Assembly: GCA_030834125.1 (NCBI GenBank)
Contig: JAURFW010000002.1
Coordinates: forward strand, 64,289 to 128,288
From: Bacteroidota bacterium
GTDB taxonomy: Bacteria > Bacteroidota > Bacteroidia > NS11-12g > UBA955
Length of the DNA: 64,000 nt
Direction of reading: 5' to 3'
The notes under the pieces were generated by a model. That model ran no database searches, had not been told where the DNA came from, and saw only the letters and a program-made list of their open reading frames with translations. This document shows positions 1 through 64,000 of this stretch, piece by piece (the first letter of the stretch is position 1; each line of letters starts with the position of its first letter). The translations under genes and the position numbers were made by a program.

Positions 1-42
1 GCAATGAATTCAAGTCTATAAGTAAAAATTAATCCTTTCAAT

Positions 43-79
43 AAGTCGTTAGGTTTGATTATCTAACGACTTTTTTTTT
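43..79 (+). terminator. Intrinsic terminator of the gene left of the window
   Basis: A perfect ten-base stem (AAGTCGTTAG pairing with CTAACGACTT, loop about ten bases) runs into nine T. It lies just before the EamA gene, so it should end a forward transcript that enters from outside the window. Confidence 0.8.
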
Positions 80-82
80 GAT

Positions 83-946
83 ATGAAGTTGTTTTCTAAA
101 GGCGTTTGGATGATGCTCGTAGCCAGTCTTGGATTTGGCTTCATGAATATATCTGTAAAATCTATTTCGGGAATGCATGTTTCCGAGATAGTCTTTTTTA
201 GGGCGTTAGTTCAAATAGTGATATCTTCAATAATATTATGGCGCCTCAAAGAAAGTCCCTGGGGTAAGAATCCAAAACTACTTATTATGAGAGGTTTTTT
301 TGGCTCAATGGGATTATTAAGCTACTTCTATTCATTACAGGTCATGCCGCTTTCTAATGCATTAGTAATTCACTATCTATCACCAATTCTTACGACCCTA
401 CTAGCTTTTATCATTGGTGATGAACGAGTTCAACCAATTCAATGGTTATTTTTCTCGTTGTCGTTTGTTGGTGTTGTAGTAGTTAATGGTGTTTCTAGTT
501 TGGTTACATGGGATGGTATTCTTGCTGGATTAGGAGGAGCGATTTTCTCAGCATTGGCATATAATACTATTAGGCGATTAAAGGGTATTGAAAACCCCAA
601 CGTTGTTGTTCTTTATTTCCCGATGGTAACACTACCAATTTCATTTGTTTTTCCTGTGTTAGGAATAGGAGAGTGGCGGTTACCCTTAAATATGGAGTGG
701 TTATATTTAATTTTAACAGGTTTATTTACTCAGGTTGGTCAATTCTTTATGACTCGGGCTTATCAAGAAGCAGAAACTAGACTTGTTTCAGGTATTAGTT
801 ATGCAGGGATTCTTTGGGGAACTGGTTTTGGCTTATTGTTATTTAATGAGTCTTATTCTCTCATTCAATATTTTGGAATGATTATGGTACTCGTAGGAAT
901 GGTTTTAAATGTTCGTTCGAATAAGGGTTTAGGATTTAGGCGTTAA
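83..946 (+). CDS. EamA/DMT-family membrane transporter
   Basis: This is a 287-residue polytopic membrane protein with about ten hydrophobic segments and two EamA repeats (roughly residues 5-135 and 145-280). The family exports or exchanges small metabolites; the substrate cannot be read from sequence. The ATG follows an upstream terminator by only a few bases, so the promoter would have to overlap the hairpin tail, and no TAnnTTTG box is visible. The last four bases overlap the 3' end of the convergent GlmU-like gene. The length is normal for a complete two-repeat member. The family call is firm; any substrate call would be a guess. Confidence 0.85.
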   Translation: MKLFSKGVWMMLVASLGFGFMNISVKSISGMHVSEIVFFRALVQIVISSIILWRLKESPWGKNPKLLIMRGFFGSMGLLSYFYSLQVMPLSNALVIHYLSPILTTLLAFIIGDERVQPIQWLFFSLSFVGVVVVNGVSSLVTWDGILAGLGGAIFSALAYNTIRRLKGIENPNVVVLYFPMVTLPISFVFPVLGIGEWRLPLNMEWLYLILTGLFTQVGQFFMTRAYQEAETRLVSGISYAGILWGTGFGLLLFNESYSLIQYFGMIMVLVGMVLNVRSNKGLGFRR

Positions 947-2103
947 TCATTCCCTTCCCATGTTCGAAGTTTTTTTGTTAATTCAAATACAGAATTCAAT
1001 ATAGACTGTTCAATATCATCGAACTCTTTTTTTCTTCTTACCATCATTAATTTTGCTGTTTTTTCAACTGCAGGTATTTTATGGGTAACAAAACCCGTTG
1101 CTCCTCCCCAAGAGAAATCGGGGACAAACTGCCTAGGAAATCCTGCTCCAAATAAATTACAAGCAACTCCAATAACAGTGCCAGTATTAAACATTGTATT
1201 TATTCCGCATTTAGAATGGTCTCCCATTATTAATCCGCAGAATTGTTCACCAGACTTTTCAAATCTTTGGCTACTGTAATTCCAAACTTTAACTTCTTCA
1301 TAGGTGTTTTTTAAATTGGAACAATTAGTATCAGCACCAATATTACACCATTCTCCCAATACAGCATTCCCCAAAAAACCATCATGACCTTTATTTGAGT
1401 ATCCTTGTATGCTAATATTATTAACTTCACCACCAATATTGCAATAAGGTCCAATCGAAGTAGATCCATATACTTTAGAACCCATTTTAATATTAGAACC
1501 TTCACCCATGGCAAATGGACCACGAACAATACTTCCTTCCATCACTTGAGCATCTTTACCTATATAAATAGGTCCTTCTGTAGTATTGAAAATAACACAC
1601 TCAACTTTTGCACCTTCCTCAAGGAATATGGGATTATCGCCAATCACAGTATTGGTTGTTGATAGTGGCTGAGACACTCTATTTTCCGTGATTCTGTCGA
1701 AGTCTGAATGAATTTCTTCACCTGAATATTTAAAAATATGAAATGGTCTATTAATAGAATTGAATTTTATATTCATTTCTACCGTATGACTTCCAGTTCC
1801 TTTAATCGCAATTATTTGTTCACCATTCTTTATTGTCGAATTATCAGGGGTGTCCAAAATGGAATTGATAATTTCTTTATTTGGGAGGATATTACTATTT
1901 AATCTAATATTCGGTTTATTAATCTTTGCGAATTTATTTTGTAGATAATCTCTAGTTTCAAAACCAATCGAATCAGCATTTAAATCGTGTTTCCATTTCT
2001 CGGCAATTGTAAAGATTCCAACTCTTATATCTGCGCACGGACGAGTCCAAGATAATGGATATAGATCTGAGTAATTATCGTTTTCAAAAAAAGATATTAT
2101 CAT
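943..2103 (-). CDS. Bacteroidota-type GlmU-like sugar-1-phosphate nucleotidyltransferase/acyltransferase
   Basis: The protein has 386 residues. The N-terminal part (about 1-165) has the alternative nucleotidyltransferase signature found in this phylum, with LYPLSWTRPCADIRVG at residues 14-29 in place of the usual LxxGxGTRM loop. The C-terminal part (about 165-345) has hexapeptide-like repeats typical of a left-handed beta helix. By family it should make UDP-GlcNAc or a related sugar nucleotide for peptidoglycan or LPS precursors in the cytoplasm. It lies downstream of rpmE2 but is separated from it by a strong terminator, so it probably has its own promoter. Confidence is good for the family and moderate for the reaction. 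Confidence 0.8.
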   Translation of the reverse strand: MIISFFENDNYSDLYPLSWTRPCADIRVGIFTIAEKWKHDLNADSIGFETRDYLQNKFAKINKPNIRLNSNILPNKEIINSILDTPDNSTIKNGEQIIAIKGTGSHTVEMNIKFNSINRPFHIFKYSGEEIHSDFDRITENRVSQPLSTTNTVIGDNPIFLEEGAKVECVIFNTTEGPIYIGKDAQVMEGSIVRGPFAMGEGSNIKMGSKVYGSTSIGPYCNIGGEVNNISIQGYSNKGHDGFLGNAVLGEWCNIGADTNCSNLKNTYEEVKVWNYSSQRFEKSGEQFCGLIMGDHSKCGINTMFNTGTVIGVACNLFGAGFPRQFVPDFSWGGATGFVTHKIPAVEKTAKLMMVRRKKEFDDIEQSILNSVFELTKKLRTWEGND

Positions 2104-2138
2104 AATTCAAAAGTAGCCAATTTAAATAATCAGGAAAA

Positions 2139-2166
2139 TAAAAAGGCTCGCAAGCGAGCCTTTTTA
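2139..2166. terminator. Bidirectional terminator between rpmE2 and the GlmU-like gene
   Basis: The hairpin has a GGCTCGC/GCGAGCC stem flanked by five A and five T. It lies 20 bases after the rpmE2 stop on the reverse strand and should end that transcript. The symmetry means it could act in both directions. Confidence 0.8.
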
Positions 2167-2185
2167 TACAATATCAAATATGCGA

Positions 2186-2434
2186 TTACTTTTTACCGTA
2201 TCGCTTCATGAACTTATCAATACGTCCTGCAGTATCTACTAGGTTTTGTTTACCTGTGTAGAAGGGATGAGATTCAGAAGAAATCTCTAATTTGTACAAT
2301 GGATACTCATTGCCGTCTTCCCAAACAATAGTTTCTTTGGTGTCAACACAACTTTGTGTGATGAATGAATGATCACAGCTCATGTCTTTGAAGACAACTT
2401 TGCGGTAACTGCTTGGATGTATATCGTTTTTCAT
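2186..2434 (-). CDS. rpmE2: 50S ribosomal protein L31 type B
   Basis: This 82-residue protein is collinear with L31: [13 protein letters not shown] at the start and a conserved SHPFYTGKQ block at residues 55-63. It lacks the paired CxxC cysteines of the zinc-binding C+ form, so it is the type B, zinc-independent paralogue. It is a structural protein of the large ribosomal subunit. The gene appears monocistronic, with a TAnnTTTG box upstream and a strong hairpin directly downstream. In many bacteria the C- form is induced under zinc limitation, but no Zur-like operator is evident here. Confidence 0.95.
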
Positions 2435-2456
2435 TGATTTCTATTTTAAAGGACTG

Positions 2457-2464
2457 CAAAAATA
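2457..2464 (-). promoter_or_regulatory. Bacteroidota -7 promoter box for rpmE2
   Basis: TATTTTTG on the reverse strand matches TAnnTTTG exactly. It lies 23 bases upstream of the rpmE2 ATG, giving a leader of about 20 bases. No clear -33 element is visible. Confidence 0.55.
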
Positions 2465-2494
2465 AACCAAACTATAATAATTTCAAAATGTAGT

Positions 2495-4711
2495 TTAATC
2501 TCCTAATCCTTCCAGGCGAATTCTTCCACCCTGATCAGTTTGATTTGATTGGTTGGCCTTACAATCAAAGGCCCCCATATTGAAGTTTTCAGGTATTTCA
2601 AAAGGTAAGGCTTGAAATTTCAACTTAGAATTATTCTGGATATTATTCATGAAATATCCAAAAATAGGCATTGCCATTCGAGCCCCTTGACCTAAATATG
2701 ATGTCCTTGCTCTGACTGTTGGGTCATCTGCACCCACCCAAGTTGCACAAACTAAATTATTGGTTACTCCCATGAACCACCCATCTGCTGCTCCTTGTGT
2801 TGTCCCCGTTTTACCGCCAATATTTCCTTTTAATTCATATCTACTCATTAATCCAGCCGCGGTACCTCTTCTTACTACTCTTTCAAGTAAATGAGTCATG
2901 GTATAGGCCTTATCTTCACTTAATACTTGATCGTGTTTTGGGTTACTAAATTCAGCAACTACATTCCCTTCTTTGTCTTCAATTCTAGTAATAAAAGATG
3001 GCTCAATCCACAAACCTTTATTTACAAATGCAGAATAAGCAGAAGCCATTTCAAATACAGAAAGTTCTACTGTTCCTAAACAAATTGAGGGTACATGCGG
3101 AACGCGGTCTTTGGCAATACCAATTCGCTCTGCAAATTGCACAACTAGATCTGGGCCATTATCTCCTAGGCTCTTCATCACTTGTGCTGTTATCAAGTTA
3201 TCTGAAAGAGCCAATCCTTTCCAAATTGGCCAAACGCCTCCTTCCTTACCATCAAAATTTCTTGGCGACCAAGGTTGGCCTCCAGACATGAATATTGTTC
3301 TCTCTCTGGGGAATTCGGTACAAGGAGTGTATTTGTTGATGTCAATAGCAGTAGCGTATACTATGGGTTTGAATGTAGACCCTACCTGTCTTCGAGCATT
3401 TATATTTACGTGGTCATATTTGAAATGGGCATGGTTGATTCCACCAACCCATGCCTTGACATATCCGGTTTGAGGCTCAATCGCAATAAAACCAGCGTGT
3501 AAAATTTTCTTGATATAAGACATTGAATCGTATGAACTCATCGTTGTATCAATATCTCCACTCCAAGAGAAAATAGTCATATCTATGGGCTTCTTCAATT
3601 CGGTGATAATTTGACTATGAGAAAGCCCTGAACTTTTCAGACTTCTATATCTTTCAGTTCTTTTTAATGCATCTTCGATAAAATTGGGAATTACACCTCT
3701 AGTAGATAAAAACCTCCAAGGTTTATCTTTCCCCCATTGCTTAAGAAAATCCTTTTGAAATTTTGTGAGATGTTTTGCAACAGCAGCTTCAGCTGTTTTT
3801 TGCATTTCGGCATTGATAGTGGTGTAAATCTTTAATCCACTTCTATATAAGTCGTAATTATTTTCCTTACACCAATCTTTAAGATGTTGCCCTAAATATA
3901 TTTTGAAATAGTTAGCGATACCTTGTGAAGTTGCCGGCCGATATTCAAGTTTGATTTCCGTATCCTTTAGTAGATTGAAACTGTCAGTGGATAGGTACCC
4001 ATATTTGTTCATCTGCTGCATAACTATGTTACGGCGGTTTTTTGAATTATCAGGATTGCGTTTAGGGTTATATCTGGAATTTGCCTTTAGCATTCCCACT
4101 AAAACCGCAGCTTCCTCTACTTTTAAATCTTTGGGCTCTTTATTGAAAAATTCTCTTGATGCCGCTTGAATTCCAAATGAAGTTCCAGAAAAGGGAACTG
4201 TATTCAAATACATAATTAAGATTTCATCCTTGGTGTACCTTTTTTCTAATTGAACACTAATAACCCATTCTTTGAATTTTTGATTGATCCTACCTATTTT
4301 ACCTGAAGGTTTTTCGAATCTGCTAAATAGATTTTTTGCGAGCTGTTGGGTAATTGTGCTTGCTCCGCCATCATTACCAAATGAAAATACTGCTCTAAGT
4401 GTGCCTCTTAAGTCAATTCCAGAATGGCTACGAAATCTAATATCCTCAGTTGCAATCAATGCATCTATAAAATGAGGACTTAACTCCTTGTACTCGATAT
4501 TGGTCCTGTTTTCATAAAAAAACTTACCAATTAGAACTCCATTCTCATCTAAAATTTCAGAACTAAGTGCATTCCTTGGATTTTCCAAATCCTCAATTTC
4601 TGGCATTTCGCCAAGCATTCCATAAGAAACACCTAGGAAGAACAAAGGAAACATTGCAATTGCAATGAAAAAGAACAACCATAGCTTAGCATTTAGTTTA
4701 AAACCTGACAT
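2495..4711 (-). CDS. mrcA: Penicillin-binding protein 1A, bifunctional transglycosylase/transpeptidase
   Basis: The 738-residue class A PBP has an N-terminal membrane anchor (about 10-30). A GT51 glycosyltransferase domain follows, with the EDIRFRSHSGID motif at 89-100 and GGASTITQQLAKN at 115-127. The transpeptidase domain has the catalytic SxxK (S445-K448), SDN (503-505) and KTG (634-636). All catalytic motifs are intact and the length is usual. It polymerises and cross-links peptidoglycan at the outer face of the inner membrane. It follows the SprE/PorW gene by about 40 bases, and a TAnnTTTG box in that gap suggests its own promoter. Confidence 0.95.
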   Translation of the reverse strand: MSGFKLNAKLWLFFFIAIAMFPLFFLGVSYGMLGEMPEIEDLENPRNALSSEILDENGVLIGKFFYENRTNIEYKELSPHFIDALIATEDIRFRSHSGIDLRGTLRAVFSFGNDGGASTITQQLAKNLFSRFEKPSGKIGRINQKFKEWVISVQLEKRYTKDEILIMYLNTVPFSGTSFGIQAASREFFNKEPKDLKVEEAAVLVGMLKANSRYNPKRNPDNSKNRRNIVMQQMNKYGYLSTDSFNLLKDTEIKLEYRPATSQGIANYFKIYLGQHLKDWCKENNYDLYRSGLKIYTTINAEMQKTAEAAVAKHLTKFQKDFLKQWGKDKPWRFLSTRGVIPNFIEDALKRTERYRSLKSSGLSHSQIITELKKPIDMTIFSWSGDIDTTMSSYDSMSYIKKILHAGFIAIEPQTGYVKAWVGGINHAHFKYDHVNINARRQVGSTFKPIVYATAIDINKYTPCTEFPRERTIFMSGGQPWSPRNFDGKEGGVWPIWKGLALSDNLITAQVMKSLGDNGPDLVVQFAERIGIAKDRVPHVPSICLGTVELSVFEMASAYSAFVNKGLWIEPSFITRIEDKEGNVVAEFSNPKHDQVLSEDKAYTMTHLLERVVRRGTAAGLMSRYELKGNIGGKTGTTQGAADGWFMGVTNNLVCATWVGADDPTVRARTSYLGQGARMAMPIFGYFMNNIQNNSKLKFQALPFEIPENFNMGAFDCKANQSNQTDQGGRIRLEGLGD

Positions 4712-4727
4712 AAAGGATGATATGCCT

Positions 4728-4735
4728 CAAATATA
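4728..4735 (-). promoter_or_regulatory. -7 promoter box for the PBP1A gene
   Basis: TATATTTG on the reverse strand is an exact TAnnTTTG match in the short gap between the SprE/PorW gene and the PBP1A start, 17 bases before the ATG. Confidence 0.45.
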
Positions 4736-4754
4736 CAAAATAATTAGGCAGATT

Positions 4755-7358
4755 TTATTGGCCGTTTTCCTCAATCCACTGTAAATAGGCTTGCCAATCA
4801 AGGTCAGATGCTAATAATTTTAAATTATCTGGATTTATCAGAACTACTGCGTATTCAAATAAACCTTTTGCCGAGAAATATTCATTTTGGCGAATTAAAA
4901 AATCCTTGTAAAATTTTGTTTTCGATTGGGATTCAAAATTTTCAATTGTAATTAAGTACTTCTCAGGAGTGGTTAAGGTGGGTCCCAATTGAATATTTTC
5001 TAGGCTAAATTCTTTTTTGTTTAAATCAGAAATAGCGGCTTTTACCAAGTTTATATTGCTATTACGTGGGATAATCATAATACAAGATAATGGATCGTTA
5101 CTGCCGAAATTAGTATACTTTAGTCCGATGTTTGAAGGATTAGAATTTCCAGTATCGCTTGCCGCTCTTGATATTCTGTCTTTTGCATCAATTAAACTTT
5201 GACTCCTTAAAGCAATATCTGTGTTTGGATAGTCAATAGTTAGTTGTTCAAAAATCCCAAAAGCCTTGTCATTGCCAAGTTTGATTTGACATAGCGCATA
5301 TACAAAATCAAATCTCGGTTGAAGCGAATTTCCAGAATATTCCTTGTCTGTTTCTAGCTTAATAGATACGGCTTTTTCTAACTCGCCCGATTGGTATGCT
5401 AAAACCATAGAATCATATTTACCTTGGATAATCTGATTACTCTCTGTTTGAGTTGATTTAATAATATTAACGGTATTCGGATTATCCAACATCTTCAAGT
5501 AAACGCTGTTTGGATACTGAATTCTCAAACTATCCTTATAGGCTGTGCTTAATTCTTTGTTTTGTTCTAATCTGTAAAGCTTGGAAAGTTCATAGAATAC
5601 TTGAGGCTTATATTCGCTATTTACATATCTATTCAGTAATTCCAAGTACTGTCGAATAGAACTTTTGTATTCATATAGCCTTACATTATAAATTTCTGCA
5701 GATTTTAACAGAGATTCCTCTATTTCGGATAGCATTTGTTGTTGTTGCTCTTTCTTTAAGGGCAGATTTGTATAAAACCTTCTATCTTCTTTTGGAATAT
5801 CTTGGAGTAGGGTAGTATCGATTTCTGGTTCATCCTGTGAAGTATCGGCTGAACCATTATTCGTATTTGTGTTTTGAAGGATTAACTTCTGAGTAATGCT
5901 TCGGTACTTCCAAAAATCAGTATTGTTTCTTATTCCCCACTTTCTTTGAAATTCAGCAACGCCATTTTTTCGAGTAACTACATTGTAAAATGGAAATGAA
6001 CTTCCATTGCTATTACCACCCGGCATCATGTTATTGCCCATTTGTGGGCGATTGAGAATGTTATTTTGTTGATTGGCTAATTTATCTTTCTCGAGCTTTT
6101 CTAATTTTTTAGCTTCTTTGATTTTATCTTCTCTGAAATCTTTATTAACAGCCATTCGTATCAATGAATCATTAGTTTTGATTCTGATTAAATGCTCTAA
6201 CAAATCTGATAAAATCATATTCTTCTTTAGGATTTCCTCAAAGTCTGGATGGCTTTCATCTAAAGAACGATTTGCTGAATCATAATACAAACCAGCTTTT
6301 TCGAACATGCGATTTTGGTAGTAAATATCACCAAGTTTCACGAAGGATGTGGTTTTTTGTGACTTATCATTTTCTGAATTTCTTACAGAAGTTATTAGGG
6401 TTTCTATGGCTTTTTCTTGCTTACTCGAGTTCAATTCATTTAATGCAATTCGGTAATAGATTTTACCCAAATAGTCTATATTTTTATCATCTCTCAACAT
6501 CTGTTGGAGGATACGATTTGCTTTCTTATAGTCTTTTTGTTTTGCAGATAATATACTTACTTGTTCAATTTGAGAGTTAAACGTTAATTCATAGGGAGGA
6601 TTAAATTTTGGGACTTTTGAATAAAAGTATTCTGCTTTGCTGTAATTACCCAACTTCTGATAGCTTTGACCTAATGCAAAATAAACGCGGTATTTATCCA
6701 TACGATTTCTTAGCTTGGGAAGCGCCTTTTCAAAATATTCTGCCGATAATGAATATCGTTTTTGAGTATGATAAACTTCAGCTAAAGTCAGGTCAGCCAA
6801 ATATTCAAGAGTTTTAGGAAGGTCAGGGTTTTTTCTGATTGCAGAAGACATTGCTTCGGCCTCAATAATTTTATCTTCCAACAAAAGTGATTTTACAGAC
6901 CACAATTTTGCTAAAAACAAAATCTCCGGATCGCTAAATTGCGTAGCAACATAGTCAAATATATTCAAGGCGGCGATTGCATCTCCTTTAAATAAATATG
7001 CTTTTCCCGTGAGTAAGTAGGCATCATCAACCCATTTACTACCTGGATGTTTATCTATCATTGTACTCGCTCTTTTGATAGCGTCATCCATGGATGCCAT
7101 ATTTGATTCTAGCGATTTTACTGTTCCATAATTGAAAATTCGAATTGGCTTTCTGAAGTCCTCCGTATATTCTTCACGAACTTTGTCTCTAGTTTCGAAC
7201 CATAATTGCTCAGCATTAAAATAGGTATTGTAATGTGCGAGAGTGTTGTGCCATTGCTTGTAAGTCCAACTTTCTTCATTTCCGCAGCTAGTTATCGCAA
7301 AAGCTAAAGCTGCCCATCCTAATATTTTTATTCTCGCTACGATGCCTACAAATCTCAT
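4755..7358 (-). CDS. sprE: SprE/PorW-family TPR lipoprotein of gliding motility and type IX secretion
   Basis: The start chosen is the ATG that gives MRFVGIV, because it yields a compact lipoprotein signal ending in the lipobox AITSC (Cys25); an upstream ATG at 7403 would add 15 residues and overlap the promoter of the divergent gene. The 867-residue protein opens with the family signature WTYKQWHNTLAHYNTYFNA and has many TPR-like helical repeats to about residue 370, a polar Asn/Gln-rich linker (about 415-500), then more repeats and a C-terminal domain. SprE/PorW proteins attach to the periplasmic side and are needed for T9SS and gliding. The length fits the family. PBP1A lies downstream. 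Confidence 0.88.
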   Translation of the reverse strand: MRFVGIVARIKILGWAALAFAITSCGNEESWTYKQWHNTLAHYNTYFNAEQLWFETRDKVREEYTEDFRKPIRIFNYGTVKSLESNMASMDDAIKRASTMIDKHPGSKWVDDAYLLTGKAYLFKGDAIAALNIFDYVATQFSDPEILFLAKLWSVKSLLLEDKIIEAEAMSSAIRKNPDLPKTLEYLADLTLAEVYHTQKRYSLSAEYFEKALPKLRNRMDKYRVYFALGQSYQKLGNYSKAEYFYSKVPKFNPPYELTFNSQIEQVSILSAKQKDYKKANRILQQMLRDDKNIDYLGKIYYRIALNELNSSKQEKAIETLITSVRNSENDKSQKTTSFVKLGDIYYQNRMFEKAGLYYDSANRSLDESHPDFEEILKKNMILSDLLEHLIRIKTNDSLIRMAVNKDFREDKIKEAKKLEKLEKDKLANQQNNILNRPQMGNNMMPGGNSNGSSFPFYNVVTRKNGVAEFQRKWGIRNNTDFWKYRSITQKLILQNTNTNNGSADTSQDEPEIDTTLLQDIPKEDRRFYTNLPLKKEQQQQMLSEIEESLLKSAEIYNVRLYEYKSSIRQYLELLNRYVNSEYKPQVFYELSKLYRLEQNKELSTAYKDSLRIQYPNSVYLKMLDNPNTVNIIKSTQTESNQIIQGKYDSMVLAYQSGELEKAVSIKLETDKEYSGNSLQPRFDFVYALCQIKLGNDKAFGIFEQLTIDYPNTDIALRSQSLIDAKDRISRAASDTGNSNPSNIGLKYTNFGSNDPLSCIMIIPRNSNINLVKAAISDLNKKEFSLENIQLGPTLTTPEKYLITIENFESQSKTKFYKDFLIRQNEYFSAKGLFEYAVVLINPDNLKLLASDLDWQAYLQWIEENGQ

Positions 7359-7379
7359 AGATTTATCCGTTAAAAACGA

Positions 7380-7387
7380 TAATTTTG
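7380..7387 (+). promoter_or_regulatory. -7 promoter box for the bactofilin/ATP synthase operon
   Basis: TAATTTTG matches TAnnTTTG exactly, 40 bases before the chosen start of the M23-like stub gene. It would give a leader of about 35 bases. No strong -33 element is seen. Confidence 0.45.
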
Positions 7388-7426
7388 GACAATTATTCGA
7401 CATTTGTTTTAGTTTATCATAAATTC

Positions 7427-7810
7427 ATGGAAAAAAGGAAGCGCAAAATTATTTCCAAACTTCGAAACAAACACAGATTTGTTTTAATAAATGACAACAC
7501 TTTTGAGGAAATAGTTTCGGTAAGACTTACTCCATTGAATATATTGATTATTGCCTCAACTATAATAATTGTTTTTTCTTTGACTTTATACTCTGTATTT
7601 GCTTATACCCCCATGCGTAATTTAATCCCTAAAGAATTAACGGGGAGCGAAAGGGCAGAGTTGATTCAGTTAAATCAAGAATTACACGAAATAAAACAAG
7701 AGCTGGAAACTAGAAATCAAAAGATTGGGGTAATGAATGATTTATTATCAGGTAAAGAATCCAAATATGACAGTACCTCAGTAAGGCCAAATTCGCACCG
7801 GTCGAATTAA
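7427..7810 (+). CDS. Membrane stub of the bactofilin-associated M23 peptidase family (peptidase domain absent)
   Basis: The start chosen is the ATG that gives MEKRKRKII (127 residues); a longer reading from 7385 would run over the promoter box. Visible parts are a basic N-terminus, the segment HRFVLINDNTFEE, one membrane helix (about residues 40-58), the motif YTPMRNLIP, and a coiled coil (about 75-105). This N-terminal architecture resembles what I recall of M23/LytM proteins encoded before bactofilin in this phylum. Here the protein stops at about the end of the coiled coil, with no HxxxD/HxH zinc motifs and no remnant in the 56 bases before the next gene. It may act as a scaffold rather than an enzyme, or be a decayed copy. 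Confidence 0.65.
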   Translation: MEKRKRKIISKLRNKHRFVLINDNTFEEIVSVRLTPLNILIIASTIIIVFSLTLYSVFAYTPMRNLIPKELTGSERAELIQLNQELHEIKQELETRNQKIGVMNDLLSGKESKYDSTSVRPNSHRSN

Positions 7811-7842
7811 GTTTTTAACTAAGGAATTCAATGAGTTAATTG

Positions 7843-7850
7843 TATCTTTG
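7843..7850 (+). promoter_or_regulatory. -7 promoter box ahead of bactofilin
   Basis: TATCTTTG followed by C is an exact TAnnTTTG match, 17 bases before the chosen bactofilin start. It lies inside the longer open reading that begins at 7840, which argues for the later ATG. Confidence 0.55.
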
Positions 7851-7866
7851 CGGCAGTTTTAAGGAT

Positions 7867-8265
7867 ATGATGGGTAATTCTAAACAAAAAGGTAGTGCCA
7901 GTAATCAGGGTTTGCTAAACTTGGTAGGTGCCGGAACCGTTATCACAGGAGATATTAATTGTAGCGGTGATATTCGCATTGATGGCACGGTTAAAGGTAA
8001 TGTTGAAGTGAGTCAAAAGGTGGTTATAGGAAATACAGGAGTTGTTATTGGAAATATCATAGCTATGGATTCTAGTATCTCCGGAAAGGTTGATGGAAAC
8101 ATCCAGTCAGATAAATCTACCGTTTTACATGGAACTGGAACTATTAATGGAGATATTATTACCAAGCAAATTATTATTGAGCAGGGTGCTAAATTTAATG
8201 GAGAGTGTAAAATGGGTATATTGAAGTCAGCGAGTACTAACGAATCTTCCACAAACAATGAGTAA
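7867..8265 (+). CDS. Bactofilin (polymer-forming cytoskeletal protein)
   Basis: The start is one of two adjacent ATGs (7867 or 7870) behind AAGGAT; 132 or 131 residues. The protein is almost entirely a bactofilin domain: after a short polar tail, GTVITGDINCSGDIRIDG begins a series of Gly- and hydrophobic-spaced turns typical of a right-handed beta helix, ending near residue 115. Bactofilins polymerise without nucleotide on the inner face of the membrane and guide local peptidoglycan work. The stop overlaps the next gene by eight bases, so bactofilin is translationally linked to the ATP synthase genes. The phylum often keeps an M23 peptidase with it; here only a stub is present. Confidence 0.9.
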   Translation: MMGNSKQKGSASNQGLLNLVGAGTVITGDINCSGDIRIDGTVKGNVEVSQKVVIGNTGVVIGNIIAMDSSISGKVDGNIQSDKSTVLHGTGTINGDIITKQIIIEQGAKFNGECKMGILKSASTNESSTNNE

Positions 8266-8464
8266 GGCGAGTAAGCCTGATACAAATCCAAGCCGATTTA
8301 CAGGTATTGCAATGCAAATGATGATCACTATACTCACATTTACAGCAATTGGATACTATACAGACAATTATTTTGACCTAAAATTCCCACTTGGAGTATT
8401 AATAGGTTCAATTTCAGGAATTGGTATTGCCTTATATCGAGTTTTTAAATCATTACAGAACTAA
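8258..8464 (+). CDS. AtpI/AtpZ-family ATP synthase accessory protein
   Basis: This 68-residue protein has two membrane helices (about 16-35 and 43-62) separated by a short polar turn, typical of the ATPase_gene1 family (AtpZ/AtpI). Members help assemble the c-ring or aid Mg2+/Ca2+ handling next to F0. It overlaps the bactofilin 3' end by eight bases and is followed after three bases by another small membrane gene. Position at the head of the atp cluster supports the call. Confidence 0.85.
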   Translation: MSKASKPDTNPSRFTGIAMQMMITILTFTAIGYYTDNYFDLKFPLGVLIGSISGIGIALYRVFKSLQN

Positions 8465-8467
8465 ATA

Positions 8468-8857
8468 ATGAAACGTTTAGATTATCAGTTGCGAACAATA
8501 TTTTTAACTGTTGCTCTTCTAGTAAGTGTTTTTTTGGCGGCCAAATTCACTAATAACTATATCCATTCTTGGGTTTATGTTGGAATTGTATTTATGGGAG
8601 GGTTGTTTTTATTGATAAATAGGTGGACTACCAAGGACAAAATGAACCCAAATCAAGGAATTCGAAGATTAATGATTTCATCAATGATTCGACTATTTGC
8701 AGTAGTTATCTATTTGGGTATCAGCCTGTATAATTTTAGACCGTTGGAGTTGAAAAATGTATTGATTTATGTTTTTTCATTTCTTTTATATCTTTTCTTT
8801 GATATTTATGAAATGCGTACTAAATTGCGACCCGATTCGGAAAAATCTAATGATTAA
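8468..8857 (+). CDS. Small four-helix membrane protein of the ATP synthase operon
   Basis: The 129-residue protein has four hydrophobic segments (about 9-27, 34-50, 66-84 and 95-112) and charged ends. I do not recognise a named family with certainty; its place between the AtpZ-like gene and atpB matches the position of the second AtpI-like subunit in this phylum, an assembly factor of F0. The stop overlaps the atpB start by eight bases. There are no catalytic motifs. Function is inferred from position only. Confidence 0.7.
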   Translation: MKRLDYQLRTIFLTVALLVSVFLAAKFTNNYIHSWVYVGIVFMGGLFLLINRWTTKDKMNPNQGIRRLMISSMIRLFAVVIYLGISLYNFRPLELKNVLIYVFSFLLYLFFDIYEMRTKLRPDSEKSND

Positions 8858-9959
8858 TCAAGTGTCTGAAATTCAATCGATTAGGAGTTTGAAGTTAGTT
8901 GTAAAATTTTTAACAATTTCAATTTTCACGCTGTTTTGTAACTCGGATGTAAATGCTACCAGTATTGAGAAGGTAGAACACACTGAAAATTCAGGACATG
9001 AATCTCACAAAGAAGAAAAGTTTCAACCGGGAAAAATGATTATGGAGCATATCGCAGATGCTCATGATTGGCATTTGTGGGGTGAGGGGCAAGAATCAGT
9101 AACTATTCCCTTGCCAGTGATTCTATATACTGAGAGTAAAGGATTAACAACTTTTATATCTAGTAAATTTGAACATGGACATGCTAGTTTTGAAGGTTTT
9201 AGTTTGAACGAGGAAGGTACGGTAATATGGGAGGATGAGTCAAACGAAGAAGCTATTTATGATTTAAGCATATCCAAAAATGTATTACAACTTTTTATTG
9301 GTGTAATTTTTCTAATGTTTATTGTTATACGAATGGCTCGTCATTACGGTAAAAGAGTGGGGAAATCACCTAAAGGGGGGTATCACTTAATAGAGCCGCT
9401 TATTTTATTCATTCGAGATGATATAGCCAAACCTTCGATTGGTGGAAAAACAGATCGATTTATGCCATTATTATTAACAATCTTCTTTTTTATTTTTACT
9501 CTTAATCTGTTTGGTCTCATTCCTATATTTCCCGGTGGTGCCAACGTAACAGGAAATATTGCTATAACAATGGTTTTAGCTGTAATTGTTTTTGTTACAG
9601 TAAATATTCACGGAAATAAATATTACTGGAAACACATTTTTTTACCAGATGTACCTGTCTGGATGTATATAATTATTATTCCAATCGAACTATTAGGAGT
9701 ATTCTTGAGACCTTTTGTTCTAATGTTGCGTCTATTTGCGAATATTACCGCTGGACATATTATAATTTTAGGTTTTTTTAGTTTGATTTTTATATTCGGT
9801 GCAATGAAACCTGGATTAGGTTATGCAGTAAGTCCTCTTAGTGTTGCATTTACTGTTTTTATGAGTGTATTGGAGTTGTTAGTAGCTTTTTTGCAGGCAT
9901 TTGTATTTACATTATTATCCGCCATTTATATTGGAATGGCAACAGAAGAACATCATTAA
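8850..9959 (+). CDS. atpB: ATP synthase F0 subunit a
   Basis: The start chosen is the ATG at 8850 (MINQVSEIQS), which overlaps the previous stop; a reading from 8769 lies inside the upstream gene. The 369-residue protein has a signal-like hydrophobic stretch (about 14-32), a soluble His/Glu-rich extension to about 140, then the membrane core. The essential arginine of the proton path is R294 in FVLMLRLFANITAGH. The long N-terminal extension with DAHDWHLW is, as I recall, a feature of Bacteroidota subunit a, absent from the E. coli protein. It forms the stator half-channels beside the c-ring. Confidence 0.95.
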   Translation: MINQVSEIQSIRSLKLVVKFLTISIFTLFCNSDVNATSIEKVEHTENSGHESHKEEKFQPGKMIMEHIADAHDWHLWGEGQESVTIPLPVILYTESKGLTTFISSKFEHGHASFEGFSLNEEGTVIWEDESNEEAIYDLSISKNVLQLFIGVIFLMFIVIRMARHYGKRVGKSPKGGYHLIEPLILFIRDDIAKPSIGGKTDRFMPLLLTIFFFIFTLNLFGLIPIFPGGANVTGNIAITMVLAVIVFVTVNIHGNKYYWKHIFLPDVPVWMYIIIIPIELLGVFLRPFVLMLRLFANITAGHIIILGFFSLIFIFGAMKPGLGYAVSPLSVAFTVFMSVLELLVAFLQAFVFTLLSAIYIGMATEEHH

Positions 9960-9986
9960 TAAAATAAAAAATAAAAACACATTGTT

Positions 9987-10247
9987 ATGAGTCTATTGAA
10001 CACAATTTTGGAGGCAACAGATTTAGCTGCTGCTTACAGTAAAATGGGCGCCGCAATTGGCGCTGGGTTAGCCGCTATTGGTGCGGGTTTGGGAATTGGT
10101 CGTATTGGTGGTAGTGCCATGGAATCAATTGCTCGTCAGCCAGAATCATTAGGAGATATTCGTGCAAACATGATCGTTGCAGCTGCATTGGTTGAAGGAG
10201 CAGTTTTCTTCGCAATCGTAGTCTGTCTATTGATTCTATTTTTGTAA
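9987..10247 (+). CDS. atpE: ATP synthase F0 subunit c
   Basis: The 86-residue hairpin protein has two membrane helices joined by the polar loop ARQPESLGD (49-57). The proton-binding carboxylate is E70 in ALVEGAVFF. The positions around it carry Gly/Ala rather than the Ser/Thr of sodium-binding rings, which favours protons; that is inference. The first helix has the packing motif GAGLAAIGAGLGIG. A stable hairpin lies between this gene and atpF. Confidence 0.97.
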   Translation: MSLLNTILEATDLAAAYSKMGAAIGAGLAAIGAGLGIGRIGGSAMESIARQPESLGDIRANMIVAAALVEGAVFFAIVVCLLILFL

Positions 10248-10260
10248 AAAAAATCAATCA

Positions 10261-10284
10261 GGGGTGGCTTAGGCCATCCCTTTT
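10261..10284 (+). terminator. Intercistronic hairpin between atpE and atpF
   Basis: GGGGTGGC pairs with GCCATCCC (one G-U) across a TTAG loop and is followed by four T. It starts 14 bases after the atpE stop. Because atpF and the rest of the operon follow at once, it may be a leaky terminator or an RNA-stabilising element that raises subunit c output relative to b. Confidence 0.6.
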
Positions 10285-10296
10285 AACACTAAAATA

Positions 10297-10800
10297 ATGC
10301 AGTTAGTAACACCCGCTATAGGTTTATTGTTTTGGATGCTGTTAACCTTCAGCATAGTATTGTTTATTTTAAAAAAATTCGCGTGGAAACCTATTCTGAC
10401 ACACATTAAAGATAGAGAAGAAACTATATCTAATGCGTTAAGTCAGGCTGAAAAGGCTCGTGAAGATATGGCACGTTTGCACGGTGAGAATGAACAACTT
10501 TTAGCTGATGCACGTAAAGAACGTGATGCTATGTTAAAGGAAGCTCGTGAAATGAAAGAAAAAATCATTGGTGAAGCAAAAGGAGCTGCCGATGAGGAAG
10601 CGAAGAAACTAATTACTCGTGCACAAGATGAAATTAATAAGCAAAAACTTGCTGCTATGGATGAGCTTAAAAAAGAGGTAGCAGGGTTTTCAGTTCAGAT
10701 TGCTGAAAAATTATTAGCACAAAATCTAGAAAACAATGATGCTCAAAAGAAATTAATTGAGCATCAATTAAACGAATTGACCCAAAAAGCTCAAGCCTAA
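10297..10800 (+). CDS. atpF: ATP synthase F0 subunit b
   Basis: This 167-residue protein has one N-terminal membrane helix (about 5-25) and then an uninterrupted, highly charged alpha-helical coiled coil to the C-terminus, the normal architecture of the peripheral stalk. It dimerises and links subunit a to delta and alpha. The gene follows the intercistronic hairpin and precedes atpH by four bases. Confidence 0.95.
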   Translation: MQLVTPAIGLLFWMLLTFSIVLFILKKFAWKPILTHIKDREETISNALSQAEKAREDMARLHGENEQLLADARKERDAMLKEAREMKEKIIGEAKGAADEEAKKLITRAQDEINKQKLAAMDELKKEVAGFSVQIAEKLLAQNLENNDAQKKLIEHQLNELTQKAQA

Positions 10801-10804
10801 ATAT

Positions 10805-11344
10805 ATGTCAGAGTACAAAATTGCCTCTCGATACGCTAAAGCCCTTTTCGACAAGGCCAAGGAATTAAAAGTATTGGATACGATTAAGGCAGACATGGAA
10901 CTTTTAAAGAAAATGACTGAAGAAAGTCGTGATTTTAGAATTTTTTTAAATAGTCCATTGTACAAAAAGGCAGTTAAACAAAATTCTTTAGACGCACTAT
11001 TTAGTTCGTCTCATGAACTAACCAAAGGTATGTATAAATTGATGGTAGATAAATTCCGTGAGACATATATACCTGCTATGGGCAAGGCATTTATTCAAAT
11101 GTACAACAAGGACAATAACATTGTTGATGTATATGTAGAGAGTGCTTTGGGACTTGAGAAAAAAGTTTTAAACGAGATTGAGGCTTTTGTTAAAAAAGAA
11201 ACCGAAGCCAAATCCGTTGTTTTACACACCTCGGTAGACAAAGAAATTATGGGTGGTGTTACCATTGAATTCGAGGGTAAAATCTTCGATAACACCGTTT
11301 TAACTCAATTGAAAAATATTAAAAAAGAACTTCAAATAGCATAA
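10805..11344 (+). CDS. atpH: ATP synthase F1 subunit delta
   Basis: The 179-residue protein begins with the family signature [15 protein letters not shown] and ends with a beta-rich domain containing [20 protein letters not shown]. It caps the alpha3-beta3 head and binds the b-subunit stalk. It sits four bases from both neighbours in the operon order F-H-A, as expected. Confidence 0.95.
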
Positions 11345-11348
11345 AATC

Positions 11349-12929
11349 ATGTCACAAATCAGGCCAGACGAAGTATCCAGCATATTAAAAGACCAAATTT
11401 CTGGTTTTAGTAGTGCTGCTAGTTTAGAAGAAGTAGGTACTGTACTTCAATTAGGAGACGGTATTGCACGTATTTACGGACTTTTCGGAGTACAAAGCGG
11501 TGAGCTTGTGGAATTCGAAAATGGAGTTCGTGCCGTAGTATTGAACCTTGAAGAAGATAATGTTGGTGCCGTATTAATGGGTAGCAGTGTTGATATCAAA
11601 GAAGGGGATAAAGTTAAGCGTACAAATAAGATTGCCAGTATTAATGTTGGGCATGGAATGCTTGGACGTGTAGTAAATGCTTTAGGTGAAACAATCGATG
11701 GTAAAGGACCAATTTCTGGAGATACTTATGAAATGCCATTAGAAAGAAAAGCACCGGGAGTACTTTTCCGTGAGCCGGTTACTGAGCCTTTACAAACTGG
11801 TATTAAAGCGATTGATGCTATGATTCCAATTGGTAGAGGTCAGCGTGAACTTATTATTGGTGACCGTCAGACGGGTAAGACAGCTATTGCTATTGATACT
11901 ATTATAAATCAAAAGGAATTCTACGAAAGTGGGAATCCTGTATATTGTATTTATGTTGCTTGTGGTCAGAAAGAATCTACTGTAAAGCAAGTGGTTAAGT
12001 CTCTAGAGGAGAACGGTGCTATGCCGTATACTGTTGTTGTATCTGCTCCAGCGTCAGCGCCTGCTCCATTACAATTCTTTGCTCCTATGGCGGGTTGTGC
12101 AATAGGTGAGTATTTCCGTGATCTTGGCTTACCAGCATTAGTAGTATATGATGATTTATCAAAACAAGCTGTTGCTTATCGTGAGGTTTCATTATTGCTT
12201 CGTCGTCCTCCAGGGCGTGAGGCTTATCCTGGAGACGTATTCTATTTGCACAGCCGTTTGTTAGAAAGAGCGTGTAAGTTAAATTCAAACGATAATATTA
12301 CTCAAAACATGAACGACCTTCCTGAAGGTCTTCAGGGAAAAGTAAAAGGTGGAGGTTCATTAACGGCATTACCAATTATTGAAACTCAAGCTGGTGATGT
12401 ATCTGCATATATTCCAACAAATGTAATTTCTATTACCGATGGACAGATTTTCCTAGAGTCTAACTTGTTTAACTCTGGTGTGCGTCCTGCTATTAATGTA
12501 GGTATTTCGGTATCTCGTGTGGGTGGTAATGCACAAATTAAATCAATGAAGAAGGTTGCTGGTACATTGAAACTTGACCAAGCCCAATATCGTGAACTTG
12601 AGGCATTTGCAAAATTCGGTTCTGATCTAGATGCTGCTACGAAATCAGTATTGGACAAAGGTTCTAGAAACGTAGAAATGTTGAAACAGCCTCAGTACAC
12701 TCCACAAACAGTGGAGAAGCAAATTGCCATGATTTATTTAGGTACTAAGAATTTGTTACGTCAGGTTCCTGTTAATAAAGTAAGAGAGTTCGAACAAGCG
12801 TTTGTTGATTATTTAGAGGCAAAGCATAGAGATGTATTAGATACATTAAAGGCTGGTAAACTCGATGATAATGTAACCTCTACTTTAGAAAAAGTAGGCG
12901 CCGAAATTGCTAAAAACTATTCAGCCTAA
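11349..12929 (+). CDS. atpA: ATP synthase F1 subunit alpha
   Basis: The 526-residue protein has the N-terminal beta barrel, the nucleotide-binding domain with Walker A GDRQTGKT (171-178), the VVYDDLSKQ block and the ATPase alpha/beta signature near [14 protein letters not shown]. Length and motifs are complete. Alpha subunits bind nucleotide non-catalytically and form the hexamer with beta, whose gene is not in this window. The codon use is markedly regular, with many GGT/CGT codons, consistent with high expression. Confidence 0.98.
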
Positions 12930-12948
12930 TTACTAAAATAAACAACGC

Positions 12949-13872
12949 ATGTCGAATCAAAAAGAGATACGAGCGAGAATTTCTTCAACAATTAGTACTC
13001 AACAAATTACCAAGGCAATGAAATTGGTTAGCGCTACTAAGTTGAGAAAGGCGAGTGAAGCCATCACGCGCATGCGTCCTTATGCTTTGAAATTGCAAGG
13101 AATCATGTCTAATCTTCAAGAAAGTGCAGATGATGATCAGTTAGCATCTTATTTTCATCAAAGAGAGGCGAAAAAGATTGCAATTGTTGTAATTACTTCG
13201 GATAGAGGACTTTGCGGAGCATTTAACGCAAACGTGATTAAGAAAACTCGATCATTACTTTCTGATATTTCACGCGGTGAAGGTTCTTGGATGAACTGGA
13301 CTAAATTAATTGGTGGTAAGAAACTTACAATTCAAGAAAATGTCGAAATTATCTGTATTGGTAAGAAAGGTGCGGAAGGTCTTAAGCGTTTAGGATATTC
13401 AGTAAATAACGATTATATTGATGTTTTGAATGGAATGAATGCTGAGGTGGCCTTCAGTACAGCTGATAAGTTAATAAGTCGCTTTTTATCTGGCGAACTA
13501 GATAGAATTGAAGTTGTTTACAACCAGTTCAAAAATGCGGCAACTCAAATTTTATCTCACGAAACTTTATTGCCGGTTACAAATACTTCTTCGGATAATA
13601 CAAATACAAATTCTGATTATCTATTTGAACCAAGTAAAGTAGATATCCTTAAAGATTTGATTCCAAGAAGTGTAAAAACTCAGTTATACCGTGCTATTCT
13701 TGATTCTTTGGCATCTGAACATGGAGCTAGGATGATTGCGATGGATAAGGCTACAGACAATGCTGGCGAATTACTTGGTAGTTTACGTTTAGCATACAAT
13801 CAAGCACGTCAAGCGGCAATTACTAGAGAAATATCTGAAATTGTTGGTGGCGTTGCAGCACTCGAAGGTTAA
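12949..13872 (+). CDS. atpG: ATP synthase F1 subunit gamma
   Basis: The 307-residue rotor shaft subunit has the conserved N-terminal helix (IRARISSTISTQQITKAMKL) and the C-terminal helix with LAYNQARQAAITREISEIV, which form the central coiled coil. The SDRGLCGAFN motif lies near residues 83-92. It is the last gene of the operon and is followed by a strong terminator; atpD and atpC do not follow. Confidence 0.97.
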   Translation: MSNQKEIRARISSTISTQQITKAMKLVSATKLRKASEAITRMRPYALKLQGIMSNLQESADDDQLASYFHQREAKKIAIVVITSDRGLCGAFNANVIKKTRSLLSDISRGEGSWMNWTKLIGGKKLTIQENVEIICIGKKGAEGLKRLGYSVNNDYIDVLNGMNAEVAFSTADKLISRFLSGELDRIEVVYNQFKNAATQILSHETLLPVTNTSSDNTNTNSDYLFEPSKVDILKDLIPRSVKTQLYRAILDSLASEHGARMIAMDKATDNAGELLGSLRLAYNQARQAAITREISEIVGGVAALEG

Positions 13873-13892
13873 TAAGAAATTAAAATTTATTG

Positions 13893-13919
13893 AAAGGGCA
13901 GTATTACTGCCCTTTTTTT
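13893..13919 (+). terminator. Terminator of the ATP synthase operon
   Basis: AAAGGGCAGT pairs with ACTGCCCTTT over a three-base loop and runs into seven T, about 20 bases after the atpG stop. The tail touches the stop codon of the convergent rel gene. Confidence 0.9.
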
Positions 13920-16137
13920 ATGGGTGTATATTTTCTACCCTAGATACTTCTATGTACTTATGAGTAGCCTTGATTTTATTTACTAATGTTTCTAAGTCCT
14001 CCGAGTTGTTTACCATTATTTCTAATTGACCACCAAAAGTTCCATCTTCATTTGCTCGGATATTGATACTTTTCATATTCACTTCCATATCTTTTGAAAT
14101 AATATCTGTTATCCTACTAACTATTCCTACATCGTCTAATCCTTTTACTTGAATATGTGCCTCGAATGACGTTTCATATACATTCTGCCATGATGCAGGA
14201 ATAATCCTATAACCATATTGACTCATTAGTTTAGAAGCGTTTGGACAAGTAGTACGATGAATTTTCACACCTTCTCCAACAGTTACAAAACCAAAAATTG
14301 CTTCCCCAGGCAATGGGTTACAGCATTTGGCTAATGAGTAAGGCATTTCATAATCTTCTCCAAAAACTATCTGTGTATTTTTCTTTTTTTCCTTTTTTGA
14401 ATTAACTGCTGGAATATTTTTTTCTTCTATAATTCCCAACAGCACCTCTCTTGTCATGCGAATTTTTCCTTCTGCTACGGCATGAAAAAATTCGCTGGGG
14501 GTAACGTATTTATAATTCTTAGTAAGTAAATTAATATTATGTTCTGTAAAATCTACATCATGCTTCATGAACATTCGCTCCATGATTGTTTTACCTCTTC
14601 CGGATAGCTTAGTTTTTTCATCCTTAAGATATTCACGAATTTTAGATTTTGCACGACCAGTTTTTACAATTTCTAGCCAATTATTAGTGGCTCTTCCTTT
14701 TGAAGTAGTAATTATTTCAACAATATCACCGTTTTTCAGTTCTTGTTGAATAGAAACAAGCTTGTTATTAACCTTAGCACCAATTGTTCTAAGGCCAATT
14801 TCGGTATGTATATTAAATCCAAAATCAAGCGCCACAGCGCCAACCGGTAATGATTTAACATCTCCTTTTGGAGTGAATACATAGATATCCTCTCCAAGAA
14901 GGGTTGTTTTAAATTCATTTACCAAATCAAGAGCGGTTAGGTCATTATTTTCAATTGTATCTTTTACGGCATTCAGCCAGTTGTCGAATGCATTATCCTG
15001 TGGATTTTGACCAGTTTGATCACCATGTTCTGCTTTATACCGCCAATGAGCAGCAAGACCACGTTCAGCGATATCATCCATTCGTTTACTCCTTATTTGT
15101 ACCTCAACCCATCTCCCTTTTGGACCCAAAACTGTGCTGTGTAAAGCTGAGTAACCGTTATTTTTTGGTCTACTTAACCAATCCCGTAATCGACCTTCAT
15201 GTGTTCTATATTTATCAGTAATTATACTGTAAACCCTCCAACAGTCTGATTTTTCTCTTTCAATAGGAGCCTCTATTATAACACGTATAGCAAATGCATC
15301 AAAAACTTCCTCAAAGGGGATGCCTTGATTTTTCATTTTACGATTTATACTATATATACTTTTCGGTCGTCCCTTAATTTCAGCAATATTTAACCCAGAG
15401 TTTGAGAGTTCAGTTTTTAAAGGTTCTATAAATTCGCGAATATAACGTTGTCTGTTTTGCTTAGATTCTGAAATTTTACGCGATATGAACCTGTATTGTG
15501 TCAGGTCTGTATATTTTAATGCCAGATCCTCCATTTCAGATTTTACGGCATTAAGACCTAATCTATGTGCTAATGGTGCGTAAATATACATAGTTTCTGA
15601 GGCAATTTTAAGTTTAGTCCTGTCATGGACAGAGCCTAAAGTCCTCATATTATGCAATCGGTCGCATAGTTTAATTAAAATAACCCTCAGATCTTCTCCT
15701 AATGTAAGAAGCATCTTCTTGAAATTTTCAGCTTGTAAGCTATTATTAGCAGTTGGAACTGAGTCAAAAACTACTTGAATTTTTGTTAGACCACTGATAA
15801 TGTTAGCCACTTTTGGACTAAAGCGTCTTTCAATTTCATCAAGAGTAATATCTGTATCTTCAACTACATCATGGAGTAGGGCACATATAACGGATGTTGC
15901 ACCCAAACGCAATTCACCAGCTGCAATTTGTGCAACTGCAAGTGGATGAAAAATATAAGGCTCTCCACTTTTACGAACCGTGCCTTCGTGGGCGCGAGCT
16001 GCAAAGTCGAATGCCTCTCGAATTAATTTAGTTTTGTCTTTGGAGATGTTTTTCCCCAAAGTTCGAAGCAGTTGACGGTAACGTTTCAACAACTCATGCC
16101 TGTAAGCTTCGTAAACTTCACCGTCTAATAATGCCAT
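13918..16137 (-). CDS. rel: Bifunctional (p)ppGpp synthetase/hydrolase (Rel/SpoT)
   Basis: The 739-residue RSH enzyme has an HD hydrolase domain (H50, H64, LLHDVVEDTD at 87-96), a synthetase domain with GRPKSIYSI, DAFAIRVI, NGYSALHST and VEVQIR, a TGS domain (IYVFTPKGD...), and a C-terminal ACT domain. The RxKD-type charge motif reads RLRD, so it is positively charged like bifunctional enzymes and unlike RelA's ExDD. Both activities therefore look intact. It makes and degrades the stringent-response alarmone. It starts five bases after the dipeptidase stop, suggesting co-transcription with a gene that could supply amino acids. Confidence 0.95.
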   Translation of the reverse strand: MALLDGEVYEAYRHELLKRYRQLLRTLGKNISKDKTKLIREAFDFAARAHEGTVRKSGEPYIFHPLAVAQIAAGELRLGATSVICALLHDVVEDTDITLDEIERRFSPKVANIISGLTKIQVVFDSVPTANNSLQAENFKKMLLTLGEDLRVILIKLCDRLHNMRTLGSVHDRTKLKIASETMYIYAPLAHRLGLNAVKSEMEDLALKYTDLTQYRFISRKISESKQNRQRYIREFIEPLKTELSNSGLNIAEIKGRPKSIYSINRKMKNQGIPFEEVFDAFAIRVIIEAPIEREKSDCWRVYSIITDKYRTHEGRLRDWLSRPKNNGYSALHSTVLGPKGRWVEVQIRSKRMDDIAERGLAAHWRYKAEHGDQTGQNPQDNAFDNWLNAVKDTIENNDLTALDLVNEFKTTLLGEDIYVFTPKGDVKSLPVGAVALDFGFNIHTEIGLRTIGAKVNNKLVSIQQELKNGDIVEIITTSKGRATNNWLEIVKTGRAKSKIREYLKDEKTKLSGRGKTIMERMFMKHDVDFTEHNINLLTKNYKYVTPSEFFHAVAEGKIRMTREVLLGIIEEKNIPAVNSKKEKKKNTQIVFGEDYEMPYSLAKCCNPLPGEAIFGFVTVGEGVKIHRTTCPNASKLMSQYGYRIIPASWQNVYETSFEAHIQVKGLDDVGIVSRITDIISKDMEVNMKSINIRANEDGTFGGQLEIMVNNSEDLETLVNKIKATHKYIEVSRVENIHP

Positions 16138-16142
16138 AAACC

Positions 16143-17510
16143 TTATTTATTCAACTCTGCAAAGTGGTGGAAGAAACGAGGAATAGTTTCAATTCCTTTG
16201 AAATAATTGAAAACTCCGTAGTGTTCATTAGGACTATGGATAGCGTCTGAATCCAATCCAAATCCCATTAAAACAGTTTTGGTTTCTAATTCCTTCTCAA
16301 ATAAGGCAACGATTGGAATACTTCCTCCTCCGCGTGTCGGGATAGGCTCTTTTCCAAATGTATCTTTCATTGCAGCTGCAGCCGCTTTAAATGGTATGCT
16401 GTCAGTAGGAGTAACAACTGGCTCTCCTCCATGATGCGGAGTAACTTTCACGCGAACTCCATTAGGAGCAATGCTTTCAAAATGTTTTGTAAATAGGTCT
16501 GTTATTTCATCTGAGATTTGATTAGGCACCAAACGCATTGATATTTTAGCGTAAGCTTTACTTGGAAGTACAGTTTTGGCACCTTCACCTGTGTAACCAC
16601 CCCAAATACCATTAACATCTAATGTAGGACGAATTCCTGTTCTTTCTAAGGTCGAAAAACCTGATTCACCCATCACATCATCTATATCTAAATGCTTTTT
16701 GTATTCATTAAGGCTAAATGGTGTTTTACCCATTGCATCACGGTCAGCTTGTGACACCTCCAAAACTTTATCATAAAATCCAGGAATGGTAATGTGATTA
16801 TTTTCATCTTTTAATGATGCAATCATTTCACATAAAACATTGATTGGGTTAGCAACAGCTCCACCATACACTCCAGAATGTAGGTCAATCTTTGGACCAG
16901 TAACCTCTACTTCAACGTAACTAAGTCCCCTCAATCCTATGTCTATTGAAGGCAAATCATTTGCCAACATTGAAGTATCTGAAATCAAAATGACATCAGC
17001 TGCTAACTTATCTTTATTGTTTTTACAGTATGTGCCAAGGTTGTTGCTACCAACTTCCTCTTCACCTTCAATCATGAACTTAATGTTACACTTTAATTCA
17101 TTTTCGCGCATCATAGTTTCAAATGCTTTAACATGCATGAACATTTGTCCTTTATCGTCACAAGCTCCGCGCGCATATATTTTTTCATCCTTTATTGTGG
17201 GTTCAAATGGAGGAGTATTCCAAAGTTCATCAGGCACAGAAGGTTGTACGTCATAATGACCATAAACTAATACCGTGGGCAAGCTAGAATCAATAATTTT
17301 ATCTCCGTAAACAATTGGGTATCCCGCAGTTTCTTCTAAAACTACATTTTCTGCTCCCGCCGCAGTTAAAAAGTCTGCAACTGTTTTTGCACACTTTCGT
17401 ACATCACCTGAATATTGTGAATCTGCACTTATACTAGGTATGCGTAATAAGTCAAATAATTCTTCTAAAAATCGCTCTCTGTTTGATTCAATATAACTTT
17501 GTACTGACAT
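16143..17510 (-). CDS. M20-family dipeptidase
   Basis: The 455-residue metallopeptidase has the M20 motifs GHYDVQP (H85, D87), the bridging acid in GACDDKGQ (D118/D119), and the general-base pair in IEGEEEVGS (E151/E152). A lid domain occupies about residues 200-370. It resembles the CNDP-like dipeptidases that remove C-terminal residues from short peptides with two zinc ions. There is no signal peptide, so it is cytoplasmic. The stop is five bases before rel. The exact substrate is not readable. Confidence 0.9.
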   Translation of the reverse strand: MSVQSYIESNRERFLEELFDLLRIPSISADSQYSGDVRKCAKTVADFLTAAGAENVVLEETAGYPIVYGDKIIDSSLPTVLVYGHYDVQPSVPDELWNTPPFEPTIKDEKIYARGACDDKGQMFMHVKAFETMMRENELKCNIKFMIEGEEEVGSNNLGTYCKNNKDKLAADVILISDTSMLANDLPSIDIGLRGLSYVEVEVTGPKIDLHSGVYGGAVANPINVLCEMIASLKDENNHITIPGFYDKVLEVSQADRDAMGKTPFSLNEYKKHLDIDDVMGESGFSTLERTGIRPTLDVNGIWGGYTGEGAKTVLPSKAYAKISMRLVPNQISDEITDLFTKHFESIAPNGVRVKVTPHHGGEPVVTPTDSIPFKAAAAAMKDTFGKEPIPTRGGGSIPIVALFEKELETKTVLMGFGLDSDAIHSPNEHYGVFNYFKGIETIPRFFHHFAELNK

Positions 17511-17621
17511 ACCTGCAATTTACAAAGAAATTCTTCGAATGTCTACGATTTTAACGTATTTTGTGATGTGAATTCAGATACAACCGACGCAGTGATTTCT
17601 TCTTTCAAAGGAGAAGTATTT

Positions 17622-17741
17622 ATGTATGAAATAATTATAACTCTAATCGTTTTTACAGCGGCATATTTTTTCTTTAAATCATTTAAGGACAAAGAGAAAA
17701 AAGCAAAAGAAGATAATAAGAAATATTTTTCTGGAGAGTAG
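17622..17741 (+). CDS. Small single-pass membrane protein (39 residues)
   Basis: A strong AAAGGAGAA ribosome site sits seven bases ahead of ATG. The product starts MYEIIITLIVFTAAYFFFKS, one membrane helix of about 17 residues, followed by a lysine/glutamate-rich tail (KDKEKKAKEDNKKYFSGE). It stands alone in a 233-base gap between the divergent dipeptidase gene and the end of the CoA-transferase gene. I do not recognise a family; it lacks the cysteines of FeoB-associated small proteins. The strong ribosome site and plausible topology are the only support. Confidence 0.6.
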   Translation: MYEIIITLIVFTAAYFFFKSFKDKEKKAKEDNKKYFSGE

Positions 17742-17743
17742 AA

Positions 17744-18400
17744 TTAATCAATATTTAAAGTGGGAATTTCTCCCTCAATTACCAAACGACCTTCGGTCTT
17801 TGAACGAATATCATCCTCAGTAACGCCTGGAGCAATCTCTTTTAACTCAAATCCACGGTCAGTAATCTCAAATACTCCTAATTCGGTCACTACTTTCTTA
17901 ACACATTTTAAACCAGTAATTGGTAATGTGCACTCGGAAAGTAATTTACTTTCTCCTTTTTTATTTGTATGCTGCATTGCAACGATTATATTCTTAGCAG
18001 ATGCAACAAGATCCATTGCTCCACCCATTCCTTTAACCATTTTTCCCGGAATTTTCCAATTTGCGATGTCACCGGAATCACTAACTTCCATGGCGCCTAA
18101 AACAGTTAAGTCTACTTTCCCTGCTCTAATCATTCCAAAACTGGTTGCAGAGTCAAAAATAGCTGAACCGGGCAACTTTGTTATTGTTTGTTTACCAGCA
18201 TTAATTAAATCAGCATCTTCTTCTCCTTCAATAGGGAATGGCCCCATGCCTAATAACCCATTTTCACTCTGAAGAACTACTTCAATTCCTTCAGGAATAT
18301 AGTTGGCAACCAACGTAGGAATACCTATTCCTAAATTTACATAGTAACCATCTTGTAATTCCCTAGCGATAACTTTAGCAATACTGAACTTATCTAACAT
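17744..18400 (-). CDS. scoB: 3-oxoacid CoA-transferase subunit B
   Basis: The start chosen is ATG at 18400 (MLDKFSIAKV); the longer reading begins with TTG. The 218-residue protein has the subunit B signature with the catalytic glutamate in QSENGLLGMGP and the glycine-rich GKMVKGMGGAMDL. With subunit A it moves CoA between succinyl-CoA and acetoacetate or similar acids. No subunit A gene is adjacent, which is unusual, so the partner must be elsewhere. The 3' end almost touches the 39-residue gene on the other strand. Confidence 0.92.
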   Translation of the reverse strand: MLDKFSIAKVIARELQDGYYVNLGIGIPTLVANYIPEGIEVVLQSENGLLGMGPFPIEGEEDADLINAGKQTITKLPGSAIFDSATSFGMIRAGKVDLTVLGAMEVSDSGDIANWKIPGKMVKGMGGAMDLVASAKNIIVAMQHTNKKGESKLLSECTLPITGLKCVKKVVTELGVFEITDRGFELKEIAPGVTEDDIRSKTEGRLVIEGEIPTLNID

Positions 18401-18451
18401 GATGTACAAATTTCAGTAAAATTGATTAGAAAAGGGCAATAAATTCTTTAT

Positions 18452-20374
18452 CTATTTAGACTGTTCGTAGTGATACTTGGATTTGTCAATTTCTCCAACC
18501 TTTAGAAATAATTCTGAGAGATATAAATGAGCTAATTTTTGCCTTGGATTTAATTCTAAAACTTTTTGCCAACAAGATTTTGCCTCTGAATAATTTACTT
18601 CCAAATAGTAGATCGTACCCCTATTGAGCCATGTTAATTCGTGTTTTTTAGCAATTTCTAGCTGCTTCTCTAATATTTCTTTAGCCTTATTTATTTGTTT
18701 AGCTCTAATCAATGCATTGGCATACTCAACACCGATATCTAAATCCTTAGGTTTACGGTCAAATGCCATTTTGTAATAATTCAGTGCCTTTGGCAAATCA
18801 TCAACTGCATCATATGCCTTTGCAATTCTATAATTTGTCCATTCATTTAATGAAGAATTTGCCATTTTTGCATTATTTATTATTCCTTTCCAATCTCTTT
18901 TTAAAAAATAATAGTGAATCCATTGTTCATACTGAGAGTTTTCTGATTTTAATAATGTCAATGCTTTATCCAAATAGAAAGTATTAGGATCAAATTTTTC
19001 AAAATAGCTCAGGTATGCTTTAATTTTCGTTAATTTATTGGTCTTTTTGTTATTTACTGAATACAATCCAAGTAGTTTGCCCTTTTCTGGAAATTTAGAA
19101 TCTTTTTTAGGACGTTGGATTTTGTGATCGTGTACCATTACATGTGGTATATCTTCCGCGGAACTTGGAGGCATATGGCAAGAAACACAATTTGCAGTTA
19201 TTTGTGGAGTTTTACTACAAGAAAATAAGGTGGATTTATTTGAGTTTTCAAAATGGCAGGATCTACAATTATTATTAAATGTTTCAATTTTGGTTTCTTT
19301 TACACTTATATGAGGGTTATGACAGTTGATACAGGTGAAATTGATGTTTGCGTTATACGACTCTGTATTTTTCTCCTTATTACTAATAATAAAACATTGA
19401 CTTTTTTGAAATCTATCAGCATGTCCTGCCATCACAAAGTAATCTGTATTTTCATATTGGGGCATGAAAACTTCAAAAACGTTTTTAAGAGGCATGCCGG
19501 GTCTGAAGTCAGTAAATGATTTACCCTCTTTCAAAACGTTATTTCCTTGTAGGTGGCATCTTTGGCAAATATCTACTTGTAAGCTGTAGGGAAGGCGTTT
19601 AGGATTAACGATACTGCGATCAGCATATTTACTTGTATCAATAATTATTCCTTGTTTTTTTTGTGCAACATGTAGCTCTCCTGGTCCATGACATCTCTCA
19701 CAATCTATACCTAAGGGGATTTTAGAAAATAAATTACGTGCTTCATTTAATGGTATTGGCATTGCATTATGGCAACTCATACACTCCATGTCAATCTTCC
19801 TATTAAAACCACTATTATTAGTTCTAAATCCGGGTGGTAAATCCCAAATTCCTTTTTGAGAATAAAATGTTAATGGTGCCTGATAAATGTATCCTTCATC
19901 TAACCAAAAATGAGAGTTTGTGTGCTGACCACTTCCAATAATATAGGGGATGAACTCTTCACGTTGGTATTCAATTTTATTACTTCTGGAATTAATTGAA
20001 TATTGACGAATGAATAAACTATCATTCTTCCAATGAGCTTTGTAATATAGATTTAATATTGAGTCAAAGACTATATCAGTATTTCTGCCATTTATAAATT
20101 TACCAACAGACTTTTCTTGATTTGCGAGGCCAAAACTTTGGCCCATTCCCGTATGTAAAAAAGTAGAATGAATATCGGAATGACAAACTTTACATTCACT
20201 CATTCCTACATAATTAACAGTGTCGTGCAGGTTTAAAAAAAAGGAGGTATCGGAAGATTCTAATTTTTCATTGCTAGTGACACAATTACTCAACCAGTAC
20301 GGGGTGCTGAAAGAAGCTAAACCTAAGAACAGAATAACACCTTTATTGAAGAGTTTTGCAATAGAAAGTTGCAT
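18452..20374 (-). CDS. Seven-haem c-type cytochrome with C-terminal TPR domain
   Basis: The ATG at 20374 is preferred to an upstream TTG at 20395. The 640-residue protein has a hydrophobic export segment (about 10-28) and seven CxxCH haem sites starting at Cys 61, 198, 225, 270, 348, 370 and 396. From about residue 450 to the end it has TPR-type helices (LNYYKMAFDRKPKDLDIG, then two more). The N-terminal half resembles cytochrome c554/NrfA-like multihaem proteins; the exact family is unnamed to me. It should be periplasmic and redox-active. It follows a rhodanese gene closely and a T9SS substrate gene before that. The substrate is unknown. Confidence 0.85.
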   Translation of the reverse strand: MQLSIAKLFNKGVILFLGLASFSTPYWLSNCVTSNEKLESSDTSFFLNLHDTVNYVGMSECKVCHSDIHSTFLHTGMGQSFGLANQEKSVGKFINGRNTDIVFDSILNLYYKAHWKNDSLFIRQYSINSRSNKIEYQREEFIPYIIGSGQHTNSHFWLDEGYIYQAPLTFYSQKGIWDLPPGFRTNNSGFNRKIDMECMSCHNAMPIPLNEARNLFSKIPLGIDCERCHGPGELHVAQKKQGIIIDTSKYADRSIVNPKRLPYSLQVDICQRCHLQGNNVLKEGKSFTDFRPGMPLKNVFEVFMPQYENTDYFVMAGHADRFQKSQCFIISNKEKNTESYNANINFTCINCHNPHISVKETKIETFNNNCRSCHFENSNKSTLFSCSKTPQITANCVSCHMPPSSAEDIPHVMVHDHKIQRPKKDSKFPEKGKLLGLYSVNNKKTNKLTKIKAYLSYFEKFDPNTFYLDKALTLLKSENSQYEQWIHYYFLKRDWKGIINNAKMANSSLNEWTNYRIAKAYDAVDDLPKALNYYKMAFDRKPKDLDIGVEYANALIRAKQINKAKEILEKQLEIAKKHELTWLNRGTIYYLEVNYSEAKSCWQKVLELNPRQKLAHLYLSELFLKVGEIDKSKYHYEQSK

Positions 20375-20398
20375 CCTCTCAAAAATACGAAACAATAA

Positions 20399-20707
20399 TT
20401 AATCAGGGAATTCTCTTTGCCAATCTAATACTCCTCCAATGAGATTTCTGACATTATTAAACCCATTTTGAAGTAAAAATTGTTGTGCAGCTGCACTTCT
20501 CCCGCCACTTTTGCAATGAATAATTATTTCTTCAGACTTTAAATGTTCAATTTCAGATAATCTAGAAGGTAATTCCCCCAAAGGTATTAATGAGCCACCC
20601 AAATTAAATTCCTCGTATTCATAAGATTCACGGACATCAATTAGATTGATTTTATTTCCATTATCCATTTTTTGTTTTAGTTTGATAACTGAAATATCTT
20701 CTACCAT
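20399..20707 (-). CDS. Single-domain rhodanese-like protein
   Basis: The 102-residue protein is one rhodanese domain: LIDVRESYEYEEFNLGGSL near the start, then the active loop IIIHCKSGGRSA with catalytic Cys65. It has no signal peptide, so it is probably a cytoplasmic sulfurtransferase or persulfide carrier. It lies four bases after the T9SS-protein gene and 24 bases before the multihaem cytochrome start, so the three are likely one transcript. Confidence 0.9.
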   Translation of the reverse strand: MVEDISVIKLKQKMDNGNKINLIDVRESYEYEEFNLGGSLIPLGELPSRLSEIEHLKSEEIIIHCKSGGRSAAAQQFLLQNGFNNVRNLIGGVLDWQREFPD

Positions 20708-20711
20708 AATT

Positions 20712-22679
20712 TTATTTTTTTATGAAGCTTGAAGATCTAAGTTTTCCATTCTTTAAATAAGTATGAATGTAGTAAATTCCATTGGGAAGCTCATATACAC
20801 CAATTGTTGATCTTTGCGATACCTTAATAGTTTGACCTTGCGAATTACAAATCCTGTAATGATCTGCTAATTGAGGTTGATCAGACTCAACGTGTATGAA
20901 ATCTGAAGTGGGATTGGGGTATACTTTAATATGTACAGAGGGTGAAGCCGTTGTGTGAAAAATAAAATCTTTAGATTCTCCGAACAACATTCTAATCATT
21001 GGCGTACCTTTAACCGAATAATCAGCATATTCCCAACTACCCAATAAATTATAGAATAAATGTGGGTTGCGGCCACCAGAATTATCAAATCTGTAGTTAT
21101 TGTCGTATCCAACGTTTAATACGTATGGCATTGTTTGTATCCAACCAACATAATATTGTCCGGCAAGTAAGAATATTGTACTGTCAAAAAAGAAATAATG
21201 AAAATGATTGATACTATCTCTATATATAGGGTGGTCGACAGGAAACTCATATATCAATTCATCTTGGTTGTCTGTTCCACCAATTGGAGATAGCTTCCTC
21301 CAAACTCTAAGTTTAAAACTTCTATATGCAACGTCTTCCTTAGTTTGAGTAAAATACATAGAGATACCCTTTAAAGAATCACTCTGGAGTGTATTGAACT
21401 CCATTGCAAATTGTCCTTTAATATTACCTAAGTATGCGTAATCTAACCCAAATCCACCCTCAGCTGAACCATCATCATAACTGTACCAAGGGCCAAAAGT
21501 ATGTTTGGATTCTATTCTATTATTATTGGTTCCCGCGTCGTAATACTCCGGGGTATTATCATTACTTCTCGGATCAATCATAACTTTAAAATTCAACTCA
21601 GGATTACTACCGATTAAGGTATCAATAAATGGAATTTCGAAGGATTCCATGGAGTCATTTAATGGCAAAATATTTCTTGAACTTTGTGCAAAATCTTGCT
21701 CAAATAGTTTGGTGCCGCTTCCATTGGAAATAGATAAATAATAACGCGTTTGGACTGTATTTGAATTATTCAAATTTTTCACCCACAATTTAGATTTTCC
21801 CGCAAAAACTTGACCGGGATGGTTTTTAAAGTGAGAATAAGGGACATTAGAAAAATATCGAAATATGCCAGGCTCCAATTTGGTTAATCCTACATCTTCA
21901 ATATCGGAAACATTCCATTGACGTTTTTTATCCATGCGGATGTAATCAATATGCCAATGATTGAGATTACCTGTGGCTTTTGTGTAGTTTACCCATCTAA
22001 ATTGAAAATCAGGAATTAAGTAGTCCATTTCATCTACAACAATAAATACCTCTTGAAAGTCATTTCGGGATTGCCCTCCAACGGACCAAACTCGTTTCCA
22101 AGTATTATTTTTTCCTTTGAAAAATAGTACCAAAGAGTCTTCCGGTTCAGGAATGTCTCCAATTCCTTGTGCCTGATAAAAAAAACTAAGAACAATATTA
22201 TCCGTCAATTTGTACGGAAATGTTGTTCCTCCCACTTTGTAAAACTGTAGGTTAATGGGCTGAGAGGTTAAACTATCTGCGAATACAGAGGTGTTTTTAT
22301 TTAGAGTGGTATATGGATTTCCAAACTCATTGATATGATCAAAAGTAGCAACCTGTTGATTCGGGGCATTAACTCCAAACGAATTATTTATCCAAACTTG
22401 TCTGTCTGTCCATCTATTTTTAGAAGGAAAGCCAAACTGTTCTGAAAAGTCCTCGAAGAAGGGCAGAGTTAGTGTGTCAGAGATTGCCCAAGCAAAAACT
22501 GTTCTCCCATTATGCAGTTCAATTTGCTTTGAGTGCTCACGGTGTTTTATTGGTGTAACTGTTAAACCTTGTCCAAAAAGATTAATTGAAATATTGCATA
22601 ATGCTAAAATGAAAAACAAACAATGTCCAATGTTTTTAAATTTGAATATGAGGCTAAAGTATTTCTTTTTTATCATCAT
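20712..22679 (-). CDS. Secreted protein with T9SS type A sorting domain
   Basis: The 655-residue protein has a signal peptide (a long basic start, then a hydrophobic core ending near NLFGQ at residue 36). The body is beta-rich with no enzyme motif that I recognise. The last 75 residues are a Por-type sorting tail: VKVYPNPTSDFIHVES, then ICNSQGQTI and ELPNGIYYIHT. Such tails direct export through T9SS and are cleaved at the surface. It is the first gene of an apparent operon with the rhodanese and the seven-haem cytochrome. Two ATGs overlap at the start. Confidence 0.85.
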   Translation of the reverse strand: MMIKKKYFSLIFKFKNIGHCLFFILALCNISINLFGQGLTVTPIKHREHSKQIELHNGRTVFAWAISDTLTLPFFEDFSEQFGFPSKNRWTDRQVWINNSFGVNAPNQQVATFDHINEFGNPYTTLNKNTSVFADSLTSQPINLQFYKVGGTTFPYKLTDNIVLSFFYQAQGIGDIPEPEDSLVLFFKGKNNTWKRVWSVGGQSRNDFQEVFIVVDEMDYLIPDFQFRWVNYTKATGNLNHWHIDYIRMDKKRQWNVSDIEDVGLTKLEPGIFRYFSNVPYSHFKNHPGQVFAGKSKLWVKNLNNSNTVQTRYYLSISNGSGTKLFEQDFAQSSRNILPLNDSMESFEIPFIDTLIGSNPELNFKVMIDPRSNDNTPEYYDAGTNNNRIESKHTFGPWYSYDDGSAEGGFGLDYAYLGNIKGQFAMEFNTLQSDSLKGISMYFTQTKEDVAYRSFKLRVWRKLSPIGGTDNQDELIYEFPVDHPIYRDSINHFHYFFFDSTIFLLAGQYYVGWIQTMPYVLNVGYDNNYRFDNSGGRNPHLFYNLLGSWEYADYSVKGTPMIRMLFGESKDFIFHTTASPSVHIKVYPNPTSDFIHVESDQPQLADHYRICNSQGQTIKVSQRSTIGVYELPNGIYYIHTYLKNGKLRSSSFIKK

Positions 22680-22727
22680 AAAACCACAAACCCACCTCGC
22701 GTAGGCACATGCATAACGTTACAATAA

Positions 22728-22735
22728 CAAAAATA
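22728..22735 (-). promoter_or_regulatory. -7 promoter box for the T9SS-protein/rhodanese/cytochrome operon
   Basis: TATTTTTG on the reverse strand, an exact TAnnTTTG match, lies 49 bases before the start of the T9SS-substrate gene in the gap after the PASTA gene. Confidence 0.5.
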
Positions 22736-22754
22736 TTGTATTTAACTGATTTTT

Positions 22755-23348
22755 TTAAATTCCAAGGTCAGGAATCATGTTAATTGAGTCATTCTGTAAT
22801 GAATCTAACTCGGGAAATTTAGAACGATCCGTAGAGGCAACAGTCAAATCAATTACACTCCCTTTTGGGATTAATGTTCCTGGACGAAGCGTATCTCCTC
22901 GATAAAATTGAGTTAATACTAAATTGTTTCCAATTTCATCATAAGCGGTAATGATTTTACCGACTTTCAATCCCTTATTTTTCATTACAGCCTGTGCGAG
23001 GGTGAAACTCATATCAACGAATTTTGGAGCACTTACAGTTGGAGTTTTTCCTGTGTTTATGGTCAAGTAAATTGTACGACCGTTTTTAACATCAGTTTTT
23101 GCTTCTGGATTCTGAGTAACGATGCTTAAGGGTAGTGCCTTTTCAATATACGTCGAATCATTGATAATAGGATTTAAACCGTTCTTTTCTAAAGTGATTT
23201 TAGCTTCATCAAAAGACATTCCTCTTACATCAGGAACTTGAATATATTGATTATGATTAGTATACCAAGAAAGAACTGATAAGGCACAAAATAGAAGTGC
23301 CACTGCCAACACAAAAATCAAGGCAATATTGATAAAAAAGTTTTTCAA
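22755..23348 (-). CDS. PASTA-domain membrane protein
   Basis: The 197-residue protein has an N-terminal membrane helix (about 6-28) and two PASTA domains (about 37-101 and 103-175), then a short Asp/Asn-rich tail. PASTA domains bind peptidoglycan stem peptides or muropeptides. No kinase domain is attached. The reading begins with TTG one base after the tandem ligase stop; I see no in-frame ATG that keeps the membrane helix, so TTG is likely the true start, with translational coupling. In this phylum a PASTA protein next to Ddl is a common arrangement. Confidence 0.88.
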   Translation of the reverse strand: MKNFFINIALIFVLAVALLFCALSVLSWYTNHNQYIQVPDVRGMSFDEAKITLEKNGLNPIINDSTYIEKALPLSIVTQNPEAKTDVKNGRTIYLTINTGKTPTVSAPKFVDMSFTLAQAVMKNKGLKVGKIITAYDEIGNNLVLTQFYRGDTLRPGTLIPKGSVIDLTVASTDRSKFPELDSLQNDSINMIPDLGI

Positions 23349-23349
23349 A

Positions 23350-26058
23350 TTAGCTGTTTATTAGAGAGTTCCTATTTTTCCCAAAGTTCAATATTTCTCT
23401 TATAAAATCAAAGGGCTTGTAACCATTTATCGCCGCTTGGTGATAAATGCAAGTAGCGGGCGTCATGCCTGGTAATGAATTTATTTCGATGATATAAATT
23501 TTCACTTCTTGGTTCTTATAAATTTTAACAAATGCATCAATTCTGCAGTATCCTGTTACCTTTAAGGTTTTTGCTACTTCTTTTAGTGTATTTCTTACCT
23601 CTCGAGAAATGCGATTTTGATCATCTGGATTTTTAGAGAATCTGGAAGGAGTTAGATTTTGACCCTCACCTGCAAGGAATTTTTCCTCCAAAGACAGTAT
23701 CTCAGATTCTGCCAATGATTCTGAAGGTTCAAAAACTTCATATTGTATTTTACCATCTGAATCAAAATGAGTTAGCAGACCTCCCGTTACCTCTAAAAAG
23801 TGATCACAATCACCTTTTTCAATGAATTCCTCTATTAATACTTCAGACTTTATTGGTATTTCATCATTTTTCCCAATTTTCAATCGATTAATTAATTCAT
23901 CGTCTAACTCAATTTTATCTCTAAAAATCAACTTCAAGAAATCTAGAAGTTCCTGCTCATTTTTTATTTTACGTACCGCTGCAGAACAACCATCATCTGA
24001 AGGCTTTGCTATTAATGGAAATTCAAATGTTTTGCTTATTTGCTTTATACTATGCCATTCGTCTTTAAAGAAATCTGTTTTTTGAATAAGTGTATGTTTT
24101 GCAACATTAAAACCGGCATTTGCTAATACTTCGTTTGTTTCGTATTTATTTATCGTAATCTCTGAGCTATGGCTTTCAGAGCCGTTAAAATAAATACCTA
24201 TTTCTTGTAAGTCTTTTTGTAATCTTCCGTCTTCCCCAGGCCTTCCATGAAGTGCAATGAACACTCCGTTTGCTTTTGTTTTTAATTCAGGTAGTGAAAT
24301 TGGAGAAGATTGGTAGTTCATTCCAATAGATCCAAATTTATCCGTAATACTTCTTGCTTCTTCTCTAATTTGATTGATTAGTGGATGGTCTGACGGATTG
24401 AGAATTTTGTATTTGATGTCGTCGGCGTTATCCTTAAGCATGATGTGAATTGGAAGTGTATGAAGTTGGTAGGTATTTGAGTCACCGGTTAAGAAAATTG
24501 GCATTGCATTGAAATCTGCACTAGAACTAATTTTTTCATAAATATTTCTGCCAGATTCCATACTAATATGTCGCTCAAAACTATATCCCCCCATAATGAT
24601 TCCAATTGTTTCTTTTTCGTCGTTTTCGTTATCGTTTTGAATCCTATTCACAAGGGTGCTCCACAGAGGCTGAAATTGATTTCCATTCGGATGGTTTTGA
24701 ACTCTTACTTTTAATGACGTGTAAATAATAAAACTTAGAAACTGGCTTGGGTTTAATCCAACTTCGGCGGCTTGATGAAAGAAGAAAGAACTTGGCATCA
24801 TTCCTGAGGTTGTGTTTGGATCATTCAAATATATTTCTCCATCTGAGGTAATAAAACCGTCAATTCTAGCATATACTTCAAACCCAAAATATTTATATAG
24901 TCTCGTGCAAGCTTCTCGAATTTTCTGGATTTGATCATCCGGTATTTCAATAGGTGTGACTTTTCTGCTTAAACCCGGAAGATATTTACTGCGGTAATCA
25001 AAAAGATCTCCTGTTTTACGTATTTCTGTAGGAGGAAGAGCTAATGCGGTACCATCTAAGTTTTCGATTACGATACAACTAAACTCTTTCCCTTCGATGT
25101 AGGATTCAATAATGACTTCTGATTCGCTATCACTAGAAATTATTTCAATTTTCCCAGATTTTTTATTAATGAAACTCAACAACTCTTGAGGTTGTTGAAT
25201 TACTTCATCACCCACGGAAACAGGTAATCCAAATCCGCTTCTAATATCGGTAAACTCTTTAATACATTGGATTTGTTCGCTTGAAGATTTGATATTAAAG
25301 TCATCACAATCCAAATGCATTTTAAAGAATCCAAGATCAATGGCATTACAGAATTCATCAAAATCTAAATTCTTTATTACAGTTACTCCAAGTGAAGAAC
25401 CTTGGTGGGCCGGTTTAATAACTAATTTCTCACCAACGGTTTGAATTGCTTCTTGGTAGAATTGGTGTTTCTGAATATTATCGAAATTATCCCAATCATT
25501 ATTAGTGATACTCGTGAAATTATTAATGTATATACCAGCTTCTAATTGAAGTTTCTTCTGTAATTTTTTATTTATTCCTAACGATGAAGCAAATATTCCA
25601 GACCCACTGTAAGGAATATTAAACCATTCCAGCATCCCTTGGATACTGCCGTCTTCGCCGAAAGTTCCATGTAAAGCTAAAAAAGCAAAATCAATCAATT
25701 CATTGAGATCATCCCACTTTACAGGTGTACCTATCTTTTTGAGAATCTCTAGTTCTAATTTTTTACGAGTAGTTTTGGGGATGTCGGGTGATAATTCATT
25801 AAGATTTTCTGCATATAACTGAAATCCAAAGGGTAGTTCAGGTAGATATTCTACTGGAGGGTAAAAGTCTTTAATGCTGCCTTTGTAAATGTTCTCCCAA
25901 TTTAATTCAGTAATATTGCCAAAACTATCAACAAATAACGGTATTGGTTCAAAAATAGATTTGTCGAGATTGTCATAAATAGTTCTACCGCCTGCAAACG
26001 AGACCTCTCTTTCTCTAGATTGTCCTCCAAAAAAAATTCCAATTCGGATTTTAGTCAT
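23350..26058 (-). CDS. Tandem fusion of two D-alanine-D-alanine ligase-like domains
   Basis: At 902 residues it is almost three times a normal Ddl. Domain 1 (about 1-455) has GGQSRE (11-16), HGTFGEDG (130-137), KPAHQGSS (215-222), the omega-loop pair K358-Y359, RID (398-400) and DPN (413-415) where Ddl has ExN. Domain 2 (about 484-893) has GGYSFE (490-495), HGRPGEDG (604-611), KPSDDGCS (685-692) in place of the GSS loop, K793-F794 in the omega-loop, RID (839-841) and an intact EIN (858-860). So each half keeps some sites and alters others. It probably makes the D-Ala-D-Ala of the peptidoglycan stem; which half is active is unknown. The PASTA gene follows. Confidence 0.85.
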   Translation of the reverse strand: MTKIRIGIFFGGQSREREVSFAGGRTIYDNLDKSIFEPIPLFVDSFGNITELNWENIYKGSIKDFYPPVEYLPELPFGFQLYAENLNELSPDIPKTTRKKLELEILKKIGTPVKWDDLNELIDFAFLALHGTFGEDGSIQGMLEWFNIPYSGSGIFASSLGINKKLQKKLQLEAGIYINNFTSITNNDWDNFDNIQKHQFYQEAIQTVGEKLVIKPAHQGSSLGVTVIKNLDFDEFCNAIDLGFFKMHLDCDDFNIKSSSEQIQCIKEFTDIRSGFGLPVSVGDEVIQQPQELLSFINKKSGKIEIISSDSESEVIIESYIEGKEFSCIVIENLDGTALALPPTEIRKTGDLFDYRSKYLPGLSRKVTPIEIPDDQIQKIREACTRLYKYFGFEVYARIDGFITSDGEIYLNDPNTTSGMMPSSFFFHQAAEVGLNPSQFLSFIIYTSLKVRVQNHPNGNQFQPLWSTLVNRIQNDNENDEKETIGIIMGGYSFERHISMESGRNIYEKISSSADFNAMPIFLTGDSNTYQLHTLPIHIMLKDNADDIKYKILNPSDHPLINQIREEARSITDKFGSIGMNYQSSPISLPELKTKANGVFIALHGRPGEDGRLQKDLQEIGIYFNGSESHSSEITINKYETNEVLANAGFNVAKHTLIQKTDFFKDEWHSIKQISKTFEFPLIAKPSDDGCSAAVRKIKNEQELLDFLKLIFRDKIELDDELINRLKIGKNDEIPIKSEVLIEEFIEKGDCDHFLEVTGGLLTHFDSDGKIQYEVFEPSESLAESEILSLEEKFLAGEGQNLTPSRFSKNPDDQNRISREVRNTLKEVAKTLKVTGYCRIDAFVKIYKNQEVKIYIIEINSLPGMTPATCIYHQAAINGYKPFDFIREILNFGKNRNSLINS

Positions 26059-26063
26059 CGTAA

Positions 26064-26071
26064 CAAAAATA
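26064..26071 (-). promoter_or_regulatory. -7 promoter box for the tandem ligase gene
   Basis: TATTTTTG on the reverse strand, an exact TAnnTTTG match, lies six bases before the ATG. It would give a nearly leaderless mRNA. Confidence 0.5.
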
Positions 26072-26220
26072 AGTCAAAAGGGAGGTTTGGTCGTTTTAAT
26101 GCTCATCAAATTGTTGTTACTTTGTACACAAGCTTCTGTAGATTGATAATTGATAGGTTCAATTACTGCAATTTATTGATAGTTGAATAGTGTAACAATA
26201 ATAGGACGTGTTAAAAAATC

Positions 26221-27285
26221 ATGGAAAATGAACCCATTAAAATAGCCATTACGCAAGGAGATCCCAATGGAGTGGGAATGGAAATTATTCTAAGAATGTT
26301 CCAAAGTGAAATGATGTACAAATATGCTACACCTGTAGTATATGCGTCTCCGGGTACATTTTCCTACTACAAAAAGGCGTTAGAATTAGAGCAGCCTAGT
26401 TATCATTTAGTTCAAAGTGCGAAAGAAGCAGTCTCTGGGAAGTTGAACTTAGTTGTGGGTTCCGAAGATAAAGTGGAGATTACTACAGGTATTGCAGGTC
26501 CTGAGGCGGGGAAGCAAGCTTTAGATTGCCTGCAAAAAGCGCTCGACGACTCTGAAAATTATGATGCATTAGTTACTGCGCCTTTAGATAAAAGTACTGT
26601 AGCAGAACATCATAAAGGTTTTAGTGGACATACTGGTTATATCGCTAACTTCTTTGGAATAGATAATTATTGCATGTTTTTGGTAAGTGAAGAGTTGAAA
26701 ACGGGCTTAGTAACCGAACATGTTGCTGTTTCAGAAATTGCTAAACATTTAAATTCAGACAGAATCATTAATAAAGTTCATGTAGTATATAATTCGCTCC
26801 GTGAGGATTTCAATATTTTAAAGCCACGTATTGCGGTTTTAGGACTTAACCCACATGCTGGTGATAATGGTTTGTTAGGGAAGGAAGAGCAAACTATAAT
26901 TCAACCTGCAATAAAGCAGCTTTTTGAACAAGAAAAGTTGGTTTTTGGTCCGTATTCGGCGGATAGTTTTTTTGGAAGCGGTCAATACAAACAATTTGAT
27001 GCTGTTGTTGCCATGTATCACGATCAAGGACTTATCCCGTTTAAATCAATGGCGTTTTATGAAGGAGTTAACTACACAGCAGGTTTGCCAATTGTTAGAA
27101 CGAGCCCAGATCATGGAACTGCCTACAGTTTAGCGGGAAAGGGTACTGCAGATCTTCAAAGTATGCGTAATGCATATTTTGAGGCTATTCATATTGTAAA
27201 AAATAAGAAACAGTTCTATAAAGATTTCGAAAACCCACTACCATTTGCCGAATTACGCCGCGAACGATTTAGAATTGATTTTTAA
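26221..27285 (+). CDS. pdxA: 4-hydroxythreonine-4-phosphate dehydrogenase
   Basis: The 354-residue enzyme of pyridoxal phosphate synthesis has the TQGDPNGVGMEI start, FSGHTGY (134-140) and the metal ligands H167, H212 and H267, one residue off from the E. coli positions I recall (166, 211, 266). The signature PIVRTSPDHGTAY is intact. It oxidises 4-phosphohydroxy-L-threonine with NAD. The upstream 160 bases hold no obvious promoter box. The last 17 bases overlap the convergent hydrolase gene. Confidence 0.95.
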   Translation: MENEPIKIAITQGDPNGVGMEIILRMFQSEMMYKYATPVVYASPGTFSYYKKALELEQPSYHLVQSAKEAVSGKLNLVVGSEDKVEITTGIAGPEAGKQALDCLQKALDDSENYDALVTAPLDKSTVAEHHKGFSGHTGYIANFFGIDNYCMFLVSEELKTGLVTEHVAVSEIAKHLNSDRIINKVHVVYNSLREDFNILKPRIAVLGLNPHAGDNGLLGKEEQTIIQPAIKQLFEQEKLVFGPYSADSFFGSGQYKQFDAVVAMYHDQGLIPFKSMAFYEGVNYTAGLPIVRTSPDHGTAYSLAGKGTADLQSMRNAYFEAIHIVKNKKQFYKDFENPLPFAELRRERFRIDF

Positions 27286-28738
27286 TCAAGAATTCATTTA
27301 TCAGTTCTAATACTTTTGGAGATATAGTTTCTTCTATATTTCCATACTCTGAAACTGCACCATTTTTTGTAGTTTGAAATAGATGATTAGTATTGGATAC
27401 AATTATGAAATTGATGTTTTCTCGATTGTTTAATTGTTCTCCAATATTTTTATTCAGCGCTACAGGGACTTGTTGATCAAACTCTCCATTTAATATTAAA
27501 GCGTTAGGCGTTAATGTGTTCCATATTGGTAAGGGTTCAGTTTGAATAAATTCCATCATCCATTTTCCTTCAAAAAATATATTGCTGTATACTTCTGGAA
27601 TGTATTCAGTAAACTCTTTTTTGTAAAGTTTATAAAACTTCTTTTTGATTCTTCTAGCCGTTCTTCTCGATTGAATATTCTCCCAATTTTCTATGTGTAA
27701 GTTGATTTTCTGTTTTAATGCCTCCTTATTTGGGGATTTGTATGAATATTGATTTTCATTAATGAGTAGATGTATTAATGTGTCATGTAAGGCAATAAAT
27801 GCAGTCGTCTCTTTTTTGTTCAAGAATTGCTCTACGGCAATTTTATTTTGATATGAATTTATGTGAGCCCCTGAGACCAATGGAGGAGCTAGGGAGACAA
27901 TGGCCTTAACTTCGGCGGGAAATTGATGAGCAATTACAGCAGCAATATGTGCACCCTCACTGTGCCCAATAATATATATTGGGTTGCCATTACTAACACT
28001 GTCCAATGCATAATGCAAGTAGGTACTCGCATCTTCAACTAAATCTGTTGTTGTATAATTCAAAAGTTTTGGAGGGCATTTTGTTTTACCCGCCCCTCTG
28101 TCGTCAACTCGCAACACAGCAAAGCCATTTTTTGTTAAATAATCGGATAATACAGCAAATGGTTTGTGATCAAATAATGTTTCATCTCTGTCTTGACTTC
28201 CACTACCGGATAATAAAATTACAGTCGGGTAAAAACTGTCATTGGTAAGTTTAGGTCGGGTTACTGTTCCTGCAAATTTTATTGTCCCTGCTTCATTGTA
28301 AAAAGACACTTCCTCCTGGTTATAGTTGAACGGAGATACTGGAGTTTGTGGTCTTATACTTGGCGTGACTTTTAAATTTCTAATTAATTTCAATGGAAAT
28401 GTTTGACCATTCTGTTTGAAGTTTCCAATGATTACATCGTCTTCATCCAATTCACCTTCAAATTCTGCATTTAGCGTGTAACTATTTATTCGGATTTCAT
28501 TTCCATCTACAAATGTTTTGTCTATTGGGATGTTCTTAGCGTTTTGTTGGGGAACAGAGAGGGTTGAAGTGTATGCCAATTGAGGGTTATTACTACCAGT
28601 GCTTTTAATCGAAAAGATTAACTTTAAATCAAAGCCAGGTAGCTTTAAATTTCCTGCCCAATCCCCCGATAAGTTGGTTTGACCTGTTGAGACATTAAAA
28701 AAAGAAATTATTATTAGAAGTATAGCAGTACGTTTCAT
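27269..28738 (-). CDS. Secreted alpha/beta hydrolase
   Basis: The 489-residue protein has a signal peptide (cleavage near STGQ, residues 17-20) and a beta-rich N-terminal region to about 130 that looks like the lipocalin-like domain often placed before these hydrolases. The hydrolase fold follows, with the nucleophile elbow GHSEG (S260), the acid probably in NGEFDQQVP (about D419) and the base in NTNHLFQ (about H451). It is probably periplasmic. The substrate is unknown; esterase or prolyl-peptidase-like activity are both possible. Confidence 0.85.
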   Translation of the reverse strand: MKRTAILLIIISFFNVSTGQTNLSGDWAGNLKLPGFDLKLIFSIKSTGSNNPQLAYTSTLSVPQQNAKNIPIDKTFVDGNEIRINSYTLNAEFEGELDEDDVIIGNFKQNGQTFPLKLIRNLKVTPSIRPQTPVSPFNYNQEEVSFYNEAGTIKFAGTVTRPKLTNDSFYPTVILLSGSGSQDRDETLFDHKPFAVLSDYLTKNGFAVLRVDDRGAGKTKCPPKLLNYTTTDLVEDASTYLHYALDSVSNGNPIYIIGHSEGAHIAAVIAHQFPAEVKAIVSLAPPLVSGAHINSYQNKIAVEQFLNKKETTAFIALHDTLIHLLINENQYSYKSPNKEALKQKINLHIENWENIQSRRTARRIKKKFYKLYKKEFTEYIPEVYSNIFFEGKWMMEFIQTEPLPIWNTLTPNALILNGEFDQQVPVALNKNIGEQLNNRENINFIIVSNTNHLFQTTKNGAVSEYGNIEETISPKVLELINEFLIKNQF

Positions 28739-28749
28739 TTTATCGAGTA

Positions 28750-28757
28750 CAAAGTTA
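28750..28757 (-). promoter_or_regulatory. -7 promoter box for the secreted hydrolase gene
   Basis: TAACTTTG on the reverse strand is an exact TAnnTTTG match, 12 bases before the ATG. Confidence 0.5.
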
Positions 28758-28826
28758 ACCTGATAGTTAAGAAGAAATATGAGCTACGATTGATTTTTTA
28801 AATTGTAATAAATCATATTTGTAAGG

Positions 28827-29597
28827 TTGAATCTAAACAAACACGAATACCCTAAGTTGCTTCTAAAATATCCCAAGTTAATTTATTTAGCTTGGATATT
28901 TAGATGGGCACTAGAGCCCAGAACTAGATTTCTCTCCAAAGTGAGTAACAACGCAAAAGCACACCGTATTTTAGACCTGGGATCCGGTGATGGTATGTAT
29001 GCCTCAAAATTGGCCAAAAGCTCAACCTATATCGGCATTGATAAATCAGCTGAAAATATTGCCTTTACTCAATTAATACTCCCTCATTTTAATTGGTTTG
29101 AGGGGGATTTAGAAAATTTAGAATTCGAAATATCGGAGTTTGATGAAATATGGTGCTTTTCAGTACTTCAATATTTAACGGAGCCCGAGAAAATACTCAG
29201 TACCATTCAATCAAATATGAAGAGAGGTGCAGTACTTAAAATTTACTCACCGCAGCAACATCAAATAGAGTTGAATTTATACAAAGACGCATTTAATAAA
29301 TTTAGCAATTATGAAACCTTACATTCAAGGCGGACATTCATTACAGAATCTCTAATTAGTCAGGCTCTAACCGAATGTGATCAGATTAAAAAAGCGGTTT
29401 TATATGGAAAATTCGGAAGGATATCTCATGAAATATTCTCGATTTTTTTAATAATGTTTTCACAAGAAAAATTATCTCTGAAAGCAATTAGTATCATTTA
29501 CTTAATTCTTTCATTACCATTTATTTTAGTATTGAATTTTCTTGATAACTCAAAAAATACAGGTAATGGGTTGTATACCGAATGGCAAAAAAAGTAA
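28827..29597 (+). CDS. Class I SAM-dependent methyltransferase with C-terminal membrane segment
   Basis: The 256-residue protein has SAM motif I ILDLGSGDGMYA (48-59) and the acidic residue after beta 2 in YIGIDKSAEN. The methyltransferase fold ends near 170. The last 60 residues contain two hydrophobic stretches, which suggests membrane attachment. No ATG precedes motif I in frame: the reading opens with TTG at 28827 (an alternative TTG lies at 28857), so the start is uncertain. The acceptor substrate is not readable; a lipid or quinone would fit a membrane-bound enzyme, but that is a guess. Confidence 0.75.
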   Translation: MNLNKHEYPKLLLKYPKLIYLAWIFRWALEPRTRFLSKVSNNAKAHRILDLGSGDGMYASKLAKSSTYIGIDKSAENIAFTQLILPHFNWFEGDLENLEFEISEFDEIWCFSVLQYLTEPEKILSTIQSNMKRGAVLKIYSPQQHQIELNLYKDAFNKFSNYETLHSRRTFITESLISQALTECDQIKKAVLYGKFGRISHEIFSIFLIMFSQEKLSLKAISIIYLILSLPFILVLNFLDNSKNTGNGLYTEWQKK

Positions 29598-29610
29598 TCT
29601 CCTTTTAGTG

Positions 29611-30639
29611 TTAAGAGTAATATTTTTTCCTAAGCCAGATGGCAACACGAACCAATAAAATAAGTGCCGGAACTTCAACTAACGGCCCAATAACTCCTGT
29701 AAAGGCTTGACCAGAATTTAATCCAAACACCGCAATAGCTACAGCAATTGCAAGTTCAAAGTTATTCCCAGCGGCGGTAAATGCTATAGCCGCATTTTTA
29801 TCGTATTCTGCTCCAACTGCTTTGCTTATAAAAAAGCCAACTAAAAACATAATAGCGAAATATATAAGCAGAGGAATTGCTATAATTATTACATCAGATG
29901 GAATTTGAACTATGAGTTCACCTTTCAATGAAAACATCACAATAATTGTAAATAATAGCGAAATAAGGGTTAAAGGTGAGATATTGGGGATGAATTTATT
30001 ATTATACCAATCTTCTCCCTTGATTTTAATAAAAACTATTCGACTCATTAAACCCATTAGAAAGGGTATGCCAAGGTAGATTGCTACACTTTCGGCAATT
30101 GTATAGATTGAAATATTTACTATTGAGCCTTCAAATCCAAAATAGGGTGGAAGTATGGTAATAAAGATCCAAGCATAAAAACTGTATGCAAAAACTTGAA
30201 AAATACTGTTTAACGCGACTAAACCCGCCCCATATTCGCTACTTCCTTCAGCTAAATCATTCCAAACAATAACCATTGCTATACATCGAGCTAGACCAAT
30301 GAGTATTAGGCCTACCATATATTCAGGATAATCTTGTAGGAAAATTAATGCTAAAGTAAACATTAAAACTGGCCCAATAATCCAATTTAATGCTAGAGAT
30401 ACGGTTAATACCCTTACATTTTTGAATACTTGGGGAAGCAGTTTGTAATTCACTTTTGCCAATGGTGGGTACATCATTATTATTAGCCCTATTGCAATTG
30501 GAATATTGGTGCTTCCACTGCTAAATGAATTTATAAAGGTGGAACTTGATGGAAAAAAATATCCAATACCCACGCCAATGGCCATGGCCAGAAATATCCA
30601 TAACGTTAAATATTGATCTAAAAAGCTTAGTTTTTTCAT
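29611..30639 (-). CDS. acr3: ACR3-family arsenite efflux permease
   Basis: The 342-residue protein has ten hydrophobic segments and the family's key cysteine C119 in [16 protein letters not shown]3 pumps As(III) out of the cell using the proton gradient. It is the last gene of a four-gene ars operon, nine bases after the arsenate reductase stop. The 3' end faces the methyltransferase gene with a 13-base gap and no hairpin. Confidence 0.95.
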
Positions 30640-30647
30640 AAATAGGA

Positions 30648-31277
30648 TTATTTTAATTTATTGATTTTTGAAAAAATGTAGAGCATTTCTGAAGCAATTT
30701 GTAAAGATCTAGCATCATACATTTGCTTTTCCAATGGAGTATTATCAAACGATTTTGGGTCCTCATATTTTATTGGGATTCGTAATTCAGTATTAGGAAT
30801 TATGGGACAGTTTTCATCTGCATGTGAGCATGTCATTATTGCAGCAAACCTTTCAGCTGAATTAATTGGATCATCAAATAACTTGGAAAATGTTGTTATT
30901 GATATCTTTGATTCTGTATCAACAGAAATGGTGTAATTGGGGTTGTTTTCGCCTTGTTTTTTTATGTTAAACCCGCTACGAATTAATGAATCAACCGCAC
31001 GGTAATTGAATTCCGTGACTTCCACACCTCCAGAAAAACAATTTACCGGAATATTGTAATAATAGGCAGCTGTAAATGCCCAAATTTGAGAAAACTGGCT
31101 TCTTCTTGAATTGTGAGTACAAATGAAGTTGAGATTTACGGATTCTCTCGCTTCTAATTTCTTATGAATATGGTTTATTAAAGGTATTAAAACTGTGATT
31201 CTATCCTCATTAATAGATTCGTATTGAGCCTTTTCGATAGAGTCTAATAGTGCTCGGTTTATAGTTTGTTCTGCCAT
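30648..31277 (-). CDS. arsC: Arsenate reductase of the low-molecular-weight phosphatase type
   Basis: The start chosen is ATG at 31277 (MAEQTINR), since the longer reading overlaps the upstream gene. The 209-residue protein has the phosphatase-like loop C53-THNSR-R59 (CX5R) and further cysteines C150 and C157 in [11 protein letters not shown]. This pattern fits a thioredoxin-type arsenate reductase, in which C53 attacks arsenate and the later cysteines relay the disulfide. It is longer at the N-terminus than usual by about 45 residues. It supplies arsenite to the ACR3 pump. Confidence 0.88.
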
Positions 31278-31300
31278 ATTTCTAGTTGACTTAATATAGA

Positions 31301-31756
31301 TCAACAACAACCAGATCCAGGAACACAAGAACCCGAATTTGTATTAGTCACTGTGGTTTCTTCAGGAATACCACATTTATCTTTTGCTAAGCAATCAGTT
31401 TTTTTAGATTTCAGCTGGAGTCGGCCATTTATAAAAGCTAAACTATATTTTTCAATAGTATTACCTTGATATTCAACTTCAATTTCGGCATCTTCTAGTG
31501 GTAATGTTCTTTCGGATAGTTCAATTATAGAACTTAGCTTCTCAGTACTTAAGCGATGATCGTAGTCAGCGGCAGTAAACAATTGAAAATTTACGGTTTT
31601 CTCTGTCCTTTCTGTTCCTCCACAATCAATAAAATGTTTTGTTATTTGTCCAACTTCTGTAACGTGGAAATGGGGTGGAACTACTTCACCATTTGGTAGC
31701 ACAAACTCTACTTTAGAGAGGTACTTTAATGCGGTTTTTATTTCTGAAAGTTTCAT
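31301..31756 (-). CDS. DUF6428-type arsenic operon protein with cysteine-rich tail
   Basis: The 151-residue protein, to my recollection DUF6428, is found in ars operons of this phylum. It has a compact alpha/beta core to about residue 118 with the motif PPHFHVTEVGQ, then a flexible tail with cysteines at 122, 128, 144, 150 and 151, ending SGCC. The tail could bind As(III) as a chaperone. It lies between arsR and arsC. Biochemical function is unproven. Confidence 0.75.
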   Translation of the reverse strand: MKLSEIKTALKYLSKVEFVLPNGEVVPPHFHVTEVGQITKHFIDCGGTERTEKTVNFQLFTAADYDHRLSTEKLSSIIELSERTLPLEDAEIEVEYQGNTIEKYSLAFINGRLQLKSKKTDCLAKDKCGIPEETTVTNTNSGSCVPGSGCC

Positions 31757-31775
31757 TTGATTTATTATTTATTTG

Positions 31776-32111
31776 TTAGCAACATTCCTTGGGGTCTTGG
31801 TTAATTACTTGATTGATGATCGAGTTAAATTGCTGATGAATTTCATTCCAACGTTGAGTGTTTAAACAATAGTTGATTTTAGAACCATCTATTGTGCCTT
31901 TAATTATACCAACATCTTTTAATTCTCTGAGATGTTGACTTATTGTAGCTTGTGCAAGTCCTAATTCCTGAACGAGATCTCCATTAATACAGGCGTTTGC
32001 TTTAATTAAATATTGAATTATTGCAACGCGTGCTGGGTGCGAGAATGCTTTCGCAAGCATTGCAATTTGATTTTGTTCATCAGTAAAGAGGTCTGTTTTT
32101 GATATACCCAT
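31776..32111 (-). CDS. arsR: ArsR/SmtB-family arsenic-responsive repressor
   Basis: The 111-residue winged-helix protein has the recognition helix LAQATISQHLRELK (52-65). The classic ELCVCDL metal site is absent; instead it has C41 in NACING, C82, and a C-terminal pair C110-C111. So the inducer site is probably built from C41 and the tail, as in other ArsR lineages with alternative cysteine sets. It heads the operon arsR-DUF6428-arsC-acr3 and a clear palindrome lies just upstream. Confidence 0.92.
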   Translation of the reverse strand: MGISKTDLFTDEQNQIAMLAKAFSHPARVAIIQYLIKANACINGDLVQELGLAQATISQHLRELKDVGIIKGTIDGSKINYCLNTQRWNEIHQQFNSIINQVINQDPKECC

Positions 32112-32117
32112 TTTTTA

Positions 32118-32147
32118 CTTATCGTTAAATTGCAATATTACGATAAG
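32118..32147 (-). promoter_or_regulatory. ArsR operator over the ars promoter
   Basis: CTTATCG and CGATAAG form a perfect 7-base inverted repeat 16 bases apart, six bases before the arsR ATG. Between them on the reverse strand lies TAATATTG, one base off the TAnnTTTG box. This is the layout of a self-repressing ArsR operator. Confidence 0.7.
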
Positions 32148-32175
32148 AATTTTAGTTTTCATAATAGTTTGATTG

Positions 32176-32267
32176 GATGTTGGGGTGTTAGGGCTTTAGC
32201 TAAAAAAAGTTCAGCTTTTTTTTAAAGTTTTGGCTTTTTTCGGGTTGCTAGGGTTTTAGGGTTCTGG
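32176..32267 (+). repeat. G-rich intergenic repeat, copy C
   Basis: This stretch upstream of arsR shares GTTGGGGTGTTAGGGC-like and GGCTTTTTTC...GCTAGGG blocks with stretches at 47231-47351 and 48559-48631. All three copies are G-rich on the forward strand and lie between genes. Confidence 0.5.
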
Positions 32268-32325
32268 TGAGATCAGGGTTATATATATTAAGGTTTTTTT
32301 GAAGAAAATAGGTCACAGATGAAAC

Positions 32326-32622
32326 TTAAAATGAGAATTTTTCAGAATCCTTATCGTATCTCGTCAATTGCCCATTTTTAAAAAACAAATTGTATCTCTG
32401 TTGGCGAGCTATTCCTCCTCTTACAATTCTTTTTTGTACTTGAAAGGTTTGTGTTGTGATTCCATTGTTTTCAGACATTGATACTCTAATCATTTTTTTC
32501 TTAACGATTGTTTGTACCTGGGGAATTGTCATTCCTAGCTCAAGTTTGTGCACAGGAATATCCTTGTATGCATTGCATGCATTGAAAAACAATAGCAGGA
32601 GAACATAGATGAATTTTTTCAT
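32326..32622 (-). CDS. Small BamE/SmpA-like lipoprotein
   Basis: The 98-residue protein has a lipoprotein signal with lipobox FNAC (Cys16), then LELGMTIPQVQTIVKKK, which resembles the opening of the SmpA/BamE fold (LxxGMxxxxV), and a beta-rich end. It is too short to prove homology. It is probably anchored in the outer or inner membrane. The gene appears monocistronic with a TAnnTTTG box upstream. No function is assigned. Confidence 0.7.
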   Translation of the reverse strand: MKKFIYVLLLLFFNACNAYKDIPVHKLELGMTIPQVQTIVKKKMIRVSMSENNGITTQTFQVQKRIVRGGIARQQRYNLFFKNGQLTRYDKDSEKFSF

Positions 32623-32638
32623 AGATTTTGACTTAGAG

Positions 32639-32646
32639 CAAATTTA
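32639..32646 (-). promoter_or_regulatory. -7 promoter box for the small lipoprotein gene
   Basis: TAAATTTG on the reverse strand is an exact TAnnTTTG match, 17 bases before the ATG. Confidence 0.45.
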
Positions 32647-32721
32647 TAGAATTTATTTTTGTACAGAATACAAGATTTTTGGAGCCAACAATAATCATGG
32701 CACACAAACATGGCACAAAAT

Positions 32722-32753
32722 AAAAAAAACCACCTACGAATCCGTAAGTGGTT
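32722..32753 (-). terminator. Terminator of tRNA-Met
   Basis: On the reverse strand AACCACTTACG pairs with CGTAGGTGGTT (one mismatch, loop of four) and is followed by a run of T. It begins nine bases after the tRNA 3' end. Confidence 0.8.
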
Positions 32754-32761
32754 GATTTTGT

Positions 32762-32838
32762 TGGTAGCGAAGGGGGGAATTGAACCCCCGACCTCAGGGT
32801 TATGAATCCTGCGCTCTAACCGCCTGAGCTACCTCGCC
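32762..32838 (-). tRNA. tRNA-Met (anticodon CAT)
   Basis: A complete 77-base cloverleaf with encoded CCA. The anticodon loop is TTCATAA, the D-arm has AGCTCAG...GGTTAGAGC and the T-arm has GGTTCAATTCC. The first pair of the acceptor stem is G-T (wobble). The elongator form is likely. A tRNA-Ile with lysidine at the CAT anticodon cannot be excluded by reading alone. Confidence 0.9.
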
Positions 32839-32889
32839 ATTTGAGGGTGCAAAAATAAAGGGTTTCGCCAAATTCTGCAACAAATATTT

Positions 32890-33957
32890 TTAGTTTAAAG
32901 TTCTCTCTACCGCATCCAGTACCATCTGCGCAGAAATATCCTCCATACAAGAGGTGCCAAGCTTGCATTTTCCCAAATAAAAACACTGACATTCCTTGGT
33001 AGGTTGAACGATTTCTCCCTTCCCGAATAAATCGAATTCATGAGGATTGAAAATATTATTCATTAACACTATTTTCTTGCCTAAACCTAATGTTAAATGC
33101 ATACCCATGGTTACCTGAGTAACTACTAAATCACACTGATCAATTAAATTGATAAATTGATCTAATGGAAAGTTTCCGAAATATTCTGCACCAGAACCTT
33201 TTTGAATATACTGATTTCTTTCATGTTCTTGGCTTCCTCCAAGTAGAATAGGATGATATCCTTTTTCTTTGAGAGCAGTCGCTAATTCGACCCACTTTTC
33301 AATGCTCCATAATCGAGTCGTCCAACGATCACCGCAGCCTGTATTCAATCCAATAATGGTTTTATCTTTGGGTAAATCCCATTCAAAACCCTTATCACTG
33401 TGATTATCTAAAAGGTAAGGCTCACTATCATATTCCATTCCGCACAATTCGAAAATCTCGGTACAATAATTCTTAGTATTCGCCTTGCTTAAATCATCAA
33501 ATAAACCAGTATTGAATTTGTGTTCAGCCAATTTATTTACAGGCTGAGGTGCACCGTCAATTAAAGTGTAGCCATATTTTTCTGCAGCAGTAACAGATTT
33601 TAACAACGCACAAGCCTCTTTCTCCTTATCCAAATTAATGGCAATATCCCAATCAGTATTTTGTACGTACAAGGCGGCTTCAATACCTAATTTATAAATT
33701 TCATGGATCTCATTTTTTGGCAAAATGTCAGGGAATAGAGTTATCCATGTAAATTTGGCATTTGGATAAAGTGATTTATATCGGGTAATAAGCGGAGTTG
33801 TTCGAATTACATCTCCCATTGCACCCAACTTTATTATCAAAATTCGTTTCTCAATAGGTGCATAAACGGGACAGTTTTCACAGTGATATCCATGATGTTT
33901 ATGTGGTTTGCATGGAATATGTCCAAGGAAGTGAATACAATCCGATTTATGACGCAT
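32890..33957 (-). CDS. Glycosyltransferase family 9 (heptosyltransferase-like) with N-terminal cysteine motif
   Basis: The 355-residue protein has the GT9 start ILIIKLGAMGDVIRTTPL (39-56), the donor-site region GLNTGCGDRW and the ILLGG...E block near 250. Members add heptose or similar sugars to LPS core or surface glycans in the cytoplasm. Ahead of the domain is a Cys/His-rich stretch (C7, C16, C26, C29 with several His), and four more cysteines lie near the C-terminus (CQCFYLGKCKLGTSC). The number and spacing suggest a metal site. The upstream box reads TATTTTCG, one base off consensus. Confidence 0.88.
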   Translation of the reverse strand: MRHKSDCIHFLGHIPCKPHKHHGYHCENCPVYAPIEKRILIIKLGAMGDVIRTTPLITRYKSLYPNAKFTWITLFPDILPKNEIHEIYKLGIEAALYVQNTDWDIAINLDKEKEACALLKSVTAAEKYGYTLIDGAPQPVNKLAEHKFNTGLFDDLSKANTKNYCTEIFELCGMEYDSEPYLLDNHSDKGFEWDLPKDKTIIGLNTGCGDRWTTRLWSIEKWVELATALKEKGYHPILLGGSQEHERNQYIQKGSGAEYFGNFPLDQFINLIDQCDLVVTQVTMGMHLTLGLGKKIVLMNNIFNPHEFDLFGKGEIVQPTKECQCFYLGKCKLGTSCMEDISAQMVLDAVERTLN

Positions 33958-34042
33958 ATCGCGAAAATAAGTTATTTCATAAAAATGACGGGTCTTTGCA
34001 ACTAAATCGGCATATTTTTTGTCTAATTTAGTAGGAGAAATA

Positions 34043-37000
34043 GTGAGATTACCTTTGTTTAAAAATATTGCGTTTGTTTTTTTATTGATTTCTACGTTTG
34101 CAGCAGAGGCTTCTCACCTTGTAGGAGGATATTTGACATACAGATGGCTAGGTACATCTGGAAGTAATACTCAGTATCGTGTTAATCTTTTTGTTTATCG
34201 AGATTGTTCCAGAGATGGAACAGAAAAAGAGGTACCTTTCGATAAACTAATTACTCTCTGTGTTTACAACGGTAACAAGAGATTATATAAGAGTTACACG
34301 GTTTCACTACTTGCTTCTAAAAAGGTACAACCTGTAGGAAATACGAATTGCCCTGAGGTGGCGTCAGCATGCCTTGAACAAGGTATTTATGAAGCTACAA
34401 TTGTATTGCCAAATAGTAATAGCGGATATCACCTAAAATGGGAAAGATGTTGTAGAAATACACAAAATAACCTTCGTGATCAACAAGGTGAAGCCTATCA
34501 AGGTCAGACTTATTACGGATTTATTCCACCAACTAGTATTCAAAATAGTTCGCCATACTTCTTAGATATTCCTGTTCCATTCATTTGTAAAAACGATACA
34601 ACTACAATCCGAAATAGAGCGGTCGACCCCGATGGTGATTCCCTCTCATATAAGTTTGTAACTCCTTGGCAGGGTGCAACATTAAATACGCCAGAGGTTA
34701 ATCGTTGTGCAGATCCTATGGAAGATATTGACGATGTTCAATATTGGGCTGGATATTCTGCTACTGAACCATTTGGATCTAACGGAATAGCCAGTATTGA
34801 TCAATACAACGGATTAACAACTTATATGTCACCAGCAACTGGTCGTTTTGCCGTTGCCGTTGAGGTAACGGAGTGGCGGAATGGAACTCCAATAAGCACG
34901 GTCCGGCTGGATCTGCAGATCTTAGTAATAAACTGTACACCAAATAATAAACCAGGATTATTTTATCAGGGTGGCTCAAATTACTACGAAGTTGAAGCAG
35001 GTGAGAAGTTGTGTTTTAATGTTACTGCTTTTGATTACGTTGATAATAATCAGGTTCTAACACTAAAGGCATACAGCGATATTTTAACGGGATCAATTAA
35101 TTATACAGGGACCAAGGCAACTCTTAATCCTGAGGTAAATGCAAACAAACGAGAAGTAACAAGTGAATTTTGCTGGATTCCAGATTGCGATGTCAATACC
35201 GTAGATACCTTCAGGGTAACATTTGAAGCATATGACGATGGATGCCCTTCAAAATTTATTAATCAAAACGTAAAAATCAAGGTTAAGCCATTCAATCCCA
35301 AAGAAGAAATTAATGGTAAAAAACAACTTTGTCAAAATGAAATATCAACTTACACAGCCATAAATAGAGATTATAATAATAAGCTAAAGTGGTCTGTAAA
35401 TGGGGGTAAAATATTGGGCTCTGACACTGGTAACTCGGTTAATATTGAGTGGGGAAATGGAGCTTCAGGAAAGGTTATTCTAACTATTACTAGTCAGTAT
35501 GGGTGTAAAGGTCCTGAAAAAACATTTGATGTCAATCTAATTCCATCGCCTCCAGCACCAAAAATTTCTGGACCAGATACCGTTTGTAAAGGTCAAGTAA
35601 TAAAATATACTATTAGTTCAACAGTTCGAGTGACTGACTGGCAAGTAGATGGATGGAAGACATTAAAAATTGATTCAACAAATAATACAATTGAAGTAGT
35701 ATGGGATGAATCAGTTCAAGCGGGCACTCACAAGATAAAAGTGAGAGCAATAAATCCTACAGGTTGTAAAAGTCCAGCAGATTCACTTATGGTAGTAATT
35801 GCTAATGCTAGCTTGCCTATAATTTCTGGTCCTACTACTGTTTGTCCAAATAACGACAACATTATTTATTCTATTGCCAATCCAGATCCTCAAACTAAGT
35901 ATCTTTTTAGTGCTGTTGGAAATACAGGCATAAAATCAGTAGGTTCAATTAGTACCAGTATTAATTGGGGTGAAATGGGAACTGGTAAAGTTGTAGTAAT
36001 TGCAACTAATAAATTTGGATGTGAGGATACTGCCGAGCTCAGTGTTGATATTACTTACAATTTATTTGGTCAACCGCCTGTTGGAGATACTAGTCTTTGC
36101 GAGTTAACCACTGGAGTTAAGTATTCTGTTTCCCCTGTGAATGGTGAAACTTACGATTGGCAAATTTCAGGTGGAAGTATAACATCAGGTCAAGGAAATG
36201 ATCAAATAAATGTTGATTGGGGTGCTGCTGGAAATGCTTGGGTTGGAGTAATTTCGAAAGCCCTAGATCCGGTAAATAATAAATTCTGTGAAAGTCCATT
36301 GTTTAAGTTACCCGTAATATTACATCCAATTCCACAGGGTACCCTTTTCCCGAATTCAGTGTTACCCGAGCAATGTCAGCAAAATATAGATTATTGGGTG
36401 AACGATTGGCTTATGAATGCTAAAGATTCACTTCAAATAGAAACCAATGGAATTGATTTTTCGGTAAAAACATCACCGTTAGGAGGAGCTACGGTAAAAA
36501 GAGAGTTAAAAGTTTCTTTGGCTCAATCAGGATCATTTATTATTCGTGCTAGAGTAATTTCTCAATACGGATGCCCAGGTGAGTGGGATTCCACTTCAAT
36601 CGTAGTAAATCCAAAGCCAGTAAATACAAAACTTCTCGGAGATTCTATTTTGTGTCAACCCAATATTAGTAATCAATTTTATTCTGTAACGGGTAATAAT
36701 GGATCAACATTTCAATGGTGGATTCAAGGGGGAGATTTTGTAAGTGATCCTGGAAATGCGAATAATGCACGAATAAACTGGGATTCACTAGCTGTAAAAA
36801 AATCAATTTCAGTATTAGAAATTTCTGATAAAGGATGCCTAGGAGATACTATCTTTTGGGATGTAAATATAGATAATCCTACTTTAAGTGCCGAATGGGT
36901 AACGGTTAGCCCACCTCCAGGAAAAGATGGTTCAATCTTGCTGAAATATCATTTGAAGAACGCTTATAAACCGCAAAGAAACGTAGAAATTAACCGCAGA

Positions 37001-37696
37001 ATATTCGGGCAGAATAGTTTCTGGAATGTGGGTTCGATAAATGTATCTGATAGTTTTTTTGAAGATGCCAGTGCATTAACCGATGAGTTCGCTTATGATT
37101 ACCAGGCTTACTTTATTAATAGATGTGGAGATACAATTTCTTCAAATATTCATACTAGTATTTTACTGTCCGGTGAAAAAACGGGTCCGATGTCTATGAA
37201 GTTTACCTTTTCTCCATACTTTGGTTTTGAAGTGGAGAGATATGAGTTATATCGCCAATTAGTAGGGAAGGGGACATATGAATTGTACGCTACTTATCCA
37301 GGTCCATTGTTGGATAGCTTTACTAACGGTGAAGATAATTACGGGCAACGCTACAGAATTAAAGCTTACGAACTTGGCGGAGAAAGATTTTCTTGGAGTA
37401 ATGATTTTACATTGTATTTTGAACCGGTAATGTTTGTTCCAAATGCATTCACTCCGAATCAAAATGGTGTGAATGAAGTATTTAAGCCTGTGATTTCTGG
37501 CGTGCGTGATTATAAAATGATGATTTATGATCGCTGGGGAGGAAAAATAACCGAAATAAATGATGAAACTCAGGGTTGGGATGGCAACGTGGGTGGGTCG
37601 CCCGCTCAAGATGGTATATATGTCTACTATATCGAGTTTAAAGATTACACAGACAAAATTTATCAGTTCAGTGGCACTATTCATTTGCTGCGTTAA
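34043..37696 (+). CDS. Large surface protein with T9SS type B (gliding-associated) C-terminal domain
   Basis: A GTG start at 34043 is preferred: AGGAG lies seven bases ahead and the product then opens with a signal peptide (VRLPLFKNIAFVFLLIST, cleavage near AEAS). An upstream TTG at 34019 is the alternative. The 1217-residue protein has the SHLVGGYLTYRWLG N-terminal domain, then about six Ig/PKD-like repeats built around C...Y.V......W.V.GG...G, and ends in the CTD: MFVPNAFTPNQNGVNEVF, DRWGGKI, GWDGN and DGIYVYYIEF. It is likely an adhesin or surface structural protein exported by T9SS. Confidence 0.88.
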   Translation: MRLPLFKNIAFVFLLISTFAAEASHLVGGYLTYRWLGTSGSNTQYRVNLFVYRDCSRDGTEKEVPFDKLITLCVYNGNKRLYKSYTVSLLASKKVQPVGNTNCPEVASACLEQGIYEATIVLPNSNSGYHLKWERCCRNTQNNLRDQQGEAYQGQTYYGFIPPTSIQNSSPYFLDIPVPFICKNDTTTIRNRAVDPDGDSLSYKFVTPWQGATLNTPEVNRCADPMEDIDDVQYWAGYSATEPFGSNGIASIDQYNGLTTYMSPATGRFAVAVEVTEWRNGTPISTVRLDLQILVINCTPNNKPGLFYQGGSNYYEVEAGEKLCFNVTAFDYVDNNQVLTLKAYSDILTGSINYTGTKATLNPEVNANKREVTSEFCWIPDCDVNTVDTFRVTFEAYDDGCPSKFINQNVKIKVKPFNPKEEINGKKQLCQNEISTYTAINRDYNNKLKWSVNGGKILGSDTGNSVNIEWGNGASGKVILTITSQYGCKGPEKTFDVNLIPSPPAPKISGPDTVCKGQVIKYTISSTVRVTDWQVDGWKTLKIDSTNNTIEVVWDESVQAGTHKIKVRAINPTGCKSPADSLMVVIANASLPIISGPTTVCPNNDNIIYSIANPDPQTKYLFSAVGNTGIKSVGSISTSINWGEMGTGKVVVIATNKFGCEDTAELSVDITYNLFGQPPVGDTSLCELTTGVKYSVSPVNGETYDWQISGGSITSGQGNDQINVDWGAAGNAWVGVISKALDPVNNKFCESPLFKLPVILHPIPQGTLFPNSVLPEQCQQNIDYWVNDWLMNAKDSLQIETNGIDFSVKTSPLGGATVKRELKVSLAQSGSFIIRARVISQYGCPGEWDSTSIVVNPKPVNTKLLGDSILCQPNISNQFYSVTGNNGSTFQWWIQGGDFVSDPGNANNARINWDSLAVKKSISVLEISDKGCLGDTIFWDVNIDNPTLSAEWVTVSPPPGKDGSILLKYHLKNAYKPQRNVEINRRIFGQNSFWNVGSINVSDSFFEDASALTDEFAYDYQAYFINRCGDTISSNIHTSILLSGEKTGPMSMKFTFSPYFGFEVERYELYRQLVGKGTYELYATYPGPLLDSFTNGEDNYGQRYRIKAYELGGERFSWSNDFTLYFEPVMFVPNAFTPNQNGVNEVFKPVISGVRDYKMMIYDRWGGKITEINDETQGWDGNVGGSPAQDGIYVYYIEFKDYTDKIYQFSGTIHLLR

Positions 37697-37703
37697 TTTT
37701 ATA

Positions 37704-37711
37704 TATATTTG
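37704..37711 (+). promoter_or_regulatory. -7 promoter box for the YccA-like gene
   Basis: TATATTTG is an exact TAnnTTTG match, 20 bases before the ATG and just after the large surface protein stop. Confidence 0.5.
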
Positions 37712-37730
37712 AACAAAATAATAAAGAAAT

Positions 37731-38489
37731 ATGTCTAGTCCATTATTTTCAGAAAAAGCATTTCAATCTACAAGAAGTGCTACTTATGAAGGAAGTATGA
37801 CCTTACGTGGTACGGTCGACAAGTCCATTGTGTTATTTGTTACGCTTTTAGTTACTGCTACATGGATGTGGAATCGATGGGGTGGTACTGGCGGTATTGA
37901 AGTTGCTTTGAACAATGGAATTATAAGCTATATGATTGGTGGCTTGGTTGTTGGGTTAATAAGTATAATTGTGATGTCGTTTAAAAAGTCATGGGCTCCT
38001 TATTTGGCACCAGTTTATGCAGCTGCGGAAGGCGTTCTCTTAGGCGCACTTTCAATGTTATTTGAATTCATGTATCCTGGAATTGTAATGCAGGCAGTAG
38101 GAATTACTATTGGAATATTTGCATTGATGTTGATTGCATACAAAACCGGTGTGCTTCGCGCAACTCCAAGGTTTACAAAAATTCTAGTCATGGCAACTTT
38201 TGGAGTAATGATTTTCTATGGTTTGATATGGATAACATCGTTGTTCGGTTTTAATGGTTTGAGCTCTTTTTATGGTGGAAGTAGTTTAATGTCAATTGGC
38301 CTTTCTGTGGTAATTGCAGGTATTGCCGCATTCAACTTTATTTTAGATTTTAACTTTATTGAAGAGCAAGCTAAAATGGGCGCTCCAAAATATATGGAAT
38401 GGTACTCAGGAGTAGCATTGTTAGCTACCTTAATTTGGTTGTATATTGAGATTTTGCGCTTATTGGCAAAACTTAATAGCAGAAACTAA
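37731..38489 (+). CDS. Bax inhibitor-1/YccA-family membrane protein
   Basis: The 252-residue protein has a short soluble start and seven hydrophobic segments (from about residue 32). The DFNFIEEQAKMGAP motif near residue 204 is typical of the BI-1/YccA family; several such proteins modulate FtsH or conduct Ca2+ leak. There is no catalytic motif. The gene stands alone and is ended by a perfect palindromic terminator. Confidence 0.9.
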   Translation: MSSPLFSEKAFQSTRSATYEGSMTLRGTVDKSIVLFVTLLVTATWMWNRWGGTGGIEVALNNGIISYMIGGLVVGLISIIVMSFKKSWAPYLAPVYAAAEGVLLGALSMLFEFMYPGIVMQAVGITIGIFALMLIAYKTGVLRATPRFTKILVMATFGVMIFYGLIWITSLFGFNGLSSFYGGSSLMSIGLSVVIAGIAAFNFILDFNFIEEQAKMGAPKYMEWYSGVALLATLIWLYIEILRLLAKLNSRN

Positions 38490-38520
38490 CAAATCAGTTG
38501 TTTATTCGAATTTTAATAAA

Positions 38521-38553
38521 AAATGGTCAGGATTTAAATCCTGACCATTTTTT
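38521..38553. terminator. Bidirectional terminator between the YccA-like gene and the parAB operon
   Basis: AAATGGTCAGGATTT and AAATCCTGACCATTT form a perfect palindrome followed by T on the forward strand. It should end both convergent transcripts. Confidence 0.85.
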
Positions 38554-38566
38554 ATTAAGGCCTATT

Positions 38567-38893
38567 CTATAATAAATCTTCCATTTCTAATTCGAGTTTA
38601 GCGCTTTGAAGTTCCGAAAGACTATGTTGATCTCCAATCTTTTGCGCAATTTCTATACCCTTTGAATAGGTTTCTAGGGCTTTGCTATTATTTTCTTCAG
38701 ACTCATAAAGTTTTCCTAAATGATAATAAGTTGCTACATAATCTGGAGCATCATCAATTAGTCCTAAATAATATTCGTATCCAGTTTCCTTTTGTCCAGC
38801 TTTAACATATTCCTGTGCCAATGCATAGCGCAAAAAATTATCATTAGGGGATTCTTTTAAAAACTCTAATAACTGCTCAATACGGTTGCTCAT
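38567..38893 (-). CDS. Small TPR protein of the parAB operon
   Basis: The 108-residue protein has two to three TPR helices pairs (NFLRYALAQEYVKAG, then YVATYYHLGKLYESE and SKALETYSKGIEIA) and an acidic C-terminus. It has no signal peptide. It overlaps the DUF5683 stop by four bases and is the last gene of the parA-parB-DUF5683 operon, where I would more often expect dapB and lepB. It is a likely protein-interaction scaffold. No further function can be read. Confidence 0.8.
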   Translation of the reverse strand: MSNRIEQLLEFLKESPNDNFLRYALAQEYVKAGQKETGYEYYLGLIDDAPDYVATYYHLGKLYESEENNSKALETYSKGIEIAQKIGDQHSLSELQSAKLELEMEDLL

Positions 38894-39411
38894 CTTTTAC
38901 CTAAAAATATATTTAATGATACTTGTTCTGTGGGACTTTTAGGTAACCAACTGAGTGAAAGTGATTGGTTGATGTCGAACTTATAAAAATGAGCATCAAC
39001 CGTGGCGTCAATGATTTGCAGAATATAAATACCTACAAAAAATAATCCGCCTATATCCCTATTAACCCTGAGTTGGTCTCTATCTGCTATTTCTTGGGGA
39101 TTAGGTACTTCTCCCTTTGCATACATTTCACGAAAACGATCATTTGTTTCTTGTAAGGCAACATAATTTGTGTAAAATGCATAACCAGAACCCGCAAATC
39201 CAGCATAAATGATAGGCGCTTTCCAATATTTGCGGTTATAAAATTGACCTGCTCCGGGCAAAACTGCAGATAAAATAGATGCCTTGTGAGGAGAATGAAG
39301 AGATTCCTTGTTAGTACTATCCATCTGACCCTTACTTGGGATAATCCAAATGAGTGTCAAACAAATAAAAATGGTTTTTAAATTAGGATATTTGTAGTTA
39401 TTCTGGCTCAT
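38890..39411 (-). CDS. DUF5683 membrane-associated protein
   Basis: The 173-residue protein has a signal-like segment (about 10-29), then HKASILSAVLPGAGQFYNRKYWKAPIIYAGFAG, the DUF5683 signature (LPGxGQxYNxxYWK), and one or two further hydrophobic stretches. It overlaps parB by 14 bases and the TPR gene by four bases. The position after parB is conserved in the phylum. The function is unknown. Confidence 0.85.
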   Translation of the reverse strand: MSQNNYKYPNLKTIFICLTLIWIIPSKGQMDSTNKESLHSPHKASILSAVLPGAGQFYNRKYWKAPIIYAGFAGSGYAFYTNYVALQETNDRFREMYAKGEVPNPQEIADRDQLRVNRDIGGLFFVGIYILQIIDATVDAHFYKFDINQSLSLSWLPKSPTEQVSLNIFLGKR

Positions 39412-40333
39412 TTAATAAGTCAAGGATTCGCTGTAAATCCTCAACGCTTTTGTACGAAATTACAACAGTTCCGCCACCTTTTTTACCAGTTTTTAGGTGA
39501 ATAGGTGATTTTAATCTGCGATGGAACTCTTCGGTAATTCTATCAATTTCAGGATCCCAACTTGTACCCCCTGCTGTGTAACTACTACCTGATCCGCTAG
39601 AGCTATTCCCAGTTGGGGCTGAGGTTTTAATATTTTTTACAAAGGCCTCAACATCTCGTACGCTAAGATTGTTTTCTGTAATTTGATTGAAAATTTCAAT
39701 TTGTAACTCTTCAGTTCCGGCATTGATAATTGCTCTAGCGTGCCCCATTGAAATATCACCTTGAATAATTCCTAACTGAATCATTTCAGGTAATTTCAAT
39801 AACCTTAAATAGTTTGTTACTGTAGATCTGTTTTTTCCCACTCTCTCACCCAATTCCTCTTGTTTAAGATCACATTCTTCTAAAAGGCGCTGATAACTTA
39901 ATGCAATTTCAATAGCGTTTAAGTCGCTACGTTGAATGTTTTCAATTAAGGCCATCTCCAACATCCCTTGATCATTAGCGGTACGCACATAGGCTGGAAT
40001 TTGAGTTAAACCTGACATCATAGCGGCTCTAGTTCTTCTTTCACCACTAATTAACTGGTAGTTGTCTCTTCCCATTTTTCTTACGGTAATGGGTTGGATT
40101 ACTCCATGTATACCTATTGACGCCGCTAATTCTTCAAGTTCTTCTGGGCGGAAGTTAGTTCTTGGTTGGAAGGGATTTGCTTCAATTGCATTTACTGGTA
40201 TTAATGAAATACCATTAACTGCAGGTTCAGAACCATTTACCGAGGTTTCAATTTCTGTGCTATCGCCAAGTAAGGCGCTTAATCCACGTCCTAATGCCGG
40301 ATTCTTTTTCTTTGGGTTTGATGTTTTTGTCAT
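39398..40333 (-). CDS. parB: Chromosome-partition protein ParB
   Basis: The 311-residue protein has a basic N-terminal tail, the NPFQPR box (53-58), the CTP-binding motif SGERRTRAA (96-104), a helix-turn-helix (LGERVGKNRSTVTNYLRLLKLP), a low-complexity Gly/Ser linker (about 244-256) and a C-terminal dimerisation segment. It binds parS and loads SMC. It overlaps parA by four bases. No parS palindrome was found in the window by eye. Confidence 0.95.
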   Translation of the reverse strand: MTKTSNPKKKNPALGRGLSALLGDSTEIETSVNGSEPAVNGISLIPVNAIEANPFQPRTNFRPEELEELAASIGIHGVIQPITVRKMGRDNYQLISGERRTRAAMMSGLTQIPAYVRTANDQGMLEMALIENIQRSDLNAIEIALSYQRLLEECDLKQEELGERVGKNRSTVTNYLRLLKLPEMIQLGIIQGDISMGHARAIINAGTEELQIEIFNQITENNLSVRDVEAFVKNIKTSAPTGNSSSGSGSSYTAGGTSWDPEIDRITEEFHRRLKSPIHLKTGKKGGGTVVISYKSVEDLQRILDLLNEPE

Positions 40334-41124
40334 GATATTGCGTTCTCCTCTGCTGAAATAATTCCGTTTTTAACTAAGATTTCCTTGGCTAGATTCAAAT
40401 AATTGATAGAACCTTTACTATCAGCATCGTGATATATCACAGGAATTCCATAGCTTGGGGCTTCTCCTAATTTTGTGTTACGCTGTATTATTGTATCAAA
40501 CACAATATCCTGAAAATGTGTTTTTACATCTTCTACAACTTGGTTACATAATCTCAAACGTGAATCGTACATGGTAAGCAAAATACCCTCAATTTCTAAG
40601 CTTTTATTCAGATGGTTTTGGATTATTTTAATTGTGTTTAATAATTTCCCTAAACCTTCCAGTGCAAAATATTCACATTGAACAGGAATAATTATACTAT
40701 CTGAGGCAACTAGAGCATTTGTAGTAATTAATCCTAATGATGGAGAGCAGTCGATAATAATGAAATCGTATTGACTCTTAAGAGGCTTCAATAGACCTTC
40801 CATTATTTTCTCACGATTGGGCATATCAAGAAATTCTATTTCAGCTCCCACAAGGTCTATGTTTGATGGAATTACATCCAAGAAGGGTGTATCTGAAGAA
40901 ATAATCACATCTTGAGGACGAATATCTTGAACCAAACATTCGTAAAGTCCGAGTTTGATATTTTTTGGATTGAGTCCTAACCCAGATGAAGAATTTGCCT
41001 GAGGATCGGCATCAACCAACAAAGTCTTGTATTCTAATACTGCAAGACTAGCAGCTAAGTTAATTGCTGATGTGGTTTTTCCCACTCCTCCTTTTTGATT
41101 TGCTAAGGATATAATTTTGCCCAT
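40330..41124 (-). CDS. parA: Chromosome-partition ATPase ParA/Soj
   Basis: The 264-residue ATPase has the deviant Walker A KGGVGKTT (11-18) at the N-terminus, LLVDADPQANSSSG, and FIIIDCSPSLG. It moves ParB-bound origins over the nucleoid. It has no N-terminal DNA-binding domain, so it is of the small chromosomal type. It starts two bases after the UPF0173 stop and overlaps parB. Confidence 0.96.
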   Translation of the reverse strand: MGKIISLANQKGGVGKTTSAINLAASLAVLEYKTLLVDADPQANSSSGLGLNPKNIKLGLYECLVQDIRPQDVIISSDTPFLDVIPSNIDLVGAEIEFLDMPNREKIMEGLLKPLKSQYDFIIIDCSPSLGLITTNALVASDSIIIPVQCEYFALEGLGKLLNTIKIIQNHLNKSLEIEGILLTMYDSRLRLCNQVVEDVKTHFQDIVFDTIIQRNTKLGEAPSYGIPVIYHDADSKGSINYLNLAKEILVKNGIISAEENAIS

Positions 41125-41126
41125 TT

Positions 41127-41807
41127 TTAAATTTCTATAGTTTGACCAATTTCCAATAGAATTAACTCAATACCTTCCGTTTTGAATTGATTTATTGCCT
41201 CTTGATGATTTATTTTTATGTAACCGAAGGTATCGTAATGCATACCTATGATTTTGTTAACTCCTAATAATTTCGCGGACTCAATGGCATCGGTAACTCC
41301 CATTGTGAAATTATCTCCGATAGGTAAAAACGCAAAGTCTAATTCTCGTTTACTTGAAATGAGTGACATGTCTGAGAATAATGCCGTGTCGCCAGCGTAA
41401 TAAAAACAGTTAGTTTCATTTTGAACTACAAAACCTCCTGCAACCCCGCCATAACTTCCATCTTCAAAACTTGAGCTATGAATGGCAGGTGTCATTGTAA
41501 AACAAATGTTTTCAGAATGCGCGGTTCCGCCAATGTTCATTGGGTGAAAATTTGATATTCCTTTTTTGTTCAGCCACATACAAAGTTCATAAACGGCATA
41601 AGCACTGGCGTTAGATTGTTTTGCAATTTCTACGGCGTCAGCAATATGGTCTGAATGAGCATGCGATAAAAGCAAGTAATCTGGTTTGATATCGGCAACT
41701 TCAATATTATTTGCCAATTCATTACCACGAATGAATGGATCAAAAACAATACTTTTGTTATTCAATTCAACTTTAAAACAAGCGTGTCCGTAAAAAGTAA
41801 CTCTCAT
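41127..41807 (-). CDS. UPF0173 metallo-beta-lactamase-fold hydrolase
   Basis: The 226-residue MBL-fold protein has the zinc motif LLSHAHSDH (about 45-53), then AIHSSS, YYAGDTALF and IGMHYDTF, which supply the other ligands. The layout fits the UPF0173 family (YtkL/YddR-like); the substrate is not known. It is the first gene of the par operon and has a TAnnTTTG box 21 bases before the ATG. Confidence 0.9.
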   Translation of the reverse strand: MRVTFYGHACFKVELNNKSIVFDPFIRGNELANNIEVADIKPDYLLLSHAHSDHIADAVEIAKQSNASAYAVYELCMWLNKKGISNFHPMNIGGTAHSENICFTMTPAIHSSSFEDGSYGGVAGGFVVQNETNCFYYAGDTALFSDMSLISSKRELDFAFLPIGDNFTMGVTDAIESAKLLGVNKIIGMHYDTFGYIKINHQEAINQFKTEGIELILLEIGQTIEI

Positions 41808-43520
41808 TTCGGTTTCTATCAGAAGAACAAATGTATTCCAAGGATACCCAATGTTGGTTCTGTAGGGTTGATAGTTTTATTCACGATTTTTTTCTTAAAT
41901 CGTTGTAAAAATGTGGATAAGATTTCTGAGGCCCATATTTTTCGGTATAATGAAGATGTTTCAGTAAATACCCTTGATCCAGCCTATATAAAATCTCAAA
42001 GTGAAATTTGGATTGGAAGCCAAATATTTGAAGGCTTAGTGACGCTAGATTCCAACTTGAAAGTGATACCACAGCTAGCTCAAAAATGGGAAATTGATAC
42101 ATCAGGAACTGTGTATAAGTTTTCAATCAGAAGAGGTGTTTATTTTCATCAATCAAATTCAAATCAAAAAGAATTAACTGCTTTTGATGCTGCGGCTAGT
42201 CTACTAAGAATTTTAAATCCTTTTACAGCATCTCCTGGTGCTTGGATTCTTAATGATAAAATGACTACTTCTCATGAATTTCCGGGCAAAACCTTTAATC
42301 ATCGGGAGTTTACTACAAAAATCAGTTCTCCAATTTACGCTGCAGATTCTTTTACTCTAATCATTAGGTTAAATCAACCCTCACCGTCGTTTTTATCATT
42401 GTTAGCCACAAATTATGGATTCATTTTACCCGAAAGCTATTGCAATAGTGGAGAACAAAATCAACTAATAGGTACCGGTTCATTTTACTTGAAAAGGTGG
42501 GAAAGAGATGTGGCATTAGTATTGAGAAAGAATACGGAATATCGGGAGTTTGATGAACATGGGGTAAGGTTACCATATCTTGATGCAGTTCACATTTCTT
42601 TCGTTAAAAATAAGCAAACGGCATTTATGCAGTTTATGGCTGGCGACTACGACTTTTTTAATGGTATAGACGCTTCATTTAAGGATGAACTGTTAACTAA
42701 AGAGGGTAGATTAAATGATAAATATTCTCAAAAATTAGGATACAGAATTACCGACTTCCTCAATACAGAATATATTGGAATCAACATGTTGGACAAGGTG
42801 GGTTCAACTGCTAATCCCCTTAGTGACAAAAATCTTAGAAAGGCACTACATTTTAGTGTTGACAAAACAGCAATGGTCCGCTATTTTAGAAATGGATTGG
42901 GTAGGGCAGGATTGAATGGATTCGTTCCTCCTAAACTTCTATTTGACGTGACTGCAGAGAATACATTAAATTGGGATTCGGCGAAATATTATTTGAATAA
43001 ATCTGAGTATTTTTCGAAATATAATGCCTTTGAAATCCCATTGACCACCACTGCAGATTATTTGGATATGGCAGTATATCTTCAAAGTTCATGGAAAAAA
43101 TTAGGAATAAATATCCGTATTGATCTTCAAACAGGAGGGATGTTAAGACAACTCAGAAACCAAGGGAAATTATTCTTATTTAGAGGTTCATGGATCGCTG
43201 ATTATCCAGATGCAGAAAACTATCTTTCGTGTTTTTATAAGCCGTATGAAGCCCCTAATGGCCCTAATTATACCCATTTTAAGAACTCCAAATACGACTC
43301 ATTGTATAAGCAGATAGCGTTTGGAGTGTTTAATACAGATTCATTACTAGTAATTAGGGATGGTTTAATGAATAGCGCCAACGAGATTTTAAAATCGGAA
43401 ATTCCCGTTATTGAACTCTACTACGATAAAAGTCTAAGGATGTTTCAAAAAAATATTGAGAATTTGGGAAACGACCCAATTAACAGGTTAAACTTGAAGC
43501 GCGTTAAAAACTTGCGCTAA
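41784..43520 (+). CDS. Peptide-type ABC transporter solute-binding lipoprotein
   Basis: The reading starts with GTG at 41784 and overlaps the divergent UPF0173 gene; there is no in-frame ATG before the lipobox (FFLNRC, Cys41). The true start could be TTG at 41868 or another non-ATG codon, so the 5' end is uncertain. The body (about 45-578) is SBP_bac_5-like: an N-terminal lobe with TLDPAYIKSQSEIWIGSQIFEGL and a central LRKALHFSVDKTAMVRYF. It would bind oligopeptides or similar ligands in the periplasm. No permease or ATPase for it is adjacent. The 3' end overlaps mlaF by 17 bases. Confidence 0.82.
   Translation: MSVKSNSHFGFYQKNKCIPRIPNVGSVGLIVLFTIFFLNRCKNVDKISEAHIFRYNEDVSVNTLDPAYIKSQSEIWIGSQIFEGLVTLDSNLKVIPQLAQKWEIDTSGTVYKFSIRRGVYFHQSNSNQKELTAFDAAASLLRILNPFTASPGAWILNDKMTTSHEFPGKTFNHREFTTKISSPIYAADSFTLIIRLNQPSPSFLSLLATNYGFILPESYCNSGEQNQLIGTGSFYLKRWERDVALVLRKNTEYREFDEHGVRLPYLDAVHISFVKNKQTAFMQFMAGDYDFFNGIDASFKDELLTKEGRLNDKYSQKLGYRITDFLNTEYIGINMLDKVGSTANPLSDKNLRKALHFSVDKTAMVRYFRNGLGRAGLNGFVPPKLLFDVTAENTLNWDSAKYYLNKSEYFSKYNAFEIPLTTTADYLDMAVYLQSSWKKLGINIRIDLQTGGMLRQLRNQGKLFLFRGSWIADYPDAENYLSCFYKPYEAPNGPNYTHFKNSKYDSLYKQIAFGVFNTDSLLVIRDGLMNSANEILKSEIPVIELYYDKSLRMFQKNIENLGNDPINRLNLKRVKNLR
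41828..41835 (-). promoter_or_regulatory. -7 promoter box for the UPF0173-parA-parB operon
   Basis: TACATTTG on the reverse strand is an exact TAnnTTTG match. It lies inside the leader of the divergent solute-binding protein reading. Confidence 0.5.
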
Positions 43521-44235
43521 TAAAGGAATCTAATTCAGGATTATTCTTACGAGCGCTTTCTATTTCATCTTTGCTCCCTTGCCACCATTTTTCTCCCTTG
43601 TAAATGAAAATAATATTTTCTCCGATGTCTTTTACTGTTTTCATGTCGTGAGAATTAATTACTGTAGTAATATTAAGATCTACGGTTAATTGAGCAATCA
43701 AATCATCAATTACACGACTTGTTAATGGGTCAAGGCCTGAATTAGGTTCATCGCAAAAAAGGTACTTTATTTCTAGTACAATGGCTCTAGCAATACCTAC
43801 ACGCTTTTTCATTCCTCCAGAGATTTCCGACGGAAACTTTTTATTGCTGTTTTCTAGATCCACCATTTTAAGACATTGATTAACTCGGTCTAATCTTTCT
43901 GAAGGATTTAATTTGGTAAACATTTTCAGCGGAAATTCAACATTTTGCTCCACTGTTAATGAGTCGAATAATGCATTATTTTGGAATAACATACCAATTT
44001 GCCTTCTAATATGTTGTTTCTCGTTATAGTCCATGTCCGCAAAATCCTCATCACCATATAGGATTTTTCCTTGGTCGGGCTCAACTAATCCCACCAAATT
44101 TTTAAGTATTACACTTTTACCACTTCCACTTGCTCCAATAACTAAATTGGGAATAGAGGGTTTAAAAACTGCGTCAATACCTTTAAGAACTTCCTTCCCA
44201 TTGAATGCTTTCCAAAGATTTTCAATTTGTATCAT
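43504..44235 (-). CDS. mlaF: ABC transporter ATPase of the MlaF type
   Basis: The 243-residue ATPase has Walker A GASGSGKS, the Q-loop LFQNN, the signature SGGMKKRVGIARA and Walker B YLFCDEPNSGLDP, with the switch histidine in NSHD. The SGGMKKR signature and NSGLDP after Walker B are typical of the Mla/Ttg2A lipid-transport ATPases. It overlaps the MlaE permease gene by four bases. No MCE-domain (MlaD) gene follows in the window. Confidence 0.9.
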   Translation of the reverse strand: MIQIENLWKAFNGKEVLKGIDAVFKPSIPNLVIGASGSGKSVILKNLVGLVEPDQGKILYGDEDFADMDYNEKQHIRRQIGMLFQNNALFDSLTVEQNVEFPLKMFTKLNPSERLDRVNQCLKMVDLENSNKKFPSEISGGMKKRVGIARAIVLEIKYLFCDEPNSGLDPLTSRVIDDLIAQLTVDLNITTVINSHDMKTVKDIGENIIFIYKGEKWWQGSKDEIESARKNNPELDSFISASF

Positions 44236-44996
44236 AATCCTAGGAAAATTTGGGCAATTATTAAATCAAAAAAGAGAATGAAAATACAAATACGTGTAAC
44301 GGCTTTTGTTCCAGCTTCTCCAACTTCTAGCGCTCCATATTCAGTGTAGTAACCTTGGTAAGAACTTAAACTGGTAATAATAAAGGCAAAAATAAATGCC
44401 TTAATGAGCATGATTTTAACATATTCTGGATGGAAAACCATTCGTGCTCCTTCAATCAAATCATCCATCGTTAATGCCGATGTGAACTTTGTTGCTAAAA
44501 CACCGCCGTAAATAAGTAAAAAGTTGGCTACAATTATAAGACTCGGAATAACGATAATTCCTGCAATGATTTTAGGTAATGCAACGAAAGAAGCAGAATT
44601 AATGCCCATAACTTCATAAGCATCTATTTGTTCTGATATTTTTTTGTTGCCAATCTCCGACGCAATATTGGCGCCCACCTTACCGGCTAATACAAGGCAG
44701 GTAACGGTTGGTGCAAGTTCAAGTATGGAACTTGTACTTACTACGGCACCTACAACAAATTTTGGAATTAATTGAGTAGGGAAGAGATCACTAGGAGTAA
44801 TTAGTTGATTAGCAGTTTGTATAGTCGTAACTGCTCCTGTAAATACCGCAATGAGCACAACTACTAAAAGTGATTGTATTCCTATATTGTACATCTCTCG
44901 GACAAGTATTGAGCCAAAAACTCCCCATTTTTGAGGGCGATGAAGCGTTTGCTTCATGAATAATACAAATCGACCGAAATCAGTAAAAAAATTCAT
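44232..44996 (-). CDS. mlaE: MlaE-family permease
   Basis: The 254-residue membrane protein has about five to six hydrophobic segments and the family blocks GAVTTIQTANQL, GRVGANIA-like GKVGANIASEIG and YEVMGINSASFVALPKI. With MlaF it moves phospholipids between the membranes. The upstream box reads TAATTTCG (45006-45013, reverse), one base off the promoter consensus. Confidence 0.92.
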   Translation of the reverse strand: MNFFTDFGRFVLFMKQTLHRPQKWGVFGSILVREMYNIGIQSLLVVVLIAVFTGAVTTIQTANQLITPSDLFPTQLIPKFVVGAVVSTSSILELAPTVTCLVLAGKVGANIASEIGNKKISEQIDAYEVMGINSASFVALPKIIAGIIVIPSLIIVANFLLIYGGVLATKFTSALTMDDLIEGARMVFHPEYVKIMLIKAFIFAFIITSLSSYQGYYTEYGALEVGEAGTKAVTRICIFILFFDLIIAQIFLGL

Positions 44997-45078
44997 TTGA
45001 GTTCCCGAAATTAATTGAAAAAGTGCACTCTTACACGACTTTATAAAACATTAACGAACAGAATGCGGATTTCTTGGC

Positions 45079-47181
45079 TTAACTAATTTTACTCCATATA
45101 GTTCTGTGCGGATTTTTTGAAAGTTCATTTTTTATTGGAATACTTTCAGCTTTCATCAAAAGTTCATCAAAATCAATCCAATCTTGTGCTTCAGTTCTTG
45201 CTGCAATCAAAATACTTTCGTCTTGCCTTATATCAGCAAGTTTTAAATCAAGAATACCACTTTGCTTGGTACCATCGATTTCTCCTGGTCCGCGCAACTC
45301 CAAATCAACTTTTGCAATTTCAAATCCATCCGTGCTTCGAACCATGGTGATAATTCGCTTTTTTGCAGCTTCAGAAAGTTTAGAGCCCGTTATTAAAATA
45401 CAATAACTCTGTTCTGCACCTCGTCCTACTCGTCCACGCAACTGATGAAGTTGTGAAAGCCCGAACCGTTCTGCATTTTCTATTATCATCACCGAAGCGT
45501 TTGGAACATTTACACCCACTTCAATTACCGTTGTTGCAATCATTATATCCGTTCTATGATTCTTGAATTTGGTCATTTCAGAATCCTTTTCTTCCCCCTT
45601 TAATCGGCCATGAACCAATGAATATTTATATTGTGGAGGTGAAAGATATTCTGCCACCATGTCATAACCAGACATAAGACTTTTTAATTCAAGTTTTGGA
45701 GAATCTTCAATTAATGGGAATACATAATATACCTGCCGACCTATTTCAATTTCCTTCTTAAGGAAATCCATTACTAAAGGCCTATTGGTTTCATGTTGAT
45801 GAACGGTTTTAATAGGTTTTCTTCCTTTGGGCAACTCATCAATTACACTTACATCAAGATCGCCATAAAGAGTCATTGCCAGTGTTCTTGGGATTGGGGT
45901 TGCCGTCATAACAAGAACATGGGGTAGTAAATTCCCTTTTTTCCATAGTTTAGCGCGTTGTGCTACACCAAATCGGTGTTGCTCATCAATTACTACTAAG
46001 CCAATATTTTGAAATTCAACATCTTGCTCAATAAGTGCATGAGTACCAATCAATATGCTAATTTTATTTGATTTTAAATCCTCTAAAATCTGATTTCTGA
46101 CTTTTTTCTTGGTAGAGCCTGTAAGTAATTTAACTTTAATAGGTAAATCTTTTAGTGATTCTGAAATTGACTCGAAATGTTGATTTGCTAGGATTTCGGT
46201 TGGAGCCATTATACATGCTTGAAAACCGTTATCTAACGCAATTAAGGTAGATAATAGAGCTACCATTGTTTTTCCACTTCCGACATCTCCTTGTAACAGA
46301 CGGTTCATCTGTAAACCAGTTTTCATATCATGGCGGATTTCTCGAATAACTCGTTTTTGAGCACCTGTGAGTTCAAAGGGAAGATGGTGATTGTAGAAGT
46401 TATTGAATAAATCTCCAATTGTTTCAAAAATCAACCCTTTGTAATTTCTATTTCTGTGAGATTTTAATTGAAGATGTCTATACTGTAGGTAAAATAATTC
46501 TTCAAATTTTAGTCGGTTTTTTACTTTTTCTAATTCTTGAGGATTTTTTGGTGAGTGTAATGTTTTTACGGCTATTGATCGAGACGGAAATTTGTATTTT
46601 GTTATGATTTTTTCAGGCAGATTTTCAGGAATAAAAAATTGTGGATCCTCTACAATTTTCTTCGTTGTTTGTGCCATGAATCGATTGTCGATTCGTTTCC
46701 TTTTAAGTCCTTCCGTCATCGGATATACGGGAGTAAGCCCTAAATTGGATAGTGAAAAATCTGCACCAATTACTTCTAACTCTGGGTGGGGTATTGATAA
46801 CTTGCCTTTGAAATTATTTACCTTGCCAAACACGAGGTATTTTTCATTAAGTTTTAAATATTTTTCAATCCATTGTGCTCCTTGAAACCAAATTAATTCT
46901 ATGCTCCCTGAATCATCTGAAAATTCTGCAACAAAGCGTTGTCCTCTTCCTACTCCTGTTAACCCTTCTGGTATAATTTTACCTATAAGTTGTATGTTAA
47001 TTTCACCAATTTGATTTAATTCTCGCACCTTAAATATCTTGGAACGGTCTTCATGTCGATGTGGGTAATGACTGATGAAGTCACCAATGGTGAAAATACC
47101 CAATTCGGTCTTGAGGGCTTCTGCTTTTGCTGGTCCCACACCTTTTATATATTCAACAGAAGTATCTAAAGAAAAGGGCAT
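45079..47181 (-). CDS. recG: ATP-dependent DNA helicase RecG
   Basis: The start is ATG at 47181 (MPFSLDTS); a TTG two codons earlier lies inside the promoter box. The 700-residue enzyme has the wedge domain (about 55-150), Walker A GDVGSGKT (298-305), the DEQH box in VVIDEQHRFG, TATPIPRTLA, and the C-terminal TRG region with HQLRGRVGRG and DLELRGPGEIDGTKQSG. It remodels stalled forks and Holliday junctions. The region before it holds a G-rich repeat element. Confidence 0.97.
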   Translation of the reverse strand: MPFSLDTSVEYIKGVGPAKAEALKTELGIFTIGDFISHYPHRHEDRSKIFKVRELNQIGEINIQLIGKIIPEGLTGVGRGQRFVAEFSDDSGSIELIWFQGAQWIEKYLKLNEKYLVFGKVNNFKGKLSIPHPELEVIGADFSLSNLGLTPVYPMTEGLKRKRIDNRFMAQTTKKIVEDPQFFIPENLPEKIITKYKFPSRSIAVKTLHSPKNPQELEKVKNRLKFEELFYLQYRHLQLKSHRNRNYKGLIFETIGDLFNNFYNHHLPFELTGAQKRVIREIRHDMKTGLQMNRLLQGDVGSGKTMVALLSTLIALDNGFQACIMAPTEILANQHFESISESLKDLPIKVKLLTGSTKKKVRNQILEDLKSNKISILIGTHALIEQDVEFQNIGLVVIDEQHRFGVAQRAKLWKKGNLLPHVLVMTATPIPRTLAMTLYGDLDVSVIDELPKGRKPIKTVHQHETNRPLVMDFLKKEIEIGRQVYYVFPLIEDSPKLELKSLMSGYDMVAEYLSPPQYKYSLVHGRLKGEEKDSEMTKFKNHRTDIMIATTVIEVGVNVPNASVMIIENAERFGLSQLHQLRGRVGRGAEQSYCILITGSKLSEAAKKRIITMVRSTDGFEIAKVDLELRGPGEIDGTKQSGILDLKLADIRQDESILIAARTEAQDWIDFDELLMKAESIPIKNELSKNPHRTIWSKIS

Positions 47182-47184
47182 GAA

Positions 47185-47192
47185 CAAAAATA
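47185..47192 (-). promoter_or_regulatory. -7 promoter box for recG
   Basis: TATTTTTG on the reverse strand is an exact TAnnTTTG match four bases before the recG ATG, which implies a leaderless or near-leaderless mRNA. Confidence 0.5.
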
Positions 47193-47230
47193 CGATTGTA
47201 GGATATGTGCGCCAAATTTGTTTGTTGTTG

Positions 47231-47351
47231 GCTGCTAGAGGCTAGTTACTCGGTGCTGGATTTTTGGGGTGTTGGCTTTTTTGCGGCTAGGTGCTAGCCT
47301 CTAGGGACTGGTTTTTTCTGTATATTAGGGTGTTCGGGCGTTGGGGGCAGA
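47231..47351 (+). repeat. G-rich intergenic repeat, copy A
   Basis: The first part (GCTGCTAG ... GGCTTTTTTGCGGCTAGG) aligns with copy B at 48559-48631, with 3 mismatches in 24 bases over 47268-47291. It contains an exact 11-base inverted repeat: CTAGAGGCTAG at 47235-47245 and CTAGCCTCTAG at 47294-47304. The second part (TATTAGGGTGTTCGGGCGTTGGGGG) repeats blocks found in copies B and C. Confidence 0.55.
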
Positions 47352-47516
47352 TTTTTTTTTACTTGTATTTATTTGGGATCGTTGGTTCACGCTTTTCTGA
47401 AACATTTTCCAGATTCAAAAAAGTAGACATCAAAACTCCGCAAACACCCAAAAACTTCCCAGCCCCGGAAAGAGTATATTACATTTATTCTTCGAAAAAA
47501 TTATAAATTCACGTTC

Positions 47517-48551
47517 ATGAAGCGTTATGCCTATTTTTTAAGTTTTACCGTTATGGTTTCAATATGGTATTCATTAAGTGAATCAGGTGTTTTAAGTTGG
47601 GTAGCTCCAATATTTGTTTTTGGTTTAATCCCTTTGCTTGAATTAATAATTGGTTCTGTAGATACTGCTCCAACTGAGGAGAAATTACAAAAACGACTAA
47701 ACGATCCCTTTTTTGATTATGTGTTATATCTATTTTTTGCTTTACAGAGTTTAACATTCCTATTTTTTGTTTGGTATATGACAAATACAGAAATTGGTAC
47801 TCTAACATGGTGGGGTCATGTAACCTCGATGGGTATATGTTGCGGAACATTTGGAATTAATATTGCCCATGAATTGGGTCATAGAGTTAACAGGAAAGAA
47901 CAATTCATGGCTAAAGTGCTTTTGCTTAGTTCTTTGTACATGCATTTTTTTATTGAACACAACAGAGGTCATCATAAAAAAGTTGCCACACCTGATGATC
48001 CTTCCACCGCTCGATTAAATGAACCTGTACAATATTTTTGGATACGGTCAATGGTTCAAACTTGGTTAGAGGCTTGGAGATTGGAGTTTGTGAGGCTAAA
48101 ACGCAAAGGATTGCCAAAATTTTCTCTTTCAAATGAGATGCTTCAGTTTCAAATAATTCAACTGACAATGTTAGTAGCAGTATGTTTTTTCTTTGGTTTT
48201 GCGAGTATGTTGTCTTGGATCTTAGCAGGTTTGATTGGTGCTATTTTATTGGAAACTATCAATTACATTGAGCATTACGGTTTACTAAGAAAAAAGGAAA
48301 ATGAATACTATGAGAGGGTAGAGCATTGGCATTCATGGAATTCAAATCATTTAGTAGGACGACTACTTTTGTTTGAGTTATCAAGACACTCAGATCATCA
48401 CTACAAGAGTAATAAGAAATATCAGATTCTTGAAAATAGTAATGTGGCTCCTCAAATGCCCACTGGCTATCCAGGGATGATGGTCCTGGCTCAGTTTTAT
48501 CCTATTTGGATATTTGTTATGAATCCAAGGGTGAAATCAGCGTTGAAGTGA
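47517..48551 (+). CDS. alkB: AlkB-type membrane alkane 1-monooxygenase
   Basis: The 344-residue protein has about six membrane segments and the AlkB di-iron histidine boxes HELGHR (near 119), EHNRGHHKK (near 145) and LSRHSDHH (near 285), plus NYIEHYGL (near 250). It should hydroxylate medium-chain alkanes or related terminal methyl groups at the inner membrane, using electrons from rubredoxin. No rubredoxin or reductase gene is nearby. The gene is flanked on both sides by G-rich repeat copies in the same orientation. Confidence 0.92.
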   Translation: MKRYAYFLSFTVMVSIWYSLSESGVLSWVAPIFVFGLIPLLELIIGSVDTAPTEEKLQKRLNDPFFDYVLYLFFALQSLTFLFFVWYMTNTEIGTLTWWGHVTSMGICCGTFGINIAHELGHRVNRKEQFMAKVLLLSSLYMHFFIEHNRGHHKKVATPDDPSTARLNEPVQYFWIRSMVQTWLEAWRLEFVRLKRKGLPKFSLSNEMLQFQIIQLTMLVAVCFFFGFASMLSWILAGLIGAILLETINYIEHYGLLRKKENEYYERVEHWHSWNSNHLVGRLLLFELSRHSDHHYKSNKKYQILENSNVAPQMPTGYPGMMVLAQFYPIWIFVMNPRVKSALK

Positions 48552-48558
48552 TCTTTTT

Positions 48559-48631
48559 GCTGCTAGCCACTGGGGCGTCAGGGTATTAGGGCGTTGGGGT
48601 GTCGGCTTTTTCGCTGCTAGGAGCTAAGCAG
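48559..48631 (+). repeat. G-rich intergenic repeat, copy B
   Basis: It starts eight bases after the alkB stop and ends before the fabG promoter. Its ends are near-inverted: CTGCTAGC and GCTAAGCAG. The core GGCTTTTTCGCTGCTAGG matches copy A; the GTATTAGGGCGTTGGGG block matches parts of copies A and C. Confidence 0.55.
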
Positions 48632-48678
48632 AAAAAACACTCTTTCAAGCCACAAAAAATTGGGTTATCTTCGCGCAC

Positions 48679-49422
48679 ATGTTACAAGGTAAAACTACTT
48701 TAATTACAGGAGCCTCTCGTGGTATTGGTAAAGGTATAGCAGAAGTTTTTGCAAAGAATGGAAGTAATATCGCATTTACTTTCGCTAGCTCAATTGAAAA
48801 GGCTCAAGCATTTGAGAAAGAATTATCTGATAAATATGGAGTTAAAGTTAAAGGATATCAAAGTAATGCCGCTGATTTTGCTCAAAGTGAAGAATTAGCT
48901 AATACGGTAATTGTGGATTTCGGTAAAGTTGATGTATTAATCAATAATGCAGGAATTACACGTGATACCCTATTGCTTAGAATGACTGAACAACAATGGG
49001 ATGATGTGATCAACACCAACCTTAAAAGTGCATTCAATCTTACAAAAGCGTTTTTAAGACATTTCCTAGGTAATAAGGCTGGGTCCATTATCAATATGAC
49101 CTCTGTAGTTGGAGTTACTGGAAATGCAGGTCAAGCAAATTATTCAGCCTCTAAAGCAGGAATGATAGGATTTACAAAATCTATTGCTAAAGAATTAGGA
49201 TCAAGAAATGTACGCTGCAATGCCGTTGCACCAGGATTTATTGAAACCGAAATGACCGAAGTTTTGGATGAAAATGTAAAGAAAGGATGGATTGAACAAA
49301 TTCCATTAAAAAGAGGCGGTACACCAGACGATGTTGCCAATACTTGTCTTTACTTGGCGTCTGACTTGAGTTCATACGTTACCGGACAAACAATTTCTGT
49401 TTGTGGTGGTATGTTGATGTAA
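48679..49422 (+). CDS. fabG: 3-oxoacyl-[acyl-carrier-protein] reductase
   Basis: The 247-residue short-chain dehydrogenase has the NADP loop GASRGIG (11-17), NNAG (89-92) and the catalytic set N114, S142, Y155 and K159. It ends with GQTISVCGGMLM, typical of FabG. It reduces 3-ketoacyl-ACP in fatty-acid synthesis. The upstream box reads TATCTTCG (48666-48673), one base off TAnnTTTG. Confidence 0.93.
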   Translation: MLQGKTTLITGASRGIGKGIAEVFAKNGSNIAFTFASSIEKAQAFEKELSDKYGVKVKGYQSNAADFAQSEELANTVIVDFGKVDVLINNAGITRDTLLLRMTEQQWDDVINTNLKSAFNLTKAFLRHFLGNKAGSIINMTSVVGVTGNAGQANYSASKAGMIGFTKSIAKELGSRNVRCNAVAPGFIETEMTEVLDENVKKGWIEQIPLKRGGTPDDVANTCLYLASDLSSYVTGQTISVCGGMLM

Positions 49423-49449
49423 ATCAAAATAACTTAATAACAACACTAA

Positions 49450-50304
49450 ATGGCCTTAGATCAGGTTGATGTAGACAAAGAATATCCAAATGAAAAACAA
49501 ATGGGCTTTTTTGACCATATCGATGAGCTACGTGGTCGATTGGTAAAGATTGCTTATGCCTTATTGATTACCACAATAGCAGCTTTTGCTTTTGTAGAGC
49601 CCCTGTTTGATTTTATAGTGTTATCACCATTTGAAGACAATTTTTGGGGATATAGATTTTTCTGTAAAGCGGGTCAATTAGTAATGGGATCAGATGCACT
49701 TTGTTGGGAACCGCCACAACTAACTATGCAGAGTATGCAAATTCAAGGTCAATTTGTTAGTGCCTTTAAGATATCGTTTGTAGCCGCATTTGTATTGAGC
49801 TTCCCATTCATTGTTAATCAAATATGGAAGTTTATTAAGCCGGCTTTGAGTTCAGACGAAATAAAACGAGTACAAAAAAGTTTAATTGTAGTCTCTTTAT
49901 TATTTTTTGCTGGTGTATTCTTCGCGTATTTTCTACTTGTACCGGTAGCTACAAACTTCTTACTTACTTATAAATTGAACGACAATATCCAGAATATCAT
50001 TACAATTTCGAGTGTAACTGGATTTGTTAGTTTTATGTCCTTAGCAACGGGCCTTGTATTCGAAATGCCTGTTTTGATTTATATATTAGCAAGTATTGGT
50101 TTTGTCACTTCGGCCTTATTAAAAAAATATTGGAGATATGCTGCTGTAATCGTATTTATTATAGCGGGAATAGCTACTCCTTCTCCAGATATGTTTTCTC
50201 AATTGCTTTTAGGAATCCCATTAATGTTACTTTATGTGGCAGGTATTTACATTGCTAAAGGTGTAGAAAAAAGAAAAGCTGAGAAAGAGAAAGAATTTGA
50301 ATAA
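49450..50304 (+). CDS. tatC: Twin-arginine translocase subunit TatC
   Basis: The 284-residue protein has six membrane segments and the family N-terminus MGFFDHIDELRGRLVK, with the glutamate at E27 region that binds the twin-arginine signal. It has an insert after the first helix (about 55-95) relative to E. coli, which I recall as common in this phylum. It lies 27 bases after fabG and 18 before rpiB. No tatA or tatB gene is in the window. Confidence 0.95.
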   Translation: MALDQVDVDKEYPNEKQMGFFDHIDELRGRLVKIAYALLITTIAAFAFVEPLFDFIVLSPFEDNFWGYRFFCKAGQLVMGSDALCWEPPQLTMQSMQIQGQFVSAFKISFVAAFVLSFPFIVNQIWKFIKPALSSDEIKRVQKSLIVVSLLFFAGVFFAYFLLVPVATNFLLTYKLNDNIQNIITISSVTGFVSFMSLATGLVFEMPVLIYILASIGFVTSALLKKYWRYAAVIVFIIAGIATPSPDMFSQLLLGIPLMLLYVAGIYIAKGVEKRKAEKEKEFE

Positions 50305-50322
50305 TAGAAAAATAAAACAACC

Positions 50323-50754
50323 ATGAAAAATATTGCAATAGGTTCGGATCATGCGGGATTCGATTTGAAACAAGTTCTCGTAAAACATTTAGAAAATAAT
50401 GGTTGGACCGTTCAAGATTGCGGTCCTGCAAGTTCAGATAGAGTTGACTATCCTGATTATGCGCATAAGGTAGCAGAATTAGTGACCCAAGGCAATGTTA
50501 TTTGTGGTGTACTAATTTGTGGTAGTGGAAATGGTGTTTGTATGACTGCAAATAAACATCAGGGTGTTAGGGCAGGTTTGGCTTGGGATACAGAATTAGC
50601 AAGTTTGGCAAAAGAGCATAATAATGCAAATGTAATTTGCCTACCTGCGCGTTATATTTCCGAAGATAAAGGTATTGAAATACTCGATGCCTATATCAAT
50701 GCCAACTTCGAGGGTGGTAGACACGAACAACGCGTTGAAAAAATAGAAGGTTGA
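50323..50754 (+). CDS. rpiB: Ribose-5-phosphate isomerase B
   Basis: The 143-residue enzyme has GSDHAGFDLK at residues 7-16 and the catalytic cysteine in LICGSGNGVCMTANK. It interconverts ribose 5-phosphate and ribulose 5-phosphate in the pentose phosphate pathway. The stop (TGA) shares a base with the following ATG. Confidence 0.95.
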   Translation: MKNIAIGSDHAGFDLKQVLVKHLENNGWTVQDCGPASSDRVDYPDYAHKVAELVTQGNVICGVLICGSGNGVCMTANKHQGVRAGLAWDTELASLAKEHNNANVICLPARYISEDKGIEILDAYINANFEGGRHEQRVEKIEG

Positions 50755-51362
50755 TGGAACAAAAAAATCCTACAACCCTTCAAATGTTAGGATTAAAACT
50801 TCCTACTGATCCTCGCTGGGTAAATATTGCTGAAAAGTCAATTGACGAAATCCTCATAGATCATGCTTTTTGTGAACAAAAGGCTGCAACATCAGGAATC
50901 ACATTAATAGTTCGTTATCCCGAAAAAGAGAAATTAGTGAAAGAAGTAACCCCTTTAGTAGCAGAGGAGTGGGGCCATTTTCGTAAAGTTTTGAAGGAAA
51001 TGGATAAGCGTGGAATTGTTTTAGGAAAAAAACGTAAAGACGATTATGTTGTGGGTTTACACAATCATATGATTAAGGGAAATGCTCAAAAACAATTATT
51101 AGAAAACTTATTGGTAAATGCTCTAATTGAAGCGCGTAGTTGTGAGCGTTTTAGGTTGTTAAGTCTTTATTGTGCAGATGATAACTTGAAAACCTTCTAC
51201 CACGAGTTTATGGTTTCTGAGGCTGGACATTATAGAATGTTCATAGATTTAGCTAAAGAATATTACCCTGAAGCTGAAGTAAAAGAACGTTGGCAACAAT
51301 GGTTAGAAATTGAAGCTAAAGTTCTTTCAGAGTTGGAATTGCGTGGGGATAGGGTACATTAA
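50754..51362 (+). CDS. miaE: tRNA 2-methylthio-N6-isopentenyladenosine hydroxylase
   Basis: The start is ATG at 50754, overlapping the rpiB stop. The 202-residue protein has a ferritin-like four-helix fold with carboxylate/His pairs placed for a di-iron centre: the AEEWGHFRKVL and ENLLVNALIEARSCERF blocks and SEAGHYRMF. It adds a hydroxyl to the ms2i6A37 side chain of tRNAs, using oxygen, which implies an aerobic life style. Translational coupling to rpiB is likely. Confidence 0.92.
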   Translation: MEQKNPTTLQMLGLKLPTDPRWVNIAEKSIDEILIDHAFCEQKAATSGITLIVRYPEKEKLVKEVTPLVAEEWGHFRKVLKEMDKRGIVLGKKRKDDYVVGLHNHMIKGNAQKQLLENLLVNALIEARSCERFRLLSLYCADDNLKTFYHEFMVSEAGHYRMFIDLAKEYYPEAEVKERWQQWLEIEAKVLSELELRGDRVH

Positions 51363-51406
51363 ACCATAGAAAATCTTAAGTTATATACATTTAGTATATT
51401 CGTAAT

Positions 51407-52234
51407 ATGGATGCAATAGTTCAATATTTTGAAACATTATCCCCAATAATGCAGGGTTTTACTGGGTCCATGTTTACTTGGTTTGTAACTGCCGTAGGTG
51501 CTGCTTTCGTTTTCTTTGTGAAGGATCTAAACAAAGGTTTTATGGACACCTTGCTTGGGTTTACTGCTGGAGTTATGATGGCCGCGAGTTTTTGGAGTTT
51601 GCTGAATCCCGCATTGGAAATGGCATCAACTACTTGGTCACCGGGTTTATCCTGGGTACCCGTGGGAATAGGATTCTTAGGCGGAGCAATATTTTTATTT
51701 GTGTTGGATCAGTGGTTGCCGCACTTACACTTAAATGAACCAATTGAAAAATCAGAAGGTGTAAAAACAAACTGGAATAGAACAGTATTGTTAGTTCTAG
51801 CTATTACTTTACACAATATACCTGAAGGATTAGCGGTCGGAGTGGCATTTGGAGCAGTGGCTGAGGGTATTCCCGGAGCAGATTTATATGGTGCAATAGC
51901 ACTCGCTATTGGAATTGGTATACAAGATTTTCCAGAAGGTTTAGCTGTTGCACTTCCACTGAGAAGATTTGGATTATCTCGTTTTAAGTCTTTTTTATGG
52001 GGGCAATTGAGTGGGGTTGTAGAACCTATTGCTGCAGTTTTAGGTGTGTTACTTGTAATTTGGGCACAAAGTATTTTGCCCTACGCATTGGCGTTTGCTG
52101 CGGGTGCTATGATTTATATTGTAGTTGAAGAAGTAATTCCCGAGTCACAAAGAAACGGACATACGGATAAAGCAACCCTTGGATTGATGCTTGGATTTGT
52201 TCTTATGATGTCATTAGATGTAGGACTTGGGTAA
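51407..52234 (+). CDS. ZIP-family metal transporter
   Basis: The 275-residue protein has eight membrane segments and the paired ZIP signatures LHNIPEGLAVGVAF and IGIQDFPEGLAVALPLR, which hold the metal-site His, Asn, Asp and Glu residues. It imports Zn2+ or a similar divalent cation. It resembles the GufA-like branch more than ZupT. It is monocistronic, with a TATATTCG box (51395-51402), one base off consensus. Its 3' end is six bases from the convergent outer-membrane gene. Confidence 0.92.
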   Translation: MDAIVQYFETLSPIMQGFTGSMFTWFVTAVGAAFVFFVKDLNKGFMDTLLGFTAGVMMAASFWSLLNPALEMASTTWSPGLSWVPVGIGFLGGAIFLFVLDQWLPHLHLNEPIEKSEGVKTNWNRTVLLVLAITLHNIPEGLAVGVAFGAVAEGIPGADLYGAIALAIGIGIQDFPEGLAVALPLRRFGLSRFKSFLWGQLSGVVEPIAAVLGVLLVIWAQSILPYALAFAAGAMIYIVVEEVIPESQRNGHTDKATLGLMLGFVLMMSLDVGLG

Positions 52235-52240
52235 CATAAA

Positions 52241-52957
52241 TTAATCGTAAAAATATTCTTCGCTCTTCTCGAAATTTCCAAAATTGAAGAAATATGAGAG
52301 TCCTAATTGCAGGTTTCCACCTCTGAAGGTCAATGGAAATTGCTGATTGTAAAATTCACCATGCTGCACTTCTAATAAATGCGAGGTTCCAAATGATTGT
52401 TGATAGGTTAGATTGATTTCGTAACGATCTCCACCATCCGTTTTACCGCCCATTGCGAACCCAATATAGAACATAGGGTAAATTGTACTATTCAACGTTT
52501 GTATTATTCTAAAGTCATGTGCCTTATCTTTATTATTGAGTGTATCTGTAGCATTGCTGAAAGCATTATAATTTACCGCCACACCAAATTTTTCCGAAAT
52601 GAAATTATACTCGCTAAAGTTTTGACGAAATGATATACCAAGCGAAGAATTCCAAGATGAAATACTTTTACTTACTGAGGTATTATAAGCCATAGTATCG
52701 TTGTTGATTTTATAACCGGTATTTAAAAAACCCAGAGAAAACTCAAGCGAACTTGCTCTATTCATGTCATAGGTTATTCTAAGATTTCCGTATCCACCTA
52801 TTCTATTTCGAGTAGAAAAGGAATTAGCAAGTGTGTCGTTAATGCTTGTTTTTGATACACAAACACCTGCACTTCCGCCAACATACCAGGGGCTTTGAGC
52901 TAAAATGCTATTGTATATTCCAAAGAGAGTTAAAACGACAAAAAGGCTTTTTCTCAT
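52241..52957 (-). CDS. Outer-membrane beta-barrel protein of unknown function
   Basis: The 238-residue protein has a signal peptide (cleavage near ILAQSPW, residues 18-24) and alternating-hydrophobicity strands ending in LSYFFNFG, consistent with a small porin-like barrel of eight or more strands. No ligand can be inferred. Confidence 0.75.
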   Translation of the reverse strand: MRKSLFVVLTLFGIYNSILAQSPWYVGGSAGVCVSKTSINDTLANSFSTRNRIGGYGNLRITYDMNRASSLEFSLGFLNTGYKINNDTMAYNTSVSKSISSWNSSLGISFRQNFSEYNFISEKFGVAVNYNAFSNATDTLNNKDKAHDFRIIQTLNSTIYPMFYIGFAMGGKTDGGDRYEINLTYQQSFGTSHLLEVQHGEFYNQQFPLTFRGGNLQLGLSYFFNFGNFEKSEEYFYD

Positions 52958-52961
52958 TTCA

Positions 52962-52969
52962 CAAAAATA
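52962..52969 (-). promoter_or_regulatory. -7 promoter box for the outer-membrane protein gene
   Basis: TATTTTTG on the reverse strand is an exact TAnnTTTG match, five bases before the ATG. Confidence 0.5.
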
Positions 52970-53003
52970 AGGTTACTATCGTATTAATTCGTACGGGAGG
53001 CGT

Positions 53004-53011
53004 TACTTTTG
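53004..53011 (+). promoter_or_regulatory. -7 promoter box for the LuxC-type reductase gene
   Basis: TACTTTTG is an exact TAnnTTTG match, eight bases before the ATG. It forms a divergent pair with the box at 52962-52969. Confidence 0.5.
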
Positions 53012-53018
53012 TAAATCA

Positions 53019-54047
53019 ATGTTGAATTCTATCGAAATTCTAAAATCTTTTGAGCAAGCATTAATAGGTTTTGAAGATAATCCCGAGTGGCAATCAAAAA
53101 TGAGTACAGCCGAGGTGAAAAACCCATGGTTTACTCAAGATAGTATTACAAATAATCTAGATTCATGGAGAACCGCATTAAGGGATGAAAATGTCAATAA
53201 ATGGCTAAATAATCATGATATTAATGTACCTCAATCTGATAAAGTATTAGGAATTATTGGAGCGGGTAATATACCATTGGTAATTATGCATGATGTTTTA
53301 GTAGGATTGATTTCAGGGCTTAAACTAAAAATTAAACTATCATCAGATGATGAAGAATTGCCAAAATATTGGATACAAAAGGCTCAGGAAATAAGAGGAA
53401 TTAATTTTGAAATTGAATATGTAGAAAGGTTAAATGATATTGATATCGCTTTTGCTACGGGTAGTAATAATACTCATCGATATTTTGAATATTATTTTAA
53501 AAATAAACCCAATGTTTTACGAAAGAATAGAAATAGCTTAGCGGTATTGGGAATGCATAATAATTATACAGAAAGTAAATATCATCAGCTTGGTAACGAT
53601 ATATTCAGTTATTTTGGTTTAGGTTGTAGAAATGTAACCCATATTAAAGTTCCTACGGGATTTGATTTTAAGCCAATGATTCAAACATGGGAAAAGCACT
53701 TTCTCGAGTTGGCAAATCATAATAAATATGTAAATAATTACAACTATCATAAAGCCTTATTGCTGATGAATTTAGATCCTCATATTGATTCGGGCTTTGT
53801 ACTTATGAAAGAGTCGGAAAGCTTGTACTCACCAGTTGGAGTTATATATTACTCGTTTTACGATGATGTACAACAGGTAAATGACTTCATTAATAGTAAT
53901 AAGGAGGATATTCAATGTGTAGTTTCCGACTTGAGGGAAATAAATAATAAAATAGAGATTGGTTCTGCTCAATGCCCTCAACTATGGGATTATGCAGATG
54001 GAGTTGATACTCTAAGTTTTCTAAGAAAAGAATTAAATCTGATTTAA
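53019..54047 (+). CDS. LuxC-type acyl-CoA reductase
   Basis: The 342-residue protein resembles the LuxC branch of fatty acyl-CoA/acyl reductases. It has an NAD(P)-binding region (VLGIIGAGNIPLVIMHDVL, near 76-94) and the likely catalytic Cys in SYFGLGCRNVTHI. It should reduce an activated acyl group to an aldehyde with NADPH. No luciferase or other lux partner is near. It is shorter than the Vibrio LuxC proteins. The 3' end overlaps the convergent arginase gene by 15 bases. Confidence 0.78.
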   Translation: MLNSIEILKSFEQALIGFEDNPEWQSKMSTAEVKNPWFTQDSITNNLDSWRTALRDENVNKWLNNHDINVPQSDKVLGIIGAGNIPLVIMHDVLVGLISGLKLKIKLSSDDEELPKYWIQKAQEIRGINFEIEYVERLNDIDIAFATGSNNTHRYFEYYFKNKPNVLRKNRNSLAVLGMHNNYTESKYHQLGNDIFSYFGLGCRNVTHIKVPTGFDFKPMIQTWEKHFLELANHNKYVNNYNYHKALLLMNLDPHIDSGFVLMKESESLYSPVGVIYYSFYDDVQQVNDFINSNKEDIQCVVSDLREINNKIEIGSAQCPQLWDYADGVDTLSFLRKELNLI

Positions 54048-54968
54048 AATCTCAAAAACTTGCTTCGCCATAGGCTTCTGCTGGTCAAGTTTTGGATTGA
54101 TTTCTGTTATTTCTAAACAGCTTGTTTTAGGGTATTCAATAAGTGTAGAAAGAATATCAACGGCTTGTATTTTACTCAATCCACTCTCCACAGGGGTTCC
54201 TGTTCCAACTGAAACAGATGGATCCATACTGTCCACATCAAAACTAATATAAAGATCATCAATCTTTGAATTTAGATAATCAATTGCCTTAGTTACAGCC
54301 CATTGGATACCGTTATCAAGCACTTCTTCCGCGTATATTACTTTTATATTATGATCTTTGATAAGTGTTTCTTCGGGTAATTCATAGCTGCGAATACCAA
54401 TAAAAACAATATTTTCTGCGGGAATAGGAGAGTTCTTTTTTATTCCTTTTATTTTATTCCAAAGTTTTTCGCACTCAGCACCTATTTCATTTCTTTGGCA
54501 TTTTAAATTATCCTTCTCAATGGCTGTATTTACAGACATACCATGAATATTCCCACTTGGAGTAGTATATGGAGAGTGTAAATCTAAATGAGCATCAATC
54601 CAAATTACACCCAATTTATGGGTGTCTTTATTTCTGCAAAAGCCAGCTAAACCACCTATAGCATTGCTATGATCGCCGGTTAGCAATAAAAGTTTTGCAT
54701 TATTGTTTCTTTCATTTTCTATTGCATCTGCAAACCTTGTTTGATGCTCAATCAAGGGAATTGCCCTTTTCAGATATGGATAGTGAATATCCTCTACTTC
54801 CTCAGCGGTTACTTTTTGATCAATAATAGTAATCGGAGCTTTACAGATAAACGACAATCCACTCTCTTTGCAATATTCAATGAGGGTTTTCGGACCTGTT
54901 GATGTACCAGCTTTACCAGCACCAAACTCCCAATCTGAAACTAAAACATGCAAATCTTCTTTCTTCAT
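54033..54968 (-). CDS. rocF: Arginase-family ureohydrolase
   Basis: The 311-residue enzyme has the manganese motifs TGDHS (H100), DAHLDLHSP (D125, H127, D129) and SFDVDSMDP (D244, D246). The TTPSGNIHGMSV block is typical of arginase rather than agmatinase or formimidoylglutamase. It probably turns arginine into ornithine and urea. It has its own promoter and overlaps the LuxC-type gene at the 3' end. Confidence 0.85.
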   Translation of the reverse strand: MKKEDLHVLVSDWEFGAGKAGTSTGPKTLIEYCKESGLSFICKAPITIIDQKVTAEEVEDIHYPYLKRAIPLIEHQTRFADAIENERNNNAKLLLLTGDHSNAIGGLAGFCRNKDTHKLGVIWIDAHLDLHSPYTTPSGNIHGMSVNTAIEKDNLKCQRNEIGAECEKLWNKIKGIKKNSPIPAENIVFIGIRSYELPEETLIKDHNIKVIYAEEVLDNGIQWAVTKAIDYLNSKIDDLYISFDVDSMDPSVSVGTGTPVESGLSKIQAVDILSTLIEYPKTSCLEITEINPKLDQQKPMAKQVFEILNQI

Positions 54969-54982
54969 ACAGTTGGGTAGTG

Positions 54983-54990
54983 CAAAATTA
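54983..54990 (-). promoter_or_regulatory. -7 promoter box for the arginase gene
   Basis: TAATTTTG on the reverse strand is an exact TAnnTTTG match, 15 bases before the ATG. Confidence 0.5.
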
Positions 54991-55020
54991 AAGAATTTAG
55001 GCTAACTATTTTATGTAGTT

Positions 55021-56712
55021 CTAATTCCAAGGTTTTCTTTTCCAAAGAACGTAACCTCCTAATTGCTTTTCTTTTACGAATTTATAAAGTAAATAATCGT
55101 CCGGTGAATAATTTATTTTAGTAAGTATATAGTATTCACCCACATTGATATGATTAAAAGCATGTGCTCTTCTCATTTCTTGTTTGGGATAGAATGATTT
55201 TTTTTCAATTTCAAATTCCGGCTTTAGATTATTAAAGTCTTCAGGGGTAACCTCACCATAAAAGTAAACGGCATAGGTTTTATAATACCATGATTCAATA
55301 AATGCACCTTTTTTTGTTTTGTTAATTATTGCCCTATTCATTGGCCCTTGAGAAGTTTCTGCAATTGCCGGTAATAACGCTGTTGAAATAACAATTGCCG
55401 TTACTCCAGAAATAAGGTACAATAAAACAGGATGACTTTGTTTTTTGGTTGCTTGAAAAAACCACCAGTATAGAAACCAAAATGTGAAAAGTGTTGCGGG
55501 TACTAAAGTGTACCAATTCCAATGATCTGTATGGGATAATAATCCAAGGGTAAACGTGTCTAAGTTGACCTCTAAATTAAAGGGCAATGGCCTCATAATG
55601 GCCAGTAACGGTGTTAACCATAAAACTAAAATCAACCCTAACCCTGATAATAATAAAGGCCACAATAGCCACTTTTGAAAGTGCCATCTATTGGTATGTA
55701 TTAAGTATATTTGATATGCGCTGAAGTAACTCAAACTCCACCAACATAAACTCGAGTAATGAATGATTTTAGTTGTTGTAATGCTGAAGATAATCAACAC
55801 AATCCAAAATAAACTTCTCATGTAAAGATTAAAAACATCTGTATTCCTATCAAGGATTGGGTTTTTAGTAAGATGGGGGATTGCTAGAATCGAAGATGGA
55901 AAAGCCAAAAAGAATAGAATAATAATATGGTAAAACCATGGTTGATTGTGCCATTCTATTTGACCTTTGAATAATACTATTTGGTAATCTATGAATTCAG
56001 TAATAAATCGAGTTCCGTTAGCTTGAATTAATGGAATTAACCAAGCGGCGATTACCAATAATAGTCCAATAAAGGTCAAGATAATTTTACCTGTAAATAT
56101 TTCACCCCATTTAGATCGAAACCAAACAGATACTACAACAACAAGCGTAAAAATTAAAATTGCAACGGGACCCTTTGTTAAAACTGCTAATCCTAAAAAC
56201 ACACCTGATAGAAAATAAAATATCTGAGGACGTTCTTCGCGAATAATACTTTGTGAAATTCTATACCATTGAAAAATTGCAAGTACAATGAATAAATTGA
56301 ATACAGGGTCAATAATTCCCGATCTCCAGTAAATAAATGGGGCTAAAGTAAAGATGCTGGTTAGTGCCCAAAAAGCACCTAACATTCTTTTTCCCAAAAA
56401 ATCGCCGACATAATAAACAAAATTTACCGTAAAAACGGCAGCTAATATATTGGGGAGTTTATATACCCACGCAGAATCGCTACCTATAATTGACCTGAAA
56501 AATGCTTGAAGCCATATGAATAAAGGAGGCTTTTCCCAAAATGGCTCATAACCCATTTGAACGTAGAGCCAATTTTTACTGACAACCATCTCTCTAGCAG
56601 ACTCTGCAAAGTTTAATTCATCCCAGTCGAATAAGGGTATCATATTTAGACCTAAGAATAAAACTACTAGAGCAATAATACTGAAAGTGATATGTCCGTA
56701 TACTCTATTCAC
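55021..56712 (-). CDS. ArnT/PMT-like membrane glycosyltransferase
   Basis: The 563-residue protein has about twelve membrane segments. The first loop carries the acidic motif LFDWDELNFAESAREM (27-42), the GT39/GT83 catalytic aspartate region, and WEKPPLFIWLQAFF follows. Such enzymes transfer a sugar from a polyprenyl-phosphate donor to lipid A or protein in the periplasm. It overlaps the PAP2 gene by one base, which fits joint work on undecaprenyl-phosphate carriers. Confidence 0.85.
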   Translation of the reverse strand: MNRVYGHITFSIIALVVLFLGLNMIPLFDWDELNFAESAREMVVSKNWLYVQMGYEPFWEKPPLFIWLQAFFRSIIGSDSAWVYKLPNILAAVFTVNFVYYVGDFLGKRMLGAFWALTSIFTLAPFIYWRSGIIDPVFNLFIVLAIFQWYRISQSIIREERPQIFYFLSGVFLGLAVLTKGPVAILIFTLVVVVSVWFRSKWGEIFTGKIILTFIGLLLVIAAWLIPLIQANGTRFITEFIDYQIVLFKGQIEWHNQPWFYHIIILFFLAFPSSILAIPHLTKNPILDRNTDVFNLYMRSLFWIVLIIFSITTTKIIHYSSLCWWSLSYFSAYQIYLIHTNRWHFQKWLLWPLLLSGLGLILVLWLTPLLAIMRPLPFNLEVNLDTFTLGLLSHTDHWNWYTLVPATLFTFWFLYWWFFQATKKQSHPVLLYLISGVTAIVISTALLPAIAETSQGPMNRAIINKTKKGAFIESWYYKTYAVYFYGEVTPEDFNNLKPEFEIEKKSFYPKQEMRRAHAFNHINVGEYYILTKINYSPDDYLLYKFVKEKQLGGYVLWKRKPWN

Positions 56713-57326
56713 TATTTTGAAAGTACGGGAAAGATCTTCGAATTAATAACGAAAAACAAGAAAAATAATGCTGCTCCAATTATTCCTCCTACTAAAACAT
56801 CCTGAAGATGGTGTTGACACAAATATACTCGGGATAATGCTGTAGAAACTACTCCAAAAAATAACAAGGATGAAATAAATATTTTTTGTTTTGGATTTAT
56901 TGCAAATAAAGTCCAGAGTATTAATCCCGTACCGAAAGTAACGGCAGCCGTATGTCCGCTTGGGAAGCTACCGTAATGTGCAAATGAAATATCATCAATC
57001 CGCTTGATATAATAAGTAAAGGATTCTACTGGCCTAGGAGCATCGAAAAAACGTTTAAGAATCTGAATGATTATGCCTTCTATGGCAAAGCTTACTACCC
57101 ACATCAAAGCATAATTACCCCATTTATAAAACGATAATATCAATGCAGTTAGGATTATCGGCCATTCAGCCCAAAATGAAGCAAATTTAAAAAATGTGGA
57201 AAGTATTTTTCTATCCATTTTAAACAATGCAATATTGAATTCAGCAAATGTTCCAAAGCTCAATACCCATATGGCACCAAGTGTAAAAATCAAAATGATT
57301 AACAAGACATAGATGATGGGCCGCAT
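56712..57326 (-). CDS. PAP2-superfamily membrane phosphatase
   Basis: The 204-residue protein has five to six membrane segments and the three PAP2 motifs: KRFFDAPRP (near 90), YGSFPSGHTAAV (near 118) and SRVYLCQHHLQDVLVG (near 164). It probably dephosphorylates undecaprenyl or lipid pyrophosphates at the periplasmic face. It heads a two-gene transcript with the ArnT-like enzyme and has a near-start promoter box. Confidence 0.9.
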   Translation of the reverse strand: MRPIIYVLLIILIFTLGAIWVLSFGTFAEFNIALFKMDRKILSTFFKFASFWAEWPIILTALILSFYKWGNYALMWVVSFAIEGIIIQILKRFFDAPRPVESFTYYIKRIDDISFAHYGSFPSGHTAAVTFGTGLILWTLFAINPKQKIFISSLLFFGVVSTALSRVYLCQHHLQDVLVGGIIGAALFFLFFVINSKIFPVLSK

Positions 57327-57330
57327 TTTA

Positions 57331-57338
57331 CAAAGATA
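57331..57338 (-). promoter_or_regulatory. -7 promoter box for the PAP2/ArnT-like operon
   Basis: TATCTTTG on the reverse strand is an exact TAnnTTTG match, five bases before the PAP2 ATG. Confidence 0.55.
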
Positions 57339-57434
57339 ATTACAAGTTCACACGATATTATTTTGAATTATGGTAGTTTTTGATTTCTTTGCAGAAGTAG
57401 AAATGAATTTTTGACGAAAAGCAATACCGAATAT

Positions 57435-57827
57435 ATGGCAAATAAAACATCAAAGTCCAAATTAGAATTGGAGTATGCATTAAGATCATCCCCTCAAATA
57501 ATATATCAATATATTTCAAATCCTAGCGGACTACAAAGCTGGTTTGCTGATCATGTTGATATTATGGGGAATGGACATTACCGATTCTCTTGGAATGATG
57601 GTACAGAATACCACGCGACGATGGTGAAATCAGTGCCAAATAAATGCACTCGTTTCGACATTATGGATACTGACGGTGAGTATATAGAATTTAAAATAGA
57701 CCAAGATGATATCACCGGAGATGTAGAACTAATTATATCTGAATTCATTGATCCAGAAGAAGCGGAAATAGCAGCAGATATTTGGGACAGTGCAATTGAT
57801 TCTCTTTGCTCGATTATAGGAGCCTAG
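57435..57827 (+). CDS. START-like (SRPBCC) domain protein
   Basis: The start chosen is ATG at 57435 (MANKTSKSKLE); the longer reading begins with TTG. The 130-residue protein is a single helix-grip domain: ELEYALRSSPQIIYQYISNPSGLQSWFADHV, then strands with YRFSWNDGTEYHATMV and a C-terminal helix. START-like domains bind hydrophobic ligands; the ligand is unknown. The 3' end overlaps the M20 amidohydrolase by four bases. Confidence 0.85.
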   Translation: MANKTSKSKLELEYALRSSPQIIYQYISNPSGLQSWFADHVDIMGNGHYRFSWNDGTEYHATMVKSVPNKCTRFDIMDTDGEYIEFKIDQDDITGDVELIISEFIDPEEAEIAADIWDSAIDSLCSIIGA

Positions 57828-59023
57828 GAGATATCTCCTTCAAGGGCTTTTAATCCCAGGTAGGCAAATAATCCTGCTCCTGTTATTAGTGCTTCTTCGT
57901 CAATGTCAAATGCAGGATGATGCACGCTATTTACAATTCCTCTTTCCTCATTTCTTATTCCTAAACGATAAAAACAACTCGGTACTTCTTGAGAATAATA
58001 CGAGAAATCTTCCGCTGCCATCCAGATGTCTAAATCCATAATGTTTTCTTTACCAAGGTAATTAGAGGAATTTTTTATCAAAAGTTCTGTAAGACCTTCA
58101 TGGTTTTTTAGAAATGGATAGCCTTTATTAATGGTACATTCAACTTCTCCTCCAAACATGTCACCTATGCTTTTGCATATTTCTTGAATTCTTGTATGTG
58201 CTTTATCTCTCCATTTTTCGTTCACCGTGCGGAATGTACCTTCGATTTTTACTTCTGGAGGTAACACATTAGTGGCACCGTTGCCTATTATTTTACCAAA
58301 TGATAATACAGAGGGTATACTTGGTGTTGCATTTCGTGATACAATTTGTTGAAGTGCAACAATTAAGTTTGACGCCATTAATACACTATCAATTGCCGTA
58401 TTGGGAAGTGCGCCATGGCCTCCTTTGCCCTTTACTGTAATATATATTTCATCAGTACTTGCCATGTATAATCCTTTTCTAAAGCCTACTTTTCCTGCCT
58501 CGAACAACGGCATTACATGTTGTCCAATCATAAAGTCAACTTTTGGGTTTTCAAGTACTCCTTCATTTATCAATAAGCTAGCACCACCAGGTAATTTTTC
58601 TTCCCCCGGTTGAAAAATTAGTTTAATGGTACCTTCAAATTGATTTTTAAACTGGTTAATTATAGTGGCGGCCCCTAAAAGAGATGTAGTATGTACGTCG
58701 TGTCCACAAGCATGCATTACGCCTTCAATTTTACTCCTGTAGCTTCTGCCATCATTCACTTCCACTATTGGTAAGGCATCCATATCAGCACGCATTCCAA
58801 CAACTCTTTTGGTCGGGTTTTTACCTTCTATTAATGCAACCACACCAGTATTTGCCATGCGTTTCGTCTTTAATCCTAGTTTATTATGAAGATAATCCTC
58901 AACTTTTTTCTGTGTTTCGAATTCATGGAATGAAAGCTCTGGATTACTATGTATATCATTTCTGATTTCTACTAACGCTGGGTGTAGTTGTTTTGCGAGA
59001 TTTAAAATTTGATCTTTTAACAT
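57824..59023 (-). CDS. M20-family amidohydrolase
   Basis: The ATG at 59023 (MLKDQILN) is used because the longer reading runs through a promoter box and into dnaG. The 399-residue enzyme has HSNPELSFHE (near 25-34), GMRADMDALPI, HACGHDVHTT and the acid pair in QPGEEKLPGG, as in hippurate or N-acyl-amino-acid hydrolases. It cleaves an amide-linked acyl group from an amino acid in the cytoplasm; the precise substrate is not readable. Confidence 0.9.
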   Translation of the reverse strand: MLKDQILNLAKQLHPALVEIRNDIHSNPELSFHEFETQKKVEDYLHNKLGLKTKRMANTGVVALIEGKNPTKRVVGMRADMDALPIVEVNDGRSYRSKIEGVMHACGHDVHTTSLLGAATIINQFKNQFEGTIKLIFQPGEEKLPGGASLLINEGVLENPKVDFMIGQHVMPLFEAGKVGFRKGLYMASTDEIYITVKGKGGHGALPNTAIDSVLMASNLIVALQQIVSRNATPSIPSVLSFGKIIGNGATNVLPPEVKIEGTFRTVNEKWRDKAHTRIQEICKSIGDMFGGEVECTINKGYPFLKNHEGLTELLIKNSSNYLGKENIMDLDIWMAAEDFSYYSQEVPSCFYRLGIRNEERGIVNSVHHPAFDIDEEALITGAGLFAYLGLKALEGDIS

Positions 59024-59029
59024 TAGGTT

Positions 59030-59037
59030 CAAATTTA
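59030..59037 (-). promoter_or_regulatory. -7 promoter box for the M20 amidohydrolase gene
   Basis: TAAATTTG on the reverse strand is an exact TAnnTTTG match, seven bases before the ATG; it diverges from the dnaG box about 50 bases away. Confidence 0.5.
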
Positions 59038-59084
59038 CTTTTTTTATGTTATCCACGCAGAATGGATTTTTGGAACTGTAGTCG

Positions 59085-59092
59085 TATTTTTG
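59085..59092 (+). promoter_or_regulatory. -7 promoter box for dnaG
   Basis: TATTTTTG is an exact TAnnTTTG match, eight bases before the GTG start of dnaG. Confidence 0.55.
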
Positions 59093-59099
59093 ATATTTA

Positions 59100-61046
59100 G
59101 TGATTGATCCCAGTTCCATAAATCAGATTGTAGATCTTGCACATATCGAAGATGTGGTAGGCGAGTACGTTAATTTAAAACGTACAGGAGGAAGGTATAA
59201 AGGTAACTGTCCTTTTCATGATGAAAAAACACCAAGTTTTGTAGTAACCCCTGGAATGGGTATCTATAAATGTTTTGGTTGCCAAAAAGGCGGCAATGTG
59301 ATACAGTTTGTAATGGATATAGAAAACCTTTCGTTTACTGAATCTGCTCGTTTTCTTGCCAAAAAATATGGAATAGATATCGTTGAAACAAATAGTGGCA
59401 ACCCAGATGTATCAATGGAGTTGCAACGCGAAAAAGAAAGTCTTCAAGCATTAAACGATTTCGCACTAACTTATTTCCAAGATCAATTATTAAATCATGA
59501 AGAGGGTAGAACTACAGCATTGCCCTACTTCAAGGAACGAGGTTACACAAAAGAAAGTATAGATTTTTGGAAAGTCGGATATTCACCGGCTTCTTGGACT
59601 GCATTTTATGAATATGCAAAAGTTAAAGGCTATTCTGAAGACGTATTATTAAAAGCGGGACTAATAAAACAACGAGAAAAGGATGGTAGTTATTACGATT
59701 TATTCAGAAATCGAGTAATATTCCCACTAGTTGCAGTAAATGGTAAGGTAATAGGATTTGCAGGTAGGGTAATGTCTAAGGTAGATAAAGCTCCGAAATA
59801 TGTAAATTCACCTGAAACCTTACTTTACAAAAAGAGCGATTTCCTTTACGCTCTTTCTCAATCAAAATCAGAAATTAGAAAATACGATAAGGTCTATCTA
59901 ATGGAAGGTTACACAGATGTGATGACTCTTCAACAAGCTGGTATTGGTAATGTCGCCGCAAGTAGTGGCACAGCTTTAACGCCTGGCCAAATTAGAATGG
60001 TCAGAAGATTCACTTCTAATGTTACAGTTATTTACGACGGTGATGTGGCTGGAATGAAAGCTTCGCTAAGAGGTATTGATTTACTATTAGAGCAAGACTT
60101 AAATGTAAGAGTTGTGCCATTACCAGTAGGACAAGATCCTGATTCCTATTGCAAAGAATTAGGTTCAGATGGTTTTAAAGATTATCTAAAAAACCACGAA
60201 CAGAATTTCATTGTATTTAAAGCAGAATTACTGCTTAAAGAAACTGTAAATGATCCACTTAGAAAGTCTGAAGTTATTTCTGATATACTTAGTTCTTTAT
60301 CTTTAATTAGTGATAAAATAAAGAGAGAATTACTATTAAAAGAGTTACAGACTAAATGTGACATTCCAATTCAAACGCTTTATTCAGAAATAAATAAGCT
60401 TGATAGAAAGAATCGTCAAAATGACTCTCAAAAATCAATCAGTCAAGAACTTAGCTTGTTAAAGCAAGTAGAGGCTACAATAAATGAGTACGCAGATCCT
60501 AATACTGAAGCTTTAAGTGATAAACATCAAGAGCGGGCTTTAATTAGGATGATAATGCTTCACGGAAATAAACCAGTAGGTACAGAAGATTTAAAAATTA
60601 TAGAATTTATTATTCAGGAGTTAGATGATGAAGAAAATGCTAGTTTCCAATTAGTTCATGAACCTTTTACATCAATCCTTGAATATGTTCGTGAATATTA
60701 CACACAAAATAATAATGCGCCAGAAGCTGTTGATTACGCTAAACATCCTAATACTTCGATTTCCAAGTTTGCCGCAGAGATTTATTCCTCTGATCATATT
60801 TTAAGTAAAGCATATAGCGATAATTTAATTAATATTAGGACCGAAGACGATAATTATCCAAAAGAACTAATAGATATATTTCTGAATTTGAGAAGAACCA
60901 AAATTGAAGAAATGATTCTTGAGGAACAAAAGAAATTATTAGATCCGGAAGAGGATGATTCTGAAGTTTTGCAGGTCCTTGATTATCTTGTTGGTTTAAG
61001 AAGAAAGATAGCCGAACAAATTGGTGCTGTTACAGCAAGATTGTAA
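59100..61046 (+). CDS. dnaG: DNA primase
   Basis: The 648-residue primase starts with GTG. It has the zinc-ribbon C37-PF-H40 ... C58-FG-C61, the TOPRIM core (VYLMEGYTDVMTLQ near 265, VIYDGDVAGM near 310) and a C-terminal DnaB-interaction region. It makes RNA primers for replication. The next gene starts 13 bases after the stop. Confidence 0.97.
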   Translation: MIDPSSINQIVDLAHIEDVVGEYVNLKRTGGRYKGNCPFHDEKTPSFVVTPGMGIYKCFGCQKGGNVIQFVMDIENLSFTESARFLAKKYGIDIVETNSGNPDVSMELQREKESLQALNDFALTYFQDQLLNHEEGRTTALPYFKERGYTKESIDFWKVGYSPASWTAFYEYAKVKGYSEDVLLKAGLIKQREKDGSYYDLFRNRVIFPLVAVNGKVIGFAGRVMSKVDKAPKYVNSPETLLYKKSDFLYALSQSKSEIRKYDKVYLMEGYTDVMTLQQAGIGNVAASSGTALTPGQIRMVRRFTSNVTVIYDGDVAGMKASLRGIDLLLEQDLNVRVVPLPVGQDPDSYCKELGSDGFKDYLKNHEQNFIVFKAELLLKETVNDPLRKSEVISDILSSLSLISDKIKRELLLKELQTKCDIPIQTLYSEINKLDRKNRQNDSQKSISQELSLLKQVEATINEYADPNTEALSDKHQERALIRMIMLHGNKPVGTEDLKIIEFIIQELDDEENASFQLVHEPFTSILEYVREYYTQNNNAPEAVDYAKHPNTSISKFAAEIYSSDHILSKAYSDNLINIRTEDDNYPKELIDIFLNLRRTKIEEMILEEQKKLLDPEEDDSEVLQVLDYLVGLRRKIAEQIGAVTARL

Positions 61047-61059
61047 TTTTAAATATTGG

Positions 61060-61650
61060 ATGAGAAATATAGTTAATATTATTATTGCAACCATTTTTCT
61101 GTTTTTTTTAGGATTTTTGAATTTTCCATCGCCGAAACCTCCTGGCCTTCCAAATCCTAACCAACCTGGTTTTGATTATTACAACAATAAAATTTATATA
61201 AGTGAAAATATTTTATACTTTGATACATTGGAATTACCTTTAAAAAAAATTCCTACAGTCCAGGAATTGTATACTGTATCTAAAGTAGTAATTGGTAAGT
61301 GGGCTAAATTATTTACAGTTATTAAAGTTGAAGAAAGCGGTCGAGACGGTCAATATTCATATTATGCTTTAAATTATTTCAATTTAGTTGGAATGAGATA
61401 TCCTCGGAAAAGGAAAACTACCGCTGTAAAAAGGGGAAATGATTATTATTCTGTTTATGCTAACTGGTATGAAGGAATGATTGACTTTAAATACTACATA
61501 AATTATATGGAAGGGTCGTTTTATAGACGTTATAAACGATACCCTAAAACAGAAGAAGAATTCATTCGTCATTTATACGGATCTTATAATAAATATTCAA
61601 AATGGTATAATGACGTTATTTATATATTAAGAAATTTTAATTATTATTAA
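61060..61650 (+). CDS. Glucosaminidase-like secreted or membrane-anchored protein
   Basis: The start is ATG at 61060 (MRNIVNIIIATIF). The 196-residue protein has a signal or anchor helix (about 3-20), a Pro/Asn-rich spacer (KPPGLPNPNQPG), and a domain that resembles peptidoglycan N-acetylglucosaminidases: a likely catalytic Glu in KVEESGRDG, then NYFNLVGMRYPRKRKTTAV and YANWYEGMIDFKYYI. The sequence is very rich in Tyr. The family call is by motif order only. It is probably co-transcribed with dnaG. The last four bases overlap nadE. Confidence 0.65.
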   Translation: MRNIVNIIIATIFLFFLGFLNFPSPKPPGLPNPNQPGFDYYNNKIYISENILYFDTLELPLKKIPTVQELYTVSKVVIGKWAKLFTVIKVEESGRDGQYSYYALNYFNLVGMRYPRKRKTTAVKRGNDYYSVYANWYEGMIDFKYYINYMEGSFYRRYKRYPKTEEEFIRHLYGSYNKYSKWYNDVIYILRNFNYY

Positions 61651-63281
61651 GGGTATTTCGCCACTAACGGCATAATTCTCCCTTTACCGAATCCTTTTGA
61701 ACTTACTCTTATTATTGGTGGTGCTTGATATCGTTTATATTCACTTGCATTCACTAAATTTAATACCTTGCGCACTGTATTTGCTTCATATCCTTCTAAA
61801 ATGATTTCTTGTAGACCTTTTCGTTCCTCGATATAAAGTCTGAGTATCCCATCTAAAATGGCATAATCGGGTAAACTATCGCTATCTTTCTGATCGGGTC
61901 TTAATTCAGCGCTAGGTTCTTTTGTAAGGATGTTATTTGAGATTATCTCTTCTGAAGCATTTATATACTCACAGAGTGCATATACTTGGGTTTTATAAAT
62001 ATCTCCAATCACTGAAATACTGCCACACAAATCACCATACAAAGTGCTGTACCCAACTGCCATTTCACTTTTGTTACTCGTATTGAGTAAAATATTGCCA
62101 TGTTTGTTGCTTAAAGCCATAAGTAATACTGCTCTTGATCTAGCTTGAATATTTTCTTCTGCTAAACCAATTGGTAAATCTTTAAAATAAGGCTGTAATG
62201 TATGCTCATAGCTATCGTGAATATCAGTAATTGGAATTTCCCAATAAGGGTTTCCTAAATTTTTTGATAATTCCACAGCGTCTTTTACTGATGACTTACT
62301 GCTGTAGCGTGAGGGCATAAGCACTGCCGTTACATTCTCGACCCCCAATGCTTGTACAGCGAGTGTTTGAACTAAGGCGCTATCTACGCCACCGCTAGCC
62401 CCAAGAATGGCCTTTTTAAAGCCCATTTTATTAAAATAATCTTTTATCCCAAAAACTAAGGCTTTATGCAATAATGCGACATTATCGGATCCCACAGTTA
62501 ATGTTTTATCATTAATAGAGAATCTCCCGTTTTCGAAATTTATATATTCAATATCCTCCTCGAATTCTTCTAGTTGAAGTACTACCTCACCATCATTATT
62601 TACAGCTCTGCTACTTCCATCAAACAATAATTCGGTATGTATTCCTATTTGATTGACATACAAAACCGGTAGAGAAAATCTATTCACTTGACCACTAAGT
62701 ACTCTATTTCTATGTGATTGTTTTCCCAAGTGGAAAGGCGAAGCAGATGGATTTATTATTAACTCTGCGCCAGACTCTTTAAGCACTTCTCCAGGGCTTT
62801 GAGTATATTCAAATTCATTGTAGCGGTCCCAAAGATCTTCACATATTGCAATTCCAATTTTAACACCTTTAAAATCTATGATTTGACTTTCTTTCGCACT
62901 TTCAAAATATCTAGATTCTTGAAATACGTCGTAAGTAGGTAATAATGTTTTTGCTATTGTATGTTGAATTCTTCCATTCTCCATAAAACAACATACATTT
63001 TGTAGTAAACGACCTTTATTTGGGTTCCGCATAACACCACCAACAATTGCAGCTATCCCTTGACAGCTTTGTGCAACTAATTCTAGGCTGTATTCACTTC
63101 TTTCAACAAAAGAAGGGTAATCGAGTAAATCGTCTGGTGAATAACCGCATACGGTCATTTCAGGAAAAACAACTAAATCTGCTCCCTCTCGTTTTGCATT
63201 GAATAGAACATCAGCAATTTTTGAAGTATTACCTTCAAAATCACCAATCTTAACATTAATCTGTGCTACGCAAATTTTCAT
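61647..63281 (-). CDS. nadE: Glutamine-dependent NAD+ synthetase
   Basis: The 544-residue enzyme has an N-terminal nitrilase-type glutaminase domain with the triad E41, K111 and C147, and a C-terminal synthetase domain with the PP-loop SGGVDS (296-301). It amidates deamido-NAD with ammonia from glutamine. Length and motifs are complete. It lies 23 bases downstream of the PorT-like gene on the same strand. Confidence 0.96.
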   Translation of the reverse strand: MKICVAQINVKIGDFEGNTSKIADVLFNAKREGADLVVFPEMTVCGYSPDDLLDYPSFVERSEYSLELVAQSCQGIAAIVGGVMRNPNKGRLLQNVCCFMENGRIQHTIAKTLLPTYDVFQESRYFESAKESQIIDFKGVKIGIAICEDLWDRYNEFEYTQSPGEVLKESGAELIINPSASPFHLGKQSHRNRVLSGQVNRFSLPVLYVNQIGIHTELLFDGSSRAVNNDGEVVLQLEEFEEDIEYINFENGRFSINDKTLTVGSDNVALLHKALVFGIKDYFNKMGFKKAILGASGGVDSALVQTLAVQALGVENVTAVLMPSRYSSKSSVKDAVELSKNLGNPYWEIPITDIHDSYEHTLQPYFKDLPIGLAEENIQARSRAVLLMALSNKHGNILLNTSNKSEMAVGYSTLYGDLCGSISVIGDIYKTQVYALCEYINASEEIISNNILTKEPSAELRPDQKDSDSLPDYAILDGILRLYIEERKGLQEIILEGYEANTVRKVLNLVNASEYKRYQAPPIIRVSSKGFGKGRIMPLVAKYP

Positions 63282-63304
63282 TTACGCCTGCAAGATAGGC
63301 CCAA

Positions 63305-64000
63305 TTAAAAGATCAAACCAACTTGTAACGAAAGAAAATTATGTCTGCCTTTATAAAGATCATCCTTTAGGAAGTCGGTAAAACCGTTGTCGAATTTCAA
63401 TCCGCCAGTAAGGCTAAGATTTCCTGCTAATGGATATTCCACACCAGCTGCAAAAACCAGCGACATACGCGCTGTATTAATATCATCAGTAAAAATGAAA
63501 TTTTTATCATTATTTGCACCACCATCAAAATCATAAATAGAGTTTTGTGTAGCGTTAGGATCATGAGATGTGATATTTGGAGTATTAGCGTAAATATCGG
63601 GATCTACGGTAGTTCTAAGGCGTTTACTCAAAACGAATGAAGGTGCAATACCTACTTGAAAAGTATATTTAAGGTCACCTATTTCTTCTGTTTTCATTTT
63701 AAATGAAATTGGAAGCTCTAAATATTGTACATCATAATTGAATTGCGCATTCTGATATACTTCAGTATTCGAGTTTATATCTTTCTTTTTGAGTTTACCT
63801 GTGTGACTCAAGGTAAGTGGGGCAGTTGAAATCAAAAGGTCAGCAGATGCCCAATAATTGGGAGATGGAGATAATTTGTAATCAGCAGTTAAACCATATG
63901 AAAAGCCTAAACCCATACCTGAATTTTCAATTGCACCCTCTTGGACTTTCAACCAGGAAAAATTTGGACTAATTTTGAAGCCGAAAGATAACTTTTTCAT
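63305..64000 (-). CDS. porT: PorT-family outer-membrane protein, 5' end outside the window
   Basis: The visible 231 residues begin with ATG at the very edge (MKKLSFGFKISPNFSWLK). The usual signal peptide is missing and this Met looks internal, so the true start is probably beyond base 64000. The body has alternating strands, GFSYGLTADYKL and a terminal LSLQVGLIF, typical of PorT barrels that take part in T9SS. The function is inferred from family resemblance; a generic outer-membrane barrel is the alternative. Confidence 0.7.
   Translation of the reverse strand: MKKLSFGFKISPNFSWLKVQEGAIENSGMGLGFSYGLTADYKLSPSPNYWASADLLISTAPLTLSHTGKLKKKDINSNTEVYQNAQFNYDVQYLELPISFKMKTEEIGDLKYTFQVGIAPSFVLSKRLRTTVDPDIYANTPNITSHDPNATQNSIYDFDGGANNDKNFIFTDDINTARMSLVFAAGVEYPLAGNLSLTGGLKFDNGFTDFLKDDLYKGRHNFLSLQVGLIF

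What the first reader, a model, noticed from the sequence alone, without database searches (positions are those of the whole stretch)
7427..7810. M23-family protein reduced to its membrane stub beside bactofilin
The gene keeps a basic N-terminus, HRFVLINDNTFEE, one membrane helix, YTPMRNLIP and a coiled coil, the front half of the LytM peptidase that I recall next to bactofilin in this phylum. The peptidase domain is completely absent, and the 56 bases that follow hold no remnant. A clean stop, an intact reading frame and retained synteny suggest a kept structural role (for example a bactofilin anchor) rather than recent decay.
Basis: partly seen in the sequence, partly recalled or inferred. 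Interest (0 to 1): 0.6.

Follow-up and report, generated by a model that had tools for sequence, protein, structure and literature searches.

The report
Bactofilin partner that lost its enzyme
A cell-wall-cutting enzyme that normally sits beside the skeleton protein bactofilin has, in a whole group of Bacteroidota, permanently lost its cutting half and survives only as a conserved membrane piece, probably an anchor for bactofilin, which suggests that the anchoring matters more than the cutting.

Summary
The 127-aa ORF (7427-7810) is the N-terminal half of the LmdC-type M23 peptidase of Bacteroidota: basic helix, beta-hairpin, one membrane helix, coiled coil. It stops where the linker to the LytM domain begins. 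Same-length orthologues (122-130 aa) occur in 42 of 70 genomes of the family, in eight genera; 22 others keep a long form, as does the sister family. The stubs form one clade on a PorW tree (SH-aLRT 99) and an unlinked RpoC tree (100/100), so one old deletion. The stub is under strong purifying selection (dN/dS 0.067, like its neighbours). No M23 remnant follows it and no free copy exists elsewhere. Instead, the next 56 bases hold a Bacteroidota -7 promoter box, found in 39 of 40 stub loci but 2 of 28 long-form loci. Two sister lineages keep the domain but lost catalytic residues. Published LmdC work maps bactofilin binding to such a hairpin. Best explanation: a catalysis-free membrane anchor/adaptor for bactofilin. 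Retention is shown; the anchor role is inferred. New variant of a known kind.

The parts
7427..7810 (+). Stub gene: N-terminal half of an LmdC-type M23 protein, 127 aa, no peptidase domain
7430..7465 (+). Predicted basic cytoplasmic helix (residues 2-13)
   Evidence: AlphaFold2 model, low confidence there
7475..7525 (+). Predicted cytoplasmic beta-hairpin (residues 17-33, RFVLINDNTFEEIVSVR), proposed bactofilin-binding element
   Evidence: AlphaFold2 model; K15, R17, V19, N22, D23, S31 invariant in the stubs; LmdC hairpin in PMC10945521
7532..7606 (+). Membrane helix (residues 36-60)
   Evidence: AlphaFold2 model and hydrophobic sequence
7643..7747 (+). Periplasmic helix, probable coiled coil (residues 73-107)
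   Evidence: AlphaFold2 model
7769..7780 (+). Conserved tail motif D-S-T-S (residues 115-118) marking the truncation point
   Evidence: D115 invariant, S116 95% in 42 stubs; alignment with long forms
7843..7850 (+). TATCTTTG, match to the Bacteroidota sigma-A -7 box TAnnTTTG, 16 bases before the bactofilin ATG
   Evidence: 39 of 40 stub loci against 2 of 28 long-form loci; consensus from PMC9723704
7867..8265 (+). Bactofilin, the only one found in the genome
   Evidence: PF04519; one match in G000
4755..7403 (-). Divergent neighbour PorW/SprE (type IX secretion lipoprotein), part of the conserved neighbourhood
   Evidence: NF052312, 465.8 bits

Best explanation
The gene is the retained front half of an LmdC-type, bactofilin-linked M23 endopeptidase whose LytM domain was deleted once, in the ancestor of a multi-genus clade. 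It now works without catalysis: the cytoplasmic beta-hairpin binds bactofilin polymers, the membrane helix fixes them to the inner membrane, and the coiled coil reaches into the periplasm, where it may self-associate or contact other wall proteins. Bactofilin in this clade appears to have its own promoter. Shown: homology, truncation point, single origin, conservation, absence of a remnant or free copy, promoter-box enrichment. Inferred: bactofilin binding and anchoring.
For: Same slot and homology to long M23 forms. 42 of 70 family genomes carry the short form. One clade on PorW and RpoC. dN/dS median 0.067. No remnant, no free copy. Most conserved part is the cytoplasmic hairpin, predicted as a hairpin. 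LmdC hairpin binds bactofilin, and a cytoplasmic-plus-membrane fragment co-localises with it (PMC10945521). An overproduced PbpC membrane anchor restores localisation of BacA lacking its membrane-targeting sequence (PMC12448750). Catalysis was also lost in g13 and g3 while the N-terminus stayed.
Against: No binding evidence in this phylum. The hairpin is predicted at only moderate confidence. porW is as constant a neighbour as bactofilin; in g14 the stub stays beside porW while bactofilin lies elsewhere. Genus g4 has one disrupted copy and one genome without a match. Stub-clade bactofilins still have short N-terminal tails (several begin MF) that could bind the membrane unaided.
Confidence: 0.68

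Rival explanations
1. The stub is an adaptor rather than mainly an anchor: its periplasmic coiled coil recruits or stabilises a separate wall enzyme, so that bactofilin still steers hydrolysis through another protein.
For: The periplasmic part is conserved and under purifying selection. In H. pylori, the non-enzymatic Csd7 stabilises the hydrolase Csd1 (PMC9507126). Stub genomes keep other M23 proteins.
Against: No candidate partner is linked to the gene, and stub genomes have fewer M23 proteins, not more.
Confidence: 0.2
2. The conserved role is tied to the divergent neighbour PorW (type IX secretion or gliding), and bactofilin adjacency is incidental.
For: porW is divergent to the gene in every examined stub locus, also in g14, where bactofilin lies elsewhere, and in many long-form loci across the phylum.
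Against: Bactofilin is adjacent in nearly all other stub loci; in six loci outside the order it lies at the far end of porW, still in the cluster. The conserved part faces the cytoplasm, whereas PorW is a lipoprotein of the periplasm.
Confidence: 0.08
3. Pseudogene, recent decay, or an assembly error that hides a peptidase domain.
For: One g4 genome (G016) carries a deletion with a frameshift inside its stub.
Against: 42 assemblies end at the same place, dN/dS is about 0.07, no remnant is found in any frame, and the stubs form one clade.
Confidence: 0.02

Closest known systems
LmdC, bactofilin-linked M23 endopeptidase (Hyphomonas neptunium, Rhodospirillum rubrum; PMC10945521)
   Same: Gene beside bactofilin; short cytoplasmic region with a beta-hairpin, one membrane helix, periplasmic coiled coil (architecture compared here by prediction and by the paper's text)
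   Different: The M23 domain is absent. The LmdC sequence itself was not held, so no direct alignment was made.
Long-form M23 protein beside PorW and bactofilin in other Bacteroidota
   Same: Direct homology over the whole stub, same genomic slot
   Different: Long forms continue into a linker and LytM domain; the stub ends before them
PbpC membrane anchor fragment of Caulobacter (PMC12448750)
   Same: Cytoplasmic tail plus membrane helix without the enzyme binds bactofilin and, when overproduced, restores localisation of BacA lacking its membrane-targeting sequence
   Different: That fragment was engineered and comes from a wall synthase; the stub is natural and comes from a hydrolase
Csd5, Csd7 and Csd2 of Helicobacter pylori (PMC9507126)
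   Same: Non-enzymatic partners in a bactofilin shape complex; Csd5 is a transmembrane protein that recruits bactofilin to the envelope, Csd2 is a non-enzymatic M23 homologue
   Different: No sequence relationship to the stub was tested; Csd2 keeps its M23 fold, the stub does not

Membership tests
LmdC-type bactofilin-linked M23 peptidase | Gene next to bactofilin | tested here: met
   Bactofilin 56 bases downstream; adjacent in nearly all stub loci, not in g14
LmdC-type bactofilin-linked M23 peptidase | Short cytoplasmic region, one membrane helix, periplasmic coiled coil | tested here: met
   AlphaFold2 model, by prediction
LmdC-type bactofilin-linked M23 peptidase | Cytoplasmic beta-hairpin that binds bactofilin | tested here: inconclusive
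   Hairpin predicted at moderate confidence and conserved; binding not testable here
LmdC-type bactofilin-linked M23 peptidase | C-terminal M23 (LytM) domain with HxxxD and HxH | tested here: not met
   No domain in the protein, no remnant behind it, no free copy in the genome. So it is a descendant of this family, not a peptidase.
Homologue of the Bacteroidota long-form M23 N-terminus | Significant sequence similarity and same slot | tested here: met
Non-enzymatic bactofilin anchor (as Csd5 of H. pylori) | Recruits bactofilin to the membrane | not testable with these tools
   Needs binding or localisation experiments
Non-enzymatic bactofilin anchor (as Csd5 of H. pylori) | Sequence relationship to Csd5 or Csd7 | not tested
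   Their sequences were not fetched

The most novel reading that the evidence does not exclude
In this family, catalysis by the bactofilin-linked M23 protein was abandoned up to three times (once by deletion of the whole domain, twice by loss of catalytic residues) while the N-terminal half stayed, and bactofilin in the domain-less clade has its own promoter. The conserved core of the bactofilin-M23 module would then be a membrane scaffold, with the peptidase an optional attachment.
Probability: 0.5. Interest if true: 0.62.

Novelty: new variant of a known kind. Interest (0 to 1): 0.5.

Why it matters
Bactofilin and M23 peptidases are regarded as one morphogenetic module in which bactofilin positions the enzyme. 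Here is a natural, old and stable separation of function: the bactofilin-facing half survives without the enzyme, under selection about as strong as on its neighbours. It makes testable whether the partner's main job is to anchor and organise bactofilin. It also shows that surveys that require an M23 domain next to bactofilin, as the published one did (PMC10945521), miss part of the module.

Tried and rejected
Pfam, NCBIfam and PDB searches gave nothing meaningful for the stub itself; the weak hits are hydrophobic or coiled-coil noise. Compensation by a free or relocated M23 domain was considered and rejected. The M23 gene near bactofilin in g14 was checked: a 249-aa frame with another gene between it and bactofilin, scoring only 75 bits with the LytM profile, so not the lost domain. 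The ATP-synthase tree put g2 with the sister family; because RpoC and PorW both place g2 with the other stubs, this was taken as an oddity of the g2 atp genes, not a second loss. A -33 TTTG box at 18-21 bases spacing was found in only 8 of 39 stub loci (expected 1.8), so only the -7 element is claimed. Literature searches found no report of such a reduced form, within the library held. No direct alignment with LmdC was possible, because its sequence was not held.

Full report
What is there. Window 7427-7810 (+) encodes a 127-residue protein with an intact frame. It has no significant Pfam match. Behind it, after 56 bases, lies the only bactofilin found in the genome (7867-8265; PF04519), then AtpI and the ATP-synthase genes. 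In front, divergently, lies PorW/SprE of the type IX secretion system (NF052312, 465.8 bits).

Relatives. Of 57 genomes searched, 52 have a match, and in nearly all examined loci the gene sits in the same slot, divergent to porW and before bactofilin. In the whole family, 42 of 70 genomes have the short form, one (G016) has a disrupted short form, 22 have a long form, and five have no match (open frames of the long forms are about 275-350 aa, except one cut by a contig end). In the sister family the matches lie in long frames of about 270-320 aa, with two shorter ones (G051, G053) not read in full; the sister-family loci read in full carry both M23 motifs. Relatives from genomes across Bacteroidota are also long M23 forms. 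The long form is therefore ancestral and the short form derived. The short proteins are 122-130 aa and end at the same place, after the coiled coil and a conserved D-S-T-S tail, where the long forms continue into a variable linker and the LytM domain.

One old event. On a PorW tree of 89 loci the 42 stub loci form one clade (SH-aLRT 99). On an unlinked RpoC tree, 14 stub genomes form one clade with 100/100 support. An ATP-synthase tree agrees for 15 stub genomes (100/100) but puts genus g2 with the sister family. RpoC and PorW both place g2 with the other stubs, so I read this as an oddity of the g2 atp genes, possibly transfer.

Kept, not decaying. Median dN/dS is 0.067 over 89 within-group pairs, against 0.060 for PorW and 0.041 for bactofilin (simple Nei-Gojobori pair counts). 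No LytM remnant lies between stub and bactofilin in any frame. No free copy of this LytM type is found in stub genomes: with a profile of the lost domain, the long-form genes score 115-213 bits, while the best in any stub genome is 84.7, in the range of other M23 paralogues that long-form genomes also have. Stub genomes of at least 90% completeness average 3.6 M23 matches against 6.0 in long-form genomes (related genomes, so the P value there is not independent, and a weak RpoC match is counted in G000).

Catalysis lost elsewhere too. In genus g13 all 16 readable proteins lost the HxH motif, and HxxxD is intact in only six. In g3 all four catalytic positions are changed. g6, g9 and g11 keep all four. 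The PorW tree places g13 next to g6 and g3 next to g9, so these look like separate losses. The RpoC tree puts g13 as sister to the stubs (95/93) but lacks g6 and g3, so a first step shared by g13 and the stub clade cannot be excluded.

A promoter box behind the stub. 39 of 40 stub loci have TAnnTTTG between the stub and bactofilin (2.9 expected from shuffles), against 2 of 28 long-form loci (0.8 expected). TAnnTTTG is the sigma-A -7 consensus in flavobacteria (PMC9723704). In the window it is TATCTTTG at 7843-7850, 16 bases before the bactofilin start. Many long-form loci have gaps of only 3-30 bases, as in an operon. Loss of the domain and a promoter of bactofilin's own thus go together in this clade. 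Start sites have not been measured, and a -33 box is not convincing.

How it most likely works. The AlphaFold2 model has a basic helix 2-13, a hairpin 17-21/28-33, a membrane helix 36-60 and a helix 73-107 (mean pLDDT 71.5, about 58-72 around the hairpin). In H. neptunium the LmdC cytoplasmic tail binds BacA with KD of about 15 uM; in R. rubrum the cytoplasmic hairpin is needed, a cytoplasmic-plus-membrane fragment co-localises with BacA, and BacA needs the interaction for normal placement (PMC10945521). In Caulobacter an overproduced membrane anchor of PbpC restores localisation of BacA that lacks its own membrane-targeting sequence (PMC12448750). In H. pylori the non-enzymatic Csd5 recruits bactofilin to the envelope (PMC9507126). 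The stub looks like a natural version of those fragments. Binding and anchoring here are inferred, not shown.

Caveats. porW is as constant a neighbour as bactofilin. In g14 and g9, and in one sister-family locus, bactofilin lies elsewhere; in six loci outside the order it sits at the far end of porW. G002, G003, G008 and G028 lack both a stub match and a bactofilin match, but linkage and incompleteness may explain that.

Verdict. Observation confirmed; interpretation supported, with the anchor role still to be tested. A new variant of a known kind: an LmdC-type protein reduced, once and stably, to its bactofilin-facing half.

Noticed in passing
L031, L037, L146-L160 (genus g13), L038 (g3): The bactofilin-linked M23 protein keeps its domain but lost catalytic residues: HxH lost in all 16 readable g13 proteins, all four positions changed in g3.
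   Followed up: partly
window 7843-7850; gaps of 39 stub loci: A sigma-A -7 box in front of bactofilin is nearly universal in the stub clade and rare in long-form loci.
   Followed up: partly
L140 (G016, genus g4): The stub carries an internal deletion with a frameshift (about residues 66-95 missing); real decay or an assembly error. The other g4 genome (G028) has neither a stub nor a bactofilin match.
   Followed up: partly
L166, L167 (genus g2): The ATP-synthase genes of g2 group with the sister family, whereas PorW and RpoC place g2 in its own family; possible transfer of the atp genes.
   Followed up: partly
L136, L137, L141, L142 (genus g14): The porW-stub pair and the bactofilin-atp cluster are separated; the stub persists unlinked from bactofilin.
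   Followed up: partly
L099, L107, L123, L126, L130, L134: Outside the order, the M23 gene is divergent to porW and bactofilin lies at the far end of porW instead of behind M23.
   Followed up: no
window 7427-7537: Across stub pairs, synonymous divergence is lower in the first 37 codons (pS 0.38) than in the rest (0.58-0.69), perhaps because of overlapping start or promoter signals of the divergent genes.
   Followed up: no
L220-L223 (G023): rpoC is broken into several frames in this long-contig genome, probably sequencing error.
   Followed up: no
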